A stretch of DNA of 64,000 bases from an uncultured Desulfovibrionaceae bacterium (lineage in GTDB: Bacteria > Desulfobacterota > Desulfovibrionia > Desulfovibrionales > Desulfovibrionaceae). Below the pieces are notes generated by a model. The model was not told the DNA's origin, did not search any database, and worked only from the letters and a program-made list of their open reading frames with translations. The position numbers were made by a program, and so were the translations under genes. Every line of letters begins with the position of its first letter. Position 1 is the first letter of the stretch. Shown here in pieces: positions 1 to 64,000 of this stretch. Where the stretch lies: the NCBI GenBank assembly GCA_944325195.1, contig CALUZB010000004.1:124001-188000 (forward strand), written 5' to 3'.

Positions 1-1275
1 CAGGATACCGTTGCGCGCCCCTCTGCCGGCGCCAACCATTATTGAAGTGGGAGTAGCCAACCCCAAAGCACAGGGGCAGGAAATTACCAACACCGAAATT
101 CCGGCCGACAAGGCGAACTCCACCCCATACCCCAGCAGGAGCCAGACCAGCGTGGCAATACCGGCAATGCCGATAACCACGGGCACAAACACGCCGCTGA
201 TCCTGTCCGCAAGCCGGGCAATGGGAGCTTTGGAAGAAGTAGCTTCGTCCACCAGTTTGACGATTTGGGCCAGAGTCGTATCACCGCCCACCCGGGTGGC
301 CCGCATCAGCAGATGGCCCGACTGCACAATAGCAGCACTGGTAAGCGGATCTCCCACCTGTTTATCCACCGGCAGACTTTCTCCGGTGACGACTGATTCA
401 TCAACAGCCGCATTCCCCTGCACAAGCACCCCGTCCACAGGAATACGTTCTCCTGTCTTCACAACCACAATGTCGCCCACCACAAGTTGTTCGGCTGGAA
501 TCAAGGCTTCCACCCCAGCCCGCAACACCAGCGCTGTTTCAGGAAGAAGCGCGGCAAGGCCGGCAATGGCCTCGGAGGTCTTGCCCTTGGCTCCGGCTTC
601 AAAGAACTTCCCCAGGGTGATCAGGGTTAAAATCATGGCGGCGGACTCGAAATACAGATTCATGGCAAAGCGCTCCACAGTCTGCCAATCGTCATGCCCA
701 AGCCCGAAGCCGATTTTATACACAGCGTAAATGCCGAACACCGTGGCCGCTCCCGATCCTACTGCAATCAGCGAATCCATGTTGGGTGCGCGTAAATACA
801 AAGCCCGAAAACCTGACTGATAATACCTGAAATTGATAAAGATGACCGGAACAAGCAGCAGGAACTGCGTATAGGCATAGGCCAAGGCGTTCTCCGGACC
901 AAGCAGGCACTCCGGAAGCGGCAAACCGACCATATGCCCCATTGCCAGATAAAACAAAGGCGCGGTAAAGATAACGGAAACAATGAGGCGTACTTTCAAG
1001 GAGCGTGCCGCCTGGAACGCATCTGTCGTCAGGCCCTCCCGCTTTGTCGCCGACTTCGCCGCCCCATACACGCTTGCGCCGTAGCCGGCGCTCTCCACCG
1101 CGGCAATTATCCGGTCCGGCGCACAAAGTGTGTTGTTAAAGCCAACAACCATACTGTTCTTCAGCAGGTTAACGCTTACCCGCTCCACCCCGGCCACCCC
1201 GGCCACCGCTTTTTCCACCCGGGCGGCACAGGCCGCACAGGTCATGCCGCTGATATTAAACGTTTCTTTGCGCAT
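1..1275 (-). CDS. copA: Heavy-metal (copper-type) P1B ATPase, 3' part outside window
   Basis: Membrane pump that exports a soft metal, probably Cu(I), using ATP. The frame is open from an ATG at 1275 to the window edge (425 codons), so the phosphorylation (DKTG) and nucleotide-binding domains lie outside. An N-terminal heavy-metal-associated domain carries GMTCAAC (Cys13 and Cys16). Several hydrophobic segments follow, then the actuator loop TGES at residues 297-300, then the membrane metal site CPC at 400-402 in the context CPCALGLATP. CPC with a CxxC domain is typical of Cu(I)/Ag(I) exporters. The start has a GGTGGA-like ribosome site. It is divergent from the HxlR regulator across 284 bp, which may place both under one control; copper sensors are more often CsoR or CueR, so that link is inference. 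The symbol copA rests on motif class only. Confidence 0.93.
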   Translation of the reverse strand, partial: MRKETFNISGMTCAACAARVEKAVAGVAGVERVSVNLLKNSMVVGFNNTLCAPDRIIAAVESAGYGASVYGAAKSATKREGLTTDAFQAARSLKVRLIVSVIFTAPLFYLAMGHMVGLPLPECLLGPENALAYAYTQFLLLVPVIFINFRYYQSGFRALYLRAPNMDSLIAVGSGAATVFGIYAVYKIGFGLGHDDWQTVERFAMNLYFESAAMILTLITLGKFFEAGAKGKTSEAIAGLAALLPETALVLRAGVEALIPAEQLVVGDIVVVKTGERIPVDGVLVQGNAAVDESVVTGESLPVDKQVGDPLTSAAIVQSGHLLMRATRVGGDTTLAQIVKLVDEATSSKAPIARLADRISGVFVPVVIGIAGIATLVWLLLGYGVEFALSAGISVLVISCPCALGLATPTSIMVGAGRGARNGIL

Positions 1276-1530
1276 AAGCATTCCACCAGATTTGAAGCTT
1301 TACAGCATCCTGTCCCCGAAATCACTTTAACGGCCGGAATAATCCCGCCCCAGGTTAATCCTGTACAGAGCAGGTCTGCATGGACTTTGTTAAGCAATCC
1401 CTGAGTACTTTACCATATCCGCGTCATTATAAAACAAGCTATGAATAAAATTCAACGACTAATATCCCCAGCAGATTGACTTCCATTAATTGTATTCATA
1501 TATTTCTGATTATCAAGAATGTACTTTCCC

Positions 1531-1543
1531 GGTACATAGTACC
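1531..1543. promoter_or_regulatory. Perfect palindrome upstream of HxlR gene, possible operator
   Basis: GGTAC-ATA-GTACC lies 17 bp before the HxlR start codon, with a further GTAC at 1521-1524 upstream. HxlR-family dimers bind short palindromes in their own promoters, so autoregulation is plausible. The palindrome is seen; its function is inferred. Confidence 0.45.
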
Positions 1544-1559
1544 TGTAAGGATACTGTAA

Positions 1560-1946
1560 ATGGAAACATCAGAAAAAAGCGAAATCCCTACCCCAGCCGG
1601 AACTAACTGTCCGGTGGGAACAACCCTTCATTTGATTGGCGGGAAGTATAAATCGCTGATTTTGTGGAAGCTTACAAACAACACTTTGCGTTTTTCGCAT
1701 TTGCGCAAAGCTGTACCCGGCGCTACGCCGAAAATGCTTACTCAGCAATTGCGCGAGTTGGAAAGAGACGGGCTGATTCATCGGAAGGTTTATCCGGTGG
1801 TTCCGCCCAAAGTGGAATACTCCCTCACTGCGCTGGGCCGGAGCATTCAGCCGGTGCTGGAGGCCATGTATGAATGGGGTTCCAGCTATCTGAACGGTCG
1901 GGGGCTCAAGGTAAATTGCTCAATGGAACCGCTCAGGCCTTCCTGA
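1560..1946 (+). CDS. HxlR-family winged-helix transcriptional regulator
   Basis: A 128-residue DNA-binding protein. It has the HxlR pattern: a conserved Cys near the N-terminus (NCPVGTTLHLIGGKY, about residues 18-32), a recognition-helix region (FSHLRKAVPGATPKMLTQQLRELERDG split around residues 45-72) and the wing ending in VEYSLTALG. Members often sense reactive electrophiles or aldehydes through that Cys, or regulate sugar or redox genes. The ATG has AAGGA about 7 bases upstream. It is transcribed away from the metal ATPase gene and towards the symporter gene 258 bp downstream, either of which may be its target. The inducing signal cannot be read from the sequence. Confidence 0.9.
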   Translation: METSEKSEIPTPAGTNCPVGTTLHLIGGKYKSLILWKLTNNTLRFSHLRKAVPGATPKMLTQQLRELERDGLIHRKVYPVVPPKVEYSLTALGRSIQPVLEAMYEWGSSYLNGRGLKVNCSMEPLRPS

Positions 1947-2086
1947 AGTTCAACTGCACTGCGACTCTCACTTATGCCGAAAAATGTGCCAGCATTGTCG
2001 CTTGGTAATCAAATCCGGTTGACAGCACAAATGCCATAATTCTGTGCAGCTTGCTCATGGACATAATCATTCCTACCTCCAGCCAC

Positions 2087-2107
2087 TATGTAAGTAACGG
2101 TTACATA
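2087..2107. promoter_or_regulatory. Perfect 7-7-7 inverted repeat upstream of symporter
   Basis: TATGTAA, a 7-base spacer GTAACGG, then TTACATA. It sits about 98 bp upstream of the symporter start. The GTAAC/GTTAC half-sites resemble HxlR-family operators, which makes the neighbouring HxlR protein a candidate ligand. The repeat is seen; the role is inferred. Confidence 0.4.
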
Positions 2108-2204
2108 CCGCTTAACACTTATATTTAACCCCTCTTTATCGTATCCGGTATTTTAGTCATACTGGGAGCACTTTGGGACAAGAATAACAAGAGAGGTGTA
2201 AGTT

Positions 2205-3725
2205 ATGGTTACTATGTATATCGGGGTAACGATTTATTTCGCATGTATGATTGCAATCGGCTTCATGGTCAGATCAAAAGTGAAAACCGCTGAAGGTTAT
2301 CTGGTTGCAGGACGCTCGTTCGGTTTTCTGCAGAACTCCATGGCCCTGACCGCCTGCTTCCTGGGGGGCTCGCTGGTACTGGCTGTGCCGGGACTGACCC
2401 TGAAGTTCGGAATATGGAATGATGAAGCCATGTGGGGCGCAACCGCGGTTTTGGGCGGGATTTTCTGCCTGCTGATAGCAGGTCTTTTCTACATGCCTCA
2501 GCTCTGGCGGCTCAAGTTGCTGTCTTTGGGAGACTACTTCTATCTGCGCTTCGGACGCGGCACCGGCCTGCTGGTCAGTTTGGTTACGGCCTGTACATTT
2601 GTGTTCTACGTCAGTGTGCAGATCCTGGTATTCGCCAAAGTGTGTAACGCCTTTCTCGGCTGGTCGGTTACCACCTCGGCCTTTGTGGGCATTGGAGTTG
2701 TAACCGCATATACCGTCCTCGGCGGGCTCTGGGCAATTATGGCCACTGATATGGTTCAGGTGTTTCTTGTGTCGATCGGCATTGTGATTCTGGTTCCGGT
2801 GGCCATCTCCCTCACCGGGGGCTGGGAGGCGTTTACCACAGAAATGGACAGCAGCAAGCTGCAGATGATTCCGGAAGTGTCCGAGGGCAAAGTCTGGCTG
2901 GCCTGGCTGGCCTCGCTGGCGCTTATCGGCATCGGCTCGGTGGTGAGCCCGGACCTGATGCAGCGCGCATTTGCGGCGAAAACCCCGGGCGTTGCCAGAA
3001 ATTCCGCTTTCTTTGCCTTGGTGGTCAAGACATTTCTCAGCATTCTAATGGTTGTTCTTGCTCTGGCCGGCGGCATTCTGCTCACCAACGGCACCCTGTC
3101 TCCCGACCTGCTCGGCGGCGACAGCGAACTGATTGTGCCGGTAATGGTGAATAACCTCCTGCCCACGCCTCTGGTAATCGTGTTCATGGGAGCCTGTCTC
3201 TCAGCGGTTATGGGCGCGGCTTCTTCCGCCCTGCTCGGCATGGCCGGAATGATTTCAAAAAACGTCTGGAAAGACTTTATCAAGCCTGACACAACCGACA
3301 GACAACTGGTGCTGGTAAGCCGCGTCTGCGTAATCAGCTTTGCGCTGATTGCTCTCTATCTCTCGCTTAAACTGCAGTATGTGTATTTGCTTATGGCCTT
3401 CGGCTTCGACCTGATCATGTCAAGTCTGTTTGCCTGCATGACCTTGGGGCTTTATTGGAAAAAAGCCAACCGCTACGGCGCCATTGCCGGAATTCTGGCC
3501 GGGCTGATGGTGCGCGTGGTCGGATCCGGCATTGAGAACGGATTCTCTTTAGAAGGTATCTGTTCGTCCGCTCCAAGTTGGTATATATATACCCTGGCTG
3601 CTCCGATTGTAAGTTTCATTGTAATGTGGGCAGTATCCCTGGCAACTCAGAAGATTGACCCCTCCAATGAATTCGGCTTTCATTTTGATGAAAACGGCGA
3701 AGTAGTTCAGCCGCGGATCAAATAG
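2205..3725 (+). CDS. Sodium:solute symporter (SSS family)
   Basis: A 506-residue inner-membrane transporter with about 13 hydrophobic segments, consistent with the SSS (SLC5-like) family that couples uptake of a small solute to Na+. Family features seen are the N-terminal region with GYLVAGRSFGF (about residues 31-41), the conserved region around TAYTVLGGLWAIMATDMVQ (about 166-184), and a late segment with MGAASSALLGMAGMI. The substrate is not predictable; proline, pantothenate, acetate and similar solutes are all transported by relatives. The start ATG has GAGAGGTG upstream; an in-frame ATG at codon 4 is an alternative. It appears monocistronic, preceded by a palindrome at 2087-2107 and followed by a long hairpin at 3800-3844. 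Confidence 0.92.
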   Translation: MVTMYIGVTIYFACMIAIGFMVRSKVKTAEGYLVAGRSFGFLQNSMALTACFLGGSLVLAVPGLTLKFGIWNDEAMWGATAVLGGIFCLLIAGLFYMPQLWRLKLLSLGDYFYLRFGRGTGLLVSLVTACTFVFYVSVQILVFAKVCNAFLGWSVTTSAFVGIGVVTAYTVLGGLWAIMATDMVQVFLVSIGIVILVPVAISLTGGWEAFTTEMDSSKLQMIPEVSEGKVWLAWLASLALIGIGSVVSPDLMQRAFAAKTPGVARNSAFFALVVKTFLSILMVVLALAGGILLTNGTLSPDLLGGDSELIVPVMVNNLLPTPLVIVFMGACLSAVMGAASSALLGMAGMISKNVWKDFIKPDTTDRQLVLVSRVCVISFALIALYLSLKLQYVYLLMAFGFDLIMSSLFACMTLGLYWKKANRYGAIAGILAGLMVRVVGSGIENGFSLEGICSSAPSWYIYTLAAPIVSFIVMWAVSLATQKIDPSNEFGFHFDENGEVVQPRIK

Positions 3726-4129
3726 CCTGCTGACGGAATTATGGAAGAGCAGGCCACCGCCGCCCCTGCTTCTTCAATATCTGCATGTATAACCTGTTTG
3801 AACGGTGGTTCAGGGAAGCTCCGAATTCCTGTGAACCACCGTTCGTGTATGCGCCGGCCCAGCTCTTTGCCGTTCTCATAAGCACAAGAGGACTGGGGAA
3901 ATTACAGTCAAAAACTGTTCTGCTTTTTGGGAAAGACAACTTGAAGAGTTAAAATACCCGGGTTATTACCTTCAATGCGCTTTAGTTCCGCAGTCTGTTC
4001 CGGAGACAAAAAAGCGCCGTTTAATATATTCCCATCTGCAAAAAAATGATAAATATTCTACTGTGCTTTTTCAGCATATTGTGGCAACCTCCTTAAAATG
4101 TATTATCATTATTGTAAAAGGAAAGAGTT
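3726..4129. other. Intergenic region with one strong hairpin
   Basis: About 400 bp without a convincing gene. The only structure I see is the inverted repeat at 3800-3844. The last 20 bases hold the ribosome site (AAAGGAAAG) of the ABC ATPase gene. Confidence 0.6.
3800..3844. terminator. 13-bp perfect inverted repeat, possible terminator
   Basis: GAACGGTGGTTCA (3800-3812) pairs exactly with TGAACCACCGTTC (3832-3844) around a 19-base loop. It begins 75 bp after the symporter stop. No U-tract follows, so it may instead be an RNA-stabilising hairpin or a small repeat element. Confidence 0.4.
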
Positions 4130-4882
4130 ATGCTGGAGCTAAAGAATATATCATTCAGCGTGGAAGATGAACAGACCGGGGTACGGAAAGACATCCTCAC
4201 AGATGTCAGTCTGTCTCTGGCTGAGCGTGAATTTATGGTAATTACCGGGCCCAACGGAAGCGGAAAATCCACTCTGGCCAAAATCATCATGGGCATAGTG
4301 AAACCCACCGGGGGGAGAATTATTTTTGACGGAACCGATATCACGGAAACCGGCGTTACTGAACGGGCGCGTATGCATATCGGCTATGCTTTCCAACAGC
4401 CGGTGCGCTTCAAAGGCATTTGCGTAACCGATCTCTTGCGCCTGGCTGCAGGCAAAGAGCTTCCCAATGATGAGGCCTGCCGGTATCTGTCTGAAGTTGG
4501 GCTATGCGCCGCTGACTATATTAATCGTGAGATAAACGGCAGTCTGTCCGGTGGGGAGCTGAAACGCATTGAAATAGCCACTCTTCTGGCGCGGGGCACG
4601 CGCATCGCCCTGTTTGACGAACCGGAAGCCGGCATTGACTTGTGGAGCTTTCAGAATTTAACCCGTATCTTCGAGAAAATGCGCAACAGCCACAACAGTG
4701 CGGCGATTATTATTTCGCATCAGGAACGCATTCTCAACATTGCCGATACCATTGTCATGCTGGCGGACGGACGGATTGTAAAAAAAGGAAGCTGTGACGA
4801 GATAATGCCGGAGTTGCTGGCCCAGGCGGAACCTTGTGAAATTGGAAAAACCTTTTGCCCGGACTTGAAAAGACTGACTTGA
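4130..4882 (+). CDS. SufC-like ABC ATPase (SmsC) of a minimal Fe-S assembly system
   Basis: A 250-residue ABC-type ATPase without membrane segments. Walker A is GPNGSGKST (residues 40-48), the signature is SLSGGELKR (about 138-146), Walker B is IALFDEPEAGID (about 159-170) and the H-loop is SHQER. The FDEPEAGID and GGELKR variants are those of SufC rather than of import ABC proteins. SufC drives conformational change in SufB-type scaffolds during Fe-S cluster assembly in the cytoplasm. The next gene, 15 bp downstream, is a SufB/D-like scaffold, and no sufS, sufE or sufU is nearby. This two-gene layout matches the SUF-like minimal system (SMS). The start has AAAGGAAAG just upstream. Confidence 0.9.
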   Translation: MLELKNISFSVEDEQTGVRKDILTDVSLSLAEREFMVITGPNGSGKSTLAKIIMGIVKPTGGRIIFDGTDITETGVTERARMHIGYAFQQPVRFKGICVTDLLRLAAGKELPNDEACRYLSEVGLCAADYINREINGSLSGGELKRIEIATLLARGTRIALFDEPEAGIDLWSFQNLTRIFEKMRNSHNSAAIIISHQERILNIADTIVMLADGRIVKKGSCDEIMPELLAQAEPCEIGKTFCPDLKRLT

Positions 4883-4897
4883 TTAAGGACTTAAACA

Positions 4898-5812
4898 ATG
4901 AACAGCAATGCGGAACACATTTTGGAAACAGTGGCCGGATTCAGCCATATTCCGGACGGAGCCTTCAACATCAGACATAACGGCAAAGGCGTGAACATGC
5001 GCAGCAGCGTGGGCATCAGCATTTTGCCGCGTAAAGACGGCAAAGGCATTACCGTGAAAATACGGCCGGGCACTGTAGGCGAAATAATGCACATTCCGGT
5101 GGTAATTGACCAAAGCGGCATAATTGACCTGGTTTATAACGACTTTTTCATCGGGGAAGATTGCGATGTTGAAATCATTGCCGGGTGCGGCATCCATAAT
5201 GACGGCGTTCATTTAACCCAGCACGACGGAATACATACCTTTCACATCGGGAAGAATTCGCGGGTGCGCTACGTTGAAAAACATTACGGCAGTGGCGGTA
5301 ACGCCGCCAAAGTGCTGAACCCTGTCACCAATCTCTTTCTTGCGGAAGGCGCGCATATGGAGATGGACACCGTGCAGATTGAAGGGGTTGACGCCACAAA
5401 ACGGGTAACCAAAGCTAATCTGCTTGCCAACTCCACCCTAGTAATCAAAGAAAAATTGCTGACCAGCGGCAAGCAAACCGCCGCCACAGACTATGAAATA
5501 AACCTGAACGGAAAGGGAGCCGGGGTAAACCTGATTTCCCGCTCGGTGGCAAAAGGGGAGTCAACTCAGGAATTCCTGTCCAAAATAAATGGGAACACCG
5601 AATGTCAGGGGCACTCGGAGTGCGATGCCATTATTATGGATAACGCCACAGTTACAGCCATTCCCATTGTCAAGGCCAATCATGTGGACGCTTCCCTGAT
5701 TCATGAAGCGGCCATAGGAAAAATAGCAGGAGAACAAATCACCAAGCTGCTGACTCTGGGCCTGACTCAGGAAGAAGCAGAGGCTGAAATTGTAAACGGA
5801 TTCCTGCGCTAG
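4898..5812 (+). CDS. SufB/SufD-like scaffold (SmsB) of a minimal Fe-S assembly system
   Basis: A 304-residue protein of the SufBD family, shorter than classical SufB (about 480). The C-terminal core of the family is clear: ECQGHSECDAIIM (Cys236 and Cys242), the following region, then IHEAAIGKIAGEQ (His269-Glu270) and LTLGLTQEEAEAEIVNGFL. In SufB the equivalent Cys and His/Glu residues take part in cluster building. The middle region is predicted to be the beta-helix. It follows its ATPase by 15 bp and must be co-transcribed. The short length and lone partner point to the ancestral two-component system rather than SufBCDSU. Whether it is the main Fe-S machinery of the cell cannot be judged here. 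Confidence 0.88.
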   Translation: MNSNAEHILETVAGFSHIPDGAFNIRHNGKGVNMRSSVGISILPRKDGKGITVKIRPGTVGEIMHIPVVIDQSGIIDLVYNDFFIGEDCDVEIIAGCGIHNDGVHLTQHDGIHTFHIGKNSRVRYVEKHYGSGGNAAKVLNPVTNLFLAEGAHMEMDTVQIEGVDATKRVTKANLLANSTLVIKEKLLTSGKQTAATDYEINLNGKGAGVNLISRSVAKGESTQEFLSKINGNTECQGHSECDAIIMDNATVTAIPIVKANHVDASLIHEAAIGKIAGEQITKLLTLGLTQEEAEAEIVNGFLR

Positions 5813-5907
5813 GTGAAGTCATCGGAACTCTGCAGGGCATTTCAACCCCTTGAACAAATATGCCAAATACCACGGCGCAATGCGTATCAAGATGGAGGAA
5901 AGCTGAA

Positions 5908-6627
5908 ATGAAAAAACCATTTGTTGTCTGTCATATGCTGACTTCTCTGGATGGGAAAATTGATGGGGCCTTCTTTGACGCACCAGAGACAACTCCTGCA
6001 TCAAAAGCCTACGGTACACTTCGGGAGCATTACAGCCCGCAAGCTACCATTTACGGCACTACCACCATGATAAGCAGCTATGCTGACGGTACGAGTCCGA
6101 CCCTTTCCTTATCGGATGATACTTCGCCGGAAAAAGCGGATTTTGTAAATCCACAGGGTAAGGCAATGGGAAATTACATTATCTCGCTTGACCCGAAAGG
6201 GATACTGAAGTTTTCTTCTCATATAATCGAGAAAAAAGGACGCCCGGCGGCCCATGTGATCGAAGTGTTGACCGAACAAGTTTCCACTGCTTATCTCTCC
6301 TATCTGCAAAAACAGGGTATTTCTTATCTGTTTGCCGGAGAAAAGTGTCTTGACTGCAAGCTGCTGCTGAGAAAGCTGGCCGAACAGTTTGAGATCAAAC
6401 GGCTGATGATTGCCGGTGGCGGCATCACAAACTGGTCCTTTCTACAGGACGGTTTAATTGACGAGCTGAGTCTTGTAATCGCCCCGGTGGCTGATGGGAA
6501 CACTTCTGCTGTTTCTATTTTTGAGCAAGCGGATTTTCTCCCCCAACATAAGCCGATAGCGTTCCGCTTAATCGAAGCCAAGCCTTTGGACGGTAGCGCG
6601 CTGTGGTTGCGGTATGGCATTATCTGA
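5908..6627 (+). CDS. RibD C-terminal-like reductase (DHFR-fold) family protein
   Basis: A 239-residue protein with the bacterial bifunctional deaminase-reductase C-terminal fold. It starts MKKPFVVCHMLTSLDGKIDG, the usual beginning of these reductases (substrate-binding 'SLDGK'), and carries the NADPH-site region LMIAGGGITNWSFLQDGLIDE at about 173-193. Relatives reduce pyrimidine or pterin intermediates with NADPH; a free-standing copy like this is generally of unknown substrate. I chose ATG 5908 because GGAGG lies 12 bases upstream, rather than an in-frame ATG at 5860 without such a site. It follows the SmsB gene by 95 bp on the same strand; a shared transcript is possible, but no functional link is evident. 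Confidence 0.85.
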   Translation: MKKPFVVCHMLTSLDGKIDGAFFDAPETTPASKAYGTLREHYSPQATIYGTTTMISSYADGTSPTLSLSDDTSPEKADFVNPQGKAMGNYIISLDPKGILKFSSHIIEKKGRPAAHVIEVLTEQVSTAYLSYLQKQGISYLFAGEKCLDCKLLLRKLAEQFEIKRLMIAGGGITNWSFLQDGLIDELSLVIAPVADGNTSAVSIFEQADFLPQHKPIAFRLIEAKPLDGSALWLRYGII

Positions 6628-7041
6628 TTTGGATTTACAGATTTGCACATAAACGAATATAATAGTGCGCCCAGTCTTACACTAAAAACTATTGTTGATG
6701 CTTTTATGATATCAGCGACATTCTTTTTCGGTCTTTGGGCATAGTGCAGGCAAGCGGTGCTCCCGACAATCCCAACGCCCGGCTCATGGATATAAAGGCC
6801 CAACCTGTCCGCGTAAAAACCTGCAATAACAGCAAACTTGAGTCTGGATCAATCTCTGCTTAACAAGCGTAATGCCGAACTTGAAATGGCAGGGGGGGGC
6901 AACCCCGCCCTGCCCAATCCGCCAAATCTGCTCAACCTCTAATAAGCTTGACATAAGCCGGGTAAAAACAAAGTAAGCCAGGGTAGCGACTCTATACAGC
7001 CTCCCCGCTTAAACAGCTAAACGCAAGCGAGCTCCCGGGGA
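6628..7041. other. Intergenic region with G-tract hairpin
   Basis: About 410 bp without a supported gene. It holds a G8 tract (6892-6899) inside a very GC-rich hairpin at 6888-6914: GGCAGGG pairs with CCCTGCC and an inner GGGG with CCCC, around a CAA loop with one G-G mismatch. It is convergent between the RibD-like gene and the YbaK gene, so a terminator role is possible, but no U-run follows. Confidence 0.5.
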
Positions 7042-7536
7042 TTATATATCCATAAACAAAATCCGATTGCCCTGGTTTTCCACCAGTCTGACCAGATCAT
7101 TTACCCCTATCCAAACTGTGGCGGTGTTGGTATTAGGATGTATCCCAATAAAATCATAGCTGCGCAGGGCATTGTCTATTACCACAACAACGGAATGTTC
7201 CGGATCATGGATCACTCCAAACGGGGTAACCGCCCCTTTTGTAAGTTTGAGATATTTATACAGATCTTCTTCACTGGCGAACCGCAGAGGCCTGCCTCCC
7301 AGTTTGTCTTTAAGCTCTTTTAAATTCACCTGCTTATCTTTATCCATTACCACAAGGTAATAGTTTCTTTTCTTGTCGTCGCGCAGGAATAAATTCTTAA
7401 CCACATTTTCCGGGTGCTTTATATCCACACTGATCATTTCCTCAATAGTGAAAACAGGCGGATGTTCTGTGACCTCATAAGAAATCTGCATTGCATCCAA
7501 CAAAGAATATACTTCGGTTTGTGCTTCAACTGACAT
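7042..7536 (-). CDS. YbaK/ProX-type aminoacyl-tRNA deacylase
   Basis: A 164-residue cytoplasmic editing domain that hydrolyses mischarged tRNA in trans. The family signatures are the substrate-loop Lys in VVKNLFLRD (about residues 45-53), KGAVTPFGV (about 99-107) and GIHPNTNTATVWI (about 131-143). Length and the PNTNTATV motif fit the PrdX/ProXp-ala group, which clears Ala-tRNA-Pro, better than YbaK proper. It stands alone, convergent with the RibD-like gene. A 6-bp stem (TTGAGG/CCTCAA, 7585-7602) lies in its leader about 50 bases before the start; its meaning is unclear. Confidence 0.88.
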   Translation of the reverse strand: MSVEAQTEVYSLLDAMQISYEVTEHPPVFTIEEMISVDIKHPENVVKNLFLRDDKKRNYYLVVMDKDKQVNLKELKDKLGGRPLRFASEEDLYKYLKLTKGAVTPFGVIHDPEHSVVVVIDNALRSYDFIGIHPNTNTATVWIGVNDLVRLVENQGNRILFMDI

Positions 7537-8452
7537 AATACTTCCTTATATTCAGACAATCGCTCTTGCTGCGATCGCTTCAACTTGAGGTGGCCTCCTC
7601 AATTTCAACGTATTCACGATTGACTAATCCATCTTGTAGTCTAAATCAATCTTTCAATAAAGTTTATGCCGGGAGCCGGCCACAACTGTTCTCTGGAATT
7701 TACCCGGCTTACTGTTACCTGGAACAATCAGCCAGCGCCAAGGCCTGAATTCAGGTCATGAATTCGTCTTCTTACCGCTACAGGCAACACTTTGGATTGG
7801 TATCCGGACAGGCCAAGCTGGACAAAACAGCCCGCCTTTGGTAGTGACTATCAGATTAAGTGTTATCGACGTAACCAGCCTTATTATGGTTGCTTATTGA
7901 TATTCACATGACGGAAATGGGCCTGTCCCCGTATAGCTGGCGACTGAGGTCGATTTATTGTGTAACGAAAAAACGGACGTGCATGGTACTTATACATCCG
8001 GCCAAAAAGATTTCGGAACGAACTTATCGCTTAATCCCACTTGATGTGACCGCAAGGCTGATGCCTCTGTCACCCGGGTTACCAGTCCGCCCGCTTTTGT
8101 TCGCTCAATACAGCCCCGGTAAAGCCTGAACTCACCCTTCTCAATATAAATTGAAAGAAACACGCACAACTGTTTATAGGGGTAATTGTTGAAGGAGCAT
8201 TTCATGGAATACTACCAGGCCCGGTTATGCAAAGAGCTTAACCTCATGTGACTGATGCCTGCCTGCACTGACCCGTTTAGCGAAATCAAGCTGACGCGGG
8301 AGAAAACGCCTTAATATGGTGCAAGGTCGGAAAAGCTCCAGTGCCTGAAAACGAATAAGCTTCCTGACATAAGCAACCCATACACGTAGAGTAATTGCAA
8401 TGAAATATAATCCTATCCGGCTTTCCCGGATTTATATGATAGTGGGGGATGC
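7537..8452. other. Long gene-poor region (916 bp)
   Basis: No frame here gives a recognisable protein. Open stretches of 60-80 codons exist but lack ribosome sites and family motifs. I see a perfect 12-bp palindrome at 7745-7756 (CCTGAATTCAGG), a 6-bp stem at 7585-7602, and a hairpin ATCCGG-ctttc-CCGGAT at 8415-8431 just upstream of the PurC-like start. No tRNA, riboswitch or insertion-sequence pattern was recognised. It may hold decayed genes or the leader of the next gene. Confidence 0.5.
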
Positions 8453-9361
8453 ATGCAAGTTGTGATGCAAACAGCTCTTCCCGGTTTGGCCAAGCCGGTT
8501 CGGGATGAGGTTCGCGACATATATGATCTGCAACAGAAGAAGCAGCTTATTGTTTATACCGACCGAATGGCTGTGTCAGGCCGGATTTTAAAAAAGCCCA
8601 TTCCATACAGAGGCATCATGTTCACCCAGATCAGTCTGTACTGGATAAGCAAATTCACTCATCTGGTTGGTCATAACCTGGTTGCACAAGCTGTACAGCG
8701 CTTCCCTCAGGAGTTTCAGTCTCAAGCTGCCTTGCTTAAGGGAAGAAGTGTCATTGTGCAACAACTCAGAGAGCTGCCGCTCAAATTCCGGGTGGTCGGC
8801 AATCTTGCCGGTGCAGACTGGAGTTCTTATCAGAAAAATCGTATGGTGGGCGGTAAAACCTTGCGCATCGGTTTGCGTGAATCAGACCGACTGGAAACCC
8901 CTATCCTGATAGTCACACCAACCGGAGATATGAGCAGGCAACGGATTGATGATATTGAAAAATGGGCACGCCGCATGTATGGCCAGATGTTATATAAAGA
9001 TTTGGTGGACATCAGCCTCGCCATTTTCGGGGTGGCCCGCAACTATGCAGCTAAGCGGGGCCTGATTATTGCCGATTCCGCTTTTGAGTTCGCAGTGCAT
9101 GAGGGAAATCCTTATATCATCAATAATGTTTTGAATCCGGAAACAACCACATATTGGTCTAAGGAAACATTTAAGCCCGGTCAGACGCAACCATCTTTTG
9201 ACCGCCAGCCCCTGCAAGACTGGCTGGCCGCCCAAGGCTGGGACAGCTCGCAACCGCTGCCGGAAATTCCAAAGGAAATCATTTCAGAAACTTCGCGGCG
9301 CTATCGCGAAATTTTCAACATCATGACAGGCAAGGTTGCCCTGCCTGATAAAGACGAATAG
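8453..9361 (+). CDS. Divergent PurC (SAICAR synthetase) homologue, probable pseudoenzyme
   Basis: A 302-residue intact frame alignable along its whole length with SAICAR synthetase (purine step 8). Scaffold signatures are kept: VRDIY (20-24), PIPYRG (49-54), GRSVIV (97-102), GLRES (140-144), YAAKRGLIIAD (198-208), QPSFD (246-250) and DWLAAQGWD (256-264). Functional motifs are changed. The usual RGKVRDIY is VRDEVRDIY, SAFD after the DR motif is AVSG (40-43), RGYxSGSGWK is VGNLAGADWS (115-124), the TPSTKA/HDENI segment is replaced, KFEFG is AFEFA, and the Mg/ATP-site IDE before VLTPDSS is INN (223-225) followed by VLNPETT. The lack of stops or frameshifts suggests it is maintained, probably for another role. 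GGGGGAT precedes the ATG. It stands alone between two gene-poor stretches. A catalytic PurC is expected elsewhere. Confidence 0.8.
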   Translation: MQVVMQTALPGLAKPVRDEVRDIYDLQQKKQLIVYTDRMAVSGRILKKPIPYRGIMFTQISLYWISKFTHLVGHNLVAQAVQRFPQEFQSQAALLKGRSVIVQQLRELPLKFRVVGNLAGADWSSYQKNRMVGGKTLRIGLRESDRLETPILIVTPTGDMSRQRIDDIEKWARRMYGQMLYKDLVDISLAIFGVARNYAAKRGLIIADSAFEFAVHEGNPYIINNVLNPETTTYWSKETFKPGQTQPSFDRQPLQDWLAAQGWDSSQPLPEIPKEIISETSRRYREIFNIMTGKVALPDKDE

Positions 9362-9695
9362 TTGCAACATAGTCATGTCGAAATTACTCACAGCGTGCGT
9401 GGCTGCCGGCGGGGGGGGGATGTACAACAAGCTTCCTTTTTGAGGGCAGTCTGAACTTTATGGACTAAATCGTTTAAAGCCCCAATTCTGCCGGGCGCCG
9501 ACTGCTTGCCGCCAAGCTATAAGATTTGAGTTGCCTTTGCCCACTTAATAACTTATCGTTCAACGGGTTTTCTTATCCGTTTGGGGCAGCCTACCCATAC
9601 AAACCGCTGTCCCTTTTATCTCCTTTCAAGTATTCCAATACATGAGCGCTTTATTATATGCGGTGAAACAATGTGAAGCAGCATTAAACTGATGC
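9362..9695. other. Intergenic region with G9 tract
   Basis: Convergent 334-bp gap. It holds a run of nine G (9411-9419) and a weak stem AACGG/CCGTT near 9567-9585. No gene or clear terminator is seen. Confidence 0.5.
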
Positions 9696-10154
9696 TCAAA
9701 AAGGATAGGGGGTTTTTAAATTCACACTTTCATAGATCATGAAGGTTTCATTGGCGCTGATCGAGTCGGAATATTTCTCCAGCATGACATTGAAGAAGTC
9801 CATTAACCCCAGCTCCGGGGTAAGCATAACGGTGAGAATGAGGTCATACCGCCCGGTAACCACAGCCACGGAAATAACGCCGGGCAGCTCGCTGATTTGT
9901 TCAGCGGTTTTTTTCAGGGCCGGAGATTTCAGTCTTACCCCGATATAGGCGGTGTAGTAGCCGGCGCCCATATCTTTGGTGGAAATAAGCGCCTTAATCT
10001 CAACCAAACCTTGTTCAATCAGCCGGTTCACCCGGGTGCGGACAGTTGCTTCAGAAAGCCCAAGCGCACGCCCGATTTCACTGAAGGAACGGCGCCCGTC
10101 TTGCAGCAAGCGCACTATTTCCAAACTGATTCTGTCAAACTTGCCTGTAGGCAT
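9696..10154 (-). CDS. Lrp/AsnC-family transcriptional regulator
   Basis: A 152-residue regulator with an N-terminal helix-turn-helix (LQDGRRSFSEIGRALGLSE, then ATVRTRVNRL, about residues 17-45) and a C-terminal amino-acid-sensing RAM domain (about 68-145, containing GVISVAVVTGRYDLILTV). Such proteins form octamers that respond to amino acids. It is the last gene of the glycine cleavage cluster, 10 bp after lipoate ligase, so it is probably a local glycine- or amino-acid-responsive regulator of the cluster. That role is inferred from position; the ligand is not shown by the sequence. Confidence 0.9.
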   Translation of the reverse strand: MPTGKFDRISLEIVRLLQDGRRSFSEIGRALGLSEATVRTRVNRLIEQGLVEIKALISTKDMGAGYYTAYIGVRLKSPALKKTAEQISELPGVISVAVVTGRYDLILTVMLTPELGLMDFFNVMLEKYSDSISANETFMIYESVNLKTPYPF

Positions 10155-10164
10155 AGCTCTCTCT

Positions 10165-11175
10165 TTAGTCTATCCGTGAAAGCCAAGCAATTATTTCAGC
10201 TCCATCTGCACAATTGAAGAAAACACGACTGAAATCAAAGCGGCTCCAAGCGGCGGCCCAGGTTTTAGGGTCATGGGCCGGAAGTCCGATCAACGCTTGA
10301 GCCAGCTCTTCCACTTCTACCAGTTGGTCTGCGGCATTGGAAGTTAAAAAATCACCTGTAATCCGGGCCTGACTGATCACAGCTCCTGTAGTGGCGAGAT
10401 TAAGTTGAACGCTTCCAAACGAAAAGCGGGTGGACAGGCGGATATCTCCAGGGGGAGACATGCCCAGATTCCAGGCGGCATTTGCATAGCGTCTGCTTTT
10501 CAACTCGTCTGCTCTGTCCCGGATCTGTGCCGGAAGCGGGAGCGGTTCTATCGGGTAGCTTAATTTAATGCCTTGCTCCAACTCAGCCAGAGAAATATCC
10601 GCATGTTCACGCAAATTACACACCCTGGCCCGCACAGACTGCACTCCCTTACTGCGATACTTGGCCGGGTCCACAAGCAGCACTTCTGACAGTACATCTA
10701 AATTTACATCATATAAAATGGTACCGTGCAACAAAAATTTCCCCGGCAGACGGCGGCCGGCCAACCCGGAAATTTTTCCACATCCCTTTAAACTGATGTC
10801 GTTGCGCCCTTCCATTATCACCTTCAGGCCCAATGCCCCGAAATAATCGAGCAAGGGGCGGAGTATACATTTCTGAGAAGGCTCTTTACCCTGCGGACAC
10901 GGTAAAATGAACGTAAAATTTAAATTGCCCAAATCGTGATAAACCGCCCCACCCCCGGTCAGTCGGCGCACAAGCTTTATACCCCGTTCTTCCAAAACCG
11001 ACAAATTGACTTCCGACCAAGCGTTCTGATGGCGCCCGATGATTACAGCCGGTTCATTCTGCCAAAGCATAAACAGAGCTTGCCCAAGTTCACTTTCGCC
11101 AAGCGCTTGCTCTAAGGCCAGATTAAAAGCCGGATCAATACTGCCGGTTTCATAGTAGGTAAGCTTATTCAGCAT
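10165..11175 (-). CDS. lplA: Lipoate-protein ligase A
   Basis: A 336-residue ligase that activates free lipoate with ATP and attaches it to a lysine of lipoyl domains; here the obvious client is GcvH from the same cluster. Family motifs: RRLTGGGAVYHDLGNLNF (about 89-106), the conserved lysine in KISGLAGRR (about 133-141) and HGTILYDVNLDVLS. The C-terminal third corresponds to the accessory domain, so catalytic and adenylation parts are both present. It follows lpd by 82 bp and precedes the Lrp-type gene by 10 bp. Its presence suggests scavenging of lipoate; lipA and lipB are not in the window. Confidence 0.92.
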   Translation of the reverse strand: MLNKLTYYETGSIDPAFNLALEQALGESELGQALFMLWQNEPAVIIGRHQNAWSEVNLSVLEERGIKLVRRLTGGGAVYHDLGNLNFTFILPCPQGKEPSQKCILRPLLDYFGALGLKVIMEGRNDISLKGCGKISGLAGRRLPGKFLLHGTILYDVNLDVLSEVLLVDPAKYRSKGVQSVRARVCNLREHADISLAELEQGIKLSYPIEPLPLPAQIRDRADELKSRRYANAAWNLGMSPPGDIRLSTRFSFGSVQLNLATTGAVISQARITGDFLTSNAADQLVEVEELAQALIGLPAHDPKTWAAAWSRFDFSRVFFNCADGAEIIAWLSRID

Positions 11176-11257
11176 AAACGGAACCTGGCCTTTTCAGCGC
11201 GGTTGTCAACGAGAATGCCATTCTCTTATCCCGGAACACACTGAGAACTAACCCGGC

Positions 11258-12658
11258 TTATTCCACCGTTGCAAGCGCTGCTTCCCAAATGCCTTCCGGC
11301 AGACTGGGGTGAGCATGAATTACTCCGGCAATGTCGTCGATACTCAGCCCACAGCTCACGGCCAGAGCGATTTCTCCGATCAGTACACTTGCCTGAGCTC
11401 CAATAATCTGTCCACCCAGCACTTTGCGATCCGGCCCGAAAACAATGCGTACCTGTCCGTCAATTTCCCCGGTGGCCTGTGCTTTGCCAAGCCGGCGGAA
11501 CAGAAAATCGGAAGCCTTACTGCCGGGAGCTTCCATTTGCGCCTGTTTCAGACTGAGCCCCACACAAGCAATTTCCGGACGGCTGAAGATGGTGGCCGGC
11601 ACATGCTTCAGGTTCACGGTTACCGATTTGTTCAGCAACCTTTCAACCACCGCCCGCCCCTGCGCCTGCGCCGTGTGGGCCAACATGCCGTATGCAGGGC
11701 CCAGACAATCGCCTATGGCCCAGATATCGGGAGCGTTGGTTTTAAAGTCGGCGTCAACTTCCACCCAGCCTCGCTTGCTGAAGGTTACCCCCACCTGAGC
11801 CAGCCCCATCTCATCAGGCACGGGAGCCCGTCCGGTGCAAACAAGGATCTTGGCGCATGGAATTTCTTTAACCGGCCCCTCTGACTGCCAAGGCGCAAGC
11901 ACAGCTTTCAGGCCATCCGCGGTTTTATTGACCGCACTCAGACTATAACCCGTATAAACCGGCAAGCGAACCTTTTTCAGGCAACGCATATAGCTTTTGC
12001 AGATATCGTCGTCCAGTGAGGGAAGCGGCAGAAGGCGATCCATGGCTTCCACCAGAGTAACACTTACTCCTAAAGAGTGATAAATCTGAGCCAACTCGCA
12101 ACCGATCACGCCGCCACCCACCACCAGCAGACCGGCAGGCAGTTCCGGCAACGCCAGTGCTTCATTGCTGGAAATGATGCTGTCGCCATTAATCAAAAGC
12201 TCGGGCGGGGCCCCGGGAATATCAGCGGGGCGGGAGCCAATTGCCAGCAAAAGCCGGTCGTAACCATAAACCTGTCGCCCGGCTTCGGTCTCCACCTCTA
12301 CCTGGCCGGGAACGACTACGTGGACCCGGCCGCGTACGAACTCCACGCCCCTGGCCTTGAACGTTCCAACCAGGCTTTTCTGCAAGCCTCCGATAATACC
12401 GCTTTGCCGGGCGCGCAAGGCAGACAGGTCGATTTGCCGCTCCCGGCCGCCCAGGTCCACCCCGTAATCAGCGGCCTGCCGGGCCGCCTCAGCCAAATCC
12501 GCCGCATGGCGCATGATTTTTGAAGGAATGCAGCCGCGGGCCAGGCAGGTGCCGCCCGGCTCCGCGCTGTCAATCAAAGTTACGCTTGCGCCTAATTGAG
12601 CGGCCCGCAAAGCAGCAGTGTAGCCGCCAGGGCCCGCTCCGATGACTACCAGCCGCAT
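11258..12658 (-). CDS. lpd: Dihydrolipoamide dehydrogenase (glycine cleavage L protein)
   Basis: A flavoprotein of about 466 residues that reoxidises dihydrolipoyl-GcvH with NAD+. It shows the FAD site VIGAGPGGYTAALRA at the N-terminus, the redox disulfide GGTCLARGCIPSK (about 35-47), the NAD-binding VVGGGVIGCELAQ (about 181-193), the second FAD motif IWAIGDC and the C-terminal catalytic His region HAHPSLPEG. The start is either ATG 12658, overlapping the gcvPB stop by one base (TGATG), or GTG 12661 one codon earlier. It lies inside the gcv cluster and so serves this complex first; whether it also serves 2-oxoacid dehydrogenases cannot be seen. Confidence 0.95.
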   Translation of the reverse strand: MRLVVIGAGPGGYTAALRAAQLGASVTLIDSAEPGGTCLARGCIPSKIMRHAADLAEAARQAADYGVDLGGRERQIDLSALRARQSGIIGGLQKSLVGTFKARGVEFVRGRVHVVVPGQVEVETEAGRQVYGYDRLLLAIGSRPADIPGAPPELLINGDSIISSNEALALPELPAGLLVVGGGVIGCELAQIYHSLGVSVTLVEAMDRLLPLPSLDDDICKSYMRCLKKVRLPVYTGYSLSAVNKTADGLKAVLAPWQSEGPVKEIPCAKILVCTGRAPVPDEMGLAQVGVTFSKRGWVEVDADFKTNAPDIWAIGDCLGPAYGMLAHTAQAQGRAVVERLLNKSVTVNLKHVPATIFSRPEIACVGLSLKQAQMEAPGSKASDFLFRRLGKAQATGEIDGQVRIVFGPDRKVLGGQIIGAQASVLIGEIALAVSCGLSIDDIAGVIHAHPSLPEGIWEAALATVE

Positions 12659-14157
12659 CACTGTTTTCCCTCGACTTTCATATCCCCGGTCAATACAGGC
12701 TTGCGGGCTGCGGTGGTTTCATCCATGCGCCGCACCTTGGTCAAGGTGGGGGCGGCATGCAGTGTTTCGGGCGTTTCCTCAGCTTCCCGCGCGACTTCCA
12801 GCATGGCCGCGATAAATGCGTCCAGATCTTCCTTGCTTTCAGTTTCAGTAGGCTCAACCATGATTGCGGAGTTTACCACCAAGGGGAAGTAAACCGTAGG
12901 CGGATGATAGCCTAAATCAATCAGCCGTTTGGCTATATCCAAGGTACTGACCTTATTCGCCCGCTGTTTCGCATCGGTGAACACGCACTCGTGCATACAG
13001 GGCTGATCAAACGGCAGGTCAAAGGCTCCCTTAAGCTTTTCTTTGATATAGTTGGCGTTGAGCACCGCCAGCGCACTGGCTTTCTTCAAGTCCTGCCCCA
13101 TGCTCAAAATGTAGGAGTATGCCTTAACAGCGACCCCGAACTGGCCGTGGAAACTGTGCAAACGCCCGATGGAAAGCGGCAAATCGGTTTGCCATTCGTA
13201 TCTATCACCATTCTTAATCACCCGGGGGCCGGGCAGAAATGGTTCCAGGGTAGCGCTTACCGCAACCGGGCCCGCTCCGGGGCCGCCACCGCCGTGCGGT
13301 GTGGACATGGTTTTATGCAGGTTGTAATGAACAACATCCACCCCCATGCGGCCAAGATCCACATAGCCCATTACCGCGTTCAGGTTTGCGCCGTCGGCAT
13401 AAACCAGGCCGCCCCGTTCATGCACCATGGCGATGATATCCGCCAGTTCCTGCTCAAACAATCCCAAGGTGTTGGGATTGGTGACCATCAGCCCGGCCAC
13501 ATCGTCCTGCATCAGCCTTTCGATCTGGGCCAGCTCAATATAACCTTTAGGCCCCAACGGCACTTTTACTTCTGTAAAACCGCTCATCGTAGCCGTGGCC
13601 GGGTTGGTGCCGTGAGCGGTATCAGGGATGAGCACCTTGGTTTTCCTGGGCGCGCCTGATTTTTCATTATTGCGATGCCAGGCCGCAATCATCAACATGC
13701 CGCAAAGCTCACCGTGCGCTCCGGCCGCCGGTTGCAGCGAGGCGGCTTTCAGGCCCACTATTTCGGCAAGGAACCTTTCCAACTCGTAAATCAACCGCAT
13801 CGAGCCCTGACATGCCTCTGCAGGGAGCAGGGGATGCGCTTTGGCAAAACCGGGCAGAGCGGCCATGGCCTCGTTGATTTTCGGGTTATATTTCATGGTG
13901 CAGGAACCCAAAGGATACATGCCTGTATCCACCCCGAAGTTCCAGGTGGAAAGACGCGTGTAGTGACGAGCCACTTCCTGCTCGGAAAGGTCAGGCCAGT
14001 CCGGCCCATTGCCGCATATTTCCTCAGGAAGAGCGGTCACAGGCACTTCGCTTTTTACCAGACTCATAGCAGAGCGGCCTTTGCGCCCTTTTTCCCAAAG
14101 CAGTTTTTCTTCAAGCACCAGGCCGCCGGTTCCGGCCGGAGTAAATTTTCGGGTCAT
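12658..14157 (-). CDS. gcvPB: Glycine dehydrogenase (decarboxylating) subunit 2
   Basis: PLP-binding half of the two-subunit P protein, 499 residues. It decarboxylates glycine and passes the aminomethyl group to lipoyl-GcvH. The PLP lysine motif NLHKTMSTPHGGGGPG is at about 280-295 (Lys about 282). Other family blocks are YPLGSCTMKYNP and DTAHGTNPA. The longest frame begins at 14196 inside gcvPA, but the ATG at 14157, two bases after the gcvPA stop and behind a GGGGG ribosome site, gives the normal family N-terminus (MTRKFTPAG). Subunits 1 and 2 together equal the single P protein of E. coli. Confidence 0.95.
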   Translation of the reverse strand: MTRKFTPAGTGGLVLEEKLLWEKGRKGRSAMSLVKSEVPVTALPEEICGNGPDWPDLSEQEVARHYTRLSTWNFGVDTGMYPLGSCTMKYNPKINEAMAALPGFAKAHPLLPAEACQGSMRLIYELERFLAEIVGLKAASLQPAAGAHGELCGMLMIAAWHRNNEKSGAPRKTKVLIPDTAHGTNPATATMSGFTEVKVPLGPKGYIELAQIERLMQDDVAGLMVTNPNTLGLFEQELADIIAMVHERGGLVYADGANLNAVMGYVDLGRMGVDVVHYNLHKTMSTPHGGGGPGAGPVAVSATLEPFLPGPRVIKNGDRYEWQTDLPLSIGRLHSFHGQFGVAVKAYSYILSMGQDLKKASALAVLNANYIKEKLKGAFDLPFDQPCMHECVFTDAKQRANKVSTLDIAKRLIDLGYHPPTVYFPLVVNSAIMVEPTETESKEDLDAFIAAMLEVAREAEETPETLHAAPTLTKVRRMDETTAARKPVLTGDMKVEGKQ

Positions 14158-14158
14158 G

Positions 14159-15502
14159 CTAAGCCCCCTTACCAATTTCATGCAGCAAAGCGTCAATTTG
14201 GGTTTTGCTGCTGGTTTCCGTTACTCCAAACAGCCAGGCGCGCTCCAGGCTGATACCCGGCAGAGCTTCCGCCCATAACTTGAGCGGCAATCCCGCAAGG
14301 ATTTTCAGAGATTTCAGCCGTTCGTACACCGCCCCATAGTTATCCGGAGCATACATTACAAACTCATTGAAAACGGGAGCCGCGGAAAAAGGCCTGAACC
14401 CAAGCTTTTCCAGGCCGGAGCGCAAGTAGGCGGCCAGGTCGAGGTTAACCTGAGCCGTTTGCCTGAACCCGCTTCCGCCGATAGCGGCCATGAACATCGC
14501 GCAAGTTAAAGCGCAATGCCCGGCGTTGGAGCAGATATTGCTGACCGCCCGGGAACGACGAATGTGCTGCTCACGAGTGGCCAAGGTGAGCACAAAACCT
14601 TCTTTGCCGTCAATATCCTTAGCCCGCCCCACCAGTCTGCCGGGTATCTGGCGCACATATTCGGTTTTACAGGAAAGCAGCCCCAGACTCGGGCCGCCAA
14701 ACTCTTGTGCCAGGCCAAGGCTTTGAGCATCACCGAACACGATATCCGCACCTTGTTCGCCGGGTGATTTAATCAACCCAAGGGCAAACGGCTCGCTGAA
14801 CCCGGCCGCTAAAAGGCCGCCCAGCGCTTTTACCGCGACCCCGGCCGCGCGCAAATCTTCAATCACGCCAAGGAAATTGGGCGACTGCATGATCAGCACT
14901 GCCGGCTCGCCGTCAAGCCCGGACAAATCAGTACGTCCGTCCGGTCCGGCCGGCAGAGTAACCAACTCCACATCAGCCAAGGGGGCAAGATAGGTGGCGA
15001 GCACTTCCCGCCAGTGGGGGTGCACCAGACCGCTGACGGCCACAACCCGTCGTTTGGTAATACGCATGGCCATTAAGGCGGCTTCAGCCATGGCGGTGGA
15101 GCCGTCATACATGCTGGCGTTGGTGATATCCATGCCCACCAGGCGGCTGATTAAGGTTTGGAATTCAAAAATGGCCTGCAGCGTGCCCTGGCTGATTTCC
15201 GGCTGATAAGGGGTGTAAGAGGTCAGAAACTCCGAGCGGGAGGCCAGATAGGGAACCAGAACCGGAATGTGGTGCGGCTGTGAACCGGCATGGACAAAAA
15301 CCTGCCAGTCGCCGCCGCCCGCATTTGCAAGCGCCTGCAGATGCTCGGCCAGTTCCCATTCGCTCATGGCTTCAGGCAGATCGAACGCCCGGGTACGCCG
15401 TGAATTTTCAGGGATCTGCTCAAATAAAGCATCCAGGCTTTCAGCTCCCACCGCTGCAAGCATCTCAGCAATATCAGCCTGAGTATGTGGAAGATAACGC
15501 AT
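14159..15502 (-). CDS. gcvPA: Glycine dehydrogenase (decarboxylating) subunit 1
   Basis: A 447-residue N-terminal half of the split P protein. It begins MRYLPHTQADIAEMLAAVG and contains YTPYQPEISQGTLQAIFEFQ split near residues 95-114, followed by MDITNASMYDGSTAMAEA, all typical of GcvPA. It structurally completes the active site of GcvPB. It starts 2 bp after gcvH and is followed at 1 bp by gcvPB, so tight co-translation is expected. No odd features. Confidence 0.95.
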   Translation of the reverse strand: MRYLPHTQADIAEMLAAVGAESLDALFEQIPENSRRTRAFDLPEAMSEWELAEHLQALANAGGGDWQVFVHAGSQPHHIPVLVPYLASRSEFLTSYTPYQPEISQGTLQAIFEFQTLISRLVGMDITNASMYDGSTAMAEAALMAMRITKRRVVAVSGLVHPHWREVLATYLAPLADVELVTLPAGPDGRTDLSGLDGEPAVLIMQSPNFLGVIEDLRAAGVAVKALGGLLAAGFSEPFALGLIKSPGEQGADIVFGDAQSLGLAQEFGGPSLGLLSCKTEYVRQIPGRLVGRAKDIDGKEGFVLTLATREQHIRRSRAVSNICSNAGHCALTCAMFMAAIGGSGFRQTAQVNLDLAAYLRSGLEKLGFRPFSAAPVFNEFVMYAPDNYGAVYERLKSLKILAGLPLKLWAEALPGISLERAWLFGVTETSSKTQIDALLHEIGKGA

Positions 15503-15504
15503 GT

Positions 15505-15906
15505 CTATTCCTCTTGTTCAAGCTTTTCCAGGTAGCCTGCAGCGTCAAGCAACTCATCGAGCTCAGACAGATTGCCGGGGGCAATTTCAATAATCCAGCC
15601 TTCCCCGTAAGGATCGGAATTGACCAGACCGGGTTCGTCCTCAAGCAGGGAGTTAACAGCGGTCACCTGTCCGGACAGGGGGCTGTACAAAGGGCTGACC
15701 GACTTGGTTGACTCCAAGGTGCCGAACTCTTCGCCTTTAGCCAGTTCCATACCCACAGTCGGCAACTCAACATAGGTCAAATCACCGAGTGCGTCCTGAG
15801 CGAAATCGGATACACCGATGCGAAAAGGCGCTTCAGTGGAAACCCATTCGTGATCTTCAGCGTATTTGATGTCATCGGGAATGTTCAGATCCTTAAGTTC
15901 TTTCAT
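15505..15906 (-). CDS. gcvH: Glycine cleavage H protein (lipoyl carrier)
   Basis: A 133-residue lipoyl carrier that shuttles the aminomethyl group among P, T and L proteins. The lipoylation motif is ESTKSV with Lys68; the preceding VSTEAPFRIGVSDFAQDALG and YVELPTVG are the usual H-protein blocks. AGGAG lies before the ATG. A 185-bp gap separates it from gcvT, long enough for an internal promoter or processing site, but I could not pick one with confidence. Confidence 0.96.
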   Translation of the reverse strand: MKELKDLNIPDDIKYAEDHEWVSTEAPFRIGVSDFAQDALGDLTYVELPTVGMELAKGEEFGTLESTKSVSPLYSPLSGQVTAVNSLLEDEPGLVNSDPYGEGWIIEIAPGNLSELDELLDAAGYLEKLEQEE

Positions 15907-16091
15907 GTTTGCTCCTGGTTTTAGATATAATTTATAGCTGCAATCAGGCTGGGCAATCCGCTTGAAATTGCCGCCGGAACAGACTAACTTTCAGACTCAA
16001 CCTTGAAGGCGCCCGCTCCCAAACCGCGGCAAGGCTGTTGCTCCTGCTCCGTTGCCCCTGTAAGAATGGACAACCCGCAAAAGCCGCCTGC

Positions 16092-17327
16092 TTAAAGCAT
16101 TGAACTCAACTTTTTACGTGCTGTCCGGTCGGGGCGGATGTCGGTCACCACTTCCACGGCGATCTCACGGCGGTTATCCTTAAGTACAAGCCGGCTTCCA
16201 CTCTCAAGCGCCCGGTTGACTCTTATAAAACCGCAGACCAGACCGCGCGGAGAAAATCCTGCCGGGGCAGACGGGCTGGCGACACTGACAATTCCACCAT
16301 CAACCCGGCCAATGGCCATATCGGCAACGCAAGTAAGCACCCGGCCGATATCCTCGCCCTCACAAAGCACGCGCGCGCTTTCCGTATCGACTTTACGCGG
16401 GTCATATCCCGCAAAAGGCAGAGTATGGGGCGCTGAGGCCGGGTCGAGCGCGTCTCTTCCATAGAAGTTTTTGGTGAATCCGCCCGTTTCAGAAAGCGGC
16501 AAAGCCCAGGGCCAGGGGTGATTGACGAACGGCCAGGGACCGATATCCTGATGACTTAAGGCGAGCACTGCCCCGGCCCGCAGGGAATCGCGGGCAGCCA
16601 GACCGCAAGGGATAAGCCCGAACGGCTCTCCCTCACTCATGAGCATTTCCCACAGATTAACGGCGCGATCAGCAGGCAGATAAATTTCAAACCCGAATTC
16701 ACCGGTGTATCCGGTGCGGGACAGCAGCACCGGGGTACCGTCGCGCATGAAAACACCGGTATCGGCAAAGTTGAAATCTCCCTTAAAGCTGAAATATGGG
16801 AACTGTTCAAACAGTTTATCCGGGTTCCTAACCAGATCTTTTAATATTTTCAACGCCAGCGGGCCCTGAATGTCGAGCTTGCCCACCTGTCCGGTCAGGT
16901 CACTCCAAACCAGCCTGTCGCCGCCCGGCAAGCTTTGCATATGCTCTACAACTTTAGCCCCCATGCCGGCGTTGACCACCAAGGCTATACGATTATCACT
17001 TAACGGATAAATGATTGTATCATCCAGACAGAAGCCCTCTTTCGTGAGAATGGCGCTGTAGCCGCAACGGCCGGGGCGCTGCCCGGAAATATCGCGGGTA
17101 AGGGCGAAATTCAGAAACTCTCTTACCTTTTCCCCACTTACGGTAACCACCGACATATGGCTGGTATCAAAAAGCCCTGCGGCTTTAATTACGGCCATGT
17201 GCTCTTTGACCGCCCCGGTTTTGTACCACAGGGGCATTTCCCAGCCACCGAAATCAACCATGTTTCCGGAAAGGCTGAGATGGCTGTCGTAAAGTGCAGT
17301 TCGTTTCAAATTGCTTGGATTACTCAT
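16092..17327 (-). CDS. gcvT: Glycine cleavage T protein (aminomethyltransferase)
   Basis: A 411-residue tetrahydrofolate-dependent aminomethyltransferase that releases ammonia and makes methylene-THF. Family blocks: LKRTALYDSHLSLSGNMVDF with GGWEMPL, HMAVIKAAGLFDTSHMS, RTGYTGEFGFEIY and AARDSLRAGAVL. The frame extends upstream to 17357, but ATG 17327 has CAGGAG seven bases before it, while the ATG at 17333 is too close to that site. It is the first gene of the module. I looked for a glycine riboswitch in the leader and did not find its conserved core. Confidence 0.94.
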   Translation of the reverse strand: MSNPSNLKRTALYDSHLSLSGNMVDFGGWEMPLWYKTGAVKEHMAVIKAAGLFDTSHMSVVTVSGEKVREFLNFALTRDISGQRPGRCGYSAILTKEGFCLDDTIIYPLSDNRIALVVNAGMGAKVVEHMQSLPGGDRLVWSDLTGQVGKLDIQGPLALKILKDLVRNPDKLFEQFPYFSFKGDFNFADTGVFMRDGTPVLLSRTGYTGEFGFEIYLPADRAVNLWEMLMSEGEPFGLIPCGLAARDSLRAGAVLALSHQDIGPWPFVNHPWPWALPLSETGGFTKNFYGRDALDPASAPHTLPFAGYDPRKVDTESARVLCEGEDIGRVLTCVADMAIGRVDGGIVSVASPSAPAGFSPRGLVCGFIRVNRALESGSRLVLKDNRREIAVEVVTDIRPDRTARKKLSSML

Positions 17328-17724
17328 ATTCATACTCCTGGAGATAGAGCATTTCATTCTAAAATGGGTTTGCGGTAAAATGCTCCGGCGACCGTCCCTT
17401 GCCCGTTTGCAGCACTAAAGGTTTCTGAACCGACTAACCCGCCTGAGGTGTTTGAAGCCAACGTAGCAACTGAAGTTCGCACTTTATGCGCATATTGTCA
17501 ATGCAGAATGGATATTCTTCGAAAAACAGAAGTTAAGCCCGGCAAAATTTAGTTTTTGAACAGTAAAGCCTCATGTGATTGCCGATCAGCGCCAACCTAT
17601 GGCCCGGCTTTCCACAAGCAGTCAAAGCAGTATGAACGGGCGGACTTTAAGAAATTGCAATTCGTAAATATTGAGTACCGGCAGCCGGCAGTTTGCAGAG
17701 GCCGCTTAACTTCTTGGCTATGAG
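17328..17724. other. Leader of gcvT and spacer to corA
   Basis: About 400 bp. It must hold the gcv promoter. I see no riboswitch core, no strong terminator and no gene. Confidence 0.5.
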
Positions 17725-18657
17725 TTACATCCACCTTTTTTTCACAAACAAGGCCCACACAAGCAGGCAAATCACCAGGGTGATTACGCCAACAACTAAA
17801 AATGCTATGGGCGAGTTTTGCAGGGGAAGGTTAATGTTCATTCCGAAGGTTGAGGTGATGATGTTGGGAATGGTCAAAATAATGGTTACTCCGGTGAGCA
17901 TCTTCATGACCGTGTTCATGTTGTTGGAAATGATGGAAGCAAAGGCGTCGCTCATACCGGAAAGAATGCCTGAGTATACCGATGCCATGCCGATGGCTTG
18001 GCGATTTTCAGTAATGGCATCTTCAAGAATATCCGCCTCTTCTTCACTAAGTGAAATCAGACGGGAATGCAACAGCCGGTTCATCGTCATTTCATTGGCC
18101 TCCAATGAAGTCACAAAATAAACCAGGCTTTTGTTAATGGTGAGTAAATGGATCAGCTCTTTATTCTGCATGGCTTTATACAAGTTCTGTTCGGCCTCAT
18201 TGGTCATCCGGTTCAACTCTTTCAAAGCCTGCAGGTAATGGGTGGCTGTGCGCATAAGGATATTCAAAGCAAACCCCATGCGCTGGGAAGTTGAAATGTT
18301 TTTGGGACGAATAGTCAGAAGCTGGGATACCAAGTCCTGTGAGGAACGACAAACCGTAACCACCGCGTCCGGGGTAATGATAATTCCTATGGGCACAGTG
18401 AGATACGGCACCAGCTCATTAGTTTCGTTGTGAATGGGAGCCTGCACCACAATCAACAGGAAGTCGTCATCTGCCTCAATGCGGGCGCGCTCATCTGCGT
18501 CCAGAGGGTCGGAAAGAAAGTCCCAGGGAATGCCCGTGGCCTCGGAAACTTTGGTAATTTCCGCCTCAGTGGGCATATATAAATTGATCCAGCAGTCTTT
18601 GCCGGGCTGATCCTGCGGTACCAACAGGTCATTAACGGTCTTAAAGATTCGCAGCAT
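17725..18657 (-). CDS. corA: CorA-family divalent cation transporter
   Basis: A 310-residue inner-membrane channel for Mg2+ or related divalent ions. It has a large cytoplasmic N-terminal part (about 1-245), two C-terminal transmembrane helices and the selectivity motif GMN in STFGMNINL at the end of the first. The basic tail VKKRWM is usual. The canonical Tyr before GMN is Phe here (FGMN), which also occurs in the TmCorA-like group. GGAGG precedes the ATG. It is apparently a single-gene unit, on the same strand as the gcv genes but 367 bp ahead of gcvT. Confidence 0.93.
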   Translation of the reverse strand: MLRIFKTVNDLLVPQDQPGKDCWINLYMPTEAEITKVSEATGIPWDFLSDPLDADERARIEADDDFLLIVVQAPIHNETNELVPYLTVPIGIIITPDAVVTVCRSSQDLVSQLLTIRPKNISTSQRMGFALNILMRTATHYLQALKELNRMTNEAEQNLYKAMQNKELIHLLTINKSLVYFVTSLEANEMTMNRLLHSRLISLSEEEADILEDAITENRQAIGMASVYSGILSGMSDAFASIISNNMNTVMKMLTGVTIILTIPNIITSTFGMNINLPLQNSPIAFLVVGVITLVICLLVWALFVKKRWM

Positions 18658-19040
18658 AATTGCCTCCGGAATGCACCTTCCAGGGCATGCTGCCGGGAAG
18701 GCGGGCTTAGATTGAATACGGTGTAGCGCTACATAAGTGGCTACTACTGCTTGGTTCCACTAACAGCTCTCCTTGAAAGAAGTTAATCTGCGGCCGTAAC
18801 CTTACAACATTTATATCTTCCGGCCCCTACTCCCAAGCGGGTATACTCCCAAAAAGCAGGATAGACAAGTGTTTTTTAGTGAGATGCCGTCTTAAACATC
18901 CCGGCTGCACCTCAAAAATACAGTCCCGGCTTAAAGTGACTTAAAACCTCAAAAGAGGAACGGCCTGTGTGGGCGCCCTCTCCCGAGCTCTTCCCCGGCC
19001 TTCCGCCTTTAAAGGTTCAATACTATCTTCGTGCCCATAA
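18658..19040. other. Intergenic region between cls and corA
   Basis: About 380 bp with a short stem CCTC-AAAA-GAGG near 18947-18958. No gene, tRNA or Mg-sensing riboswitch was recognised. It contains the corA promoter and the end of the cls transcript. Confidence 0.5.
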
Positions 19041-20489
19041 CTACATTAATGGCGCAAACAGGCGGGCGATCTTGCAGACCGCGCGTTCAATCCGGCTTTG
19101 CTTGGAAAACCAGGCCGGGTTCAGCTCTATGCAATGTTCCAGATCCTGCTCAAAAATAGCTGCATGGGCTAATGCTATTTCTTTATTATAGATAAACGCA
19201 TTGATTTCAAAATTCAAGGAAAAGCTTCGGATATCCATGTTGGTAGTGCCGATGCTCACCAACTCCCTGTCGCAGGTTATGGTTTTGGAATGTAAAAAGC
19301 CGTTGTAAAGGTAAACCCTGACGCCATATTCCATAACCGTTTCCGCGTATGCCATATTGGCCTGCTGAACTAAAATGTTATCGGTTTTTCTGGGCAGCAT
19401 TATTCTCACATCCACCCCCGCACGGGCGGCAATGCGCAAAGCATCCACAAACCCGTCATCGGGAATGAAATATGGAGACTGAATAAGCAGGCTTTCCTCC
19501 GCGTCATAAATAACCTGGAGAAATCCGCTTTTAATCGGCATGCTCTCAAATCTGTCCGGCCCGCTGCTCACAATTTGGATACCCACATTCCCGTCAGGCA
19601 ACGGTTCCGGGAAATAGCGCTCCAACTTTTGGGGCTCCTGATCCGCCTGCTCGGCATGCAGCCAATCCATCCAGAAACGCTCCTGCAAAAACCATACAGC
19701 CGGTCCGGTGATGCGCAAATGGGTATCGCGCCAGGGTTGATATTTCCGGTTGCGCCCCAGATACTCATCTCCCACGTTCATGCCGCCTACATAACCGATT
19801 TTCCCGTCTATTACGGCAATTTTGCGATGATTGCGGTAATTAATCCGGATATAGGGGCTCAAATTAAAAAGCAAGCGATCAAAAGCGCGTACACGCCCCC
19901 CTGCTTTGATCAGGGGGACAAACAATCTGCTCAAACCCATCATCGAGCCAAGCCCATCGTACATTACCCTTACCCGTACCCCCTGCCTGGCCTTTTCAGC
20001 AAGGGCGGCCACCAGTTCGCGTCCGATCCCGTCATTTTTGAAAATATAATAAAACAGATGAATGTGATCCCGAGCCTGCCGGATATCGTTTAACAGGCTG
20101 GCAAACTTGCTTTGACCATCAATAAATATCTGCACCTGATTTTGGTCTGTATAGACGCTCTGAGCTTCAGCGCGCAGATAATTAACCACCTTGATAAAAG
20201 GGCGGGCATTACTGCTGTAATCGGACTGGCTGATGCTTAAATAACGTTTCAGCTTGTCATCATAAAGAGTGTCGCGGGCATTTTTTGAAAGGTAGCGTTT
20301 TTTCTTTCTGGCCGGGAACCCGCTTCCAAATGCCACATAGGCAACCACCCCCACCACAGGCAAAAGTATCAGAATCAGAAGCCAAGCTACGGTTGCAGTT
20401 GGGCTTTTACGCTCAAAAAAAATGACCGCAATAATGCAGAACAGATCAATAATCAAAAACAGGGTGATGAAAAACTGGCTTGCGCTCAT
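19041..20489 (-). CDS. cls: Cardiolipin synthase (phospholipase D family)
   Basis: A 482-residue membrane enzyme that condenses two phosphatidylglycerols into cardiolipin. Two N-terminal transmembrane helices (about residues 8-26 and 36-55) are followed by two PLD domains with HxKxxxxD motifs: HRKIAVIDGKIGYVGGMN (about 219-236) and HSKTITCDRELVSIGTTN (about 398-415). Architecture and length match bacterial ClsA. GAGGAAG precedes the ATG. A G8 tract (20575-20582) lies about 86 bp upstream of the start. Confidence 0.94.
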   Translation of the reverse strand: MSASQFFITLFLIIDLFCIIAVIFFERKSPTATVAWLLILILLPVVGVVAYVAFGSGFPARKKKRYLSKNARDTLYDDKLKRYLSISQSDYSSNARPFIKVVNYLRAEAQSVYTDQNQVQIFIDGQSKFASLLNDIRQARDHIHLFYYIFKNDGIGRELVAALAEKARQGVRVRVMYDGLGSMMGLSRLFVPLIKAGGRVRAFDRLLFNLSPYIRINYRNHRKIAVIDGKIGYVGGMNVGDEYLGRNRKYQPWRDTHLRITGPAVWFLQERFWMDWLHAEQADQEPQKLERYFPEPLPDGNVGIQIVSSGPDRFESMPIKSGFLQVIYDAEESLLIQSPYFIPDDGFVDALRIAARAGVDVRIMLPRKTDNILVQQANMAYAETVMEYGVRVYLYNGFLHSKTITCDRELVSIGTTNMDIRSFSLNFEINAFIYNKEIALAHAAIFEQDLEHCIELNPAWFSKQSRIERAVCKIARLFAPLM

Positions 20490-20574
20490 GCTTCCTCGCT
20501 CACATGGAAATTCAACATTAATATAGCATACTTGATATAGACATACAATCCAATCAACCCTGTCTTACATATAT

Positions 20575-20582
20575 GGGGGGGG
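20575..20582. repeat. G8 homopolymer upstream of cls
   Basis: Run of eight G between the neuB-like and cls genes, in the likely cls promoter region. Such tracts can slip in length; no population evidence is available here. Confidence 0.5.
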
Positions 20583-20702
20583 CTGAATTCTGATTGGTAA
20601 TCGTCCAGGTATGGATGACTTCATCAGCCGGGCAAGAGCCCGGAGCGCGAATGCGTTTCTGTGTCACTGGGGCGGGGTTGGAGCCGGCCTGATCAACCGA
20701 CT

Positions 20703-21719
20703 CTAAAGCTCAATCAATTCATCCTGAGCGAAATCCCGCTTGGCCGGAGTGCCCAAAACCTGATCCCACCGCATGGGAGATACCCCATTTCCAGGACGCT
20801 TAACCGTAAGATTTTCAGTGGTATAAAGCTCACCCGCAGCTATGGGACGGCTTGCCACCAGGCTTTTCCGGGCGGCCGTCATATTCGGGCGCTCAGAAGG
20901 GGAAGGCTCTTTCACTCCATTGCCCAGCATCTGCTCAATCCGGCGCACTCCCCGGACCAAACCAGCCAGTTCATCCGGTTCCAGCGAACTTTTATGGTCA
21001 GGACCAGGTAAATTGCGGTCCAGCGTGAAATGCTTTTCAATCACATCGGCGCCCAGAGCGGCCGCTGCAAAACAGGCCTCCAGACCGATACTGTGGTCAG
21101 AGTACCCTACCCCGCCCAATTGAGGGAAACTTTCCCGCAAAGTGAGCATGGCCCGCAAATTTACATCAGAGTCAGGGGTCGGATATTGGGTATTGCAATG
21201 CAAGAGAGTCAACTTGCTTTGCTCCAGCCCGGCGGCTGCAAGCACGTTTACCGCACCGGCCACTTCCGCCAGGGTGGACATACCGGTTGAAAGAATAGTC
21301 GGAAGATTAAATCCGGCCACAGCCCGTAGATAGGGCAAGTTGGTAAGCTCGCCTGAGCCGATTTTAAATAACGGCAAGCCCAAATCGTAAAGCAACCGGA
21401 TACTGTCCAAATCAAAAGGCGTGGACAGGAACGCTATTCCCAAGGCCTTGGCGTGGTTGATCAGGGTTTTATGGTCAGCCTCTGAAAGTTCAAGGCGTTT
21501 AAGCATGTCGAACTGGTTCTCACCAGCCGGGCCCGCGCTTTTTTGATATTCCGCTTTGGGAGCGTAACGGCTGACCAGTTTTTCAGACTTGAAGGTTTGG
21601 AATTTTACCGCATCTGCCCCGGCCTTTGCCCCGGCCTCAAGCAAAGCAACAGCCAAGTCCAGGCTGCCGTTGTGGTTAACCCCGGCCTCTGCAATTATAA
21701 ATATTCCGGTATGTTGCAT
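20703..21719 (-). CDS. N-acetylneuraminate/legionaminate-type synthase (NeuB family)
   Basis: A 338-residue PEP-dependent synthase that makes nonulosonic acids by condensing PEP with an N-acetyl hexosamine. Motifs: FIIAEAGVNHNGS (about 7-19), DAVKFQTFKSEKLVS, STPFDLDSI, KIGSGELTNLP, STGMSTL, GYSDHSIG, EKHFTLDRNLPGPDHK, and a C-terminal SAF (antifreeze-like) domain from about residue 283, beginning near KSLVASRPIAAGE. Which sugar it makes is not decided by sequence. The usual partners (epimerase, CMP-sugar synthetase, transferases) are not in this window. It is downstream of an M23 peptidase on the same strand, 188 bp apart. Confidence 0.9.
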   Translation of the reverse strand: MQHTGIFIIAEAGVNHNGSLDLAVALLEAGAKAGADAVKFQTFKSEKLVSRYAPKAEYQKSAGPAGENQFDMLKRLELSEADHKTLINHAKALGIAFLSTPFDLDSIRLLYDLGLPLFKIGSGELTNLPYLRAVAGFNLPTILSTGMSTLAEVAGAVNVLAAAGLEQSKLTLLHCNTQYPTPDSDVNLRAMLTLRESFPQLGGVGYSDHSIGLEACFAAAALGADVIEKHFTLDRNLPGPDHKSSLEPDELAGLVRGVRRIEQMLGNGVKEPSPSERPNMTAARKSLVASRPIAAGELYTTENLTVKRPGNGVSPMRWDQVLGTPAKRDFAQDELIEL

Positions 21720-21907
21720 ATACTACAATCTACAGCTGACTCCGCCGCCAAGAACGGCTCGGCAGCAGTTCATGCAGCGTTCTCCTGCAAGGATATCACC
21801 ATAAGGGTTGCAGCGGCTTTGCCGATTGCCGAAATCACATTGCTCAAAAACAGGTTTAAACCTGACCTAATGGCAATCAGCCAAACCCGCCCCGGCCAAT
21901 TGCAAAC

Positions 21908-22810
21908 CTAATTCAAAATATACTGCATGGGATTGACACAAACTCCATTTACCAGCACTTCATAGTGCAAATGTGAGCCGGTGGAACGGCCGGTGCTTCC
22001 CACATACCCAATCAGGTCGCCGCGATTGACTTTATCTCCCTGCTTCAAAGCCAGCTTCTGCATATGGGCATAGCGGGTGGTAATGCCGTTGCCGTGGTTC
22101 ACCACAACCATATTGCCATACGCCCCCTGCCAGCCCGCGGTGGTAACCACGCCTTTGGCCGGCGCCTGGATAGGTGTGCCGGTTTTGGCTTTAATATCAA
22201 TGCCTTTATGGAATTCCCGGCGGCTTGTGAACGGTGAACCGCGCGAGCCGAACCCGGATGTAATCCAACCCTCCACCGGCCAGATCGACGGCGTGGCCGC
22301 AAGCACTTCACTGTTTTTGCGCAGAAGCTGCAGAAGTTCCTGCTGGCGCACCTCTTCCAGGTTGGCTTCAAACGACAGTTGCTTTAAAAACGTGTTCATT
22401 TTGCGGGCGAGAAGTTCCTGCCGCAGCAAAGGCAGATACCCCTTGGTAAAATCTTCCGTGCCCGGTCCGCCCAACCCGGCCGGCTCCATGGCCTCATGTT
22501 CAAGGTCCATCATTGCCCGCAACTTTGAATTGAACTGCTGCACCCGGGTCATATCAGCCTGCACATTGCGCAATTTTCCTGTAAGATTGATCAGTTGGGT
22601 ATTTTGTTCTTCAACAATCTTTTCAGCTTGAGCCAGTTGACTTTCAAGCGACTGGCTTTTAGCAAGATATTTAAACAGATAGATATTTCCGCCTGCAAGC
22701 GCGGCAACAAGTAAAAACAACCCGGCCCCCAGCCAGCCCCTGAACAGCAGGCTGCGGCAATCGCTTCGGCCTTCTTTAAAAATCACGATATGATATTTTC
22801 TAAACAGCAT
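21908..22810 (-). CDS. M23-family metallopeptidase, membrane-anchored with coiled coil
   Basis: A 300-residue envelope protein. One N-terminal transmembrane helix (about 22-48) is followed by a coiled coil (about 50-100) and a C-terminal lysostaphin-type domain. The Zn site appears complete: HKGIDI (first His and Asp) and HLHYEV (HxH), with GYVGSTGRSTGSH between. Such proteins cut or regulate cutting of peptidoglycan crosslinks in the periplasm. The length and order of domains match common proteobacterial DUF-type M23 proteins. Placed between ttcA and the NeuB-like gene; no functional coupling is evident. Confidence 0.9.
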   Translation of the reverse strand: MLFRKYHIVIFKEGRSDCRSLLFRGWLGAGLFLLVAALAGGNIYLFKYLAKSQSLESQLAQAEKIVEEQNTQLINLTGKLRNVQADMTRVQQFNSKLRAMMDLEHEAMEPAGLGGPGTEDFTKGYLPLLRQELLARKMNTFLKQLSFEANLEEVRQQELLQLLRKNSEVLAATPSIWPVEGWITSGFGSRGSPFTSRREFHKGIDIKAKTGTPIQAPAKGVVTTAGWQGAYGNMVVVNHGNGITTRYAHMQKLALKQGDKVNRGDLIGYVGSTGRSTGSHLHYEVLVNGVCVNPMQYILN

Positions 22811-22873
22811 CCGTTATGGTCCCTTCTTGACTGGTTTACCTTGCCGGAGATGAATAAGAACGACTATTGAAGA

Positions 22874-23680
22874 CTAGAAATCTGCAGGATTTGTTCGGAC
22901 AGTTTCTGCATGTTTACCTTGGTCCCGGGCGAGTGTCAAGTCAAACTCCCAGCGACACAGACCTGAAAGCACATTGGTTTTTGCTTTCGGGTGCAGACGA
23001 TAAAGCGCGTTCAACTCATTTTCCATATCGGCCCGCCGGGTTGAGCCCGCTGAAGGACAGGCATTTTTCCATACCGGCAGATTCCAGGCCTTGGCGGCCT
23101 TTAGGATCAAGCTTTTTTCAACCAACATTAAAGGCCGGATTACTGAAAGGCGGCCGCCGAAAAAAGCATCTTTCATCTTCATGCCGTCCACCCGTCCATT
23201 TTGAATTAAGTTCATCATGAATGTGGACGCCAGATCGTCTGCATTATGCCCGAATGCCAGATGGCTGAGCTGATATTTCGAACACAAATCAAACAGTGCT
23301 TTGCGCCTAAGCATTGCACAGAAGAAACAGGCGGAGCGTTTTTGGTTAACGTCGCTGTGGGCAAGGGGGCCGTGTTCGCTTACTTCAATGTGCCCGGCAA
23401 CCCCCTCCCGCTCCAGCCATTTAAGCAACGGAGCATGGCTTTCCGGGTCAAAACCGGGATTTACATGCAGGGCCATTATCTCAAACTTAAACGGCACAAT
23501 ACTGCGCCGCAAATGCAGGGTTTGCAGCAAAACCCAACTGTCCACCCCGCCGGAAACCGCTATGCCGATGCGCGCGCCCGGCCCGATCATGCTGGTGTTC
23601 TGCATCAGTTTTCCACATAAGGCCAAACAACGTTTCTGGGCAAACGTCAGGCGTTCGCGGATTGGGCGGGTTCCTATCAT
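22874..23680 (-). CDS. TtcA-type tRNA 2-thiolation protein (PP-loop ATPase)
   Basis: A protein of about 268 residues with the PP-loop SGGVDS (about 44-49) and the cluster/catalytic cysteines CFFC in the middle plus a third Cys (NACPSAG). This is the TtcA/TtuA-like pattern for an Fe-S dependent enzyme that puts sulfur on cytidine 32 or a similar base in tRNA. The frame can begin at a TTG (23689) or ATG (23680); neither has an ideal ribosome site, so the start is uncertain by three codons. It begins within 16 bp of the fmt stop and is surely co-transcribed. Confidence 0.85.
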   Translation of the reverse strand: MIGTRPIRERLTFAQKRCLALCGKLMQNTSMIGPGARIGIAVSGGVDSWVLLQTLHLRRSIVPFKFEIMALHVNPGFDPESHAPLLKWLEREGVAGHIEVSEHGPLAHSDVNQKRSACFFCAMLRRKALFDLCSKYQLSHLAFGHNADDLASTFMMNLIQNGRVDGMKMKDAFFGGRLSVIRPLMLVEKSLILKAAKAWNLPVWKNACPSAGSTRRADMENELNALYRLHPKAKTNVLSGLCRWEFDLTLARDQGKHAETVRTNPADF

Positions 23681-23695
23681 AACTCCCAAGCCAAC

Positions 23696-24682
23696 TTATT
23701 GATCCGCAATTTGAAGCAGGCTGAAATCCGGCTGACCCGCCTCATTTTTCTGAGTGACATAACCATTTACAAAGGAAATTGCACTCATCCGGTGACGGGT
23801 GGACGGACGCAATTTCGGAAATAAATAGAGGCGGTCAGAACAATTGATCGCCAAAGCATCGCCCACCAGCCCCACTACGGTGCCCGGTGCAACCGGCTTG
23901 TTTAAAACCGGGCCCATCTGACCTGGTTCGACTAAAATGCGTAGGGTCCGGCTGCCTTTGCGGGCAATGTTGAACCAGGCCCCCGGGTAGGGGGTGGTGC
24001 CTCTGATTTGCGCATGCACTTCCCAGGCGGTTTGGTTGAAGTTGATCTTTGCGTCGTCTTTGGAAAGCTTGGCTGCATAAGTCGCCAGGCTGTCATCCTG
24101 CTCCACCGCTTTCAACGTACCGGCCGCCAGACGGGGCAGGGCCTCAATAAGCAAGCGCCCGCCAAGATTGGACAGTTCATCATGCAGGCTGGCGCAAGTG
24201 TCTTCAATGCCTATAGCCAGGGCCCGCTGTAAATAAACCGGCCCTGTGTCCAGGCCTTTTTCCATATGCATGATTGAAACGCCGGTCACCTGGTCGCCGG
24301 CCATAATCGCGCGTTGAATGGGCGCCGCTCCCCGGTAGCGGGGCAAAAGCGAGGCATGCACATTAAGTGGAGCCAAACGAGGAATATTCAACACCGCCTC
24401 GGGCAGAATCAGGCCATATGCGGCCACAAGCAGCACATCCGGCTCCAAGGCGGCAAGAATATCCACATCCTTCTGCTCCATGAAATTTATGGGCTGATAC
24501 ACCGGGATATTGTGCTCCAGGGCAACCTTTTTTACCGGGGTGGGCTCGATTTTCAAGCCCCGCCCCGTCGGACGATCAGGCTGGGAGTAAACGGCCGCAA
24601 CTTCACATCCCCGCCACTGCAGTAACTGGGTTAAAATCCGGGCTGCAAAATCCGGAGTGCCCATGTATACGCATTTAAGCAT
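23696..24682 (-). CDS. fmt: Methionyl-tRNA formyltransferase
   Basis: A 328-residue enzyme that formylates initiator Met-tRNA using 10-formyl-THF. Motifs: MGTPDFAARIL near the N-terminus, AAYGLILPEAVLNIP, the active-site block NVHASLLPRYRGAAPIQ (about 107-123) and GVSIMHMEKGLDTGPV. The C-terminal OB-like tRNA-binding domain is present. Paired with def, 107 bp upstream on the same strand, the usual formylation/deformylation pair. GGAG precedes the ATG. Confidence 0.97.
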   Translation of the reverse strand: MLKCVYMGTPDFAARILTQLLQWRGCEVAAVYSQPDRPTGRGLKIEPTPVKKVALEHNIPVYQPINFMEQKDVDILAALEPDVLLVAAYGLILPEAVLNIPRLAPLNVHASLLPRYRGAAPIQRAIMAGDQVTGVSIMHMEKGLDTGPVYLQRALAIGIEDTCASLHDELSNLGGRLLIEALPRLAAGTLKAVEQDDSLATYAAKLSKDDAKINFNQTAWEVHAQIRGTTPYPGAWFNIARKGSRTLRILVEPGQMGPVLNKPVAPGTVVGLVGDALAINCSDRLYLFPKLRPSTRHRMSAISFVNGYVTQKNEAGQPDFSLLQIADQ

Positions 24683-24789
24683 TGCTACTCCATATTCCGC
24701 CGGCGGCGTGCAAAACTGCCGTCGCGCTTGCGATTCTCGGGTTATCAGCGGCTTGAAGAGGCATTTGAGACCGCTTGATAAGAAACAGG

Positions 24790-25335
24790 CTAAGCTTTGC
24801 CTTGTTTACGCAAAGCGGCTTTGTACAAATTCAGTTTAAGCCGGCTGATATAATCTATGAACAATTTACCGTCCAAGTGATCGCATTCATGCTGCAGGCA
24901 AATCGCCAACATACCCTCCGCAGCCAGCTCAATGGGCTTGCCGTCTAAATCGACAGCTTTCAGAAGCACCTTTTCACGACGCGACACCGACGCCCGGTAG
25001 TTGTTCGGAACAGAAAGACAGCCTTCTTCCGATTTGACCGTACCGCCGGATAAAGTCAGTTCCGGGTTTACTAAAATCATGGGCATGGCCAGACCATTGT
25101 AAAGCCCGGCTTCTATATCCTCACTATCTTCCGACTCAGCGCAGGGAGAAAGATCGATCACTACTAAACGCACAAACTGCCCTACCTGAGGCGCGGCCAA
25201 GCCAATTCCTTCCTCAGCATACATGGTTTCAAGCATATTGGACGCCAACTCGCGTATGTCATCGGTTATTTCACCCACCGGCTGAGAAATTTGTCGCAGC
25301 CGTTCATCAGGATACTGCAAAACAGGAAGGATCAT
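24790..25335 (-). CDS. def: Peptide deformylase
   Basis: A 181-residue metalloenzyme that removes the formyl group from nascent proteins. All three signature motifs are present: GIGLAAPQVG (about 44-53), EEGCLSVP (about 105-112) and QHECDHLDG (about 148-156), giving the Cys-His-His metal site. There is an acidic insert (SPCAESEDSEDIEAG, about 69-83) that is somewhat longer than in E. coli. Upstream of fmt in the same operon. Confidence 0.97.
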   Translation of the reverse strand: MILPVLQYPDERLRQISQPVGEITDDIRELASNMLETMYAEEGIGLAAPQVGQFVRLVVIDLSPCAESEDSEDIEAGLYNGLAMPMILVNPELTLSGGTVKSEEGCLSVPNNYRASVSRREKVLLKAVDLDGKPIELAAEGMLAICLQHECDHLDGKLFIDYISRLKLNLYKAALRKQGKA

Positions 25336-25478
25336 ATCTTATCTCTTTCAATAATGATAAGCGGATAGCCGCTTGTTTTGGATTTATTTAACTGATTTAA
25401 TGCCGATTGGCAAACTGACAAGAGGCAGATACCCACCTGGAAAGTCTGCTGAACCGGGCAATGCTTCCGAAAAGGTTC

Positions 25479-26213
25479 TCAATACCTTTGAGCAAGAACA
25501 GCTCCCAGTGAAATATCCACTGCCGCCGCCGCATTCAGGGATTCAACTCCCGGACACATGGGAATTGTAAGCATGTTCTCATGTGGCCAAATCCCCTCCA
25601 GGCCCGGCCCCTCTATTCCGGCCACCAGGCCAAATGTGTCGGGGAAGCGGAAATCAAACAGGTTCTCGCCATGCAGGCCCAAGGCAAATAAAGGCAGATT
25701 CAGATGTGAGGTCAGATCGGCAAGGCTCGGCCCCTGCATGATTTTGACTTTGAAAACAGCCGGGCCCGCTGCCCTAAGGGTTTTCGGATTATAAATGGAT
25801 GCCGATTCCGCCATAACCACCACTTGTGCGCCCACCGCCGCTGCACTGCGGATAATCGTACCCAGATTAATGGGATTTTGAAACGGCAGGAACAGGGTAA
25901 GTCCTGGCGCCAGGTTCCCTTGCCAGCGCGGCGGCTCCGGGGCGGAAATCAGCAACAGGGGGGCGTTTGTTCCATAAATATCCAGGCGGGCGAACAATTC
26001 CCCGGACAAAAAATATACCGGCGCGTCTGTCTCCGGGGGAGCGGAGTTTTTATGGCAAAGCAAGGCGCGTACCCGTTCCGGGTGATCGCGCAGCACCTCA
26101 GCCAGAAATTTTCTCCCGGCCAAAATGGCCTCTCCCTGCTTTCTGGCCCCACGGCTGTCCAAAGCTTTCAGCCAGCCCTTAAAGCGGGGATTGTTCGCGC
26201 TTGTAATTTCCAT
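25479..26213 (-). CDS. TrmH/SpoU-family RNA methyltransferase
   Basis: A 244-residue SPOUT methyltransferase for 2'-O-ribose methylation of rRNA or tRNA. Motif 1 region NPINLGTIIRSAAAVGA (about 113-129), motif 2 VAGIEGPGLEG (about 202-212) and motif 3 TIPMCPGVESLNAAAA (about 222-237) are clear. An N-terminal substrate-binding domain is present. Which nucleotide it modifies is unclear, so no symbol is given. The frame could start at a TTG two codons earlier (26219); ATG 26213 is preferred. Same strand as def, 143 bp upstream. Confidence 0.85.
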   Translation of the reverse strand: MEITSANNPRFKGWLKALDSRGARKQGEAILAGRKFLAEVLRDHPERVRALLCHKNSAPPETDAPVYFLSGELFARLDIYGTNAPLLLISAPEPPRWQGNLAPGLTLFLPFQNPINLGTIIRSAAAVGAQVVVMAESASIYNPKTLRAAGPAVFKVKIMQGPSLADLTSHLNLPLFALGLHGENLFDFRFPDTFGLVAGIEGPGLEGIWPHENMLTIPMCPGVESLNAAAAVDISLGAVLAQRY

Positions 26214-26395
26214 AGTCAAAGGCTGTGTTCAACAAAAATACGCCGGATAAAGGCGCTGTTTGTCACCGTCGATCCGCTCGCTTCATATGCTTGTTATCTC
26301 ATCGGATAAAACTATCTCACGCCCCTGTTTATAGCGGCAATCCCTGCATTTTTCAATAGAGAGCCGGAGAGCCGTATAACGCGGCTTATCCGGCT

Positions 26396-27262
26396 TCATG
26401 CCGGAGGGCTTCCAGAAAAGCTGGCTGCTTTGGAAAAGGTCTGATACTTTTTCCAGGCAACAGCCACTCCCACTTCAAGCTTTGGCTCCAGCGCTCTGAA
26501 ACAAAACCGGCTGTCTTCCGACAGATGAATGGCTTGATCAATACACAGAGCATACCCCAAGCCCTCTTCCACCATAACCGAAGCATTATAAAGCAGGTTG
26601 TAGGTAATTATAATATTTGACAGACTATAGCTGTCACCCAGCCATGCTGCGAATTCATTTGCCACCAGAGAACGATTCGGGCAAAGCAGGGGCAATCCGG
26701 CCAGATGAGCAGGCCTGATACTGGTATGCGCGGCAAGCGGACTGTCTTTACGCATGAGGATTCCGTAAACGTGTTTTTCTTTAAGCCGCATAAAATCATA
26801 TTTGGATAAGTCAACAGGCTCAATGAACAGCCCGAAATCAACCAGACCGTTATCCAACTGCTCCATGGTGCCTTCCGCATTGGAGCTGACAATATTATAG
26901 GTGATTTGCGGATATGAAGCACGTAACGTTTTCATTACGCGCGCAAAAATCCTGATTGCAGCCGTTTCTCCACCGCCTATATATACTTTGCCGATGATCT
27001 GCTCATCGCCGGAAACAAACTCTGCCTCTGTTTTTGCAATTAAAGAAAGCACTTCCTGAGCCCGCTTTTGGAGAAACAGCCCTTCATCAGTCAGGGTGAT
27101 TTTTCTGTTGCCCCTGACAAACAGCTTCTTGCCCAACTCGGCCTCAAGTTCCATCATCCGCCTTGAAAGCGTGGGCTGGGTAACATGCAAGACGTCCGCT
27201 GCGCCGGATATGGTCTTCTCTCTGGCTATGGCGAGAAAATGTCGCAGATCCTTCAGCTCCAT
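26396..27262 (-). CDS. LysR-family transcriptional regulator
   Basis: A 288-residue regulator. Its N-terminal winged helix has the LysR signature from MELKDLRHFLAIAREKTISG onward, with helix-turn-helix AADVLHVTQPTLSRRMMELE (about 21-40), and a C-terminal periplasmic-binding-like effector domain (about 88-280). ATG 27262 is chosen because AAGGAG sits five bases before it; the frame extends five codons further. It is divergent from the three-gene exported operon starting at 27442, the classical arrangement for a LysR protein and its target. The effector is unknown. Confidence 0.92.
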   Translation of the reverse strand: MELKDLRHFLAIAREKTISGAADVLHVTQPTLSRRMMELEAELGKKLFVRGNRKITLTDEGLFLQKRAQEVLSLIAKTEAEFVSGDEQIIGKVYIGGGETAAIRIFARVMKTLRASYPQITYNIVSSNAEGTMEQLDNGLVDFGLFIEPVDLSKYDFMRLKEKHVYGILMRKDSPLAAHTSIRPAHLAGLPLLCPNRSLVANEFAAWLGDSYSLSNIIITYNLLYNASVMVEEGLGYALCIDQAIHLSEDSRFCFRALEPKLEVGVAVAWKKYQTFSKAASFSGSPPA

Positions 27263-27360
27263 AAAAACTCCTTGCATTGTGCAATACCGACCAGCTTCAA
27301 CATACTGCCCGGTTTAATATTCTTTTATTGCATGGGAAGCCATTCAATATAAGTATTTGA

Positions 27361-27366
27361 TATAAT
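27361..27366 (+). promoter_or_regulatory. Candidate -10 element for the exported-protein operon
   Basis: A consensus TATAAT lies 76 bp before the first gene of the operon in the LysR divergent region. No good -35 hexamer is at the right distance, as expected for a promoter needing an activator such as a LysR protein. Confidence 0.4.
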
Positions 27367-27441
27367 AAGGTCAAAGTTTTAAAGTCCGTATAGACCTGAA
27401 TGCTTGTTAGTCTGCCTGACCATATATATCAAGGAGAAAGC

Positions 27442-27903
27442 ATGAGCAAATCCTACCCTGTCTTGATATTCGGCCTGATGTTAGGGCTGTCCCTGATAGC
27501 TCTCAATACCCCTGCCTATGGAGAAGAACAAATGAATCATATTCTACCGGTTAAAGTACGGTTATTATTCAATGGTCAGGAAGCGGTAGTTTCCCTTTCG
27601 GACAACCCGGCAAGCCGGGATTTTATTGCTTTGCTGCCCCTGACCATGACCTTTGAGGACTACAACCGAACTGAAAAAATCAGCACTCTGCCCCGCAAAC
27701 TGAATATAAACGGCGCCCCCTCAAGCTGTGACCCGGTTGTGGGAAGCTTCACCTATTACGCTCCCTGGGGCAACCTGGCCATTTTCTACCGCGATTTCAG
27801 GCATTCCCCGGGACTGGTTCCGTTGGGACAGGTGGAATCCGGTCTGGAAGAGCTTACTGCTCAACCTGGTGAGTTTACGGTGCATCTGGAAATTATGGAC
27901 TGA
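27442..27903 (+). CDS. Exported cyclophilin-like domain protein
   Basis: A 153-residue protein with a signal peptide (MSKSYPVLIFGLMLGLSLIA start; likely cleavage after PAYG, about residue 25). The mature part resembles the cyclophilin-like fold family (Cyclophil_like2): VKVRLLFNGQEAVVSLSDNPA, FIALLPLTMTFEDY, and the late GNLAIFYRDF with GLVPLGQVESGLEEL. These are not known prolyl isomerases and their substrate is unknown. ATG 27442 follows AAGGAGAAAGC; an upstream in-frame start at 27400 lacks a site. It is the first gene of a LysR-linked operon with a cupin and a CMD-type protein, all exported. Confidence 0.85.
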   Translation: MSKSYPVLIFGLMLGLSLIALNTPAYGEEQMNHILPVKVRLLFNGQEAVVSLSDNPASRDFIALLPLTMTFEDYNRTEKISTLPRKLNINGAPSSCDPVVGSFTYYAPWGNLAIFYRDFRHSPGLVPLGQVESGLEELTAQPGEFTVHLEIMD

Positions 27904-28029
27904 ACTGTCCATGACAAACAACGCTTACAAAACATTATCAGCGGGCAAGTCAGACCGAACAGTCACTGCAACAGCACTATAAATCTGTTCTCGCTTAACA
28001 GAAGAGCAAGAAAATAAAGGAGGCAACAT

Positions 28030-28545
28030 ATGAAGTGGACAAAGCTGATTATAGCAGTCGCAATTTTTGTGCTTGGACTGGTTCCCATTGCCGGCGCATC
28101 TGAAAACTCGCCCCAACCCAAACAGACGGAGGTAAACATGAGCGGCATTCAGGAAATTTTCCCAAGGGGTGGAGCCAACACGGCTTATGCCCAGTATTTT
28201 GTAGGCAACAGCTACCTTAATATGCTGACGACACAAGGAGTGGCAATAGGTAATGTGACCTTTGAGCCCGGTTGCCGCAACAACTGGCATATTCACCATG
28301 CCGACAACGGTGGCGGACAGATCCTGCTGTGCACAGCCGGGCGCGGTTGGTACCAGGAATGGGGCAAAGCCGCCCGGGAACTGCACGCCGGCGATGTAGT
28401 GGTTATTCCCGCCGGGGTCAAGCACTGGCACGGTGCGGCTAAAGACAGTTGGTTCGTGCATCTGGCCGTTGAAGTCCCGGGAGAAAAAACCAGGAATGAG
28501 TGGCTGGAGCCGGTTAGTGAGGCCGACTACAACAAACTTCCATAG
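28030..28545 (+). CDS. Exported cupin-domain protein
   Basis: A 171-residue protein with a signal peptide (about residues 1-23, cleavage near IAGA|SEN). It is a single cupin: motif 1 FEPGCRNNWHIHH with HxH ligands (about 78-90) and motif 2 GDVVVIPAGVKHWHG (about 121-135) with the third His. The glutamate often found in motif 1 is Gln (GGGQILL). It resembles the small Mn/Fe cupins found beside or fused to carboxymuconolactone-decarboxylase domains, some of which are hydroxynitrile lyases. Reaction here unknown. It lies 126 bp after the cyclophilin-like gene and 81 bp before the CMD gene, with AAAGGAGGC upstream. Confidence 0.88.
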   Translation: MKWTKLIIAVAIFVLGLVPIAGASENSPQPKQTEVNMSGIQEIFPRGGANTAYAQYFVGNSYLNMLTTQGVAIGNVTFEPGCRNNWHIHHADNGGGQILLCTAGRGWYQEWGKAARELHAGDVVVIPAGVKHWHGAAKDSWFVHLAVEVPGEKTRNEWLEPVSEADYNKLP

Positions 28546-28626
28546 ATCACGGCTGCAAACGCACAATGTCTGGCAAACAACGCCCGTTCCCGCAGTCGCT
28601 GCCCCGCCCGGCAGAGGAGAAGATTT

Positions 28627-29361
28627 ATGAAAAGAACACTGAATATTCTTGCCTTATTATGTTTAGCCGCAGGCTTTTTTATGCCTGCCCCGGAGGTGCA
28701 AGCCATGAATAACCAAGCGTTGACCCCTAAACAACAAAGCATCATTGTCATTTCAGCATTCACAGCCAACGGCAACCTGGAAAAACTGCAAACCGCCCTG
28801 AACCAGGGCCTCAATGCCGGGCTGACCGTCAATGAAATCAAGGAAATACTGGTGCAACTCTATGCCTATGCGGGTTTTCCCCGCAGCCTTAACGGCATCA
28901 ATACTTTTATGCACGTCATGGACGAACGCAAAGCCAAAGGCATTGTCGATGTGGAAGGCCGCGAGCCCAGCCCCATGCCTGCCGACTGGAATCGCGACGA
29001 GTACGGAGCACAAACACGGGCAAAGCTCAGCGGCATGGAAAACATTCCTGCTCCCAGCGGATACCAGCTTTTCACGCCCGTCATCGATACCTTCTTAAAA
29101 GAGCACCTGTTTGCCGACATCTTTGCCCGCGACAACCTGGATCACCAAAGCCGTGAACTGGCCACTATCTCCACTCTGGCCAGCATCCCCGGGCTTGGCG
29201 CGCAACTCCAGTTTCATCTGAACGCCGCCATGAACACCGGCCTGAGCGAAGCTCAGATGAAAGACTTCATCGCAGTGCTGGCCGAACATGTGGGCCAGGC
29301 GGAAGCCGATGCTGCCAACTCTGTGCTGACCCTTGTCCTCGCTGAAAGGGCCAAACAATGA
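28627..29361 (+). CDS. Exported carboxymuconolactone decarboxylase-like (AhpD-fold) protein
   Basis: A 244-residue protein with a signal peptide (about 1-26, PEVQA|MNN). Two tandem CMD/AhpD-fold domains follow: about 35-115 (VNEIKEILVQLYAYAGFPRSLN split) and about 150-240 (QSRELATISTLASIPG, then LSEAQMKDFIAVL). The redox CxxC of AhpD is absent (YAYAGFPR in its place), so a peroxidase role is unlikely; gamma-carboxymuconolactone decarboxylase-like or unknown chemistry fits better. The export signal is uncommon for this family. Last gene of the LysR-linked operon; AGGAG precedes the ATG. Confidence 0.88.
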   Translation: MKRTLNILALLCLAAGFFMPAPEVQAMNNQALTPKQQSIIVISAFTANGNLEKLQTALNQGLNAGLTVNEIKEILVQLYAYAGFPRSLNGINTFMHVMDERKAKGIVDVEGREPSPMPADWNRDEYGAQTRAKLSGMENIPAPSGYQLFTPVIDTFLKEHLFADIFARDNLDHQSRELATISTLASIPGLGAQLQFHLNAAMNTGLSEAQMKDFIAVLAEHVGQAEADAANSVLTLVLAERAKQ

Positions 29362-29521
29362 AGATACAGCGCTATGAATGAATGTATACCCGTAGGCCGC
29401 ATTATGCTTACATGGCTTTAAGCGTAAATCACGAATAAACCCAGCAATTGCTGTTGTAATCAAGTCCGATTGCTTATCAGCAACAAACGCTGAGGAAATA
29501 GGCTTTATCGGTTAACCACAC

Positions 29522-29550
29522 TTGACCAATGACTAACTATAGCTTATGAA
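29522..29550 (+). promoter_or_regulatory. Promoter of tRNA-Arg
   Basis: TTGACC (29522-29527), a 17-base spacer, TATGAA (29545-29550). A start about 7 bases on would be just ahead of the tRNA at 29566. Confidence 0.7.
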
Positions 29551-29565
29551 ACAAACATGTTGTTT

Positions 29566-29642
29566 GCGCCAGTAGCTCAGTTGGATAGAGCAACGGCCTT
29601 CTAAGCCGTAGGCCACGGGTTCGAATCCTTTCTGGCGCGCCA
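29566..29642 (+). tRNA. tRNA-Arg(TCT)
   Basis: A 77-base tRNA. The acceptor GCGCCAG pairs with CTGGCGC, followed by discriminator G and encoded CCA. The D arm is GCTC/GAGC, the anticodon stem ACGGC/GCCGT with loop CTTCTAA (anticodon TCT, decoding AGA), and the T loop TTCGAAT. The T stem ACGGG/CCTTT has one C-T mismatch and one G-T pair, weaker than usual. A terminator follows directly. No integrase gene is near. Confidence 0.95.
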
Positions 29643-29650
29643 GTAAATTC

Positions 29651-29682
29651 AAGAGCTTATGACAAAGTCATAAGCTCTTTTA
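29651..29682 (+). terminator. Rho-independent terminator after tRNA-Arg
   Basis: AAGAGCTTATGAC and GTCATAAGCTCTT form a 13-bp stem with an AAA loop (29651-29679), followed by TTTA. Confidence 0.85.
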
Positions 29683-29878
29683 TTATTCACCAACCGTTCA
29701 GGCTGAACCAGGGACAGGTTGTGGGCGCGTTCTGTCACACGTAATGAAAATTTCAATCATGCGCAATAAAAATGAGGAACGCGGTTAACTGCGTAAAGTC
29801 TGACCTCCATAGCGGAGAGACCGGGTCTTAGTTGCCGGTGCCGGTATCTGAGGCAAAGAATATCACCTCCAACACATA

Positions 29879-29913
29879 TTTTCGCCACCTCACAAACTCG
29901 AAGGTGGCGAAAA
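29879..29913 (-). terminator. Hairpin after the AsmA gene, probable terminator
   Basis: TTTTCGCCACCT (29879-29890) pairs perfectly with AGGTGGCGAAAA (29902-29913). It lies about 42 bases after the AsmA stop on the minus strand. A/T-rich arms on both ends suggest a bidirectional terminator, though no long U-run follows the stem. Confidence 0.55.
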
Positions 29914-29954
29914 GATTATCTTAGCTATGACTTCCATTTGCAGGTAAGCACTGG

Positions 29955-32054
29955 TTACTTGCCAAACAGCTTGCCCAGCCCCCGTTTAATTTCTCTGTCA
30001 ATTTTCTCTTCCAGACTCCTGTTTTCTTTCCCATTACTGTCCTTATTTAACAGCTTTTCAGCGCCCTTGCGCAAGTTTTCAGGATCAGAGAGCATGGCTC
30101 CCGCGTCAAGAGTATAGCTCAAATCAGAAAACGGCCCCGAAATCCGAACGGGCAAATTCGCGGAACGGGTCTCAACCGTAACTAAATAATTCAAAGAACC
30201 GGCCCCGATATTGACAGTACCACTGCCCTTTCCGCGCCCTAACGACGTATCAAAAATCATATCGCTATTATTGAACACGCCCGCGGCTCCAACAAAAGAC
30301 GCACTGAAATTATTCACCTTGGCGTCAATGCCTTCAACGGACTTGATTTTGGAATCCGCGGTCAGGTTAATCCGGGGAAGTTTGAAGTCTTTCAAGCTTC
30401 CTTTTGCTGAAACTTTCAGACTGCCGCCCAGACTTCCCAACAAGGCTTTGGCTTTCAGGCCCTTTCCTCTGAGATCTGCGCTCAGGTCCGCTCTGCCGTC
30501 CATTTGCTCCTTGCCGGTCAACACCTTCAACATCTGCTCTATAGCGATTTGTTTTGCGTTGACTACAAGCCGCATATCCGGCGTTTCTCTCCGCAAATCC
30601 GCAATAACCCGGCAATTCCAAGCAGCAGAAGCAAAATCCATACTCAACGGATCAAGACTGTACACGGCTTTTTCGCCCAGCAACCTGGTCTTTAGGTTCC
30701 GGAACTGCATTCCCTTCACGTCCAGTTGACCTAAGCTTAAGTTTACAGCCAGTCCTAAATCCGGCGGATTATACTCGTGTTTCCCATTATCATTTCGTCC
30801 ATTTTCCAAATCGACATTTTTCTCCTCAACACCAGCCGCGCTCTCTCCAGAGGCACTTTTTCCGGCTTCTTCAGGCGCCGGCAAATAACTGTCCAGGTTA
30901 ACGGCATCGATAACCAGTCCGCCTGAAACCACCGGAGAACTGCCCCCCATAAAAAGCAAATCGCCGTTGATGTTGGTCGAGTCCAGTTTTATGATTAAAT
31001 CTGAAAGCTTTATCGTATTATCAGCGCCGCTGCTCAGTTGAGCATTGAGCGAAAAATCACGCAGAGCGTTAGGGGCGGCAAAATCCGGAACAATACCAAA
31101 CATATTCAGCAACTGCCGTACATCGCTTTGCACGTTTAACGGGCCGCTAAAGCTCTGCTGAGCGAAATTCCCCTTGCCCGACAACACAACCTTACTGTCA
31201 GCAAGGGTCAATACGCATTGGCGCACATCGAGCCTGTCTTCCGCCACGTTTGCGCTCAATTCAACTCCAGCTTCATTTTGCTGCAACAGTCCGCCGCTGG
31301 AGATGAACTTTCCGCTTATCTGAAAAATTTCAAAATTCCCGGCGTCAAGAAAGTTGAACCGGCCATGCAAACTCAAATTTCCATTAAGTTTGGGGGAGGG
31401 GATATCAATAGCGGCCGCAAAATCCAACTCAATGTCTTCCCCAACTTCCAAGCGCCCTGTATTCAGGCTGATATTGGAAATGCCGTAAGACTTCGCTGAA
31501 CGGACATCGGTGTAATTAATGCTGGAATCGGCCAGCATCACACTGCCGATACTCCATTTTCTGCTCTGTTGCGTTTTTTCTTCCACTATTACAGCTTCAT
31601 TCTCTTTGCTCTCTTCAGCGGCAACAGCCGAATCAGCATTGGAAGCACCCCTGAACATCCAGTTGCCGATTCCGTCGTCCTTCAACAATTCGAGCCTGAG
31701 CGCGTCAATCCGCACATCGCCCACCTCAATATCTCCCCGAATCAAGGGAATCAGCTTTAATTCAATGCCCAACTTCCCGACACTGAGCAGGTTCTCGGCA
31801 AGAGGTTTGAATTGTTCAGGGTTTTCAATGCTTACATCTTCAGCTTCAAATCCTATCCAGGGAAAAACAGAAACGGAAAAAGCACCGCCGAAGTTAACCC
31901 TCATGCCTGTATGCTCGGCTATCAGCTCAGTTAAATACCCTTTATATTCATCCGCGTTATTGCTGATGTAAAAGCCGACTCCAAACAGAAAGAGCGTCCC
32001 CAGAACCAATACCGCGGCAACGGAAAATGCGAAAATCCTGATTTTTTTAGGCAT
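29955..32054 (-). CDS. AsmA-family envelope protein
   Basis: A 699-residue protein with one N-terminal transmembrane helix (about 7-31) and a long, beta-rich periplasmic part. The N-terminal AsmA signature is present (TGMRVNFGGAFSVSVFPWIGFEAEDVSIENP in pieces, about 49-80), as is the C-terminal AsmA block (MDGRADLSADLRGKG, about 517-531, through the GKGSGTVNIGAGSLNYLV region). Relatives help outer-membrane assembly or lipid transport between membranes. A charged Glu/Asn-rich segment near 390-425 looks like a linker. It is transcribed alone between SRP RNA and tRNA-Arg. Confidence 0.88.
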   Translation of the reverse strand: MPKKIRIFAFSVAAVLVLGTLFLFGVGFYISNNADEYKGYLTELIAEHTGMRVNFGGAFSVSVFPWIGFEAEDVSIENPEQFKPLAENLLSVGKLGIELKLIPLIRGDIEVGDVRIDALRLELLKDDGIGNWMFRGASNADSAVAAEESKENEAVIVEEKTQQSRKWSIGSVMLADSSINYTDVRSAKSYGISNISLNTGRLEVGEDIELDFAAAIDIPSPKLNGNLSLHGRFNFLDAGNFEIFQISGKFISSGGLLQQNEAGVELSANVAEDRLDVRQCVLTLADSKVVLSGKGNFAQQSFSGPLNVQSDVRQLLNMFGIVPDFAAPNALRDFSLNAQLSSGADNTIKLSDLIIKLDSTNINGDLLFMGGSSPVVSGGLVIDAVNLDSYLPAPEEAGKSASGESAAGVEEKNVDLENGRNDNGKHEYNPPDLGLAVNLSLGQLDVKGMQFRNLKTRLLGEKAVYSLDPLSMDFASAAWNCRVIADLRRETPDMRLVVNAKQIAIEQMLKVLTGKEQMDGRADLSADLRGKGLKAKALLGSLGGSLKVSAKGSLKDFKLPRINLTADSKIKSVEGIDAKVNNFSASFVGAAGVFNNSDMIFDTSLGRGKGSGTVNIGAGSLNYLVTVETRSANLPVRISGPFSDLSYTLDAGAMLSDPENLRKGAEKLLNKDSNGKENRSLEEKIDREIKRGLGKLFGK

Positions 32055-32227
32055 AACCCGCCTCCTTGCAATACATATTCACCAGGACAGAACTATAGCC
32101 TATCCGTTCATGGCGGGCAAGCCGCCTTCACTTTACTCTTAAACGAATTCAGTACTGCGGCAATCCCGGCGGGATTTCATATACAGCTTAACAGCTTGAA
32201 AAATTCAGCCCTCGCTTATCTTTGAAA

Positions 32228-32256
32228 TTGACACACAGCCGCAAGGTTGTTAGATA
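32228..32256 (+). promoter_or_regulatory. Promoter of SRP RNA
   Basis: TTGACA (32228-32233), a 17-base spacer, TAGATA (32251-32256). A start 7-8 bases downstream coincides with the 5' end of the SRP RNA. Confidence 0.8.
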
Positions 32257-32263
32257 GAAAAAA

Positions 32264-32348
32264 GAAGCCGGGCGGCGGAATTCCTGCCAACCCTGTCAGG
32301 CCCGAAAGGGAGCAGCAGTAACAGTTGAATTCCGGGTGTCCGGCTCCT
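32264..32348 (+). ncRNA. ffs: Signal recognition particle RNA (small bacterial type)
   Basis: The conserved helix-8 core is present: CCAACCCTGTCAGGCCCG, the GAAA tetraloop, then AGGGAGCAGCAGTA, which binds Ffh. The ends pair as AGCCGG with CCGGCT and CGGAATTC with GAATTCCG. About 85 bases, the Alu-less 4.5S type. Promoter upstream and terminator just downstream are both seen; exact ends are estimated. Confidence 0.93.
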
Positions 32349-32353
32349 GGAAG

Positions 32354-32381
32354 GCGCGAGTCGGCAGATTCGCGCTTTTTT
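32354..32381 (+). terminator. Terminator of SRP RNA
   Basis: GCGCGA (32354-32359) pairs with TCGCGC (32370-32375) and is followed by six T. Confidence 0.85.
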
Positions 32382-32452
32382 ATGGGGTTCTCCCATCAAT
32401 AACTATCGCCGGAAGCCTCCTCACCCACCCTCTGTCCCTGCACTTCTACCGT

Positions 32453-32462
32453 CCCCCCCCCC
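32453..32462. repeat. C10 homopolymer just upstream of the hflX promoter
   Basis: Ten C in a row ending 9 bases before the -35 hexamer at 32472. Long enough to slip in replication. Confidence 0.6.
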
Positions 32463-32471
32463 AATACCTGC

Positions 32472-32500
32472 TTGACAGAAACAAGAGCACCTTTTAAGTT
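32472..32500 (+). promoter_or_regulatory. Promoter of hflX
   Basis: TTGACA (32472-32477), a 17-base spacer, TAAGTT (32495-32500). The transcript would begin near 32507. Confidence 0.65.
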
Positions 32501-32570
32501 TCCCTAATGCAAAAAAACGACGATATCGGGGTTAGCCATAGCTGCTAAAATTCACGGCAATATCCAGGGC

Positions 32571-34412
32571 TTGAAAGCTCTGGAACGCAAAGCTCTTGAG
32601 CGACTGTACAGCAGACGCTATACTGCCGCGGCAGGATTTTCCATTGAGCAGGCGCGTGAGCTGTGCTCGCTCTCACGCAGGCTGGGCCGCCAGATCGGCC
32701 TGCTCATCAACCGCCAGGGCAAACCTGAGTATGTTATTCTGGGCACTGCCGCCGGCCTGCTTATTCCCCCGCTGGGACGCTCCCGGCTGGGGCAGTCACG
32801 TTTGCGGGGGCTTGGCCTGTTGCATACGCATCTTTCCGACGACGATATCAGTCAGGAAGATTTGATGGACCTGCTTTTCTTGCGTCTGGACTTTCTTTCA
32901 GTGTTACAGGCGGATAAAACAGGCGCTCCCAGATTTTTCCAATATTCCCATCTCCTGCCCGCGCCTGGAACAGAATCCCCCTATTATCTGAGTCCGGCTC
33001 TTCCAATGGAAGAAATAGAGCTGAACCTGAAGGCTCAAATTGAAGCTGTTGAGCAGGAAATGTCCTCTCGCCAGAACGAGATATGGTACGACAAGTGTGC
33101 TGCCCGCGTCGAAAAAGCAAAGAAAGAGGCCGCGGCCCGCCGCTCACGCCAGACCCCGAAACCGGTTGGGGCCGGGCGGGCTATTCTGGTCAGTGTGAGC
33201 AAGTCCGCCCGCAAAATGCAGGAACGCTTTTTGGAAGAACTCGCAGAGCTGGCCGCAGCCGCCGGAGTTGAAGTGTGCGGACAAATGCTTTACCGCCCTT
33301 CCGAGCATCAGCGCAGTGCCAGCCGATTGCTTTTGGGCGAAGGACGGTTGGCGGAGCTTGAGGTGCTGGCACTGAAGACAAGGGCAGACATGATTATTTT
33401 TGACGGCGAACTCAGTCCGGCCCAGATTGATTATCTCGCCCGCATAACTGAGCGAAAAGTGTTGGACCGCACCATGTTGATTCTCGACATTTTTTCCCAA
33501 CGGGCCAATTCGCGGGCCGGTAAATTGCAAGTGGAGCTGGCACAGTTGGAATATGCCCTGCCCAGGTTGGCGGGGCGAAATGCGGGGCGAGCCATGGACC
33601 GTCTGGCCGGCGGCATCGGAGGCAGAGGCCCGGGCGAAACCAAACTGGAGCTCGATCGACGTCGCATACGCGCCCGCATGGCTAAAATCAAACTGGAAAT
33701 CAAAAGTCTGAGCCAACAGCGGGGGCTGGCCCGCAGCCGACGCGAGCAGGCCGGCTTGCCGGTGATCTGTCTGATAGGTTATACAAATACAGGCAAGTCA
33801 ACGCTGTTGAACAAGCTGACCCAGTCAAACGTGTATGTGGAAAACCAGATGTTCGCAACACTGGATTCAACAGCAAGACGACTTTTTGTGCCGGGCAGCC
33901 CCAAATCTGCAACTAATCCGGAAACAAGCCCTTGGCATTCAAACGCACCTGTCCCCACATCGTCCGAGCTGGAAACAGTGATTACCGACACCGTAGGGTT
34001 CATCCGCGATTTGCCGGGCCCTTTACGCGCCGCGTTCACCGCCACTTTAGAAGAATTAAATGGGGCCAGTCTGCTGGTACATGTAGCCGACGCTTCTCAT
34101 CCGGATCTTGACCTCCAAATCGAATCTGTACAAAAAATCATCGTTGAGCTGGGGCTGGACTCCATTCCCTGTCTGCTGGCATTGAACAAATGGGACCTGC
34201 TCTCGCCGGAAAAGTCGGTAAAAACTGACCCGGACGCGGAAAATGCTTCGGCAGACAGAATGCTTGCAATTCTGGAACGCTATCCCCAGTCTGTGCCTAT
34301 ATCCGCCGCGCAAGGATTGGGGCTGGACTTTTTAAAACAAAAAATGGCCCAACTTATCTGTACCGCCGCGGAATATGTTCCACAGTTTTTCACTGAAGAC
34401 TGTGTGAATTGA
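32571..34412 (+). CDS. hflX: GTPase HflX, long N-terminal form
   Basis: A 613-residue ribosome-associated GTPase that splits stalled or heat-damaged ribosomes. Domain order: an N-terminal extension (about 1-190), the HflX ATP-binding-like domain (about 200-300, with DMIIFDGELSPAQ), the linker GGRGPGETKLELDRRRI (about 347-363), then the G domain with G1 GYTNTGKST (about 402-410), G3 DTVGFIRDLP and G4 NKWD. The start is doubtful: TTG 32571 is the first standard start, but homologous sequence seems to begin at ATA 32538 (IAAKIHGNIQGLK), behind GGGG and downstream of a good promoter. The long extension and internal insert (SPKSATNPETSPWHS, near 455) are typical of Desulfovibrionales. Confidence 0.93.
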   Translation: MKALERKALERLYSRRYTAAAGFSIEQARELCSLSRRLGRQIGLLINRQGKPEYVILGTAAGLLIPPLGRSRLGQSRLRGLGLLHTHLSDDDISQEDLMDLLFLRLDFLSVLQADKTGAPRFFQYSHLLPAPGTESPYYLSPALPMEEIELNLKAQIEAVEQEMSSRQNEIWYDKCAARVEKAKKEAAARRSRQTPKPVGAGRAILVSVSKSARKMQERFLEELAELAAAAGVEVCGQMLYRPSEHQRSASRLLLGEGRLAELEVLALKTRADMIIFDGELSPAQIDYLARITERKVLDRTMLILDIFSQRANSRAGKLQVELAQLEYALPRLAGRNAGRAMDRLAGGIGGRGPGETKLELDRRRIRARMAKIKLEIKSLSQQRGLARSRREQAGLPVICLIGYTNTGKSTLLNKLTQSNVYVENQMFATLDSTARRLFVPGSPKSATNPETSPWHSNAPVPTSSELETVITDTVGFIRDLPGPLRAAFTATLEELNGASLLVHVADASHPDLDLQIESVQKIIVELGLDSIPCLLALNKWDLLSPEKSVKTDPDAENASADRMLAILERYPQSVPISAAQGLGLDFLKQKMAQLICTAAEYVPQFFTEDCVN

Positions 34413-34612
34413 ACCTGTTATCCTGTTATGCCGGAAGCCGTAATTTCCGCGGAAGAATGCGGAAGAATCCGCTTCAGGGGCCGGGAACAGCCAAGGTCTT
34501 GATTTTTTTGTAAAATAAGACAATATTAGAGTTCAGGCTTGTCCGCTGCCTTATTGTCAGCTCGAAATGCCGCTTAAAGCATCTTATTCTGCCATGTGCC
34601 CGAGGTTACAGG

Positions 34613-35338
34613 ATGTGCACCTTCAAGTCAGTTCAAAATCACACCCAATGGCTGCTTTCGCCGGAGGGACGTGTTTCACTTAAGCAGAAAAAAAAGCTGT
34701 TGGAATTTCTGCTTTCCGGCTGGCCCAGACGGGGGTGTACCGTGCTGGAAGTGGGGTGCGGCACAGGCATTTTTCTGGAGAAACTCTGGGAAGCCGGCCT
34801 TGACCCTTCCGGACTGGAAGAAAACCCGGAACTTTTGGATTGCGTGCGTAAGCACATGGGCTCAAAGGTTGACCTCCACCTCAGTAAATATACGGCTCTT
34901 CCTTTTGACGATGACGAATTTGACTACGTTGCTCTTATTTCCACCTTTGATTTCACCTCCGACCCGGAACCGGTTCTCGCCGAGGCTTTCAGAGTAGCCC
35001 GGCGAGGTTTGTTGATCTTTTTCAATAACTCCTGGTCGTTAGCCCGGTTGAGAAAAAAAATGAATCGCGGCCCGGAGCATACCCGAAAATTCGACTATAT
35101 CTGTCCATTCAACATGTTTCGCCTGTTGCGCAAAATTATGGGCAAAAACTACTGCCGCTTCCGCACCACTCTGCTGGGCCCGCCTGATATTTGGCGAGAG
35201 AACGCACCGTTGGCATTTATTAACCATTTTTTAACCCCGCTTCCGTTCGGAGCATTGGCCGGTGTGCGCATTGATCTGGCTCCACCGGCAGCAGGCACGC
35301 TTCTGCCCTTGCCGGTAGGCTCACCCGATCCGGTATAA
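34613..35338 (+). CDS. Class I SAM-dependent methyltransferase
   Basis: A 241-residue protein with the methyltransferase fold. Motif I VLEVGCGTGIFLEKL is at about 44-58, the acidic loop GLEENPELLD at about 67-76, and the post-II segment ALPFDDDEFDYVALIST at about 95-111. The substrate is unknown; it resembles UbiE/Methyltransf_11 proteins. The C-terminal 40 residues are Pro-rich and end in the usual PPAAGTLLPLPVGSP type tail. GAGG lies 7 bases before the ATG. Not linked to hflX in an obvious way. Confidence 0.85.
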   Translation: MCTFKSVQNHTQWLLSPEGRVSLKQKKKLLEFLLSGWPRRGCTVLEVGCGTGIFLEKLWEAGLDPSGLEENPELLDCVRKHMGSKVDLHLSKYTALPFDDDEFDYVALISTFDFTSDPEPVLAEAFRVARRGLLIFFNNSWSLARLRKKMNRGPEHTRKFDYICPFNMFRLLRKIMGKNYCRFRTTLLGPPDIWRENAPLAFINHFLTPLPFGALAGVRIDLAPPAAGTLLPLPVGSPDPV

Positions 35339-35583
35339 AGCGCACCATCCGGAATATTGGGCAATGCGGTCTTCTTCATGTACCGGGACATTTCGGCATT
35401 GATTATTATCGCTGCGTTGAAAACAAAATGCCTCACCCATACGCACAATCACTGCAGGCCGGCTCCTGTCGTTAAGCAACGACTCCCGGCAGACTCAGGT
35501 AGTTAAGTTTTTTTCTTATCTTCCGATAAGTAGTGAGACCCAACTGCCTCAACGGCTATTGGGCTGGAAATCTGAGGTGAAAA

Positions 35584-36216
35584 ATGCGTATCATTTCTTC
35601 ATTAAGTTTATCTCTGGCAGTCTTGCTCCTTCTGGCGTCCGGCGCTCAGGCTCAAACCGCCACTAATATAGAAGGACAATACAGGCCCTACCCCGGCGGG
35701 AATATCGCTTACTACAACCCAGGCCAGGTTTACCCGCCTCCCGGTTCAACAGGTGCGGCAACCCCGGTCTATCCTGCGGGGTCTTCCATTCAGGCAGGTC
35801 AAACCCCGCAGCCGACTCTTAATGCAGGTGCCCAATCACAGGTCTATACACATACCTCTGCGCCAACCAAGCAGACTCAATTATACGAAAGCTTCCAACC
35901 AGGGGTTACCATAGGCGCTCTCAACCCATATACCAACTACGTGGGTGATATGGGGTGGAAGCTGTTCGCCCAGAGAACTGCCTCATTTGGCCCGGCAGTG
36001 GTATCACCCATAGCGCCCGCACCCGTCGCTCCGGTTGCCAGCTCGCAGTACAAATCAAAACCAAAGTCAAAGCCCAAGGCGAAGCCGGCTGCAAAGCCAA
36101 AACCGAAACCAGCTCCAAAACCGGCTGCGGAAACGCCCAAACGTCCAATGAACGATGTAGAGCTTGAACAATTTTGTCTTGAATATGTCGAGCTGTGCAA
36201 AGACTATTTTAAATAA
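35584..36216 (+). CDS. Exported protein with Lys-Pro repeat, function unknown
   Basis: I do not recognise a family. The 210-residue product has a signal peptide (about 1-23, cleavage AQA|QTA), a Pro/Gly/Tyr/Gln-rich middle part (about 30-120), then an Ala-Pro-Val spacer and a stretch of KPKSKPKAKPAAKPKP-type repeats (about 158-182). It ends in a short acidic helix with two Cys (QFCLEYVELCKDYFK). The basic repeat could bind peptidoglycan, anionic lipid or nucleic acid, as in TonB-like or histone-like tails, but this is a guess. TGAGGTG precedes the ATG. A 14-bp inverted repeat follows the stop. Confidence 0.8.
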   Translation: MRIISSLSLSLAVLLLLASGAQAQTATNIEGQYRPYPGGNIAYYNPGQVYPPPGSTGAATPVYPAGSSIQAGQTPQPTLNAGAQSQVYTHTSAPTKQTQLYESFQPGVTIGALNPYTNYVGDMGWKLFAQRTASFGPAVVSPIAPAPVAPVASSQYKSKPKSKPKAKPAAKPKPKPAPKPAAETPKRPMNDVELEQFCLEYVELCKDYFK

Positions 36217-36519
36217 TCAGCTTAAGTTGAAGAGTTGCAACGCTTGCTTGAAAACAGAAGAGCGCTTTGCAACTCTTCAATAAGCGTTGCCCTGATTTGT
36301 CTTTTATCCACCTCATAACAATCAGGGCTGCCCCGCTCAAGTGAAGCTCTTTCATAAAAAGCTCGGCTGCGTCTGGTAAAGCTCAGCCCATAATCTCTGC
36401 TTTTAAAAATATCAAATATGAGGTATTACTCCGCTTGCAGCGTCGCCGTACAGGCCGACCTGTTCAGCAATTTCAGCCCGGCCACATCCGGCCTCGTTTA
36501 ATTAAAGGAGTAATAAATC
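36217..36519. other. Intergenic region with long hairpin
   Basis: About 300 bp. Holds the inverted repeat at 36227-36280 and the ndk ribosome site (AAAGGAG). No gene seen. Confidence 0.5.
36227..36280. terminator. 14-bp perfect inverted repeat after exported protein
   Basis: TTGAAGAGTTGCAA (36227-36240) pairs exactly with TTGCAACTCTTCAA (36267-36280), loop 26 bases. It starts 10 bases after the stop. No U-run follows, so the terminator label is tentative. Confidence 0.4.
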
Positions 36520-36933
36520 ATGGAACGCACCCTGTCTATTATCAAACCCGATGCCACGGAACGCAACCTGATCGGCGCGATTATGCAGATGATTGAAGGC
36601 GCAGGTTTGAAAGTTGTGGCAATGAAAATGCTGCATTTAACCAAAAAAGAAGCGGAAGGCTTCTATGCAGTGCACAAAGAAAAACCCTTCTTCGGCGAAC
36701 TTACCGACTACATGTGTTCCGGACCGGTAGTGGTTTCAGTTCTGGAGGGCGAAAACGCCATAAAGCGTTATCGTGAAATTATGGGAGCTACCAACCCGGC
36801 AAATGCAGCCGACGGCACCATTCGCAAAACCTATGCAAAAGACCTGCAGTGCAACTCCGTACATGGCTCCGACGCCCCTGAAACCGCGGCTTATGAAATC
36901 TCTTACTTCTTTAATGCGCTGGAGATTGTGTAA
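36520..36933 (+). CDS. ndk: Nucleoside diphosphate kinase
   Basis: A 137-residue enzyme that transfers phosphate from ATP to other nucleoside diphosphates. The phospho-His motif [12 protein letters not shown] has His115; the N-terminus [11 protein letters not shown] and the ATP-site Lys are standard. AAAGGAG precedes the ATG by nine bases. The stop overlaps the proC start by one base (TAATG), so the two are translationally coupled. Confidence 0.97.
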
Positions 36934-37757
36934 TGAACACCACCCCGGTAAAAGTGGGGATTATCGGCGCCGGCAACATGGGGGGGGCCTTTGCGAAGGC
37001 CCTTTCCCAACTGCCGCATGTGCATCTTTTCATTTATGACCGTAATCCGCACAAAAGCAATGCCATAGCCAAAGGCAAAGAAAAATTCGTTGTTTGCAAA
37101 AACGCCGATGAAGTGGCTGTTTCTTCCGATCTGCTCCTGCTTTCCGTCAAACCGCAAGGACTTTTAGAGCTGGTGGGGGCAATAACACCCAAGCTCAATT
37201 CCAACAAGGTACTGATGTCTATTGCCGTTGGGGTGTCAACCCAATCCATAGCCGACGCCGCCGGCCATGTCTGTCCGGTAGTGCGGATTATGCCCAACAC
37301 GCCACTTCTGGTGGGTGAAGGTGTTTTCGCTCTGGTGCTTGACGATCCGACTCTGAGCCCGGAAATAAAACAGGTTGTGGCCAGTCTGCTTGAGCGCATG
37401 GGCAAGGTGTACATAATGCCTGAAAGCAAAATCGATGCTTTCGCGGCCATTGTGGGATCAGGCCCGGGCTTTATGTATGTGCTCTGGCAAGCCTTTGAAG
37501 AAGCCGCCGTGGCTTTGGGATTCCCCCGCAAAGAAGCCAAGGAAATGGTACTTGCCACAGCCAAGGGTTCGGCACTGCTGGCTGAAAGCTCGGGCAACGA
37601 CTTTCAAGAGCTTTACGAAATGGTTGCCTCGCCTGGCGGCACAACCATTGCCGGAGCCTTGCACCTGGATCGTACCGGAACCAAAGGCCACATAGCCGAC
37701 GCCATAATGAAGTCCTATTTGCGCGCCCAGGAACTTGCCCTGCTTCCCCAGAAATAA
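36933..37757 (+). CDS. proC: Pyrroline-5-carboxylate reductase
   Basis: A 274-residue NAD(P)H enzyme for the last step of proline synthesis. N-terminal Rossmann motif GIIGAGNMGGAFA (about 9-21), the block RIMPNTPLLVGEG (about 119-131) and the C-terminal signature ELYEMVASPGGTTIAGALHLD (about 227-247). A run of eight G (36980-36987) falls in the codons for Met-Gly-Gly of the cofactor loop. Coupled to ndk through a one-base overlap. Confidence 0.96.
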   Translation: MNTTPVKVGIIGAGNMGGAFAKALSQLPHVHLFIYDRNPHKSNAIAKGKEKFVVCKNADEVAVSSDLLLLSVKPQGLLELVGAITPKLNSNKVLMSIAVGVSTQSIADAAGHVCPVVRIMPNTPLLVGEGVFALVLDDPTLSPEIKQVVASLLERMGKVYIMPESKIDAFAAIVGSGPGFMYVLWQAFEEAAVALGFPRKEAKEMVLATAKGSALLAESSGNDFQELYEMVASPGGTTIAGALHLDRTGTKGHIADAIMKSYLRAQELALLPQK

Positions 37758-37843
37758 CCCTACAGGTTCACATGTGTTTTTTTCCGGCCTGGCACTTGTC
37801 AACTTTAAAACAGGTATTATTTGAAAAGCTATAGGATACCATT

Positions 37844-38038
37844 ATGTCCTTTAATGAAGATATATTGAAAATTCTTGCCTGCCCCAAGTGCCGGGGCGAT
37901 CTCCGGGCGGCAACTGACTCAAAAGGTCTGATATGCGAGTCATGTAAGCTGCTCTATCCCATTGAAAACGATATCCCTGTCTTGCTGTTAGAAGATGCTG
38001 TGGAGTGGAGCACCGCCGCGACGGAACAGGCTGATTGA
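37844..38038 (+). CDS. Trm112-family small zinc-finger protein
   Basis: A 64-residue protein with two CxxC pairs (CPKC near 13-16, CESC near 31-34) and the family end LLYPIENDIPVLL. Trm112 partners activate methyltransferases in eukaryotes; bacterial versions (YcaR-like) are poorly studied. On the same strand as the Hsp20 genes, 23 bp upstream. Confidence 0.9.
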   Translation: MSFNEDILKILACPKCRGDLRAATDSKGLICESCKLLYPIENDIPVLLLEDAVEWSTAATEQAD

Positions 38039-38061
38039 GAACCTTTTAGTGGAGTGCTGAA

Positions 38062-38475
38062 ATGGTGATTGACTTTGGATCTTTTTATGACTTCCCTCGC
38101 CTGTTGAATACCTTGTTAACAGAAATAGACGCTCCCTCATCGGCGCTGAGAGCAAAAAACCATTTTCCGCCTTTAAACATCAGTGAAACGGAAGATACAA
38201 TCTATGTTAAGGCACTGATTCCCGGCGCGGCTATTGAGGATATAGAACTTACCCTTTCCGACAGCATCCTTGCTTTAAAGGGCGAAATTCAGCCGAAACA
38301 AGGCCGTTACCACCGCCAAGAGCGCCCTACCGGCCCCTTTTCCAGAGTGGTCAGTATCAATATTCCCATAGAGCTGGACAAGGTGGGGGCAACAATGAAA
38401 AATGGAGTTCTGACCATTTCCTTGCCAAAAATCCAGGCCTCCAAACCACGCACCATTCATATTCAGCCAAAGTAG
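38062..38475 (+). CDS. Hsp20/alpha-crystallin family chaperone (first of pair)
   Basis: A 137-residue small heat-shock protein: a holdase that keeps unfolding proteins soluble. The alpha-crystallin domain runs from about residue 36 to the end, with PPLNISETEDTIYVKALIPGA (about 34-54) split, RTI-type tail and GVLTISLPK (about 115-123). The N-terminal arm is short. Its partner gene follows after 14 bp. The two share a fold but differ in sequence, suggesting they form mixed or specialised oligomers. Confidence 0.93.
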   Translation: MVIDFGSFYDFPRLLNTLLTEIDAPSSALRAKNHFPPLNISETEDTIYVKALIPGAAIEDIELTLSDSILALKGEIQPKQGRYHRQERPTGPFSRVVSINIPIELDKVGATMKNGVLTISLPKIQASKPRTIHIQPK

Positions 38476-38489
38476 TGAGGTAAGTTGCC

Positions 38490-38846
38490 ATGAATGATTT
38501 CTGTCAATCCGGCCTGCCGAAAGTACGTCCGGCCTCTGATATTATTGAACGCGAACAGGCTTTTCATATTTATCTGGATATGCCCGGCGTATCCAGAGAA
38601 CAGTTGAATATAGAAGTTGAAGGCAATGAACTGATAGTATCAGCCGGCACCACGCACGGGGTGGGCTCTAAAGAGCGTTTGCATTCGCTGGAATTCGGTG
38701 ACGTGCAGTACGGTATCATGCTTGCGCTTTCAGAGCAGGTGGCTGCCGACAAAATTGAAGCCCATATGGAAAACGGCGTAGTGGAGATTATCTTGCCCAA
38801 ACAGGCAAAAAAACCGACCGGACGCATCAAAATCAATGTGGAATGA
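38490..38846 (+). CDS. Hsp20/alpha-crystallin family chaperone (second of pair)
   Basis: A 118-residue small heat-shock protein. FHIYLDMPGVSREQLNIEVEGNELIV (in pieces, about 28-53), FGDVQYGIMLALSE and NGVVEIILPKQAKK (about 95-108) define the alpha-crystallin domain. It follows the first Hsp20 gene by 14 bp and must be co-transcribed. Paired Hsp20 genes are known in Desulfovibrio. Confidence 0.93.
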   Translation: MNDFCQSGLPKVRPASDIIEREQAFHIYLDMPGVSREQLNIEVEGNELIVSAGTTHGVGSKERLHSLEFGDVQYGIMLALSEQVAADKIEAHMENGVVEIILPKQAKKPTGRIKINVE

Positions 38847-39064
38847 TGGCTGCGACCTGTCGCAGGAAGCAGCGATGAACTCTGCAAGACGATTCAGCCC
38901 CAGGGGCTTTGACAATTATGCCGACTTACAACCGGCGGCAGCGCAGACAGACGTGGAAGGAATTCTTTTCCGCTGCTTTCGCCGGAACGAGCATCTCAAA
39001 ATCAATCTGCTCTGACGATTACATGGCAGTAGAAGTCACAATTCATACAGAGGGCAGGGGGATA

Positions 39065-39649
39065 ATGAAAAATATTCTGGTCGTTTTGGGAAGCGGCAGA
39101 AGAAAAGGCAACACGGAAATGCTGGCCGATGCGTTTATCAAGGGCGCGGAAGATTCCGGGCATAAGGTTCAAAAAGTATCGCTTGCCAGTCTGGAAGTAA
39201 AAAATTGCCTGGGCTGTAATGCCTGCCGGTACAGCAAGCCTTGTGTTCTGAAGGACGATTTCACTAAGCTTATTCCGCAAATCAAATCGGCTGATCTGAT
39301 CGTATTCGCATCACCCTTGTATTTCTGGACTCTTTCGGCAAGAATCAAGGCCTTTATTGAGCGTTTTTACTGCATGGCTGAAGAAGATCACAACCCACCG
39401 TTGGGAAGATATGAAAAATACCCAATCCACGATTCCGCTCTGCTCATGACTGCCGCCGATAATCTTTTCTGGACGTTTGAACAGGCGGTGACCTATTACA
39501 AGTTCGCAATTGTAAACTACATCGGGTTTAAGGACAAAGGAATGCTTTTAGCCGGCGGTTGCGGAGAAACCAACGGTCTGCCCCAGATTGAAAAAACCAA
39601 TCACCTCGCCGACGCATATATATTCGGAAGGTCAATATATCAGAATTAA
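39065..39649 (+). CDS. Iron-sulfur flavoprotein-type NADPH-dependent FMN reductase
   Basis: A 194-residue flavodoxin-fold protein. The FMN phosphate loop is GSGRRKGNTEMLA (about 9-21), and the segment VFASPLYFWTLSARIKAFIER (in parts, about 79-99) is typical. The cysteine cluster C48-x2-C51-x2-C54-x5-C60 matches the compact motif of archaeal and bacterial iron-sulfur flavoproteins, so a 4Fe-4S cluster is likely beside FMN. Electron-transfer partners are unknown. The frame runs back to 38909, but ATG 39065 with AGGGGG seven bases upstream gives the family N-terminus. Confidence 0.88.
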   Translation: MKNILVVLGSGRRKGNTEMLADAFIKGAEDSGHKVQKVSLASLEVKNCLGCNACRYSKPCVLKDDFTKLIPQIKSADLIVFASPLYFWTLSARIKAFIERFYCMAEEDHNPPLGRYEKYPIHDSALLMTAADNLFWTFEQAVTYYKFAIVNYIGFKDKGMLLAGGCGETNGLPQIEKTNHLADAYIFGRSIYQN

Positions 39650-39654
39650 CCAAC

Positions 39655-40716
39655 GTGCTTGCTCCAGATCAACGTGAAAAATTAGCAGCTTACCTGAGCC
39701 GGCCTTTGCATATCGGCAGTAAAAGCATTTCCAGCCGGGCTGTTCTGGCCCCCCTTGCCGGGCTCAACCACCAGGCCATGCGTGAAAGTATCGCTTCTTG
39801 CCCCGGAGCAGGCCTGCTCTTCACCGGTATGCTCAGCGCAAGAGCGGTTCCCACTGAAAATCCGCGCAAGTCGCATGCGTTCAGTTGGAATAAACAGGAA
39901 CTGCCCTTTCTGGTTGGTCAGATCTTCGGTAATGAACCGGCGCAGATGGCCGCAGCAGCCCAAAGGTTGGAAGCAGAAGGATTTTTTGGGGTTGATATCA
40001 ACATGGGTTGCTCGGTTGCCGCTATTGTTAAGAAGAAATGCGGAGCGGGCCTGTTGCGGGAGCCTGATCTCGCCCGCAGAATTGCGGCCTGTGTGCGCAA
40101 TGCAGTGAATTTCCCGGTGCTGGTCAAACTGCGCAGCGGCTGGCAGGACGACCCCCGCGCCCTGGAAAACACTGTGCGCCTGGCCCAAATTTTGGAAGCG
40201 GAGGGAGTAGATGCCGTTACCTTTCACCCACGCTTATCGCCGGACCGCCGTACCCGCCCGCCCAATCTATCCCATCTGGCAATAATCAAACAGGCCTTAA
40301 AAATTCCGGTTTTCGGCAACGGTAATTTATGCACAGCAGGCGATTGCCTGGCAATGATTGAGAAAACAAACTGTGACGGTATTGCGCTGGGCCGCATGGC
40401 CATTGCCCGCCCGTGGCTGTTTCAAAGCCTTCTGGCCGGGGAAGACGAATTTGAAGAAGCCATTGTCAAATTGCGCTCCAGTGCAGTTGCCTGTTTAAAC
40501 AGACTGTTCGAATTGTGGGAACCGGGAGTAGCCCGCAAATATTACAAGAAATACGCCCTGTATCTTTCCGGCAACTTCAGTTCCGGAAGTCGTGTTTATG
40601 GAAAGCTCACTAAAGGGGAAACCAAACAGGAACTAGTGGAGGCCCTGGAAGCTGCTCTTGACGAAAACACCGCCGAGCTGTCAAGACGTCCGAACATGTT
40701 GCTGTTCAGCATGTAA
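39655..40716 (+). CDS. tRNA-dihydrouridine synthase family protein
   Basis: A 353-residue FMN enzyme that reduces uridines in tRNA. APLAGLNHQAMRE (about 32-44) is the FMN-binding start, NMGCSVAAIVKKKCGAGLLRE (about 121-141, in parts) holds the catalytic Cys, and PVFGNGNL (about 219-226) and ALGRMAIARPWLF (about 244-256) complete the family set. NMGCSV replaces the common NMGCPV. The GTG start lacks a clear ribosome site, and it begins 5 bp after the previous stop, so re-initiation is likely. Which of DusA/B/C it matches cannot be told. Confidence 0.9.
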   Translation: MLAPDQREKLAAYLSRPLHIGSKSISSRAVLAPLAGLNHQAMRESIASCPGAGLLFTGMLSARAVPTENPRKSHAFSWNKQELPFLVGQIFGNEPAQMAAAAQRLEAEGFFGVDINMGCSVAAIVKKKCGAGLLREPDLARRIAACVRNAVNFPVLVKLRSGWQDDPRALENTVRLAQILEAEGVDAVTFHPRLSPDRRTRPPNLSHLAIIKQALKIPVFGNGNLCTAGDCLAMIEKTNCDGIALGRMAIARPWLFQSLLAGEDEFEEAIVKLRSSAVACLNRLFELWEPGVARKYYKKYALYLSGNFSSGSRVYGKLTKGETKQELVEALEAALDENTAELSRRPNMLLFSM

Positions 40717-41041
40717 GCAGCTCCTCACTCCCCTCTACAACTGCTTAATGCCCTCACTGCGCCCGCAAACTACAGCGGACGCGACATTCTGACGACTATA
40801 ATCAACCGCCGCGCCTTCAGCAGAGGTCTTATTCCAAATAGCTCCGCTTAACACAAAGTTCCTTATAAATCTCCACAAGCGGATGAACTGAATCAGCGGC
40901 AGTCTTCCCGCTTATTCCACTTTGTGAATAAATGAAGTCGTAGCTTCCAATAATTTATTGCCTACCAGGAAATTAGAGAGTATAGAATATAAGCAGTTTG
41001 GTTCAGCAATCCTGGTAACAACTAGAAATATTGAGGTCACA
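40717..41041. other. Intergenic region, nothing recognised
   Basis: About 325 bp between the dihydrouridine synthase and the small exported protein. AT-rich near the 3' end (promoter-like TAGAATAT around 40983) with GAGGT before the next ATG. No gene or RNA recognised. Confidence 0.5.
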
Positions 41042-41461
41042 ATGGTTACAAATAATAAATTATCCACTTTTCGTGTTTTACTGCTCACTTTGTTTGCAGT
41101 ACTGCTGCTTTCCGGAAACGCTCTGGCCCAGCAACAGCAAAGACAGGCACCGGATTTTAAGGCAATTACCAAAGATCAACCGCCGTTTACTGAAACAGAG
41201 CTTGATTTGTTTCTGAACGATTACCCTAAAGTTAAAACCATGAGCGAGGAAGACGGCATTCAGTATCTGATCAGCCAAGGTTGGACTGCGCCGCGTTTTT
41301 TCTATGTGATGCTGAAAGCGGGAATGTGTCATGAAATTTTGCAACGGGGCGGCGGAAAAGATGTAATCAACCAGCTCCCCAAAGAACTACGCCCTCAAAA
41401 AGGCGAGCTTGAACTGGTAAAAAAGAATAAGTCCAAGCTCGACTCATTTAAAACCAAGTAA
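41042..41461 (+). CDS. Small exported protein, function unknown
   Basis: I do not recognise a family. The product of 139 residues has a signal peptide (about 1-27, ALA|QQQQ) followed by a Gln-rich start and a mostly alpha-helical, highly charged body with TETELDLFLNDYPKVK and TAPRFFYVMLKAGMC (one Cys), ending in a Lys-rich tail. ATG 41042 is preferred for its GAGGT site and signal peptide; the frame runs back to 40958. It probably acts in the periplasm. A strong terminator follows the stop. Confidence 0.8.
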   Translation: MVTNNKLSTFRVLLLTLFAVLLLSGNALAQQQQRQAPDFKAITKDQPPFTETELDLFLNDYPKVKTMSEEDGIQYLISQGWTAPRFFYVMLKAGMCHEILQRGGGKDVINQLPKELRPQKGELELVKKNKSKLDSFKTK

Positions 41462-41464
41462 TGC

Positions 41465-41506
41465 GCATAAAAAAACCGCCTCTCATTCAGGGGCGGTTTT
41501 TTATGC
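41465..41506. terminator. Bidirectional rho-independent terminator
   Basis: GCATAAAAAAACCGCC pairs with GGCGGTTTTTTATGC, about 15 bp with one bulge. A-tract and T-tract on either side allow use by both the exported-protein gene and the convergent HD-GYP gene. Confidence 0.85.
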
Positions 41507-41625
41507 ACTTCAAGACCTTATTCAAAATACAACCAGGCACTTTTGCCCGACTCCAGAAATCATATGAGATGACTTCCAACCCCCTTAGAAGCCTGACGCG
41601 ACGACTTGTGTCAGTATCGCACCCC

Positions 41626-42651
41626 CTAGGCGGCGGCTTCCGGTTCCTTAAGCGCTATTTCCTTAGTGATCAAAGCATTTCTGATTATAGAGGAGTAACG
41701 CGGATCATAACGCGGATCACCGGCAATCTCCTGGCCGGCTGTCAGTGCATCTTTGCCTTCCGCGTATGGACGCTTGGTGAGCATTGCACAGAAAGAGTCC
41801 GCAATGGCGCAAAGACGCCCCACTTTAGAAATCTGATCTCCTTTAAGCTTGCGTGGATAGCCGCTGCCATCCATGCGCTCATGGTGTTCAAACGCAGCCT
41901 GCACCAATTCGTCCCAGCCTAAATCCAACTTCTGCACCATTTTTGCCCCAACCAGCGCATGTTGGTTGATCTTATCTCTTTCTTCCGGTTTCAGCGGCAT
42001 CGTTTTCTGAAGAATAAAGGAGGGCACCTTGCTCATGCCTACATCGTGCATTAAAAAGCTCAGGGCATAGCGATCCAATTCCTTGCGCTCAACGGCTTTC
42101 TCGCCTTTTTTGGTCTGGAAAAGCAGCCACAGCCCGATAATCATGGTGTTTACCGAATGCGACGCAAGGCTGTGTTCCCGGTTCAACCGGTTTAAAAACG
42201 ATTTGATTCTGTAAGGGTCTGCAATCAAATACTCGGTTAAAACCAGCGTATCGGCGTACAGTTTATCAGCAACTATTTTTACGGGTTGTTCGATATACTC
42301 TTTCAAACGGGTATTCAAAGCTTCCACGCAAATATATGCGATTTCACTTTCTTTCAAATTCCTGTCGGACAAAATCAAGTCAAGCTGCTTGATGATGTGC
42401 TTGGAATATATAGGGTAATCCTCACGCGAAACAAAAAGATCTCCCTCTTTGGCAAGGGCATGCACCTCTTCCACCTGCTCGTTAGTCATACGCTGCTCGC
42501 GGGCAATGAACAACTGTAGTTGAGCAACATTATCGCAATACCGGAACACCGGCAGAGGAAGTCTATATTTAGGAAAGCTGTCGAGCATTTCCTGACTGAT
42601 TTGATAATACTCTTCTGCAACTAAAAGCGGCGCTTCTTTCTTCGCTACCAC
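41626..42651 (-). CDS. HD-GYP domain protein (probable cyclic-di-GMP phosphodiesterase)
   Basis: A 341-residue cytoplasmic protein. The C-terminal half has the HD motif FLMHDVGMSKVP (about 199-210), HHERMDGSGYPRKLKGD (about 251-267, the GYP part) and the following IADSFCAMLTKRPYAE. These residues bind metals and hydrolyse c-di-GMP in relatives. The N-terminal half (about 1-150) has no recognised sensor domain. It lies 14 bp downstream of pyk on the same strand, so they may share a transcript. Its signal is unknown. Confidence 0.88.
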   Translation of the reverse strand: MVAKKEAPLLVAEEYYQISQEMLDSFPKYRLPLPVFRYCDNVAQLQLFIAREQRMTNEQVEEVHALAKEGDLFVSREDYPIYSKHIIKQLDLILSDRNLKESEIAYICVEALNTRLKEYIEQPVKIVADKLYADTLVLTEYLIADPYRIKSFLNRLNREHSLASHSVNTMIIGLWLLFQTKKGEKAVERKELDRYALSFLMHDVGMSKVPSFILQKTMPLKPEERDKINQHALVGAKMVQKLDLGWDELVQAAFEHHERMDGSGYPRKLKGDQISKVGRLCAIADSFCAMLTKRPYAEGKDALTAGQEIAGDPRYDPRYSSIIRNALITKEIALKEPEAAA

Positions 42652-42665
42652 GACTTCCCCCGGAT

Positions 42666-44120
42666 TTATTTTTTATAGATTTTAACCAAGTTTGTTTTAA
42701 CACTGCCTTGCCCGCTCTTGGGTTGTCCTGCTGTAATAACAAAGACATCGCCACAGGTAAAGGGGGGATAGTCCTCAATGAAACTCTCCACCCGCTCCAG
42801 GTGGGTACGCCTATCGTCTTCAATTAAACAGGGTTTAACCCCCCAGGAGAAATTCAGATCGTGCAACACCTGCCTGTGGGGGGTAAGTGCAAAAATAGGC
42901 TGGCTGGGCTGACGCACCGAAAGCAGCCGTGCGGTCGCCCCGGACGTGCTGTGTGCAACCAGCGCCGCCGCTCTGCTTTTTTGCGCCAGCAGACAGGCGG
43001 AATAAGCAAGAAAATCAGGAACAGCGCTGTCGACAGGCGGATCGGCAATCTGCCCTCTTTCCCACAACAGTTGCTCGGCCGAGCTGGTGATTTTATGCAT
43101 ATACTCAACAGTTTCCACCGGATAATTACCCATAGCAGTTTCTTCTGAAAGCATTACACAGTCGGCTCCGTCCAGCACGGCATTGGCAACATCCGTCACT
43201 TCCGCCCGAGTAGGCACAGGGCTGTTCACCATGGAAAGCAACATCTGCGTTGCCACAATCACCGGTTTGCTGGCCTGGTTGCAGGCCCGGATAATCCGCT
43301 TCTGCATGGCCGGCAACTCCTCAAGCGGGCACTCCACACCCAGATCTCCTCTGGCAACCATAATGATATCGGCTTCTTCCAGAATCGCGCTCAGGTTGTC
43401 AACCGCATTGCGCCTCTCCAGCTTGGCTATTACAGGAATTTCATATCCCTGATCTCTGATGAATTGTTTTGCCTCGCGCACGTCTTCCGGGGTTTGGACA
43501 TAGGACAGTGCTACTGCATCCACCCCCAGATTCAGGCCGTCGAGCAGATTTTTACGGTCCAATTCGGTAAGGGCGGCGAGCTTGACCGGCTTGCCCGGCA
43601 AGGCCAGCCCCTTCCTGGAAGTGATAATCCCGCTGTTCAGCGCTTCTATTTCAAACAACATCGGCCCAACCATGCTTATGACCTTAAGCTGCAAAGCTCC
43701 GTCCGCCAAGGCAAGAAAATCTCCCGCCTCAATGTTTTCCAGAATTCTCTGATGCTCAAACGGAATAAAAGGCCTCTCCACCTCATTCCCATGAACAGCA
43801 GACTTATATGAAGGACAAAGGTCATCCGCGCTGGAGACAGGTTTGCCCAACAGAAGCTTCTGCCCTTTGGTCACATGTACACTTCCGCCCGCAATTTCTC
43901 CAATCCGGAATTTAGGCCCGGGCAAATCCTGGAGAATGGTGAGAGGAAGGTCATATTCCCGCTCCAGATCTCTGATCAGCTTTATCAGCGCCTCAAAATC
44001 ACCGGCGCCGCCATGTGAAAAATTCAGACGGAAAATCTGCACGCCCGATTCAACCAGTCTGGTCAACACCTCTTTATCGGAAGACGCCGGACCGATAGTA
44101 GCAATTATTTTTGTACGCAT
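42666..44120 (-). CDS. pyk: Pyruvate kinase
   Basis: A 484-residue glycolytic enzyme (PEP + ADP to pyruvate + ATP). RTKIIATIGPASSDKEVL at the N-terminus, VIAKLERRNAVDNL, the signature IIMVARGDLGVECPLEELP (about 233-251) and the block ATQMLLSMV with PTRAEVTDVANAVLDGADCVML split near 290-326 are all present. The C-terminal allosteric domain is complete. AGGGC precedes the ATG. Divergent from the dcw cluster. Confidence 0.97.
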   Translation of the reverse strand: MRTKIIATIGPASSDKEVLTRLVESGVQIFRLNFSHGGAGDFEALIKLIRDLEREYDLPLTILQDLPGPKFRIGEIAGGSVHVTKGQKLLLGKPVSSADDLCPSYKSAVHGNEVERPFIPFEHQRILENIEAGDFLALADGALQLKVISMVGPMLFEIEALNSGIITSRKGLALPGKPVKLAALTELDRKNLLDGLNLGVDAVALSYVQTPEDVREAKQFIRDQGYEIPVIAKLERRNAVDNLSAILEEADIIMVARGDLGVECPLEELPAMQKRIIRACNQASKPVIVATQMLLSMVNSPVPTRAEVTDVANAVLDGADCVMLSEETAMGNYPVETVEYMHKITSSAEQLLWERGQIADPPVDSAVPDFLAYSACLLAQKSRAAALVAHSTSGATARLLSVRQPSQPIFALTPHRQVLHDLNFSWGVKPCLIEDDRRTHLERVESFIEDYPPFTCGDVFVITAGQPKSGQGSVKTNLVKIYKK

Positions 44121-44318
44121 ATGCCCTCGTAACGTTCAGTCTAGGTTCAATTGAAAAGTCTGACCCTAATAATTTTCTAACAGAATTCATGATAACAGAA
44201 AAGCGTTAACGCCAAAATTTCTCAACAATCTTTTGCGGTCAAGACCTTCTAAGAACCAGCACCCTCAAGAGATTGCGTGCGACTAACCCCTCTGCCCGGT
44301 TAATGTCACTTTCCACAC

Positions 44319-44349
44319 TTGACAACCCTATATGAACATGAAATATAGT
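44319..44349 (+). promoter_or_regulatory. Promoter of the dcw cluster (Pmra)
   Basis: TTGACA (44319-44324) and a TATAGT-like -10 (44344-44349; AATATA two bases earlier is an alternative with 17-base spacing). It lies 75 bp before mraZ and overlaps the MraZ boxes. Confidence 0.7.
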
Positions 44350-44371
44350 GGGGAAAAGTGGGAAAAGGTGG
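44348..44371. promoter_or_regulatory. Three MraZ boxes
   Basis: TGGGG at 44349, TGGGA at 44359 and TGGTA at 44369, spaced 10 bp, each separated by AAAAG or AAAGG. MraZ of E. coli and other bacteria binds repeats of TGGGN with 5-base spacers. The boxes lie between the -10 and the mraZ start, the position expected for repression of the cluster by its own first product. Confidence 0.8.
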
Positions 44372-44423
44372 TAAAATATCCCACAAGCAGCTACCCAACT
44401 GCACAGATACTGAGGGAAGTCAA

Positions 44424-44882
44424 TTGCCAGGCAAGCTTTTCCGGGGAAGTTCACCCCGCTCAATCGACCCCAAGGGTCGGCTAATGTTGCCGCCGGAATT
44501 TCGGGATGTTCTCGTTGCCCGCTCCGATGCAGGCGGATTTATGCTGACCACATATGACGGTTGCCTGGTTGCTTATCCCCAACCGGACTGGGACAGCTTT
44601 GAAGAACAATTAAACCGTCTGAAATCAAGCTCCCGTTTAGTGCGCGACTTCAAACGCCTGGTGCTGGGCGGTGCAGAAGAGCATGTTTGCGATAACCAGG
44701 GCCGGATCCGCTTATCCAAAAGTCACCTCGATTATGCCGGAATAGGCAAAGATATAGTGTTGGTGGGACAAGGCAGCAAATTTGAAATATGGGATCAAAC
44801 CCGTTTCTCGGAAGTGACCAGCCAGAATTTCGACGGCCTGGCCGAAGAGCTTTCTGAAAGCGGAATTGACCTTCCCATTTAA
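44424..44882 (+). CDS. mraZ: Transcriptional regulator MraZ
   Basis: A 152-residue SpoVT/AbrB-fold protein that regulates the dcw cluster. It has the two-fold motif: [18 protein letters not shown] (about 12-29) and later [17 protein letters not shown] (about 90-106). The start is TTG 44424 behind GAGGG seven bases upstream, giving the family's usual length; the open frame runs back to a GTG inside the boxes, which is unlikely. It is the first gene of the cluster, followed by rsmH after 13 bp. Confidence 0.93.
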
Positions 44883-44895
44883 AAGGGAAGTGGAA

Positions 44896-45837
44896 ATGTA
44901 TCCACATACTCCGGTTCTCCTTAGTGAAGCCCTGTATTATCTGGAACCGGCAAGAGGCGGAATTTACCTGGACGGCACAGTGGGCATGGGCGGACACAGC
45001 GAAGCCATTTTAAAGGCGGGAGCCGCCCGGCTTATCGGTTTGGACAGGGATTTACAGGCAATTGGAATAGCCCGGGAGCGCCTCTCCCCGTTTGAAGAAC
45101 GTGTCTGTCTGCGGAATATTGCCTTCAGCAGCTTTCCTTCTGTTCTGAAAGAACTGGCGCCGAACGGCATTGATGGAGCCCTGCTTGATCTGGGTGTCTC
45201 GTCCATGCAGTTGGACCAGGCTGAGCGTGGATTCAGTTTTTTGCGCAACGGCCCTCTGGACATGCGCATGAGCTCAGAAGGAATACTGGCGGCTGGAAGT
45301 CTCAGTGCACGGCAACTGATTGAGACAACAAATTTTGAAGAATTACGCAGAATTATCGCTGAATATGGGGAAGAGCCCTTGGCAGGCCCGATAGCCAGGG
45401 CAATTCTCAAGGAACGCAACGCGGGAATAAACACTACTGCCAGACTGGCGGAAATAGTGGCGAATGCCTACCCGCCCAAATGGCGGGCAACAGCTAAACG
45501 GCATCCGGCTACGCGCACTTTTCAGGCCCTGCGCATGGCCGTGAACCGTGAACTGGACGAGCTTAAAGAGTTTCTCGCCCACATATCCGGCTGGCTCAGG
45601 CCTGGTGGACGGCTGGTTATAATTTCCTTCCATTCATTGGAAGATCGGGTTGTCAAACAGGCTTTCAGGGAAGGAAGTGCCACCTGCATCTGTCCCAAGC
45701 AGTTGCCGAAATGTATTTGCAACATTCAGCCTGTATATAAAGTGCTCACCAAACGCCCGGTGGCGGCGTCAGAGCAGGAAATTTCAGCCAATCCCCGGTC
45801 CGGCAGCGCAAAACTGCGGGCGGTTGAACGGATTTAG
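44896..45837 (+). CDS. rsmH: 16S rRNA (cytosine1402-N4)-methyltransferase
   Basis: A 313-residue enzyme. HTPVLLSEALYYLEP (about 4-18), DGTVGMGGHSEAIL (about 25-38), LLDLGVSSMQLDQAERGFSF (about 98-117) and FHSLEDRVVKQAF (about 244-256) are classic MraW blocks. ATG 44896 follows AAAAGGGAAG; an upstream start inside mraZ is ignored. Four Cys near the C-terminus (CICPKQLPKCIC) are also usual. Confidence 0.96.
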   Translation: MYPHTPVLLSEALYYLEPARGGIYLDGTVGMGGHSEAILKAGAARLIGLDRDLQAIGIARERLSPFEERVCLRNIAFSSFPSVLKELAPNGIDGALLDLGVSSMQLDQAERGFSFLRNGPLDMRMSSEGILAAGSLSARQLIETTNFEELRRIIAEYGEEPLAGPIARAILKERNAGINTTARLAEIVANAYPPKWRATAKRHPATRTFQALRMAVNRELDELKEFLAHISGWLRPGGRLVIISFHSLEDRVVKQAFREGSATCICPKQLPKCICNIQPVYKVLTKRPVAASEQEISANPRSGSAKLRAVERI

Positions 45838-45893
45838 CAACTTGCCGGCTTAACAGGCTCAGACTCTAAGTTAAAGGCAAACAAGGACCAACC

Positions 45894-46187
45894 ATGCACA
45901 ATCCCAAAAATTTCAGCATCTGGATCCTGGGATTCTGCTTAAGTATTCTGTCTGCCCTGGTGCTTGGCTTGCTGGTGGTGTGGCTTAATATTGAACAGGT
46001 AGATATGGCTTATAACCTGAAAAAAATGCGTTATGAAGCTGACCAGGCCAATAACCTCACCGCCAAACTGGAAGTGGAGCGGGACAATCTGATCTCGCCA
46101 TACCGGTTGAGCAAAGAAGCTGAGTTGATGGGCATGCGTCCGGCAGAATCGGGGCAACAGCGCAAGATTGTCATAAATCAGCCGTGA
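45894..46187 (+). CDS. ftsL: Cell division protein FtsL-like
   Basis: A 97-residue bitopic protein: short cytoplasmic start, one transmembrane helix (about 9-31) and a periplasmic coiled coil (about 33-85). Sequence similarity is low in this family; position between rsmH and ftsI and the topology decide the name. AAGGA precedes the ATG. It bridges FtsI/FtsW to FtsB/FtsQ in the divisome. Confidence 0.8.
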   Translation: MHNPKNFSIWILGFCLSILSALVLGLLVVWLNIEQVDMAYNLKKMRYEADQANNLTAKLEVERDNLISPYRLSKEAELMGMRPAESGQQRKIVINQP

Positions 46188-46206
46188 TGGCGATTAAGGC
46201 GGAACC

Positions 46207-48333
46207 GTGTTTAAACGTAAAACCAAATATCATAACCGTTGGGCCAAGCCGGAGAAAAATACGGCGCAGCCTTCGCTTGACCGCGACTGGAGCAAGTTGC
46301 GTCTGGCTGCAGTCGCTGCTGTTTTCGGTATGATTTGGGGCCTGCTCTGGTTCCGGGCCTGGGATATTCAAATTGTGCAGGGTCCGGAGCTTTCAGAAAA
46401 AGTGAGCTACCAACAAAAAGGTTCGGAGTTGATCACCGGTTTCCGCGGCTCTATTTATGACCGCAACGGGCAGGTTCTGGCCCGGTCGGTGGAAGTGCGT
46501 TCGGTTTATGTCCGCCCTTATGAAATACAAGATGCTCAGGAAGCGTCCAAAATACTCTCCGAAATCCTGCACATGGATCGGAAGAAGGTAGCTTCCGCCC
46601 TCAACTCCAATAAAACGTTCGTCTGGCTCAAACGCAAAGTGGACGATCGTACGGCTGCCCGCATTCAGGAAGCGAAATTGAAAGGGGTTGACCTTGCTAC
46701 GGAATTTGAGCGGGTGTACCCGTTTAAACAGCTTGCCGGTCAATTGCTGGGATTTGTGAACATAGACGATGTGGGTATTGAGGGACTGGAAAAATCCTTT
46801 GACCATGAATTATCGGCCCAGTCCACAAAGGTGGAAGTATTGCGTGATGCGGCCGGACGCAAGCTCTATCTTGCCGGAACCGATGAACGCTCCGACCTCA
46901 AAGGCAACGATATCGAGCTGACCATCGACACCCAGATTCAATATTTTACGGAAGAGGCTCTTGCCAAAGCCGTAGAACAACAAAACGCCAAGTGGGGCGG
47001 CTGTTTGGTGGTGGATATTCCCTCCGCTGAAATCCTTGCATGGGCTGAATATCCGTTCTTCAATCCCAACGCCTACAGCACATACTCTTCCCCTACCGCC
47101 TGGCGGAGCCGCTTGGCGGCAGACGCGCTGGAGCACGGCTCAACAGTAAAACCGCTGTTGGTGGCGGCAGCGCTCACAGAAAACAGAATTAAGCCGGACA
47201 GTCGCTACTTTTGCGAAAACGGCATCTGGAAGACAAAACGCTTCACAATCAGAGATACATCCAAACGGGGTTGGCTGACTGTGGAAGAAATCCTGCGCTA
47301 CTCAAGCAACATCGGGGCCGCTAAAATCGGAATGGAAATGGGCGCCCCGCTTTACCACCAGTATCTGACGAAAATAGGGTTCGGACAACGCTCCGGTCTG
47401 CCGGTGGTTGGAGAAAGCGCCGGCATATTGCGCGATGCAAGGCAATGGGCTGAAGTTGACCTGGCCACGGCATCATTCGGGCAAAGCTTTTCCGCCAGCG
47501 CCCTGCAAATGGCTGAGGCCTATCTCATTCTGGCCAGTAACGGCGTGAAACGTCCGCTCAAACTGGTAAAAGGCTTTGATGAAAATCAGCCGGAAGAACA
47601 GGTGTTTTCCCCGGAAGCCGCTAATACCGTTCTGCAGATGCTTTATGGGGTAGTTGAAGAAGACGGCTCAGGAAAGCGCGCCCGTATTCCGGGTATCAGC
47701 GTGGGCGGGAAAACCGGCACAGCCCAAAAGGCCAGTGCGGGCGGTTACGGAGCAGGACGGGTGTCATCTTTCATCGGGATCGCGCCGCTTGACAACCCGC
47801 GCTATTTGGTTGTTGTGCTGGTGGATGAGCCCCAAAAAAGCAGTTATGGCGGGGTTGTTGCCGCCCCCGTGTTCAGGCATGTGGTCAGCCGCAGCCTGGC
47901 CTACAAAGGCGAATTACCCGATCCTTCCGCGCTTCTGGCTGAAAATGACACTCTTGAATCAACTCCTTCAGGCGTCGCTCCAAAACCAGAAGCTTCCGCC
48001 TCTCCCCAGAGCCGGGGAACTGAAACTGCAACAGAAAACCGGGATAAAAGTGATTTGACGGCCGATGCGACTCCCTCGGACACTCTGGATAAAAAGCCGG
48101 CATGTGTTTCAATCAACATCCTCGACAAAGATAACGAGGCCGGCATGCTGGTTCCGGACGTAGTGGGCACTTCTGTGCGCTCGGCAATGGAGGCGTTCAT
48201 GCGGCTGGGAATTACTCCTACAATCAAGGGAAGCGGCTATACCGTAATCCGGCAAGAACCGGAGCCGGGGCGCAGGCTTACCGAAAACAACCGCGTGGAA
48301 TGTACACTTTGGATTTCAGAGCAAGGCCTATGA
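46207..48333 (+). CDS. ftsI: Septal peptidoglycan transpeptidase FtsI (PBP3) with PASTA domain
   Basis: A 708-residue class B penicillin-binding protein for septal crosslinking. One transmembrane helix (about 34-52), the dimerisation domain beginning RGSIYDRNGQVLARS (about 80-94), then the transpeptidase with SxxK STVK (312-315), SSN (366-368) and KTGT (502-505). A low-complexity Glu/Ser-rich linker (about 580-635) leads to one C-terminal PASTA domain (about 645-705, PDVVGTSVRSAMEAFM). A PASTA tail on FtsI is a Desulfovibrionales-type feature, as in SpoVD/Pbp2x elsewhere. Start GTG 46207 with AAGGCGGA. Overlaps murE by four bases. Confidence 0.95.
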   Translation: MFKRKTKYHNRWAKPEKNTAQPSLDRDWSKLRLAAVAAVFGMIWGLLWFRAWDIQIVQGPELSEKVSYQQKGSELITGFRGSIYDRNGQVLARSVEVRSVYVRPYEIQDAQEASKILSEILHMDRKKVASALNSNKTFVWLKRKVDDRTAARIQEAKLKGVDLATEFERVYPFKQLAGQLLGFVNIDDVGIEGLEKSFDHELSAQSTKVEVLRDAAGRKLYLAGTDERSDLKGNDIELTIDTQIQYFTEEALAKAVEQQNAKWGGCLVVDIPSAEILAWAEYPFFNPNAYSTYSSPTAWRSRLAADALEHGSTVKPLLVAAALTENRIKPDSRYFCENGIWKTKRFTIRDTSKRGWLTVEEILRYSSNIGAAKIGMEMGAPLYHQYLTKIGFGQRSGLPVVGESAGILRDARQWAEVDLATASFGQSFSASALQMAEAYLILASNGVKRPLKLVKGFDENQPEEQVFSPEAANTVLQMLYGVVEEDGSGKRARIPGISVGGKTGTAQKASAGGYGAGRVSSFIGIAPLDNPRYLVVVLVDEPQKSSYGGVVAAPVFRHVVSRSLAYKGELPDPSALLAENDTLESTPSGVAPKPEASASPQSRGTETATENRDKSDLTADATPSDTLDKKPACVSINILDKDNEAGMLVPDVVGTSVRSAMEAFMRLGITPTIKGSGYTVIRQEPEPGRRLTENNRVECTLWISEQGL

Positions 48334-49838
48334 AAAAGCAACATCAAAATGAACTGCCTGCCAGCATCTCCGCACTTTTGCCGGAAATAGCGCTGCATGG
48401 CTTAAAATCTCACTCCGGACAGGTTGAGCCCGGCGATATCTTTGTGGCCCTGCCTGGAGAAAAAGCCGTGGAATACATGGCGCAAGCCGCGAATTCCGGC
48501 GCAAAAACAATTGTAGCCCGGGAAGATGCCGCCGCTGATTTTAAAAATGCCTACCCCAATCTGGCCGACAAGCTGAACTTATGCAGCCTGCCGGCCGGAA
48601 CAGACATGAGAGACATTCTTGCCGCGCTGGCCGCCGCCAAATTCAACACCGCCGCTCTGCCCTTCCCGGTGATCGGCATTACCGGAACCAACGGCAAGAC
48701 AACCATTACCTATCTGTTCGAGCACCTTTACACAAGCACGGGCAAAAAAGCCGGGGTAATGGGTACCATAAATTACCGCTGGCCCGGTCATCAGGATAAA
48801 GCCCCGCTTACCACGCCGGATTGCCTGACCGTGCACAGTAATCTTGCCCGTATGCGGGATCAGGGCCGGGTTGACGCGGCTTTTCTGGAAGTGTCGTCCC
48901 ACGCCCTCAGCCAGAAACGCGTCCTGGGCGTTAACTTTGACGGGGCTGTCTTCACCAATCTGACCCAAGACCACCTGGACTACCACAAAGACATGGCCGA
49001 TTACTTTGAGGCTAAATCCCGTCTGTTTTTCCCCCCTTACGCCGGGTCTGCACAGCTTGCGGCAATCAACCGCGATCAGGATTACGGCAGAAAACTGCTT
49101 GCGCGTCTGCCTGACAGGCCCGGAATCATCGCTTATGGGCTTGGTCCTGCTCCGAAAGAAAGCAGTAAGCTTCAGCTTGAGGCCGAAATCATCTCCTGCA
49201 CCACGGCCGGATTACATTTGGAAATGCGTTTCAAAAACCAAACCTGGCGTCTGGAATCTCCCCTGATTGGAGCGTATAACGCTGAAAACCTTCTGGCTGT
49301 GCAGGCAATTGCCCTGCTCCTCGGATTTTCCCCGGCAGACTTTGTCTGCTTTAAAGATTTCCCGGGCGCCCCGGGACGCCTGGAGCGTATTGAAAATGAC
49401 CGCGGTCTGCATGTGTTTGTAGATTATGCCCATACTCCCGATGCTCTGATCAATGTACAGAAAGAACTTAAAAATGTCGGCTTCAAACGTTTGATCACGG
49501 TTTTCGGCTGCGGCGGCAATCGAGATCGGACAAAACGCCCGTTAATGGGGGCAGCAGTGGCGAAATATGCGGATATCGCCATTCTCACTTCCGATAATCC
49601 CCGCTGTGAAGAACCGCTTGCAATCATGCAGGACGTTCTGCCCGGTCTGGCAGAATGCCCTCAAACCATTCAGGAAGAAGACCGTAAAAAAGCAATCGCT
49701 ATTGGTCTGGAGCTTGCGGGACCTGACGACGCTTTACTGATAGCAGGTAAAGGGCATGAAGATTATCAGATAATCGGAACAACCAAGTATCCATACAGCG
49801 ATCAGCAGGTAATCAGGGAGATTTTGAAGTGCAAATGA
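48330..49838 (+). CDS. murE: UDP-MurNAc-tripeptide synthetase (meso-DAP adding)
   Basis: A 502-residue ligase that adds the third amino acid of the stem peptide. The ATP loop GTNGKTT is at 119-125, and the specificity motif DNPR is at 422-425 (followed by Cys-Glu), which selects meso-diaminopimelate. HTPDALINVQKEL and GKGHEDYQ are family blocks. ATG 48330 overlaps the ftsI stop (ATGA). The stem peptide of this organism is therefore of the Gram-negative DAP type. Confidence 0.97.
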   Translation: MKKQHQNELPASISALLPEIALHGLKSHSGQVEPGDIFVALPGEKAVEYMAQAANSGAKTIVAREDAAADFKNAYPNLADKLNLCSLPAGTDMRDILAALAAAKFNTAALPFPVIGITGTNGKTTITYLFEHLYTSTGKKAGVMGTINYRWPGHQDKAPLTTPDCLTVHSNLARMRDQGRVDAAFLEVSSHALSQKRVLGVNFDGAVFTNLTQDHLDYHKDMADYFEAKSRLFFPPYAGSAQLAAINRDQDYGRKLLARLPDRPGIIAYGLGPAPKESSKLQLEAEIISCTTAGLHLEMRFKNQTWRLESPLIGAYNAENLLAVQAIALLLGFSPADFVCFKDFPGAPGRLERIENDRGLHVFVDYAHTPDALINVQKELKNVGFKRLITVFGCGGNRDRTKRPLMGAAVAKYADIAILTSDNPRCEEPLAIMQDVLPGLAECPQTIQEEDRKKAIAIGLELAGPDDALLIAGKGHEDYQIIGTTKYPYSDQQVIREILKCK

Positions 49839-51253
49839 AACTCCCCATAGTGGCAGCGGCCGTTCATAGTCAGAACTCGCTTCTGGGGCGTGAAGAAACA
49901 GTTGTGGAGTCCGTTGGCATAGACTCGCGCACTATTCAGCCCGGCCACTTATTTGTGTGCATTAAAGGCGAACGCTTTGACGGCCATGATTTTATTGATG
50001 ACGTTGCACGCAAAGGCGTAGCAGCCATAGTTCTGGAACGAATGCCGGCATGTCCTGAAGCCGTGCGTGGCCCTGACGGCAGTCGTATTCCCCTGCTTCT
50101 GGTGGATAACTCCGCCCATGCTCTGGGGCGTCTGGCGCATCACCACAGAATTATGGCCGACTCAAAGGTGGTGGGCATCACAGGCACAGCAGGGAAAACA
50201 ACCATTAAGGAACTGCTTGCCCAGGTGCTTTCCGAAAAAGGGTCCACCGCGAAAAGTCCCCTGAACAAAAACAATCAGCTGGGCCTGCCCCTTTCAATGC
50301 TGGCAGCCACAGGGCAGGAAGATTTCTGGATAATGGAAGCAGGCATCAGCCGGCCCGGGGATATGGATGACTTGGGAGCCATACTCGCTCCCGACCTCGG
50401 CATAATTCTTAATGTGGGCCCGGGACATACCGCCGGATTGGGCGACAAAGGCGTTGCCCACTACAAATCCCGTTTTCTGGCTCATCTGGCTAAAGGCGGG
50501 GTCGGCCTGATTAATGCCGATTATCCTGAGCTGGTGCGTCAGGCCCGGCACAACTGCAGCGACTTGATCATGTTTTCCGCCCAAGGCAAGGATGCTCCAT
50601 ACCGGGGCGGTTATTTGGGTCCTGCTTCCCCTGAATTTAAAGGACGGGGCGGCCGTTTCCGGCTCTGGCTTGATGGAGAAAGCGTAGAAGCGGACGCTCC
50701 GTCCCGCGGAACAGTGGGCGCGGAAAATACCATTGCCGTAGCTGCCGCCGCTCATTTGCTGGGACTTTCCACAGAGCAGATTGTTGCCGGTCTGGCCCGG
50801 GCAAGCCTGCCCCAGCAACGTTTTTCCATAGAGGAAATGGCGGGCTGGACTTTGATTGACGATACATACAACGCCAATCCGCTTTCCTCGGAAAGAATGA
50901 TCGGCGCTGCCGCTGATGTGGCATCAGGCCGCAATTTAATTCTGGTCATGGGTGAAATGGGAGAATTGGGCGATATTGCTCAGGAAGCCCACCAAACCTT
51001 AGGCAAAACCATGGGGCGCACCAGGGCCAAAGCCGTTTTCTGGAAGGGCGGGTTTGCCCGCGATGTGGAAGAAGGATTGGCCGCGGAGGGGTGGCGCGGA
51101 AAATTCTTTACTCTGCCGGATGATGGGGAAACGGATTTTATCAATGATATTTTAAACTTAGGGCTGCTGAACCCGGTGGTTCTCTTCAAGGGCTCCCGAC
51201 TGAACCGCCTGGAGCGTTTTTTAAATACGCTTAAAGCCGGGCTGCAAAGTTAG
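49829..51253 (+). CDS. murF: UDP-MurNAc-tripeptide:D-Ala-D-Ala ligase
   Basis: A 474-residue ligase that adds D-Ala-D-Ala. The ATP loop is GTAGKTT (119-125), [14 protein letters not shown] (about 147-160) and [11 protein letters not shown] (about 344-354) are family motifs. The GTG at 49829, ten bases inside murE and behind GGGAG, fits better than the ATG two codons on. It needs D-Ala-D-Ala, whose ligase (ddl) is not encoded in this cluster. Confidence 0.95.
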
Positions 51254-51276
51254 TCGGCAAAACAAGGATAAGGCCA

Positions 51277-52353
51277 ATGTTATATAACCTGCTGGCGCCG
51301 TTTTCCAACGACTTCTCTTTTCTGAACGTCTTCAACTATGTGACTTTCAGATCTGCCGGTGCGCTTGTTTTTGCCCTGCTTCTTTCCATTGTTCTGGGGC
51401 CTACTTTCATTGAATGGCTTAAACGTCTGAAATGGGGCCAATACATTTTAGAGGATGTTGAAGCCCACAAAAACAAAGCCGGCACTCCCACCATGGGCGG
51501 ATTGTTGATTTTGTTTTCAACAACCATAAGCTTGTTGCTGTGGGCAGACCTTGCCAACCCTTATGTCTGGCTCAGCCTGCTTGCCCTGCTTGGTTTTGGA
51601 GCGGTAGGCTTCTGGGATGATTTCACCAAATTAAAAGGAAAGCACAACAAGGGCATTACCGCTCGCAAAAAATTCCTTGCCCTGGTTTGTGTGGCCATAT
51701 TGTTGATGGTTTTGCTGCTGCAATTGCCGGCATACTCCACCATTCTTTCCGTGCCGATATTTAAAGGCGTTACCCCGGACTTGGGCTGGTTCTATATCCC
51801 GTTTGCAGTAATTGTCATGGTGGGATCTGCCAACGCTGTTAACCTTACAGACGGGCTCGACGGCCTGGCTATCGCTCCGGTGGCCGTGGCTTCGCTGGTC
51901 CTTGGAATTTTTATGTATCTTACCGGCACGGAAGCATTCTCCCGTCATCTCTATCTGCCCCACCTGCCCGGAGTGGGTGAAGTTACAATCTTTTGCGCCG
52001 CTGTGGTGGGGAGTTGTATCGGCTTTCTCTGGTTCAATGCCTACCCTGCCCAGGTATTCATGGGAGATGTGGGGTCGCTTGCGCTTGGCGGCATTCTCGG
52101 GTTCATGGCTGTACTCTGCAAGCAGGAATTACTGCTGGTTGTAATCGGCGGGCTGTTTGTGGCTGAAACTTTGTCGGTAGTGCTTCAGGTGGGTTATTTC
52201 CGATTCACCAAAGGAAAACGTATTCTGCGCATGGCCCCGCTGCACCACCATTTTGAATTGAAAGGTATACCGGAATCAAAAATTATCATCCGGTTTTGGA
52301 TTATTTCAGGTCTGTTGGGTATGCTGGCCTTATCCATGCTTAAGCTGAGGTAA
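51277..52353 (+). CDS. mraY: Phospho-MurNAc-pentapeptide translocase
   Basis: A 358-residue integral membrane enzyme, about ten helices, that joins the pentapeptide sugar to undecaprenyl phosphate (lipid I). Motifs: [16 protein letters not shown] (about 65-80), the acidic [15 protein letters not shown] (about 112-126), [10 protein letters not shown] (about 188-197) and [11 protein letters not shown] (about 320-330). 23 bp after murF. Confidence 0.97.
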
Positions 52354-52355
52354 TT

Positions 52356-53651
52356 ATGTACGGGCAATCAAATACAACTCTGCTTCCGGGAAAACTTGCG
52401 GTTGTAGTGGGGGCCGGAGCATCCGGCTTGGCTGCCTGCCGCCTGCTTACCTCAATGGGTCTTTCCGTACGCCTGCTGGAAAAAACAAAGCGTCCGGAGT
52501 TGCTGGCGCTTGCCGCTGAACATGGCTGGGAAGTGTTGTTTGGCGAGCACTACCCAGAGCAATTTAAAGACGCAGCCGTCATTGTTCCAAGCCCGGGACT
52601 GCCTTTGAACAAACTGAAAAACTGGCTCCCCGCCGGTGCTGAAAATCTGGTTATGGGAGAAATGGAACTTGCCTACCGCCAGGTAGATGAACCGATCATC
52701 GCAATCACCGGAACCAGCGGAAAAACCACCACGGCCAGTCTGTGTGCGGCCATGCTCACAGCGGGCGGCAAAAAAGTCTTCCTGGGCGGGAATATAGGCA
52801 CGCCCTTGTCTGAATATGTGCTGGCGGTAAAACACGGTGCTCCCAAGGCAAATGTTTTGGTCTTGGAAATTTCCAGTTTCCAGTTGCAGACCTGTTCCAC
52901 CTTCCACCCCCATATCGGTATGTTGCTGAATTTGTCTGAAAATCATCTGGACTATCACGCCGACATGCAGGAATATGGAGACGCGAAATTTAAACTGTTC
53001 AGCCGCCAGAACAAAGTGGACTATGCCATTTTTCCCGCGAGCATGGCCACAGACCCAAGAGTTTATCAGGTTGCAGCCCAAAAAATCTTCTTTGAAGCAG
53101 GGCCCGACTTCCCCGATACAACCCTGTTAGGGGCACACAACCAGGCTAACCTTGCAGCAGCCTGGCAGGCGGCTTTGATTTTCGGAGTAAGCCTGAACCA
53201 GGCCCAGCAGGCGGCGCGCGAGTTCAAGGCTCCACCCCATCGGCTTGAAATTATCGGCTCAAAGCAAGGCATATTATTTATAAACGATTCCAAATCAACA
53301 ACCGTGGAATCTTTAAAGGTGGCTCTGGCCGCAATGGATAAGCCGGTGTTGCTTCTGGCCGGCGGAGTGTTCAAAGGCGGCGACTTGCGTACACTCTCCC
53401 CCCTGATAAGGCAGAAGGTGCGGGCGATAGGCCTGTTTGGAGCCAGCCGGGAAACTTTCGAGCAGGCCTGGCTGGGCCTTGTCCCTATTGTCTGGAGAGA
53501 AACGTTGTGCGAGGCCGTGCATGCTTTGCTGAAAGAAGCAAAAACAGGCGATGTGATGTTGCTTTCGCCGGCGACCGCCAGTTTTGACCTCTACGCCAAC
53601 TACAAAGCGCGGGGAGATGATTTCAGAAAAATCTGGGAGGGGCTGCCATGA
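52356..53651 (+). CDS. murD: UDP-MurNAc-L-Ala:D-Glu ligase
   Basis: A 431-residue ligase. The ATP loop GTSGKTT is at 119-125, with NLSENHLDYH (about 191-200) and FINDSKSTTVES (about 309-320) as family signatures. It starts 2 bp after mraY and overlaps ftsW by four bases (ATGA). The N-terminal Rossmann part has VVGAGASGLAACRLL. Confidence 0.97.
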   Translation: MYGQSNTTLLPGKLAVVVGAGASGLAACRLLTSMGLSVRLLEKTKRPELLALAAEHGWEVLFGEHYPEQFKDAAVIVPSPGLPLNKLKNWLPAGAENLVMGEMELAYRQVDEPIIAITGTSGKTTTASLCAAMLTAGGKKVFLGGNIGTPLSEYVLAVKHGAPKANVLVLEISSFQLQTCSTFHPHIGMLLNLSENHLDYHADMQEYGDAKFKLFSRQNKVDYAIFPASMATDPRVYQVAAQKIFFEAGPDFPDTTLLGAHNQANLAAAWQAALIFGVSLNQAQQAAREFKAPPHRLEIIGSKQGILFINDSKSTTVESLKVALAAMDKPVLLLAGGVFKGGDLRTLSPLIRQKVRAIGLFGASRETFEQAWLGLVPIVWRETLCEAVHALLKEAKTGDVMLLSPATASFDLYANYKARGDDFRKIWEGLP

Positions 53652-54763
53652 TGTTGAGCGCAAGCCAAAAACCGAAAGGACAGATCGACTGGCTGCTGCT
53701 GGCCACAGTAATGTTACTGATCTGTCTGGGACTGACCATGGTGCTTTCCTCCAGCGGAGTAGTGGCCGCTAAAAAATACGGCGACCAGTATTATTTCTTC
53801 AAACGACAAATGGTGTTTGCCGTGGTTGGAATAATCGCCATGATCGGGGCGTATAAGATGCCCAAAGAATTGCTTTATTCACTCAAATATCCGCTGCTGC
53901 TGGGGGTGATCGGCCTGTTGCTGGCCACCCTGCTTATCGGGCCGTCGTTTAACGGCGCCAAACGGTGGATTTCTTTCGGCTTATTCACAATCCAACCGCT
54001 GGAGCTGGCCAAAATCGCTCTGGTGGTTTATCTGGCCTACTTCATGGGTACAAAACGGGAACTGATGAAAACATTCAGCCGCGGCATCATTCCGCCTTTT
54101 GCCGTTACCGGTCTGTTGTGTGGACTTTTACTCCTGCAACCGGACTTTGGCGGAGCAGCAATTCTGATCTTTCTGCTTTTTTTCATGTGCCTGGTTGGTG
54201 GTTGCCGTCTGATTTATCTGATTATTTCCGCTGCATTCGCTGTGGGCGGAGCAGCTCTGCTTATCTGGAAGGAACCTTACCGACTCAAGCGTCTGTTGTC
54301 GTTCATGGACCCGGAAGCAGACCCGCTGAACACCGGCTATCAGGTACTGCAATCACTTTATGCTATCGGTTCGGGCGGGGTTACCGGGGTTGGCCTTGGA
54401 GCCAGCAAACAGAAGCTGTTGTTCCTCCCGGAATCCTACACCGACTTCATTATGTCGATAATGGGGGAGGAACTGGGGTTTGTAGGTATGTCCCTGTTCT
54501 TTTTCCTGTTTGGAATGTTTCTGTGGCGGGCATTCTTGATTGCATACCGTCAGGGGGAAATAACCGACCGTTTAACGGCGTTCGGGCTTACTCTGATGTT
54601 CGCCATTTCCGCAATGCTGAATCTGGCTGTGGTAATGGGGTCGGCGCCGCCAAAAGGCGTGCCCATGCCCTTTATCAGTTACGGCGGAAGCAGTTTTGTC
54701 GCTGCCCTGTTCTGTGCAGGTTTGCTGCTTAATTACTCGCGCACAGCCGTCAAGAGGAGTTGA
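53648..54763 (+). CDS. ftsW: Septal peptidoglycan glycosyltransferase FtsW
   Basis: A 371-residue SEDS-family polymerase with about ten transmembrane helices. QPLELAKIALVVYLA (about 117-131), PDFGGAAIL (about 164-172) and the late block PKGVPMPFISYGGSS (about 334-348) are family signatures. It works with FtsI. Two adjacent ATG codons are possible starts. Confidence 0.95.
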   Translation: MMLSASQKPKGQIDWLLLATVMLLICLGLTMVLSSSGVVAAKKYGDQYYFFKRQMVFAVVGIIAMIGAYKMPKELLYSLKYPLLLGVIGLLLATLLIGPSFNGAKRWISFGLFTIQPLELAKIALVVYLAYFMGTKRELMKTFSRGIIPPFAVTGLLCGLLLLQPDFGGAAILIFLLFFMCLVGGCRLIYLIISAAFAVGGAALLIWKEPYRLKRLLSFMDPEADPLNTGYQVLQSLYAIGSGGVTGVGLGASKQKLLFLPESYTDFIMSIMGEELGFVGMSLFFFLFGMFLWRAFLIAYRQGEITDRLTAFGLTLMFAISAMLNLAVVMGSAPPKGVPMPFISYGGSSFVAALFCAGLLLNYSRTAVKRS

Positions 54764-54767
54764 TTTC

Positions 54768-55877
54768 ATGTTGCGTGTAATTCTTACTACCGGGGGAACC
54801 GGCGGGCATGTTTTTCCCGCCTTGGCTGTGGCCGAAGAGCTCCGGCGTCAGGTGCCGGCTGTGGATATTTTATTTATCGGCGGTCGCTACGGTCTGGAGC
54901 AGCATTGGGTGCGTGAAGCAGGAATAGACTTCGCCGGTCTGCCCACTCAGGGGATAATGGGGCGGGGGCTGCGTTCTTTGGGCGCGTTAATGGCCATGGG
55001 CGTCAGCATTACCGAAGCGCTGAACATTATGTCTGAATTCAAGCCCGATGTGGTTATCGGCTTTGGAAGTTATGCCTCGTTCGCCGGGGTGGGGGCGGCG
55101 ATATTGCGGCGCTGTCCCACTTTAATTCATGAGCAAAATGCTTATCCGGGTCTATCCAACCGCATCCTCGCCAGATTTGTTAAACAGGTATGTCTGGCCA
55201 TTCCCGACAAGCTGAAAAAGTTTCCGGAAGCCAAAAGCACAGTCACCGGCAACCCCGTGCGCGGCGAAATAATCAATCTGTCCGCCAAGACCTTTCTGCC
55301 GGGCAGAAAAAAGCTGCTGATTATGGGCGGAAGCCAAGGGGCTTCCTCAATCAATCAGGCCATGTTGCGCCACCTTGATGAATTCAAAACGGCCGGTATT
55401 GAAATCTGGCACCAAACGGGCAACCAGGATTATGTGGCGGTACGGGAAGCGTATGACCATGCGGAGTATACTGAAGCGCGCGTGCTGTGCTTTATTGATA
55501 ACATTGCTGAAGCTTACAGGTGGGCCGATCTGGTGGTATGCAGAGCCGGAGCGAGCACGGTTGCGGAGCTTGCAGTATCGGGCACACCGGCGGTGCTGGT
55601 TCCATACCCCTATGCCACTCATAATCATCAGTTGCACAATGCCGAATATATGCGCGAGCACAAAGCCGCCCTGCTGATTAAAGATGACGATCTGGCCGGT
55701 GGAAACTTTGCCCGCACAGTGCTTGAGCTGATTAACAACACGGAACAACTCGAGGCCATGGCCCGGGCCGCCCGCGCACTGGCACATCCTGATGCTTCCA
55801 TAAAAGTGGTTGAATGCATAAAAAGGGCGTTGCCGGAAGAAATCCGGGAACAGTATTGGGGCTCTCATGCGAAATAG
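54768..55877 (+). CDS. murG: UDP-GlcNAc:undecaprenyl-PP-MurNAc-pentapeptide transferase
   Basis: A 369-residue glycosyltransferase that makes lipid [21 protein letters not shown] (about 7-25), GFGSYASF (about 94-101), [12 protein letters not shown] (about 116-127) and the acceptor block [22 protein letters not shown] (in parts, about 257-278) are classic. ATG 54768 behind AGAGGAG; the frame extends into ftsW but that start is not credible. Confidence 0.97.
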
Positions 55878-57258
55878 AGTAAAAAGAATTCATATGGTAG
55901 GTATCGGCGGAGCCGGAATGAGCGGCATTGCTGAGGTATTACTGAACCTGGGCTACAGCGTGCGCGGATCCGATCTGTCCGACTCACCGGCAGTACGCCG
56001 CCTTGAAAAACTGGGGGCGGAAATCTGCGTCGGGCACAATGCTGAGAATTTGATGAACGCGGATGTTCTGGTCAAATCCACCGCCGTAAAGGCTGACAAC
56101 CCGGAAATTCTGGCGGCCCAGCAAAAAGGCATACCAATTATTCCCCGAGCGGAAATGCTGGCTGAACTGATGCGCCTGAAAACAGGTGTGGCCGTTGCCG
56201 GAACCCACGGTAAAACCACTACCACTTCCCTGCTCGCGTCCATTTTCGATCAGGCGAATCTCGACCCCACAGTCATTATCGGCGGCCGCCTGAATGCGTA
56301 TGGAGCAAACGCCCGCCTGGGTGGCGGCAAATACCTGATTGCCGAGGCCGATGAATCTGACGGCTCCTTTCTCTGCCTGTTCCCGATAATCAATATCGTG
56401 ACCAACGTGGATCTGGATCATTTGGATTTCTATCCCGACCAGGACTCCATTGACCGGGCCTTTATCGCTTTTATGAACAAAGTTCCTTTCTATGGACTGA
56501 ACGTTGTATGCGGCGATGATCCAGGGGTAAAACGCATACTGCCCCAAGTAAAACGGCGCTATCTGACCTACGGTTTTGGCCTGGACAACACAATCCGGGC
56601 GGAGATCCTGGCCTGTGGAAGGAACAGTCGGTTTAAAGTAATGGTGAATGAGCGGGAGTTGGGAGAGGTAATCCTCGCCCAACCAGGGCGGCACAACGTG
56701 CTGAATGCCTTGGCTGCAATCGGGGTGGCCCTGGAAGCGGGGATTTCACCGGAAGTAGCTCTGAAAGGCCTGTCGGAGTTTAATGGAGTCGGACGCCGCT
56801 TTGAGCGCAAAGGCGAAAAAAACGGCGTTCTGGTGATTGATGACTACGGACACCACCCGGCGGAAATTGCAGCTACGCTTGCAACCGCAAAAGAATGCTT
56901 CCCCGATAAACGGCTGGTAGTGGCTTTTCAGCCGCACCGCTTTACCCGTACCCAAGCGCTGTTTGGGGATTTCTGCAAAGTATTCAACGGAGTGGACAAG
57001 CTGCTGCTTGTAGAGATCTATCCGGCGTCGGAGTCGCCAATACCGGGAGTGAGCGGCGAAAGCCTGGCTCAAGGCATCCGCCAGGTTTCCAGTACAGACG
57101 TCACTTACTTTCCGACGTTTGAAGCCGTAAACGCGGCTTTACCGGAAATCCTCAAACCAGGGGATATATTCATCACTTTGGGGGCTGGAAATGTTTGGAC
57201 TATCGGGCAACGCTATTTAGAACAAAACAGTTTTGAGAGCGTAGCCCCAAATGCCTGA
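55867..57258 (+). CDS. murC: UDP-MurNAc:L-alanine ligase
   Basis: A 463-residue ligase, first of the Mur amino-acid ligases. N-terminal [18 protein letters not shown] (about 9-26), ATP loop GTHGKTT (112-118), [10 protein letters not shown] (about 160-169) and the C-terminal FQPHRFTRT (about 356-364) are present. ATG overlaps the murG end by 11 bases. Confidence 0.97.
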
Positions 57259-57336
57259 CCGCCCGGAAGTGCGACGGACATTGAAGCAAACGCGGTTTTT
57301 CTCACAAACCACAAACGCATGATTCTGGAAGATAAA

Positions 57337-58230
57337 ATGCAGCCGGAAATAACATATACCCCCAGCCTGAAACAACGCACCACCCTGCGTTTAGGGGGAA
57401 CAGCCATTGCGGAAGTTCTGTTGAGCACAGACTCGCACTTCGCGCAATTGTCAGACCTGCTTAAGAAGCTGGGGGGGCGCCCCTTTGTGCTGGGCCGCGG
57501 CAGTAATATTCTGGCAAATGACGGCGAACTTCCGCTTGTGCTTCTTCGTCTTCAATGCACCGATAAACCAACGCTGCTTGATGCTGATGAAAGCTGCGCT
57601 CTGATTTCAGTATCCGGGGACGTGCCTCTCCCCGTTCTGCTGTCTTACGCCGCGGAACAGGGCCTGGGCGGCCTTGAAGGGCTCGCCGGCATACCCGGCA
57701 CATTGGGTGGCGCTGTGGCAATGAATGCCGGCTCTTTCGGCTCTGAAATCGGAAACTTCTTAACAGAAGTTGAATTTTACGCGCCGGAAACAGGTTTATT
57801 CCGCAAATCGAAACATGAAATCAACCCCATGTACCGGAATTTCAGCTTCTCAGGCCAGGAATCTGCTGCCTGGCACATCATCTGCCGCGCCACCCTGAAA
57901 CTGCCGCGAAAAGACCCCGAGGCCGTGCGTGCTCAAATGCAGGCAAATTTCCAGAAAAAACAGGCGACTCAACCACTAAGCGCGGCAAGTGCGGGCTGCG
58001 CCTTTAAAAATCCTTCTCCCGAATTTCCAGCCGGGCTGCTGTTGGAAAGATGCGGCTTTAAAGGCAAAAAACTGGGCGGCATGATGTTCTCCCCGCTGCA
58101 CGCGAATTTTCTGGTCAACCAGGGCAATGGAACAAGCGCCCAGGCAATGGAATTGCTCAACGCGGCTAAAAACACCGTAAAAAAGAATTTCGGGATTGAT
58201 TTGGAACTGGAGGTAAAGACAATTCCATGA
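57337..58230 (+). CDS. murB: UDP-N-acetylenolpyruvoylglucosamine reductase
   Basis: A 297-residue FAD enzyme that makes UDP-MurNAc. NTLRLGG-type start (TLRLGGTA), GRGSNILANDGEL (about 53-65), LAGIPGTLGGAVAMNAGSFG (about 109-128) are FAD-binding blocks. The catalytic proton-donor serine of E. coli MurB is Cys here (AGCAFKNP, about 220-227), a substitution also found in other type II enzymes. ATG 57337 has GGAAG before it; the frame's earlier ATG (57319) lacks a site. Overlaps ftsQ by four bases; ddl, often between these two, is absent. Confidence 0.95.
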   Translation: MQPEITYTPSLKQRTTLRLGGTAIAEVLLSTDSHFAQLSDLLKKLGGRPFVLGRGSNILANDGELPLVLLRLQCTDKPTLLDADESCALISVSGDVPLPVLLSYAAEQGLGGLEGLAGIPGTLGGAVAMNAGSFGSEIGNFLTEVEFYAPETGLFRKSKHEINPMYRNFSFSGQESAAWHIICRATLKLPRKDPEAVRAQMQANFQKKQATQPLSAASAGCAFKNPSPEFPAGLLLERCGFKGKKLGGMMFSPLHANFLVNQGNGTSAQAMELLNAAKNTVKKNFGIDLELEVKTIP

Positions 58231-59126
58231 GTCTTCTGCCTTTTTTAGGAAAGAAAAAACCGAAAAACCGCTATTCCGAGAGGAAGAGCATCTCGCTCTC
58301 GCGTGAAAACGGCGCGGGAAACCGTTTCAACCGTTCCCTGCGTTCCTCCAGGCGGGAATGGAAACGACCCAGGATAAGCCTGAAGTCATTTATGGGTTTT
58401 TTTTCCGCTGCCACCATACTTACCGTTTGTGCGGCCGCATTCATCGCTGTGGCGATAGGACTTATTTTTGTATACCGCTGGGCTACGAACAGTGATTATT
58501 TCGCCTTGCGCAACATCGAGGTGCGCGGAATCAACAACTTATCTTACACAGAGGTGCTTGCCCAGGCTGATGTGCAAACCGGGCAGAACAGCCTGGATCT
58601 TTCGCTTGATGTTATAGAGGCAAAACTTTTGAGCAACCCATGGGTAAACGAAGTATCTGTGAAACGGGAATTGCCCGACAGTTTGATAATCACAATTATG
58701 GAACATGAGCCCAGCTATTGGACATTAAACAATGGACATATGTTTTATGCCGACCGGGACGGCAAGCTGATTGCAGAAGTAAACAGCAATAAATTTCTTG
58801 CCCTGCCGATTTTAGAAATAGACCGCAACAGCGGTAATCTTGCCGGGCAACTGGATATTACTGCGGAAAAGATGGCGTCTATGATTGCAAGTTTACCCAG
58901 TGAATACCAAACCCCCGCACTATACCGCTTAAGCAGGGCAGCCGGTATAGAAGTGCATTTCGAAGGGAAAAGCCTGAGTTTGCTGCTGGGTCTTGAAAAT
59001 ATTGATCAGAACATAAAATATATGCAACTGGTCTTAAACGATTTAAAAATGCGCAATGAGTTGGACCGTACCAAAGAAGTGCGGGCGCATGACGGCAAAG
59101 TCTGGGTGGTGGTCAATGAGATTTAA
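58227..59126 (+). CDS. ftsQ: Cell division protein FtsQ (POTRA domain)
   Basis: A 299-residue bitopic protein. A basic cytoplasmic arm (about 1-52, Arg/Lys/Ser-rich) is followed by one transmembrane helix (about 57-85) and the POTRA domain beginning LRNIEVRGINNLSYTEVLA (about 93-111), then the FtsQ/DivIB beta domain. It scaffolds FtsL/FtsB. The arm is longer than in E. coli. Confidence 0.92.
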   Translation: MSLLPFLGKKKPKNRYSERKSISLSRENGAGNRFNRSLRSSRREWKRPRISLKSFMGFFSAATILTVCAAAFIAVAIGLIFVYRWATNSDYFALRNIEVRGINNLSYTEVLAQADVQTGQNSLDLSLDVIEAKLLSNPWVNEVSVKRELPDSLIITIMEHEPSYWTLNNGHMFYADRDGKLIAEVNSNKFLALPILEIDRNSGNLAGQLDITAEKMASMIASLPSEYQTPALYRLSRAAGIEVHFEGKSLSLLLGLENIDQNIKYMQLVLNDLKMRNELDRTKEVRAHDGKVWVVVNEI

Positions 59127-59173
59127 AAGTTTGTGCCGGTTGCATTCTGTTGGCTTAAACGCCCTGAAATTCC

Positions 59174-59202
59174 TTGCCAATTTGTCCCCGGAAGGGTAAT
59201 AA
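59174..59202 (+). promoter_or_regulatory. Candidate internal promoter for ftsAZ
   Basis: TTGCCA (59174-59179), 17-base spacer, TAATAA (59197-59202), in the 146-bp gap before ftsA. Internal promoters ahead of ftsA/ftsZ are common in dcw clusters. Confidence 0.5.
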
Positions 59203-59272
59203 AATTTGAATCAAGCATAGTATAAAAGCAAGAGCGGAAGGGCAATACAGCTACTCTGGAAGGAGATTAAAA

Positions 59273-60499
59273 ATGGCCGACTCTGAATTGGTTGTTGGTT
59301 TAGACATTGGTACCACTAAAATTTGCGCGGTTGTAGGCGAAGCAGCCAGTGACGGCGTAGATGTCATAGGCATCGGCACCAGCCAGTCTACCGGGTTGCG
59401 TAAAGGAGTTGTGGTAAACATTGATCAAACTGTGCAATCAATTAAGAAAGCTTTAAGCGAAGCAGAGTTGATGGCCGGTTGTGAAATCCGCTCGGTTTAC
59501 GCCGGCATCGCCGGAAGCCATATCAGAGGCTTCAACAGCCACGGGGTCATAGCGGTAAAAGGCGGAGAAATCAGCGCCAAAGATGTGGAAAGAGTGCTTG
59601 AAGCGGCTAAGGCTATTGCTATTCCACTCGATCGGGAAGTATTCCACACCCTTCCGCAAGAATATATTGTTGACGAACAACGGGGAATTTTAGATCCACT
59701 GGGCATGGCGGCGGTGCGTCTGGAAGTGAAAGTGCACATCGTAACCGGGGCGGTTACCTCAGCCCAGAACATTGTGCGTTCATGTCACCGCGCCGGCCTG
59801 GATGTCGCGGATATAGTGCTGGAACCCTTGGCGTCCGCCCGGGCAGTGCTTACTGATGAAGAACGTGAAATCGGCGTGGCGCTTGTGGATATCGGCGGCG
59901 GCACTACCGATGTAGCCGTATTTTCAAGCAACTCCATCAAGTATACCGGGGTTGTGGCCTTAGGCGGCCAGAACCTGACCAACGACATCGCCTATGGCTT
60001 GCGCACCCCTATGAGCAGTGCGGAAAAAATCAAGATAAAGTATGGCTGCGCTTTGGCCGATATGGTCAGGCATGACGAGCACATTGAGGTACCCAGCGTT
60101 GCCGGCCGTGAGCCGCGCGCGCTTTCCCGCCAAGTGCTGGCGGAAATATGCGAACCGCGCATGGAAGAAATTTTCTCACTGGTAGATCAGGAAATTATCC
60201 GCTCCGGAAGCAAAAACTGCATTGGAGGCGGCATTGTGCTCACCGGCGGCAGCTCGCTGATGGAGGGCGCAGCCGAGCTGGCTGAGCAGGTGTTTAACTT
60301 GCCTTGCAGAGTGGGATATCCACGCAACATCGGCGGCTTGAGAGATGTGGTGAACAGCCCGAAATTCGCCACAGCCGTGGGCCTGCTTTGTTTCGGATCC
60401 GACAAAGAAAGCGACAACCATAAGATACGCATCAGAGAAAAGAATTTGTTTGATTCTGTACTTTCAAGTATGAAGCGATGGGTTAAGGACATCTTTTAA
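59273..60499 (+). CDS. ftsA: Cell division protein FtsA
   Basis: A 408-residue actin-like protein that tethers FtsZ to the membrane. Nucleotide-site motifs: VGLDIGTTKICAVVG (about 8-22), VDIGGGTTDVAVFS (about 205-218) and GIVLTGGSSLMEG (about 321-333). The C-terminal amphipathic helix (LSSMKRWVKDIF) is the membrane anchor. AAGGAG precedes the ATG. Confidence 0.97.
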   Translation: MADSELVVGLDIGTTKICAVVGEAASDGVDVIGIGTSQSTGLRKGVVVNIDQTVQSIKKALSEAELMAGCEIRSVYAGIAGSHIRGFNSHGVIAVKGGEISAKDVERVLEAAKAIAIPLDREVFHTLPQEYIVDEQRGILDPLGMAAVRLEVKVHIVTGAVTSAQNIVRSCHRAGLDVADIVLEPLASARAVLTDEEREIGVALVDIGGGTTDVAVFSSNSIKYTGVVALGGQNLTNDIAYGLRTPMSSAEKIKIKYGCALADMVRHDEHIEVPSVAGREPRALSRQVLAEICEPRMEEIFSLVDQEIIRSGSKNCIGGGIVLTGGSSLMEGAAELAEQVFNLPCRVGYPRNIGGLRDVVNSPKFATAVGLLCFGSDKESDNHKIRIREKNLFDSVLSSMKRWVKDIF

Positions 60500-60566
60500 A
60501 TTCAACGCGCACACAGCTTGTTGCGTGTAATAATTAGAGGGAAACCTCATTACTAAGGAGAGGCGA

Positions 60567-61850
60567 ATGGAATTCTTAGACTTGGGCCATTCAGGTTCTG
60601 CGAAAATTAAAGTTATAGGAGTCGGTGGAGGCGGCGGAAACGCCATCGATAACATGATCACGTCAAATCTTCAGGGCGTCACGTTCATTGCAGCCAATAC
60701 AGACGTGCAGGCATTGAATCGCTCTGGGGCGGAAATAAAAATTCAACTTGGCGAGCAATCCACCAGAGGCTTGGGGGCCGGGGCAAACCCACAAGTCGGA
60801 GCTACCGCTGCGGAAGAAAGTATTGACTCCATCCGCGAGGCCATTGGCGAATGTGATATGGTGTTTGTTACCGCCGGTATGGGCGGCGGCACCGGAACCG
60901 GAGCGGCCCCGATTATTGCTAAAGTGGCGCGCGAGCTGGGAGCCCTGACCGTTGGAGTGGTGACCAAGCCGTTTTTCTTCGAGGGACGTCGGCGAATGGA
61001 TACTGCAGAAGCAGGCATTCAGGAATTCCGCCAGCATGTTGACAGTCTGATTACTATTCCCAACGACCGCCTGCTTACCTTGGCTCCCAAAAAAGCTCCC
61101 CTGCTCGAAATGCTTAAAAAGGCCGATGAAGTGCTTTATCACGCCGTGCGAGGCATTTCAGACTTGATCATGGTTCCCGGTCTGATTAACCTCGACTTTG
61201 CCGATGTGCGCGCGGTTATGGGTGAAGCCGGTCTGGCGATGATGGGTGCAGGCATAGCTGTTGGTGAGTCTCGTGCCCGGGAAGCCGCCATGAAAGCAAT
61301 TACCAGCCCATTGCTGGAAGACGTTTCCATTGATGGAGCCAAAGGCGTTCTCATGAACGTGACTGCAGCCAGCGACGTAACTATGGAAGAAGTGGCTGAG
61401 GCTATGGGCATCATTCAGGAAGCAGCCGATGAAGAAGCCAATGTCTTCTTTGGAGTGGTATTTGACGAAAACGCAGGTGAAGAAATGCGCATTACCGTTA
61501 TCGCCACAGGAATTGAAGCCAAAGGGGCACAAATCACTCCCCCCACAATGCAGGGCGGCCGGGTCAGCCAGTTCCGGGGCCAGGCAAAAACCTCTCTGAC
61601 TTCCTCGGGCAGTTCCGGCATACGCGGGCAGGACTGGAGCCCCGCATTAGGCGGAGCCGGGATAAACGATGAAGGCGTGGGCTCACCCCGTCCGATACGT
61701 TCCTTTGATGGCGGAAATCGCGACATTCCAGCGGTGCTCAGAACCAAAGGAAAAGATACGACCAGGCCTCACGCTCCGGGTGAAGATGATTTCATCTTTG
61801 ATGATGATGAGTTTGAAATTCCGTCTTTTATCAGAAAACAGGCGGATTAA
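60567..61850 (+). CDS. ftsZ: Cell division GTPase FtsZ
   Basis: A 427-residue tubulin homologue forming the Z ring. GTP-binding tubulin signature GGGTGTG at 106-112, the N-terminal [16 protein letters not shown] (about 13-28) and the C-terminal conserved peptide EIPSFIRKQ (about 417-425) that binds FtsA are all present. A Gly/Ser-rich linker (about 340-410) separates the last two. AAGGAG upstream. Last gene of the cluster. Confidence 0.98.
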
Positions 61851-62000
61851 GTTTCCCAGCCTCTGAAGCTGGTTATTTGTTCAAGCAGCGCAGGAACCTC
61901 GCCTCTCCTGTCTGCCAGAGTGCTGCACTTGTTTTGTAACTTTCCCACATACTTGAAAAACAAAGCAAGTGCAGCCTCACAGTTCAACCAAAATTGCTTT

Positions 62001-62564
62001 ATGTCAAAAATTCTTGTTTTCTTAATGCTTCTATCCATTATCCCCCTGCAGGCCACAGCCCGACAGCCACTTGCTCCATTCGGATTATCTTGGGGCATGA
62101 GTCAAAAACAAATAGAATCTGCCGGTGTAAATCTTGAAAAGGTGGAAGAAGGAATATTCAGTGCCAAGTCCATGCCCCAAAATATGGAATGGGCCGACAG
62201 CTACGCTCTCATGATTGACCCCGCTCTTGGGTTGGTAAGAGTTATTGCTTACAGTACAGACATTCTCAACGATGCCCAAGGTCAGATGGGGCGACGCGTT
62301 TACTTCAAACTTAAGAGCGAACTGCAAAAACAAATGGTGCTGATTTACAGTGAAGAGAAAGACGCAGGCACCCCTGGAATAACCCCACCACCAGGCCAGC
62401 CGTTTTATGCCTGTCTGGAAGCAGGACCGTGCGGAACCTGGTACAGCAATTTCGTAAAAGAAGATGTAAACGCCCAGATCATCCTTGAAGCGCTGGATTC
62501 AAATGCAGGATTTATAAGCGTTATTTATGAAAACAGCGGACTGGTAAGGAAAATTCAAAAATAA
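62001..62564 (+). CDS. Small exported protein downstream of ftsZ, function unknown
   Basis: I do not recognise a family. The 187-residue product begins with a signal peptide (MSKILVFLMLLSIIPLQATA, about 1-20) and continues PLAPFGLSWGMSQKQIESAG, a start seen in many small periplasmic proteins of sulfate reducers. Two Cys (YACLEAGPC, about 136-144) could form a disulfide. ATG 62001 is chosen for the signal peptide; the frame extends to 61920. It is on the same strand as ftsZ but 150 bp away, and is likely a separate unit. Confidence 0.75.
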   Translation: MSKILVFLMLLSIIPLQATARQPLAPFGLSWGMSQKQIESAGVNLEKVEEGIFSAKSMPQNMEWADSYALMIDPALGLVRVIAYSTDILNDAQGQMGRRVYFKLKSELQKQMVLIYSEEKDAGTPGITPPPGQPFYACLEAGPCGTWYSNFVKEDVNAQIILEALDSNAGFISVIYENSGLVRKIQK

Positions 62565-62948
62565 ATCTGTTCCGGATAATATATGTTCTGAACATTTCAA
62601 TGCGACAATTTTTGTAAACATAAAAGCTGTTCCCTTTTTGTCATAGGATAAATGTTCCGGCACGGTTAGGCTGCAGGTGTACATACCGCTCTGAAAGCCT
62701 GAATAGTTTCTACTTAATGGCGCAAGTGGTTCAATGTTGAGCATGATTCAATTGCCGCCGTTATACCTTTAACTAAAGACTGAGCTTTCCAGAAAATACA
62801 AACACCCCTAAATTACTTGGGGCGTTTGTATTTTCTGTTGCCCGACGTACCAATATTGAGGTGCAGGGAAACTGCATATACCCCTTTGTATCGGTCCGGA
62901 TCAGGGTGCACAGCAACGCTCTTGCCACCTTGGAATTCTGTGTACTCA
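62565..62948. other. Convergent intergenic region
   Basis: About 380 bp between the exported protein and metE, with the strong hairpin at 62791-62836 and no gene seen. Confidence 0.5.
62791..62836. terminator. Long bidirectional terminator
   Basis: AGAAAATACAAAC pairs with GTTTGTATTTTCT and, inside, CCCC with GGGG, separated by one A-C mismatch; loop of ten bases (TAAATTACTT). It lies between convergent genes. The A/T-rich outer arms provide a U-tract in both directions. Confidence 0.75.
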
Positions 62949-64000
62949 TCAACTCAGAGTATCCCGCACCAGCAGAGCTGCAGCAACCATGTTTGCAAGC
63001 GAAGGCAGCACTTCTTCCCATTGTCGCGTTTTCAGGCCGCAATCGGGGTTCACCCATAAAAGTTCCCGGGGAATATTACACAAAGCCTTTCGAAGCAATT
63101 CCGCCATTTCTTCAACCGTGGGAATACGTGGACTATGAATGTCATATACCCCTGGCCCGACTCCCCCCTGATACCGGAAGTCGGTAAAGGCGTCCAACAA
63201 CTCCATGCCGCTGCGACTGGATTCAATGCTGATAACATCCGCGTCCATCTTTGCAATCCAGGGCAGAATGGCATTAAACTCACTGTAGCACATATGCGTG
63301 TGTATCTGGGTTGAATCCTTCACACCGGCTGATGCAAGGCGGAACGCATCTACCGCCCATTGCAGATAAACTTCCGCGTCAGACTTGAGCAGGGGCATAC
63401 CCTCGCGCAATGCAGCCTCATCAATCTGAATGATACGGACACCGGATTTTTCCAGATCCAGCACTTCATCGCGAATGGCCAGTGCTATCTGCTTGCAGAC
63501 CTCGCTCCGCTCTATATCGTCCCTCACAAAACTCCAGCACAGAATGGTTACCGGACCGGTAAGCATACCTTTTACCGGTTTTTCGGTAAGCGATTGGGCA
63601 TATCGGATCCAGTCAACCGTCATGGGCTGCTTGCGGTACACATCACCATAGATAACAGGCGGCTTCACGCAACGGCTCCCATAGCTCTGCACCCAGCCAT
63701 TCCGAGTAAAACAGAACCCGGCAAGCTGCTGACCGAAGTATTCCACCATGTCATTGCGCTCTGCTTCGCCATGCACAAGCACATCAAGGCCAAGCTTTTC
63801 CTGCTTTGCAATACACTCCTTGATTTCATGCCTGATCGCGGAAACATACTCCGCTTCCGTCAATCTACCGTTTTTAAACTCGCGCCGGGTCTTGCGGATA
63901 GAGGCAGTCTGGGGAAATGAGCCGATAGTCGTCGTCGGCAACAGAGGCAGATTAATCCAGGCTTGCGCAGCCCGGCGTTGCGGACAGGCAGACTGTCGGT
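62949..64000 (-). CDS. metE: Cobalamin-independent methionine synthase, C-terminal domain (5' end outside window)
   Basis: C-terminal catalytic part of MetE, which transfers methyl from methyl-THF polyglutamate to homocysteine. The frame is open to the window edge; the part before [13 protein letters not shown] (...AAQAWINLP) is the linker from the N-terminal domain, so the full gene is longer. Zn ligands are intact: HTHMC (His, Cys), the Glu in IESSRS, and Cys in NPDCGLKTR. The nearly invariant IDEPALREG is IDEAALREG here. A TTG inside the frame at 63941 is not the start. Ends 113 bases from the bidirectional terminator. Confidence 0.95.

Follow-up and report, generated by a model that had tools for sequence, protein, structure and literature searches.

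The purC2 Locus

The window, a 64,000-nucleotide stretch of a Desulfovibrionaceae genome (G000), carries on its forward strand an intact frame of 302 codons plus stop with an ATG start, which was called purC2. The features of this locus are as follows.

7042–7536, reverse strand: upstream neighbour, an aminoacyl-tRNA-editing-domain protein forming no conserved unit with purC2
8444–8449, forward strand: GGGGGA, ribosome-binding-like, 5' of the purC2 ATG (sequence; blastn)
8453–9361, forward strand: purC2, a 302-residue, putatively dismantled (catalytically) SAICAR-synthetase paralogue (ORF, Pfam, alignment, AlphaFold model)
8504–8509, forward strand: codons 18–19, Asp-Glu in place of the P-loop Gly-Lys (alignment)
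8570–8581, forward strand: codons 40–43, AVSG instead of SAFD, with A, V and G common to all three orthologues
8783–8797, forward strand: codons 111–115, KFRVV instead of ECIVR, by which the Mg-ligand Glu and the CAIR-phosphate Arg are gone (roles: PMC9376930, PMC3261824)
8903–8947, forward strand: codons 151–165, the former STKA/HDENI catalytic loop, now of the lowest conservation in purC2
8984–9052, forward strand: codons 178–200, a long helix, matched or exceeded in conservation by only 6 of 1086 canonical pairs
9119–9127, forward strand: codons 223–225, Mg-site I-D-E changed to I-N-N (alignment)
9221–9346, forward strand: codons 257–298, C-terminal segment, conserved above all 1086 canonical pairs
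9696–10154, reverse strand: downstream neighbour, an Lrp/AsnC-type regulator of an lplA-lpd-gcv cluster, not beside purC2 in G001

Two further copies, in G001 of the same genus and G012 of another genus, were used for comparison. Similarity between the window and the G001 locus begins in blastn at window position 8443, i.e., at the ribosome-binding-like site. In G001, purC2 comes after chemotaxis genes, with the Lrp gene at another site, and in G012 it is flanked by fhs and folD, downstream of a small ORF. No conserved neighbourhood, operon or pathway synteny was found among the three loci, and purC2 behaves as a stand-alone unit. The initial annotation had placed it alone in gene-poor DNA, which holds only in part: the distance is 916 bases to the tRNA-editing-domain gene upstream and 334 bases to the Lrp/AsnC regulator downstream. 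An association with one-carbon genes (gcv near the window copy, fhs/folD in G012) was not upheld, because the G001 Lrp gene has a GNAT-type neighbour and the adjacent fhs-folD of another genome, G007, lacks purC2. The 916-base stretch upstream of purC2 (7537–8452) contains no long ORF and no Rfam match, and may hold remnants of lost genes; an RNA element or riboswitch beside purC2 was discarded, as no Rfam match lies nearby. In G012 (L077:9441–9946), a perfect sigma-54-type site precedes a 134-residue ORF with no Pfam match, directly upstream of purC2. This site is present in G012 only, and was not taken as a purC2 feature.

PurC Fold and Family Assignment

The frame had first been described as collinear with SAICAR synthetase, and both its exact extent and a PF01259 match of 106.5 bits (E = 2e-30; curated cut-off 20) bear this out. 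On the more specific profiles, purC2 scored 234.9 bits against PRK13961 (NF010568; cut-off 251) and 110 bits against TIGR00081 (cut-off 189.9), and the best NCBIfam purC score of the G012 orthologue was 198.6 (cut-off 251), so that both proteins fall below every NCBIfam purC (equivalog) cut-off. The closest solved structures by sequence were yeast Ade1 and Mycobacterium abscessus PurC. An AlphaFold model built from an alignment of seven sequences gave a mean pLDDT of 86 and a pTM of 0.84, and was superimposed on yeast SAICAR synthase (1obd) with a Z-score of 33.0 and an rmsd of 2.2 Å over 287 residues. The structure prediction thus indicates, with high confidence, that the PurC fold is kept over the full length. 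Hence, purC2 shares the whole-length, collinear fold of the long bacterial and fungal SAICAR synthetases (yeast Ade1, 1A48/1OBD; M. abscessus PurC, 6YX3), with 29% identity to the yeast enzyme and 34–41% to the Desulfovibrionales PurC proteins compared. It differs from this long type (PF01259; PRK13961/NF010568) in its profile scores, in 21 of 24 ligand positions, in its pattern of conservation and in not being the working purC of its genome, as described below.

Loss of the Ligand Positions

Ligand positions were taken from E. coli PurC (Lys11, Lys13, Arg94, Ser100, Asp175, Glu179 and Arg199; PMC3261824), from human PAICS (Gly16-Lys19, Thr40-Asn43, Glu97, Lys131-Asp137, Lys191, Asp207, Asp212-Arg215, Lys228 and Arg232; PMC9376930) and from M. 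abscessus PurC (His69 at the adenine site; PMC6501894). These were transferred by motif alignment, for which the motif placement was our own. Columns with an invariance of 95% or more across 54 canonical Desulfovibrionales PurC sequences were regarded as near-invariant, which gave 109 columns (24 ligand and 85 other). The window protein is changed at 57 of the 109, and a change is more frequent at ligand positions (21/24 versus 36/85 others; Fisher p = 7e-5). Such a bias was also observed for the G012 protein (20/24 versus 32/85; p = 1e-4). Only 3 of the 24 ligand residues expected of a SAICAR synthetase are therefore kept in purC2.

Alignment with canonical PurC agreed with the first description that RGK, SAFD, GSG, STKA/HDENI, TKFEFG and IDE are all replaced. 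The motifs said to be retained (VRDIY, GRSVIV, YAAKRGLIIAD and QPSFD) are all present in the window protein, but VRDIY and QPSFD are not kept across the paralogue group, being HDYYD and QPLLD in the G012 orthologue. The replaced residues include the Mg-ligand Glu and Asp, the CAIR-phosphate Arg/Ser/Arg and the aspartate-binding Lys/Arg. The P-loop Gly-Lys became Asp-Glu/Leu in the purC2 group, i.e., acidic or hydrophobic, and the adenine-site His became Asn (H75N). Glu212 and Asp208 (E. coli E179 and D175) are still present. The same derived residue was found in both genera for 28 of the losses; G18D, S40A, A41V, D43G, N74H, H75N, E111K, C112F, I113R, G122D and G130R are common to all available copies, and D224N, R233T and K251R to the two full-length copies. 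With so many changes common to orthologues, sequencing errors and recent decay are both ruled out as their source.

Canonical purC in the Same Genome

De novo purine synthesis is a textbook case of conserved enzymes. The genome of the window (2.48 Mb, 98% complete) was searched for a second, canonical purC, and another PF01259 gene was found on contig C22. It encodes a short-type PurC of 244 residues that scored 263.1 bits on TIGR00081 (cut-off 189.9) and, when aligned with canonical PurC of solved structure, retained the usual motifs EGKAK, VEVIVRN, DFKLEFG and ADEISPDTCRFWD. This rules out purC2 as the sole purC of the genome. Genes of the purE type (PF00731) and purH type (PF01808) were also found there, and the SAICAR step of de novo purine synthesis would have its own separate enzyme, judging from these sequences. 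The long canonical purC is absent from the genus of the window, in which the short type is present, while G012 has a canonical long purC (419 bits) beside purC2, so that the duplicate and its parent type coexist. The initial annotation had proposed that purC2 is not a SAICAR synthetase; with a canonical purC elsewhere and the CAIR, Mg, Asp and ATP contacts lost, it is indeed very unlikely to fill that role in its genome.

Extra or truncated purC-like genes are known in archaea, with two in some Thermococci (PMC3261824). They resemble purC2 as second purC-like genes of doubtful activity beside a normal one, but they sit near purine genes, unlike purC2; moreover, archaeal PurC fully keeps Ser100, Arg94, Arg199, Asp175 and Glu179 (E. 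coli numbers), of which purC2 keeps only the Asp and Glu (PMC3261824).

Distribution and Origin of purC2

The purC2 gene was found in three genomes only, all of them Desulfovibrionaceae MAGs. In G001 (goat caecum MAG RGIG1962), the first 150 codons are present with 77% identity before a contig end cuts the gene, and the rest of the assembly yielded no second half. G012 (mouse-gut MAG iMGMC-425) carries the full-length gene with 62% identity. A profile of the purC2 group detected no further member in 288 genomes of the family or in 395 genomes across the phylum, and a pattern scan over 84,980 species genomes gave no hits other than the same two. A sequencing error or chimera was excluded, since the orthologues in two other independent MAGs carry the same derived residues. 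A phage or plasmid origin was also dismissed: a scan of viral contigs detected no relative, and the tblastn matches to phages and plasmids were all below 60% identity (26–35% among the matches listed). The purC2 tree has a very long stem, compatible with an origin either inside or outside the order, and grouping purC2 with outside PurCs was not rejected by the AU test (p = 0.53).

Purifying Selection and Shift of Conservation

Between G000 and G001, a dN/dS of 0.10 was evaluated for purC2 (dN 0.15, dS 1.49; one pair of 150 codons), with a 2dlnL of 95 against dN/dS = 1. For the working purC, these two genomes gave 0.04 at the same dS; silent sites were saturated in the comparisons with G012. 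This bears out the earlier proposal that purifying selection maintains purC2. The gene has no internal stop in G000 or G012, and the half gene of G001 has none either; with a dN/dS well under 1, neither the frame breaks nor the neutral evolution of a decaying pseudogene was detected. FtsZ identity between the same genomes is 78% (G001) and 65% (G012), compared with 77% and 62% for purC2. Since purC2 diverges about as FtsZ does, the losses are old and go back to before the two genera separated, unless the gene was transferred between them.

The regions under constraint were compared between the G000–G012 pair and 1086 pairs of canonical PurC proteins with a similar overall identity, which are not independent, so that the ranks are descriptive. 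The former catalytic loop (151–165) showed 13% identity against a canonical mean of 84%, and residues 223–256 showed 56% against 82%, both below every canonical pair. The C-terminal segment (257–298) showed 71% against 49%, above every canonical pair, and helix 178–200 showed 65% against 37%, above all but six. Per-site conservation of purC2 is only weakly correlated with that of canonical PurC (r = 0.10). The CAIR/Asp/Mg positions are identical between the two genera in 5 of 16 cases, below the 60% background of the protein (p = 0.02), while 7 of 9 ATP-side positions of the N-lobe are identical, all but one of them as new residues. This shift of constraint to helices and C-terminus favours a binding surface over a substrate pocket. 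Such a pattern is expected if substrate binding was given up and another surface became important, the chief alternative being a rebuilt ATP-side pocket.

Possible Functions of purC2

The loss of catalytic and ligand residues on a retained fold under purifying selection is a combination that purC2 shares with metabolic pseudoenzymes, i.e., catalytically dead paralogues that persist for a binding or regulatory role. We lean slightly toward such an identity, in which an old purC duplicate lost catalysis and its fold was kept for a binding or regulatory job; purC2 is probably a non-catalytic, perhaps protein-binding, relative of PurC. The ancestor would be a duplicate of the long-type bacterial purC that lost SAICAR-synthetase function before the two gut genera separated, and that stayed folded and strongly selected while a separate canonical purC, presumably active, supplied catalysis. 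The product may serve as a stable PurC-fold scaffold whose partner would most likely be a protein. The C-terminal segment and helix 178–200 are proposed as the candidate contact site, because constraint is now strongest there relative to active PurC. Against a scaffold role, no operon or conserved neighbourhood points to a process or partner, the three purC2 sequences include one half gene, fold stability could explain the conserved helices, and the fixed new residues of the N-lobe (7/9) are also expected from an altered active site.

This last point leads to a new enzyme, a reading that we regard as possible though clearly less probable, in which the cleft was kept and a rebuilt ATP-side pocket (D18, A40, V41, G43, N75 and K111) serves another ligand or reaction. 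The N-lobe positions fixed across genera and the retention of E212 and D208 fit this idea, but the change of the P-loop Gly-Lys to Asp-Glu/Leu, the variation of the CAIR/Asp/Mg positions between orthologues, the barely conserved catalytic loop and the missing pathway context weigh against it. The initial annotation had suggested another ATP-grasp-like reaction, which is conceivable, or purine-nucleotide sensing, i.e., binding without catalysis that is reported to another factor. The nucleotide cleft of the fold, the Lrp-type regulator and one-carbon genes near purC2 in the window, and the fhs/folD flanks in G012 would suit such a sensor. However, the acidic or hydrophobic P-loop, the Asn at the adenine site and the variable CAIR/Asp/Mg positions speak against it, and the neighbourhood link is weak given the other Lrp neighbour in G001 and the fhs-folD pair without purC2 in G007; we consider a sensor improbable. 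A weakly active back-up SAICAR synthetase with unusual residues could draw on the full-length fold and on calculations for human PAICS, which suggested that active-site residues merely hold the substrates and Mg (PMC9376930), but it is highly improbable with nearly all of those contacts replaced and a canonical purC present. Just as improbable is an outgoing pseudogene unbroken by chance, for which the missing long purC of the genus and the position of purC2 between long gaps might speak, but which is contradicted by its low dN/dS, its intactness in two genera and an evolution no faster than that of FtsZ.

For the non-catalytic relative of PurC favoured here, no precedent based on SAICAR synthetase was found in a literature search of open-access papers. 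The chances appear evenly balanced that the PurC fold in this small group of gut Desulfovibrionaceae has gained either a specific new activity or ligand, by way of a rebuilt ATP-side pocket, or a protein partner dedicated to it. If so, the SAICAR-synthase fold would have a function that had not been described before. A lineage-specific and strongly selected PurC devoid of its active site would show that the fold can serve another job in bacteria. Domain searches would label purC2 as purC, which may lead to a miscount of purine synthesis capacity in gut genomes.

Other Purine Genes in Related Genomes

Another divergent short PurC type (DRVTKNDAGEIDPGGN...), which accompanies a canonical long purC in some Desulfovibrionaceae, was observed at L069:3305–4051 on the reverse strand (G012 C56), G002 C51, G009 C1:647641, G020 C9 and G031 C253. 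The G012 copy is below the TIGR00081 cut-off, and G020 and G031 each possess a single PF01259 gene in the score class of this type. Besides its purE-type gene, G000 has a weak PF00731 (purE-like) match at C6:24374–24760 on the reverse strand, interrupted by an internal TAA, and weak second matches also occur in G001 and G012. PF01808 (purH transformylase) is split in the three purC2 genomes, where profile positions 1–75 and 67–311 are matched by different genes or contigs (G000 C3:73119 and C4:586385; G001 C41 and C40; G012 C84 and C56), as would be expected of a PurH divided into two proteins.
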